A stretch of DNA of 7,523 nucleotides, taken from NCBI RefSeq assembly GCF_000331775.1, contig NZ_CAPJ01000279.1:1-7523 (forward strand), given 5' to 3'. The position numbers and the translations under genes are program-made. Shown one piece after another: positions 1-7,523 of the stretch (the stretch's first letter is position 1; every line of letters starts with the position of its first letter). The DNA is from Xanthomonas translucens pv. translucens DSM 18974 (lineage in GTDB: Bacteria; Pseudomonadota; Gammaproteobacteria; Xanthomonadales; Xanthomonadaceae). A model generated the notes under the pieces. That model was not told the DNA's origin, made no database searches, and saw only the letters and a program-made list of their open reading frames with translations.

Positions 1-970
1 TGGCGACCACGGCGAAGCCGCGCCCGGCGGCGCCGGCATGCACCGCCTCGATGCTGGCGTTGATCGACAGGATGTTGGTCTGGAACGCGACCGCGTCGAT
101 CACCTCGATGACCTCGGTGGCGCGTGCCGAGCGCCGCTCCACCTCGCGCATCGCCTGGCCCAGCGCGCGCGCCGCCTCCACGCCCTGGCGCGCGCTGTCG
201 TCGGCGCTGGCCGCCACCGCGATCACCGCGCGCAGTTCCTGGTCCATTTCGCTCAGGCCCTGCAACAAGCGCCGGGTGGTCGCCACCACCGTCTGCAACG
301 CGTCCATCTGGGTCTGCGACTGCTGCGCCAGCTCGTCGTTCTCGGCGACCACGTGCGGCACGTCGGCGGCGATCTGCAGCGACAGCGCCACCGCCTGGCG
401 GATCGCCTCGGCCAGGTTGCCGAAGCCGGCCGACAGGCGCCGCCCAGGCATCGCCTCGGTCTCCTGCGCGGACAGCGGCGTGCGCAGGCCCAGTTCCAGG
501 TCGCACCCGGTCAGGCGCTCGCCGACCCGGTCCAGCAAGGCCTGCGCCTCGGCGCCGGCCTGCAGCCGCTGCGCCAGCGCCTGCAGCGCCGGGCTGGTCG
601 CGCCCTGCGTCTGTCCGGCGCTGAGCAGGAGAACGTCGCGCAGCAGCGCGGCGGTTTCCGGATGCGGCAGCGACAGCAGCCAACCCTCGCCGTCGCGATC
701 GCGCTGGTAGCGCACGCGCCGGGCAGGATCGGCGTGCGATGCCAGCCAACTGCCCTCGGCGCCGGCCAGCGCCGCCAACGGCAGGCCCCACACCGCTTCG
801 CTGGGTTCGCCGAGCAAGACCTCCGCACGCGCCCCGAGCAGGTCCAGCGCGGCCCGATTGGCGGCAGCGACCCGTCCCTGCGAGTCCAGCCGCAGCAACG
901 CCACCGGTGCATCCGGCAAGGCCGCGGCGTGTCCGGCATCGGCGCCGGGACTGCGTGTGAACAACGACAT
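1..970 (-). CDS. PAS-containing, cytoplasmic methyl-accepting chemotaxis protein (3' end outside window)
   Basis: Reading the minus strand from ATG at 970 gives 323 uninterrupted codons to the window edge, so the C-terminus is missing. Residues about 20-110 resemble a PAS sensor fold ([20 protein letters not shown] near the start). Residues about 200-323 are the descending helix of a chemoreceptor signalling domain, ending in the hairpin-tip motif FQTNIL followed by GRGFAVVA (296-323). No transmembrane segment or signal peptide is seen, which suggests a soluble cytoplasmic receptor that would signal through CheW/CheA. The ligand is unknown. The start at 970 is chosen because GGAG lies 9 bases upstream. 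An in-frame ATG at 1000 would add 10 residues but has no clear ribosome-binding site. The gene is divergent from the ilv operon and functionally unrelated to it. The tip differs from the E. coli Tsr consensus at usually conserved positions (see findings). Family assignment is firm; the exact role is not known. Confidence 0.88.
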
Positions 971-1318
971 CGTCTTCCGCTCCAGGAATCCTTTCGCCAT
1001 GGTATCGGCTGCCACCGTGCACGCTGAGCGGCACTGGCGCAACCGGGATCGGCGTCATGTGCGTTGCCTTGCGGATTAAGGCGCAGGCGCAGGCGTGGTC
1101 GTGCCTGTGCGCTGGCCAAGCAGCGCAGGCGCCGCCGCTGCCTGGTCGTTCGCCGCTGCAGGCCGGGCCGCTTGTAGACGCCACGCGGCAGCGGCGCGAG
1201 GCGCCGATTTTCCGCGCAATCGGCCGCGCGGGTTTCGCGCGGGCGCACCGTTTCAGGCGTAACGATGCTGTCCTGGCGCGGCTTTCGGCACATCCGCGGT
1301 TTCGCACCGGCGGCAGGG
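971..1318. other. Divergent intergenic region, no gene seen
   Basis: This GC-rich stretch lies between the chemoreceptor start and the ilv promoter. I see no convincing coding frame or RNA gene. It holds a 7-bp inverted repeat, GCCGATT/AATCGGC (1203-1209 and 1218-1224, 8-base loop). Just after it is an 8-base direct repeat, CGCGCGGG, at 1225-1232 and 1236-1243, spaced 11 bases start to start, about one helical turn. It should contain the promoter of the minus-strand gene, but no good sigma-70 pair was recognised. Regulator binding is speculative. Confidence 0.5.
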
Positions 1319-1347
1319 TTGACAGCCCGGTAAAGGCCATGTTTATC
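1319..1347 (+). promoter_or_regulatory. Predicted sigma-70 promoter of the ilvCGMA-leuA operon
   Basis: A perfect -35 hexamer TTGACA (1319-1324) is followed after 17 bases by a weaker -10 candidate, TTTATC (1342-1347). An overlapping alternative is TATCTC (1344-1349, 19-base spacer). Counting from either -10 puts the start of transcription at about 1353-1357, on or next to the A of the leader-peptide ATG at 1355. The -10 is poor (3 of 6 matches), so the call rests on the -35, the spacing, and the attenuator directly downstream. Confidence 0.65.
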
Positions 1348-1354
1348 TCGCTGC

Positions 1355-1483
1355 ATGTTGCATCGCCACACCAGCCCCAAGCCGACCCGCCTGCCCGCCG
1401 CGCTGCGCGCGGACCCCGCCGCGTCGCTCCTCGTACTCGTGCTTATTACCTCGCCCACAAGTGCGGGACGAACCGGCGTGTAA
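1355..1483 (+). CDS. ilvL: ilv operon leader peptide (42 aa), attenuator-coupled
   Basis: This short ORF runs from ATG 1355 to TAA 1481-1483. Residues 25-31 are Leu-Leu-Val-Leu-Val-Leu-Ile (1427-1447), the three end products of the operon, and Thr follows. This is the hallmark of a transcription-attenuation leader peptide, whose translation rather than its product is the function. The codons in the run (CTC, CTC, GTA, CTC, GTG, CTT, ATT) are mostly ones the structural genes avoid in favour of CTG, GTG and ATC, which should sharpen sensing of charged tRNA. No Shine-Dalgarno is placed correctly for ATG 1355, and the promoter predicts a transcript starting at that ATG, so leaderless initiation is likely. 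The N-terminal half (about 23 residues, Pro/Arg/Ala-rich) has no recognised role. The symbol is given by function. Confidence 0.85.
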
Positions 1484-1540
1484 GCGACAAGCAGCCTGGA
1501 TTCGATCAGACCCCGCACCGGCAACGGCGCGGGGTTTTTC
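1415..1540 (+). promoter_or_regulatory. Branched-chain amino acid transcription attenuator (1:2 / 2:3 / 3:4 RNA structures)
   Basis: Three alternative pairings can be drawn by eye. Protector 1:2: 1430-1437 pairs with 1460-1467 (8 bp including two G-U), then 1439-1441 with 1456-1458. Weaker outer pairs are 1424-1426 with 1469-1471 and 1418-1421 with 1474-1477. Strand 1 is the Leu/Val codon run itself. Antiterminator 2:3: GTGCGGG at 1461-1467 is perfectly complementary to CCCGCAC at 1512-1518, helped by CGAA 1469-1472 with TTCG 1501-1504. Terminator 3:4 is listed separately. A ribosome stalled at 1427-1447 would cover strand 1 and leave strand 2 free, so the antiterminator forms and ilvC is transcribed. 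A ribosome reaching the stop at 1481 would cover strand 2 and let the terminator form. This matches the classical his/leu/ilv attenuation logic. The pairings are seen in the sequence; the mechanism is inferred from them. Confidence 0.85.
1511..1539 (+). terminator. Attenuator intrinsic terminator upstream of ilvC
   Basis: CCCCGC (1511-1516) pairs with GCGGGG (1529-1534). After an A1517/C1528 mismatch, CCG (1518-1520) pairs with CGG (1525-1527) around a GCAA tetraloop (1521-1524), a stable GNRA type. Five T residues follow at 1535-1539, then CATTTT. The left arm is the same strand that the antiterminator uses, so the two structures exclude each other. Confidence 0.9.
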
Positions 1541-1605
1541 ATTTTAGTAACCGCGAAACACACGCATCCCTTCCTCCCCCACACCGTCCCAAGGAAATCT
1601 GCCCC

Positions 1606-2613
1606 ATGACCAGTTCCGCCCAGCCCACCACCAAGATCGCCATCGTCGGTTACGGCAGCCAAGGTCGCGCGCACGCGCTGAACCTGCGCGAGTCCGGCTT
1701 CGACGTCACTGTCGGCCTGCGCGCGGGCGGCCCGACCGAAGCCAAGGCGCAGGCCGACGGCTTCGTGGTGAAGAGTCCCGCCGAAGCGGTCAAGGACGCC
1801 GACCTGGTCGCGGTACTGACCCCGGACATGGTGCAGAAGAAGCTGTACGACGAGGTGCTGGCGCCGAACATGAAGCAGGGCGCCTGCCTGCTGTTCGCGC
1901 ACGGCCTGAACGTGCATTTCGACATGATCAAGCCGCGTGCCGACCTGGACGTGGTGCTGGTCGCGCCGAAGGGCCCGGGCGCGCTGGTGCGCCGCGAATA
2001 CGAGATCGGCCGCGGCGTGCCATGCATCTGGGCGGTGTACCAGGACAAGAGCGGCAAGGCCGAGCAGTTCGCGCTCGAGTACGCCGCCGGCCTGGGCGGC
2101 GCGCGCGCCAACCTGATCAAGACCACCTTCAAGGAAGAGACCGAGACCGACCTGTTCGGCGAGCAGGCGGTGCTGTGCGGCGGCGCCTCGTCGCTGGTCC
2201 AGGCCGGTTTCGAAGTGCTGGTGGAAGCCGGCTACCAGCCGGAAATCGCCTACTACGAAGTGCTGCACGAACTGAAGCTGATCGTGGACCTGTTCTACGA
2301 AGGCGGCATCACCCGCATGCTCGAGTTCGTCTCCGAAACCGCGCAGTACGGCGACTACGTCAGCGGCCCGCGGGTCATCGACGCGGCCACCAAGGAGCGC
2401 ATGCGCGCCGTGCTGACCGACATCCAGAACGGCACCTTCACCAAGAACTGGGTCGCCGAATACGAAGCCGGCCTGCCGAACTACAACGCGTTCAAGCAGG
2501 CCGACCTGCAGCACCCGATCGAAGTGGTCGGCAAGCAGTTGCGCGCCAAGATGGTCTGGCTGAACGGCGACGCCGCTGCTGCCAAGCCGGCCGCGACAGG
2601 CCAAGCCGCGTAA
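1606..2613 (+). CDS. ilvC: Ketol-acid reductoisomerase, class I (short form)
   Basis: This 335-residue enzyme catalyses the Mg2+-dependent alkyl migration and NAD(P)H reduction of 2-acetolactate or 2-aceto-2-hydroxybutyrate, in valine/leucine and isoleucine synthesis. The Rossmann motif [10 protein letters not shown] is at 15-24. Catalytic and metal residues expected for class I are present: H99 (FAHGLN), K122 (APKGPG), D182 and E186 (ETDLFGEQ), E218 and E222 (YYEVLHEL) and S243 (FVSETA). The all-alpha knotted C-terminal domain runs from about 175 to 320 and ends in an Ala-rich tail. The length fits class I, not the longer class II of E. coli. The start at ATG 1606 has AAGGAAA at 1591-1597. 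The frame is open further upstream, but that part lies in the leader and terminator. The cofactor loop after beta-2 reads [11 protein letters not shown] (38-48), without the usual serines (see findings). It is the first gene after the attenuator, 43 bases before ilvG. Confidence 0.97.
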
Positions 2614-2656
2614 CCCGCGGCTCCCCCACCCGCTTCCACCGAAAGGTCGCCACCGT

Positions 2657-4378
2657 ATGAACTCCTCCGCTCACGGCACGCCCCGCAACGGCGCGCGCTG
2701 GCTGACGCAGGCCCTGGAAGCCGAAGGCGTGGACACGCTGTTCGGCTATCCGGGCGGCACCATCATGCCGTTCTACGACGCGCTGGTAGACAGCCAGCTC
2801 AAGCACATCCTGGTCCGCCACGAGCAGGGCGCGGCGCTGGCCGCCAACGGCTACGCCCGTGCCAGCGGGCGGGTCGGTGTCTGCGTCGCCACGTCCGGTC
2901 CGGGCGCCTCCAACCTGGTCACCGGCATCGCCGATGCGATGCTGGACTCGGTGCCGATGATCTGCCTGACCGGGCAGGTCGCCACGCCGCTACTGGGTAC
3001 CGACGCGTTCCAGGAACTGGACGTGTTCGGGCTGACCCTGCCGATCGTCAAGCACAGCTTCCTGGTGCGCCGCGTGGACGACCTGCCGCAGGTGCTGCGC
3101 GACGCGTTCCGCATCGCCCGCGAAGGCCGTCCGGGGCCGGTGCTGATCGATCTGCCCAAGGACGTGCAGCTGGGCGACGCCTCGCACTTGCCCGACCACG
3201 TGCCGGCCGCGGTCCCGGCACCACCGGCACCGCACGCCGCGGCCCTGGCCGAGGCGCTGGCGGCGATTGCCGGCGCCGACAAGCCGGTGATCTACGGCGG
3301 TGGCGGCATCGCCCTGGCCAATGCGGTGGACGCATTCCGCCAGTTCGTCGACATCACCCGCATCCCCACCGTGCTGACCCTGCGCGGGCTGGGCGCGCTG
3401 CCGCACGGGCATCCGTACTACCTGGGCATGCTCGGCATGCACGGCACCCGCGCCGCCAACATGGCGGTGCAGGAGTCGGACCTGCTGATCGTGGTCGGCG
3501 CGCGCTTTGACGACCGCGCCACCGGCAAGCTGGCCGAGTTCGCCCCGTTCGCGCGGGTCATCCACCTGGATGCCGACGCCTGCGAGATCTCCAAGCTGCG
3601 CCATGCCGACATCGCCGTGCCCGGCGATGTGGCCGAAGCGTTGCGTGCGCTGAGCGCGGCGACCAGCACCTGCGAGGCGTGGCACGCGCGCTGCGTCGGC
3701 CATCGCGAAAAGTTCGGCACCCGCTACGACGCGCCGGGCGATGACATCTACGCGCCCGGCCTGCTGAAGCGGCTGAGCGAGTTGGCCCCGGCCGACACGG
3801 TGATCGCCTGCGACGTCGGCCAGCACCAGATGTGGGTGGCCCAGCACTGCCGCTTCAACCATCCGCGCAACCACCTGACCAGCGGTGCGCTGGGCACGAT
3901 GGGCTTCGGCCTGCCGGCGGCGATGGGCGCGCAGTTCGCCTGCCCCGACCGCACCGTGGTGCTGGTCAGCGGCGACGGCAGTTTCATGATGAACGTGCAG
4001 GAGCTGGTCACCATCGCGCGCTGCAAGCTGCCGGTGAAGATCGTGCTGCTGGACAACAGTTCGCTGGGCATGGTGCGGCAGTGGCAGGAGTTGTTCTTCG
4101 CCGAGCGCTACAGCGAGATCGACCTGTCCGACAATCCGGACTTCGCCGCGCTGGCGCAGGTGTTCGGCATCCCGGCCAAGCGCATCACCGCGCGCGGCCA
4201 AGTCGAGGATGGTCTGGCCGAACTGCTGGCGCAACCGGGTCCGGCGCTGCTGCACGTGGCCATCGACGCGCGCGCCAACGTGTGGCCGCTGGTGCCGCCG
4301 AACACCGCCAACAGCACCATGCTGGAGAGCAATCCCGCGACCCAGCGCCAGGAGACCGTCCATGCGATACCAGCTTGA
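2657..4378 (+). CDS. ilvG: Acetolactate synthase large (catalytic) subunit, isozyme II type
   Basis: This 573-residue ThDP-, Mg- and FAD-dependent enzyme condenses pyruvate with pyruvate or 2-oxobutyrate, the first common step of branched-chain synthesis. The N-terminal ThDP-binding domain contains FGYPGG (29-34) and the catalytic Glu56 in RHEQGAA. A central FAD-binding region (about 200-345) includes GMLGMHGT (257-264) and GARFDDR (281-287). The C-terminal domain carries the ThDP motif GDGSFMMN (439-446) and GMVRQWQ (471-477), whose Trp is the site known for herbicide sensitivity in the family. The sequence resembles recalled E. coli IlvG more than IlvB or IlvI, for example TDAFQE, KHSFLV and the VWPLVPP C-terminus. 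It has about 10 extra residues at the N-terminus and about 20 at the C-terminus. GAAAGG at 2641-2646 serves ATG 2657. It overlaps ilvM by 17 bases, which suggests coupled synthesis of the two subunits. No frameshift like that of E. coli K-12 ilvG is seen. Confidence 0.97.
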   Translation: MNSSAHGTPRNGARWLTQALEAEGVDTLFGYPGGTIMPFYDALVDSQLKHILVRHEQGAALAANGYARASGRVGVCVATSGPGASNLVTGIADAMLDSVPMICLTGQVATPLLGTDAFQELDVFGLTLPIVKHSFLVRRVDDLPQVLRDAFRIAREGRPGPVLIDLPKDVQLGDASHLPDHVPAAVPAPPAPHAAALAEALAAIAGADKPVIYGGGGIALANAVDAFRQFVDITRIPTVLTLRGLGALPHGHPYYLGMLGMHGTRAANMAVQESDLLIVVGARFDDRATGKLAEFAPFARVIHLDADACEISKLRHADIAVPGDVAEALRALSAATSTCEAWHARCVGHREKFGTRYDAPGDDIYAPGLLKRLSELAPADTVIACDVGQHQMWVAQHCRFNHPRNHLTSGALGTMGFGLPAAMGAQFACPDRTVVLVSGDGSFMMNVQELVTIARCKLPVKIVLLDNSSLGMVRQWQELFFAERYSEIDLSDNPDFAALAQVFGIPAKRITARGQVEDGLAELLAQPGPALLHVAIDARANVWPLVPPNTANSTMLESNPATQRQETVHAIPA

Positions 4379-4610
4379 CCTGGTGCTGAAGCCGGTCGAA
4401 GGCGCGCTGCTGCGGGCGATCGGCATGGCCGAGCGGCGCGGCTTCGCGCCGCTGTCGATCCGCGGCGCGTCGGCGGCCGACGACGCCGGCCGCTGGCACC
4501 TGCAGATGGTGGTGGACGGCACTCGCCCCGGCGAGAGCCTGCGCCTGCAGATGGAGAAGGTGTACGACTGTGAGTCGGTGCGGGTCACTGCGCTGGATGT
4601 AGCGCCATGA
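4362..4610 (+). CDS. ilvM: Acetolactate synthase small regulatory subunit (single ACT domain)
   Basis: This 82-residue protein has the size and pattern of IlvM-type small subunits: one ACT domain with beta-1 YQLDLVLKP (3-11), a helix containing LLRAIGMAERRGF (16-28), then strands around LSIRG, WHLQMVVDG (45-53) and VRVTALDV (73-80). It should bind IlvG, raise its activity and perhaps modulate feedback by branched-chain amino acids. Small subunits of this short type often give weak or no valine inhibition, but that cannot be read here. AGGAG at 4350-4354 lies 7 bases before ATG 4362, inside the end of ilvG. The start overlaps ilvG by 17 bases in another frame, consistent with translational coupling and matched stoichiometry. 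Its TGA (4608-4610) is directly followed by the heptad repeat element. Confidence 0.92.
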   Translation: MRYQLDLVLKPVEGALLRAIGMAERRGFAPLSIRGASAADDAGRWHLQMVVDGTRPGESLRLQMEKVYDCESVRVTALDVAP

Positions 4611-4616
4611 AGCTGT

Positions 4617-4797
4617 CGGGACCGGGGACCGGGCACCGGGGACCGGGGCTGGGCCTTGCGGGCGTTTTGAGCGGCGCGCGCTGCCCGCGCTTTTCCGCTC
4701 GTTTGCATGCCCGCCCGCGGAGGGGCCTTCTTCCATGGAGGTTGCTTCTTCGTGGCAACCCGATTTTCCGCGTCCCCGGTCCCCGGTCCCTGGTCCC
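4617..4797. repeat. Intra-operon element with inverted arrays of 7-bp GGGGACC repeats
   Basis: The left arm (4617-4648) is about four head-to-tail copies of a heptad of the form GGGGACC, with variants. The right arm (4772-4797) is about three and a half copies in the opposite orientation, so the arms are largely complementary. The core of about 120 bases holds two smaller inverted repeats: GCGGGC (4658-4663) with GCCCGC (4683-4688), which encloses AGCG/CGCT (4670-4673 and 4679-4682), and GGTTGC (4740-4745) with GCAACC (4755-4760, 9-base loop). In RNA this would form one long branched hairpin. I recall similar heptad-flanked intergenic elements in xanthomonads. It encodes no transposase, so it resembles a REP-like or MITE-like passive element. 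It begins 6 bases after the ilvM stop and ends 11 bases before the likely ilvA ATG. Confidence 0.8.
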
Positions 4798-4808
4798 GCA
4801 CCCGCCCC

Positions 4809-5911
4809 ATGCCTGAACCCGGCCGCCCCGCCCCGCAGGAGCCCGACGTAGCCGACGTAGCGGTCAGCGTCGCCGACGTGCTGGCCGCGCAGGCGCGGCT
4901 GCGCCGCTACCTGCCGCCGACGCCGGTGCACTATGCCGAGCGTTTCGGGGTGTGGCTGAAGCTGGAGAACCTGCAGCGCACCGGGTCCTACAAGGTGCGC
5001 GGCGCGCTGAATGCGCTGCTGGCCGGGCTGGAACGCGGCGACGAGCGGACCGTGATCTGCGCCTCGGCCGGCAACCATGCGCAGGGCGTGGCCTGGGCCG
5101 CACACCGCCTGGGCGTGCAGGCGATCACGGTGATGCCGCACGGCGCGCCGCAGACCAAGATCGCCGGCGTCGCCCACTGGGGCGCCACCGTGCGCCAGCA
5201 CGGCGACAGCTACGACGAGGCCTACGCCTTCGCCCGCGAACTGGCCGAGCAGAACGGCTACCGCTTCCTGTCCGCGTTCGACGACCCGGACGTGATCGCC
5301 GGCCAGGGCACGGTCGGCATCGAGCTGGCCGCGCACGCCCCGGACGTGGTGATCGTGCCGATCGGCGGCGGCGGCCTGGCCGCCGGGGTGGCCCTGGCGC
5401 TGCGCTCGCAGGGCGTGCGCATCGTCGGCGCCCAGGTCGAGGGCGTGGACTCGATGGCGCGGGCGATCCGCGGCGATATCCGCGCGATCGACCCGGTACC
5501 CACCCTGGCCGACGGCGTCAAGGTTAAAATACCCGGGTTCATCACCCGCCGGCTGTGCGCCAGCCTGCTCGACGACGTGGTGATCGTGCGCGAGGCGGAA
5601 CTGCGTGAAACGCTGGTCCGCCTGGCGCTGGAGGAGCACGTCATCGCCGAAGGCGCCGGCGCGCTGGCCCTGGCGGCCGGCCGCCGCGTCTCCGGCAAGC
5701 GCAAATGCGCGGTGGTGTCCGGTGGCAACATCGACGCCGGCGTGCTGGCGACGCTGCTGTCGGAGGTGCGCCCACGCGCGCCCCGCAAGCCGCGCCGCCG
5801 CAATGCCGAGCGACTTCGCAACCAACGTGCCGCCGCCCCGCCCGCTCCCGCTCGCCCCGTGTCTTCGCTCCCCCATCCGCCAGCCACCGCCGCCGTAGAG
5901 GAAACCATCTG

Positions 5912-5915
<4 letters not shown>
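4809..5915 (+). CDS. ilvA: Threonine dehydratase (threonine deaminase), short form without ACT domain
   Basis: This 368-residue PLP enzyme would convert L-threonine to 2-oxobutyrate and ammonia, the entry to isoleucine synthesis. It shows fold-type II motifs: the PLP lysine K62 in GSYKVRG (59-65), the substrate loop SAGNHAQG (86-93), the glycine-rich phosphate loop GGGGL (186-190), and SGGN (304-307) near the pyridine nitrogen. The catalytic domain ends near residue 320. The tail (321-368) is Arg-, Pro- and Ala-rich with no ACT-like regulatory domain, so it resembles TdcB in length rather than E. coli IlvA; allosteric control by isoleucine through that domain is therefore not expected. Context argues for the biosynthetic role. 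The start is uncertain: ATG 4809 gives a sensible N-terminus but no Shine-Dalgarno. In-frame GTG 4752 has GGAGG at 4737-4741 but lies inside the repeat element, and ATG 4707 has neither. The stop overlaps the leuA GTG start. Confidence 0.93.
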
Positions 5916-7471
<1,556 letters not shown>

Positions 7472-7523
7472 GGCGATGCGCGCGACCATGCTGCCCGCCG
7501 CCGGCCAGCGCGGCAACGCGCCC
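7472..7523. other. Short tail after leuA, nothing callable
   Basis: The 52 bases after the leuA stop show no clear terminator hairpin. Two in-frame ATGs occur at 7476 and 7488 and stay open to the window edge, but neither has a well-placed ribosome-binding site and the stretch is too short to judge. Confidence 0.4.

Follow-up and report, generated by a model that had tools for sequence, protein, structure and literature searches.

It is likely that the ilvC operon of Xanthomonas translucens pv. translucens DSM 18974 is preceded by a ribosome-mediated transcription attenuator of the kind proposed in the initial annotation of this DNA, with a leader ORF that would be leaderless. We studied the element in a window of 7,523 nucleotides (contig NZ_CAPJ01000279.1), by which we mean the whole stretch of DNA analysed. 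The comparative evidence supports the attenuator through a conserved run of Leu, Val and Ile codons, through the spacing of this run from the helices that follow and through covariation in the 2:3 and 3:4 helices. The start site, translation, termination and amino acid response described below are predictions made from the sequence.

Leader and operon in the window

The leader sits between ilvC on the plus strand and, on the minus strand, the start of a gene resembling methyl-accepting chemotaxis proteins, which scored below all curated cut-offs. The ORF, the mutually exclusive helices and the terminator annotated ahead of ilvC-ilvG-ilvM-ilvA-leuA were all confirmed at the positions given in Table 1; in this order the five genes form a putative operon. 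Four of the five operon gene products exceed their NCBIfam cut-off, the exception being the IlvM-like protein. The IlvC of the window is 99% identical to that of two genomes and 90-91% identical to IlvC of Xanthomonas euvesicatoria. This gene set had also been put forward as novel, a claim that fails, as the five-gene ilvCGM-leuA operon was demonstrated in X. campestris by RT-PCR (PMC12575087); in X. citri, ilvCGM, tdcB and leuA are named together (PMC6337780). Between the ilvM-like gene and ilvA lie 198 nt that contain a 27-nt inverted repeat, 93% complementary (4617-4643 and 4772-4798), which could form a large hairpin within the operon.

Table 1. Features of the predicted attenuator and of the operon that follows it (window coordinates)
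Feature	Position	Strand	Basis or remark
-35 element TTGACA	1319..1324	+	same position relative to ATG in relatives
Probable -10 TTTATC, preceded by TG	1342..1347	+	17-nt spacer, 7 nt to ATG; predicted transcript start 1354/1355
Probably leaderless leader ORF of 42 codons (ATG to TAA)	1355..1483	+	ORF list; similar N-termini in many relatives (MLQRHT, MLHRHT, MTQRN..)
Control codons CTC CTC GTA CTC GTG CTT ATT (L L V L V L I)	1427..1447	+	sequence; codon bias; recurrence in relatives
Strand 1, pairs with 1456-1468 (anti-antiterminator)	1428..1441	+	minimum-energy fold
Strand 2 GTGCGGG, antiterminator 5' arm	1461..1467	+	96.6% paired cells, 8-pair 2:3 helix, 100 sequences
Inner antiterminator helix, 1469-1481 with 1491-1504, 12 bp	1469..1504	+	fold of 1459-1519
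Strand 3 CCCGCAC, common to antiterminator and terminator	1512..1518	+	complementarity, comparative pairing
Predicted intrinsic terminator, GCAA cap, T5 run 1535-1539	1511..1539	+	fold; 3:4 helix 99.2% paired
ilvC, ketol-acid reductoisomerase	1606..2613	+	NCBIfam NF004017/TIGR00465, above cut-off
ilvG, acetolactate synthase large subunit	2657..4378	+	NF006524, above cut-off
ilvM-like, acetolactate synthase small subunit	4362..4610	+	NF008362, weak match, 28.2 bits vs cut-off 68
ilvA/tdcB-like, threonine dehydratase	4809..5915	+	NF006455, above cut-off
leuA, 2-isopropylmalate synthase	5912..7471	+	NF002086, above cut-off

Translation confirmed the leader ORF and its LLVLVLI run, so that the window holds, as in an attenuator, a short ORF with control codons for the products of the operon. 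An ATG-started ORF with seven consecutive Leu, Val or Ile codons did not occur in any of 4,000 dinucleotide shuffles of positions 1043-1605; a comparable terminator arose in 72 of them. An Rfam scan of the window up to E = 5 gave three matches, none of them to an amino acid leader or a T-box.

The hairpin annotated between strands 1 and 2 is essentially correct, the minimum-energy fold pairing 1439-1441 with 1456-1458, 1432-1437 with 1460-1465 and 1428-1430 with 1466-1468. Strands 2 and 3 form the perfect 7-bp antiterminator that had been described, and they pair when the RNA from 1459 to 1519 is folded alone. An inner helix that had been missed extends this structure beyond the 7 bp. The GCAA-capped terminator hairpin (1511-1534) and its T5 run are also present, but the hairpin carries an A-C mismatch (1517/1528) that had been overlooked. 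Isolated RNAs adopt the antiterminator or the terminator as predicted, but when strand 1 is removed and the 3' arm of the terminator is kept, the terminator is preferred over the 2:3 helix. Antitermination would therefore have to depend on the order in which the RNA is made. Taken whole, the leader has no exceptional fold stability (z -1.28; 22 of 200 shuffles equalled or exceeded it), and a consensus scan picked up neither the promoter nor the terminator, presumably because of the atypical -10 and the terminator mismatch.

Conservation of the run, its spacing and the helices

We collected 135 ilvC loci, made up of the window, the first 24 of a set of 80 loci, 30 short loci and 80 longer loci; the other 56 of the set were left out as more distant. 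Common ancestry and the double sampling of five places (130 of the 135 loci are distinct, and 119 of the 123 with a leader) mean that the counts do not represent independent events. The element was found in 123 of the 135 loci, 115 of them by a script that required the codon run and the terminator and eight by a covariance model, R1, applied to the 20 loci that the script missed. Of the 12 loci without the element, L008 and L156 represent a single contig, sampled twice, that stops 110 nt upstream of ilvC. No leader was found within the stretch examined in the remaining ten, most of them labelled as Rhodanobacteraceae. Across Xanthomonadaceae loci the codon run returns together with strands 2 and 3 and the terminator. 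In X. euvesicatoria the run begins 328 nt before ilvC, and in Lysobacter-type loci the leader lies about 2 kb before it, with a gene in between that is presumably ilvD.

Across the class, R1 matched 64 of 369 genomes at E <= 0.001. Five of these matches fell below 1e-9, four in genomes that also belong to the Xanthomonadaceae draw and one (G663) in the sister family, which is the family of a Rhodanobacter genome. Given this weak background, only matches with E < 1e-9 were counted in Xanthomonadaceae, and by hand count they occur in 207 of the 297 genomes drawn. The sister family had matches at E <= 1e-7 in 96 of 117 genomes, of which the 30 best-scoring were examined. LeuA was the best match to a window protein in the 3-kb locus for 27 of these 30 best-scoring loci (of 96); the remaining three had no window-protein match, and the protein downstream is presumably IlvD. 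An IlvC match was present in 220 genomes of the Xanthomonadaceae draw, one of them marginal, and in none of the other 77. These 77 are possibly branched-chain auxotrophs or incomplete assemblies, and the 20 of them that were listed measure 2.2-3.3 Mb.

The geometry of the leader is preserved in these loci. The run ends 13 nt before strand 2 in 118 of the 123 loci and 7, 10 or 22 nt before it elsewhere, and this spacing stays rigid even though anything from 18 to 43 codons may separate the ATG from the run. The stop codon lies 13 nt past strand 2 in 109 loci, 1 nt past it in 13 and 7 nt past it in one. With a ribosome footprint of textbook size, these distances agree with the annotated logic, in which a ribosome stalled on the run would leave strand 2 free and one at the stop codon would cover it. 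The 13 loci with the 1-nt distance are L004, L009, L010, L131, L160, L162-L168 and L179, two places among them sampled twice, and in these a ribosome terminating at the stop codon would occupy strand 2.

Codon choice in the runs departs strongly from that of the operon genes, a point missed in the initial annotation. Among 72 distinct runs, Leu is encoded by CTC (55%) or CTT (44%) and in only 0.8% by CTG, the codon that accounts for 83% of Leu in ilvC, ilvG and leuA of the same loci. Ile is ATT in 96% of cases, against 4% in the operon genes, where ATC makes up 95%, and for Val the share of GTA rises from 3% in the genes to 35% in the runs as that of GTG falls from 57% to 5%. The runs thus avoid the commonest synonyms, CTG, ATC and GTG. 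Pairing alone does not explain this choice, since the penultimate codon (CTT in 117 of the 123 loci) and the last (ATT in 122) lie in the loop of the 1:2 hairpin in the fold of the window. CTC and CTT are read by one tRNA under standard decoding rules. Biased regulatory codons fit the theory set out in PMC1183508.

Compensatory change was assessed in two alignments, A2 (45 chosen sequences aligned with MAFFT) and A3 (100 chosen sources, all matched, aligned to a model fitted to the terminator helix and lacking the 2:3 helix). The 2:3 helix is 96.4% paired in A2 and, over 8 pairs, 96.6% paired in A3, where 23 cells show a double change against a shuffled mean of 5.4. One pair in A3 is U-A in 74 sequences, C-G in 18, A-U in one and U-G in one, broken in five and gapped in one. 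The outermost pair is lost in 14 of 95 A3 sequences, and the number of 2:3 pairs with a double change in A3 (two) is not above shuffles. The terminator 3:4 helix is 99.2% paired, and five of its pairs have changed on both sides, in an alignment fitted to that helix. An antiterminator and a terminator that exclude each other are thus conserved before the first gene with compensatory changes. The 1:2 helix, which had been expected to behave likewise, was counted in a second register (1431-1434 and 1436-1442); it is paired in 84.4% of cells, no more than in shuffles, and shows no covariation beyond them. On A2, RNAalifold returned the terminator together with a small helix (columns 36-39 with 51-54), choosing neither 1:2 nor 2:3; we did not adopt the small helix, because one consensus cannot show alternative states.

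The antiterminator was also folded, from strand 2 to strand 3, for 85 distinct segments from the 115 script-found loci. Outer and inner pairing appeared in all 85 (mean z -3.3, 74 below -2), the outer pairing partly by construction since the segments were anchored on GCGGG and CCCGC. The longest inner stem reached at least 4 bp in 83 of the 85, and its arms differ between lineages (GGCGT/ACGCC, GGTGT/ACACC, CTGGC/GCCAG, GGGTTG/CAACCC).

Promoter position and start of the leader

Upstream of the leader the distance between promoter and start codon is nearly fixed. All 123 loci carry TTGACA (122) or TTGACG (one) 29-33 nt before the in-frame leader ATG, and the distance is 30 or 31 nt in 115 of them, or in 103 of 111 distinct segments. 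In mononucleotide-shuffled upstream regions, TTGACA N29-33 ATG occurred in 5 of 2,460. The spacer sequence varies, and a T-rich -10, often after TG, stands at the right place, although it matches TATAAT poorly. A C directly precedes the leader ATG in 93 of the 111 distinct segments. No Shine-Dalgarno-like (SD-like) sequence precedes the leader ATG in any of the 123 loci, compared with 98 of 122 at the ilvC start, and the 30 best-scoring of the 96 sister-family matches have the same promoter position and likewise no SD. The leader is thus unlike the SD-initiated type of E. coli. The promoter would place +1 at the start codon, and this fixed distance together with the missing SD suggests that the leader is probably leaderless. 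Our literature search found no start-site data for this leader.

Similar promoters stand before another set of leaders. Upstream of the best aspartokinase gene we observed a Thr/Ile-rich leader ORF in six of six genomes (L231-L236), each with TTGACA or TTGACG 30-31 nt before the ATG and no SD; the survey took the best locus per genome and left out second copies. Hairpins follow these leaders and lack a clear T-run in the stretches inspected. In the 3.6-kb loci around hisG of six genomes, no His-rich small ORF was found upstream of the gene on either strand. A small gene does precede hisG in L225, L226 and L228, with a near-palindromic site around CACGCTATTACATT ahead of it, and this gene may encode a regulator of the TrpR/YerC type.

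We propose that transcription would start at the leader ATG itself or about two bases from it at most, as the promoter position suggests, so that a ribosome would load on the emerging 5' end of the RNA. Where charged tRNA is plentiful, the ribosome would pass the Leu, Val and Ile codons, reach the stop codon and cover both strand 2 and the 5' arm of the inner helix, and the terminator (3:4) would form ahead of ilvC. A shortage of charged tRNA for the mostly rare run codons (CTC/CTT, GTA/GTC, ATT) would stall the ribosome on the run, its front reaching about 13 nt further; strand 1 would be covered and strand 2 left free. The antiterminator would then fold from strands 2 and 3 and the inner helix between them, allowing the polymerase to proceed into the operon. 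Should no ribosome load, 1:2 and 3:4 would form and transcription would stop.

Alternative readings and known systems

The attenuator could be real and yet be transcribed from another promoter with an ordinary 5' UTR, its initiation independent of an SD and not leaderless. The atypical -10 hexamer and the promoter scan that found nothing would fit this. Against it, the spacer varies in sequence but TTGACA keeps its distance of 30 or 31 nt from the ATG in 103 of 111 distinct segments, a C stands at -1 in 93 of them and no SD is present; we consider this reading unlikely. We regard as less probable still the reading that the main product of the leader acts in trans, as a small RNA or peptide like rnTrpL/peTrpL of Sinorhizobium (PMC7298713), with control of ilvC secondary. 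If transcription stopped early, an RNA of about 185 nt that contains the ORF would be set free, and part of the peptide, ITSPTGAGR, is conserved among relatives. The conserved C-terminal part of the peptide, however, falls on the 1:2 loop and on strand 2, the stretch from the start to the run varies in length, and a switch between terminator and antiterminator has no obvious use in a purely trans-acting RNA.

The strongly conserved -35 element might also suggest that a DNA-binding protein controls the operon, with a constitutive terminator in the leader and a codon run that arose by chance. This is very improbable, given that no shuffle reproduced the run and that run, spacing and covarying antiterminator are conserved across two families. 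We thus favour the attenuator with a leaderless leader.

Leaderless attenuators have already been published in Actinobacteria and Sinorhizobium, and the mechanism class is known. Attenuators of this class were reportedly predicted in proteobacteria by Vitreschak et al. in 2004, in a set that may include Xanthomonas. The enteric leu and ilv attenuators combine a leader peptide rich in branched-chain codons with a switch between antiterminator and terminator, and their leaders have an SD. The systems concerned (PMC1183508) are leu, ilvGMEDA and ilvBN in E. coli and Salmonella, and regulatory codons are biased there too, with CUA in the leu leader. The present element has the same kind of leader and switch and differs in its genes (ilvC-ilvG-ilvM-ilvA-leuA), in a promoter that abuts the ATG, in CTC and CTT as Leu codons and in having no Rfam amino acid leader match. 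In Corynebacterium glutamicum the ilvBNC transcript starts one nucleotide from the start codon of a leader that has Ile, Leu and Val codons and no ribosome-binding site (PMC11857589); the peptide (15 aa), phylum and operon are different. Sinorhizobium meliloti trpL is a leaderless leader ORF in a proteobacterial attenuator (PMC7298713, PMC10117765), but it senses Trp through a 14-aa peptide in an alphaproteobacterium. Streptomyces lividans has leaderless leaders before amino acid genes, ilvL, leuL and trpL among them (PMC8079986); these are actinobacterial, 12 to 29 aa long and in some cases without a typical terminator. Our literature search recognised no description of the Xanthomonas leader, most subscription papers being outside its scope. 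The novelty claimed for the architecture in the initial annotation is better placed in three features that it had overlooked, namely a promoter abutting the ATG, control codons that are rare and an inner helix in the antiterminator.

In X. campestris an ilvC reporter carrying a fragment of about 500 bp is repressed by the plant hormone IAA (PMC12575087); the main text of that paper contains neither 'attenuat' nor 'leader'. Given the position of the run in X. euvesicatoria, we infer that this fragment includes the leader, which would offer a regulatory element inside the IAA-repressed region.

A wider reading, on which our confidence is evenly balanced, is that leaderless attenuation is standard in Xanthomonadaceae and Rhodanobacteraceae, where branched-chain (and Thr/Ile) leaders would start at RNA +1 and so tie ribosome loading to transcription initiation. 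Leu would be read almost only through CTC and CTT, by one isoacceptor, one ancestral element would head leuA, ilvD or ilvC according to lineage, and the IAA repression of the ilvC promoter region could act through this element. The leaders of these families would then provide a natural set for studying attenuation with ribosome loading at the RNA 5' end and no SD, and their codon choice may serve as a test of selective tRNA charging outside the enterics.
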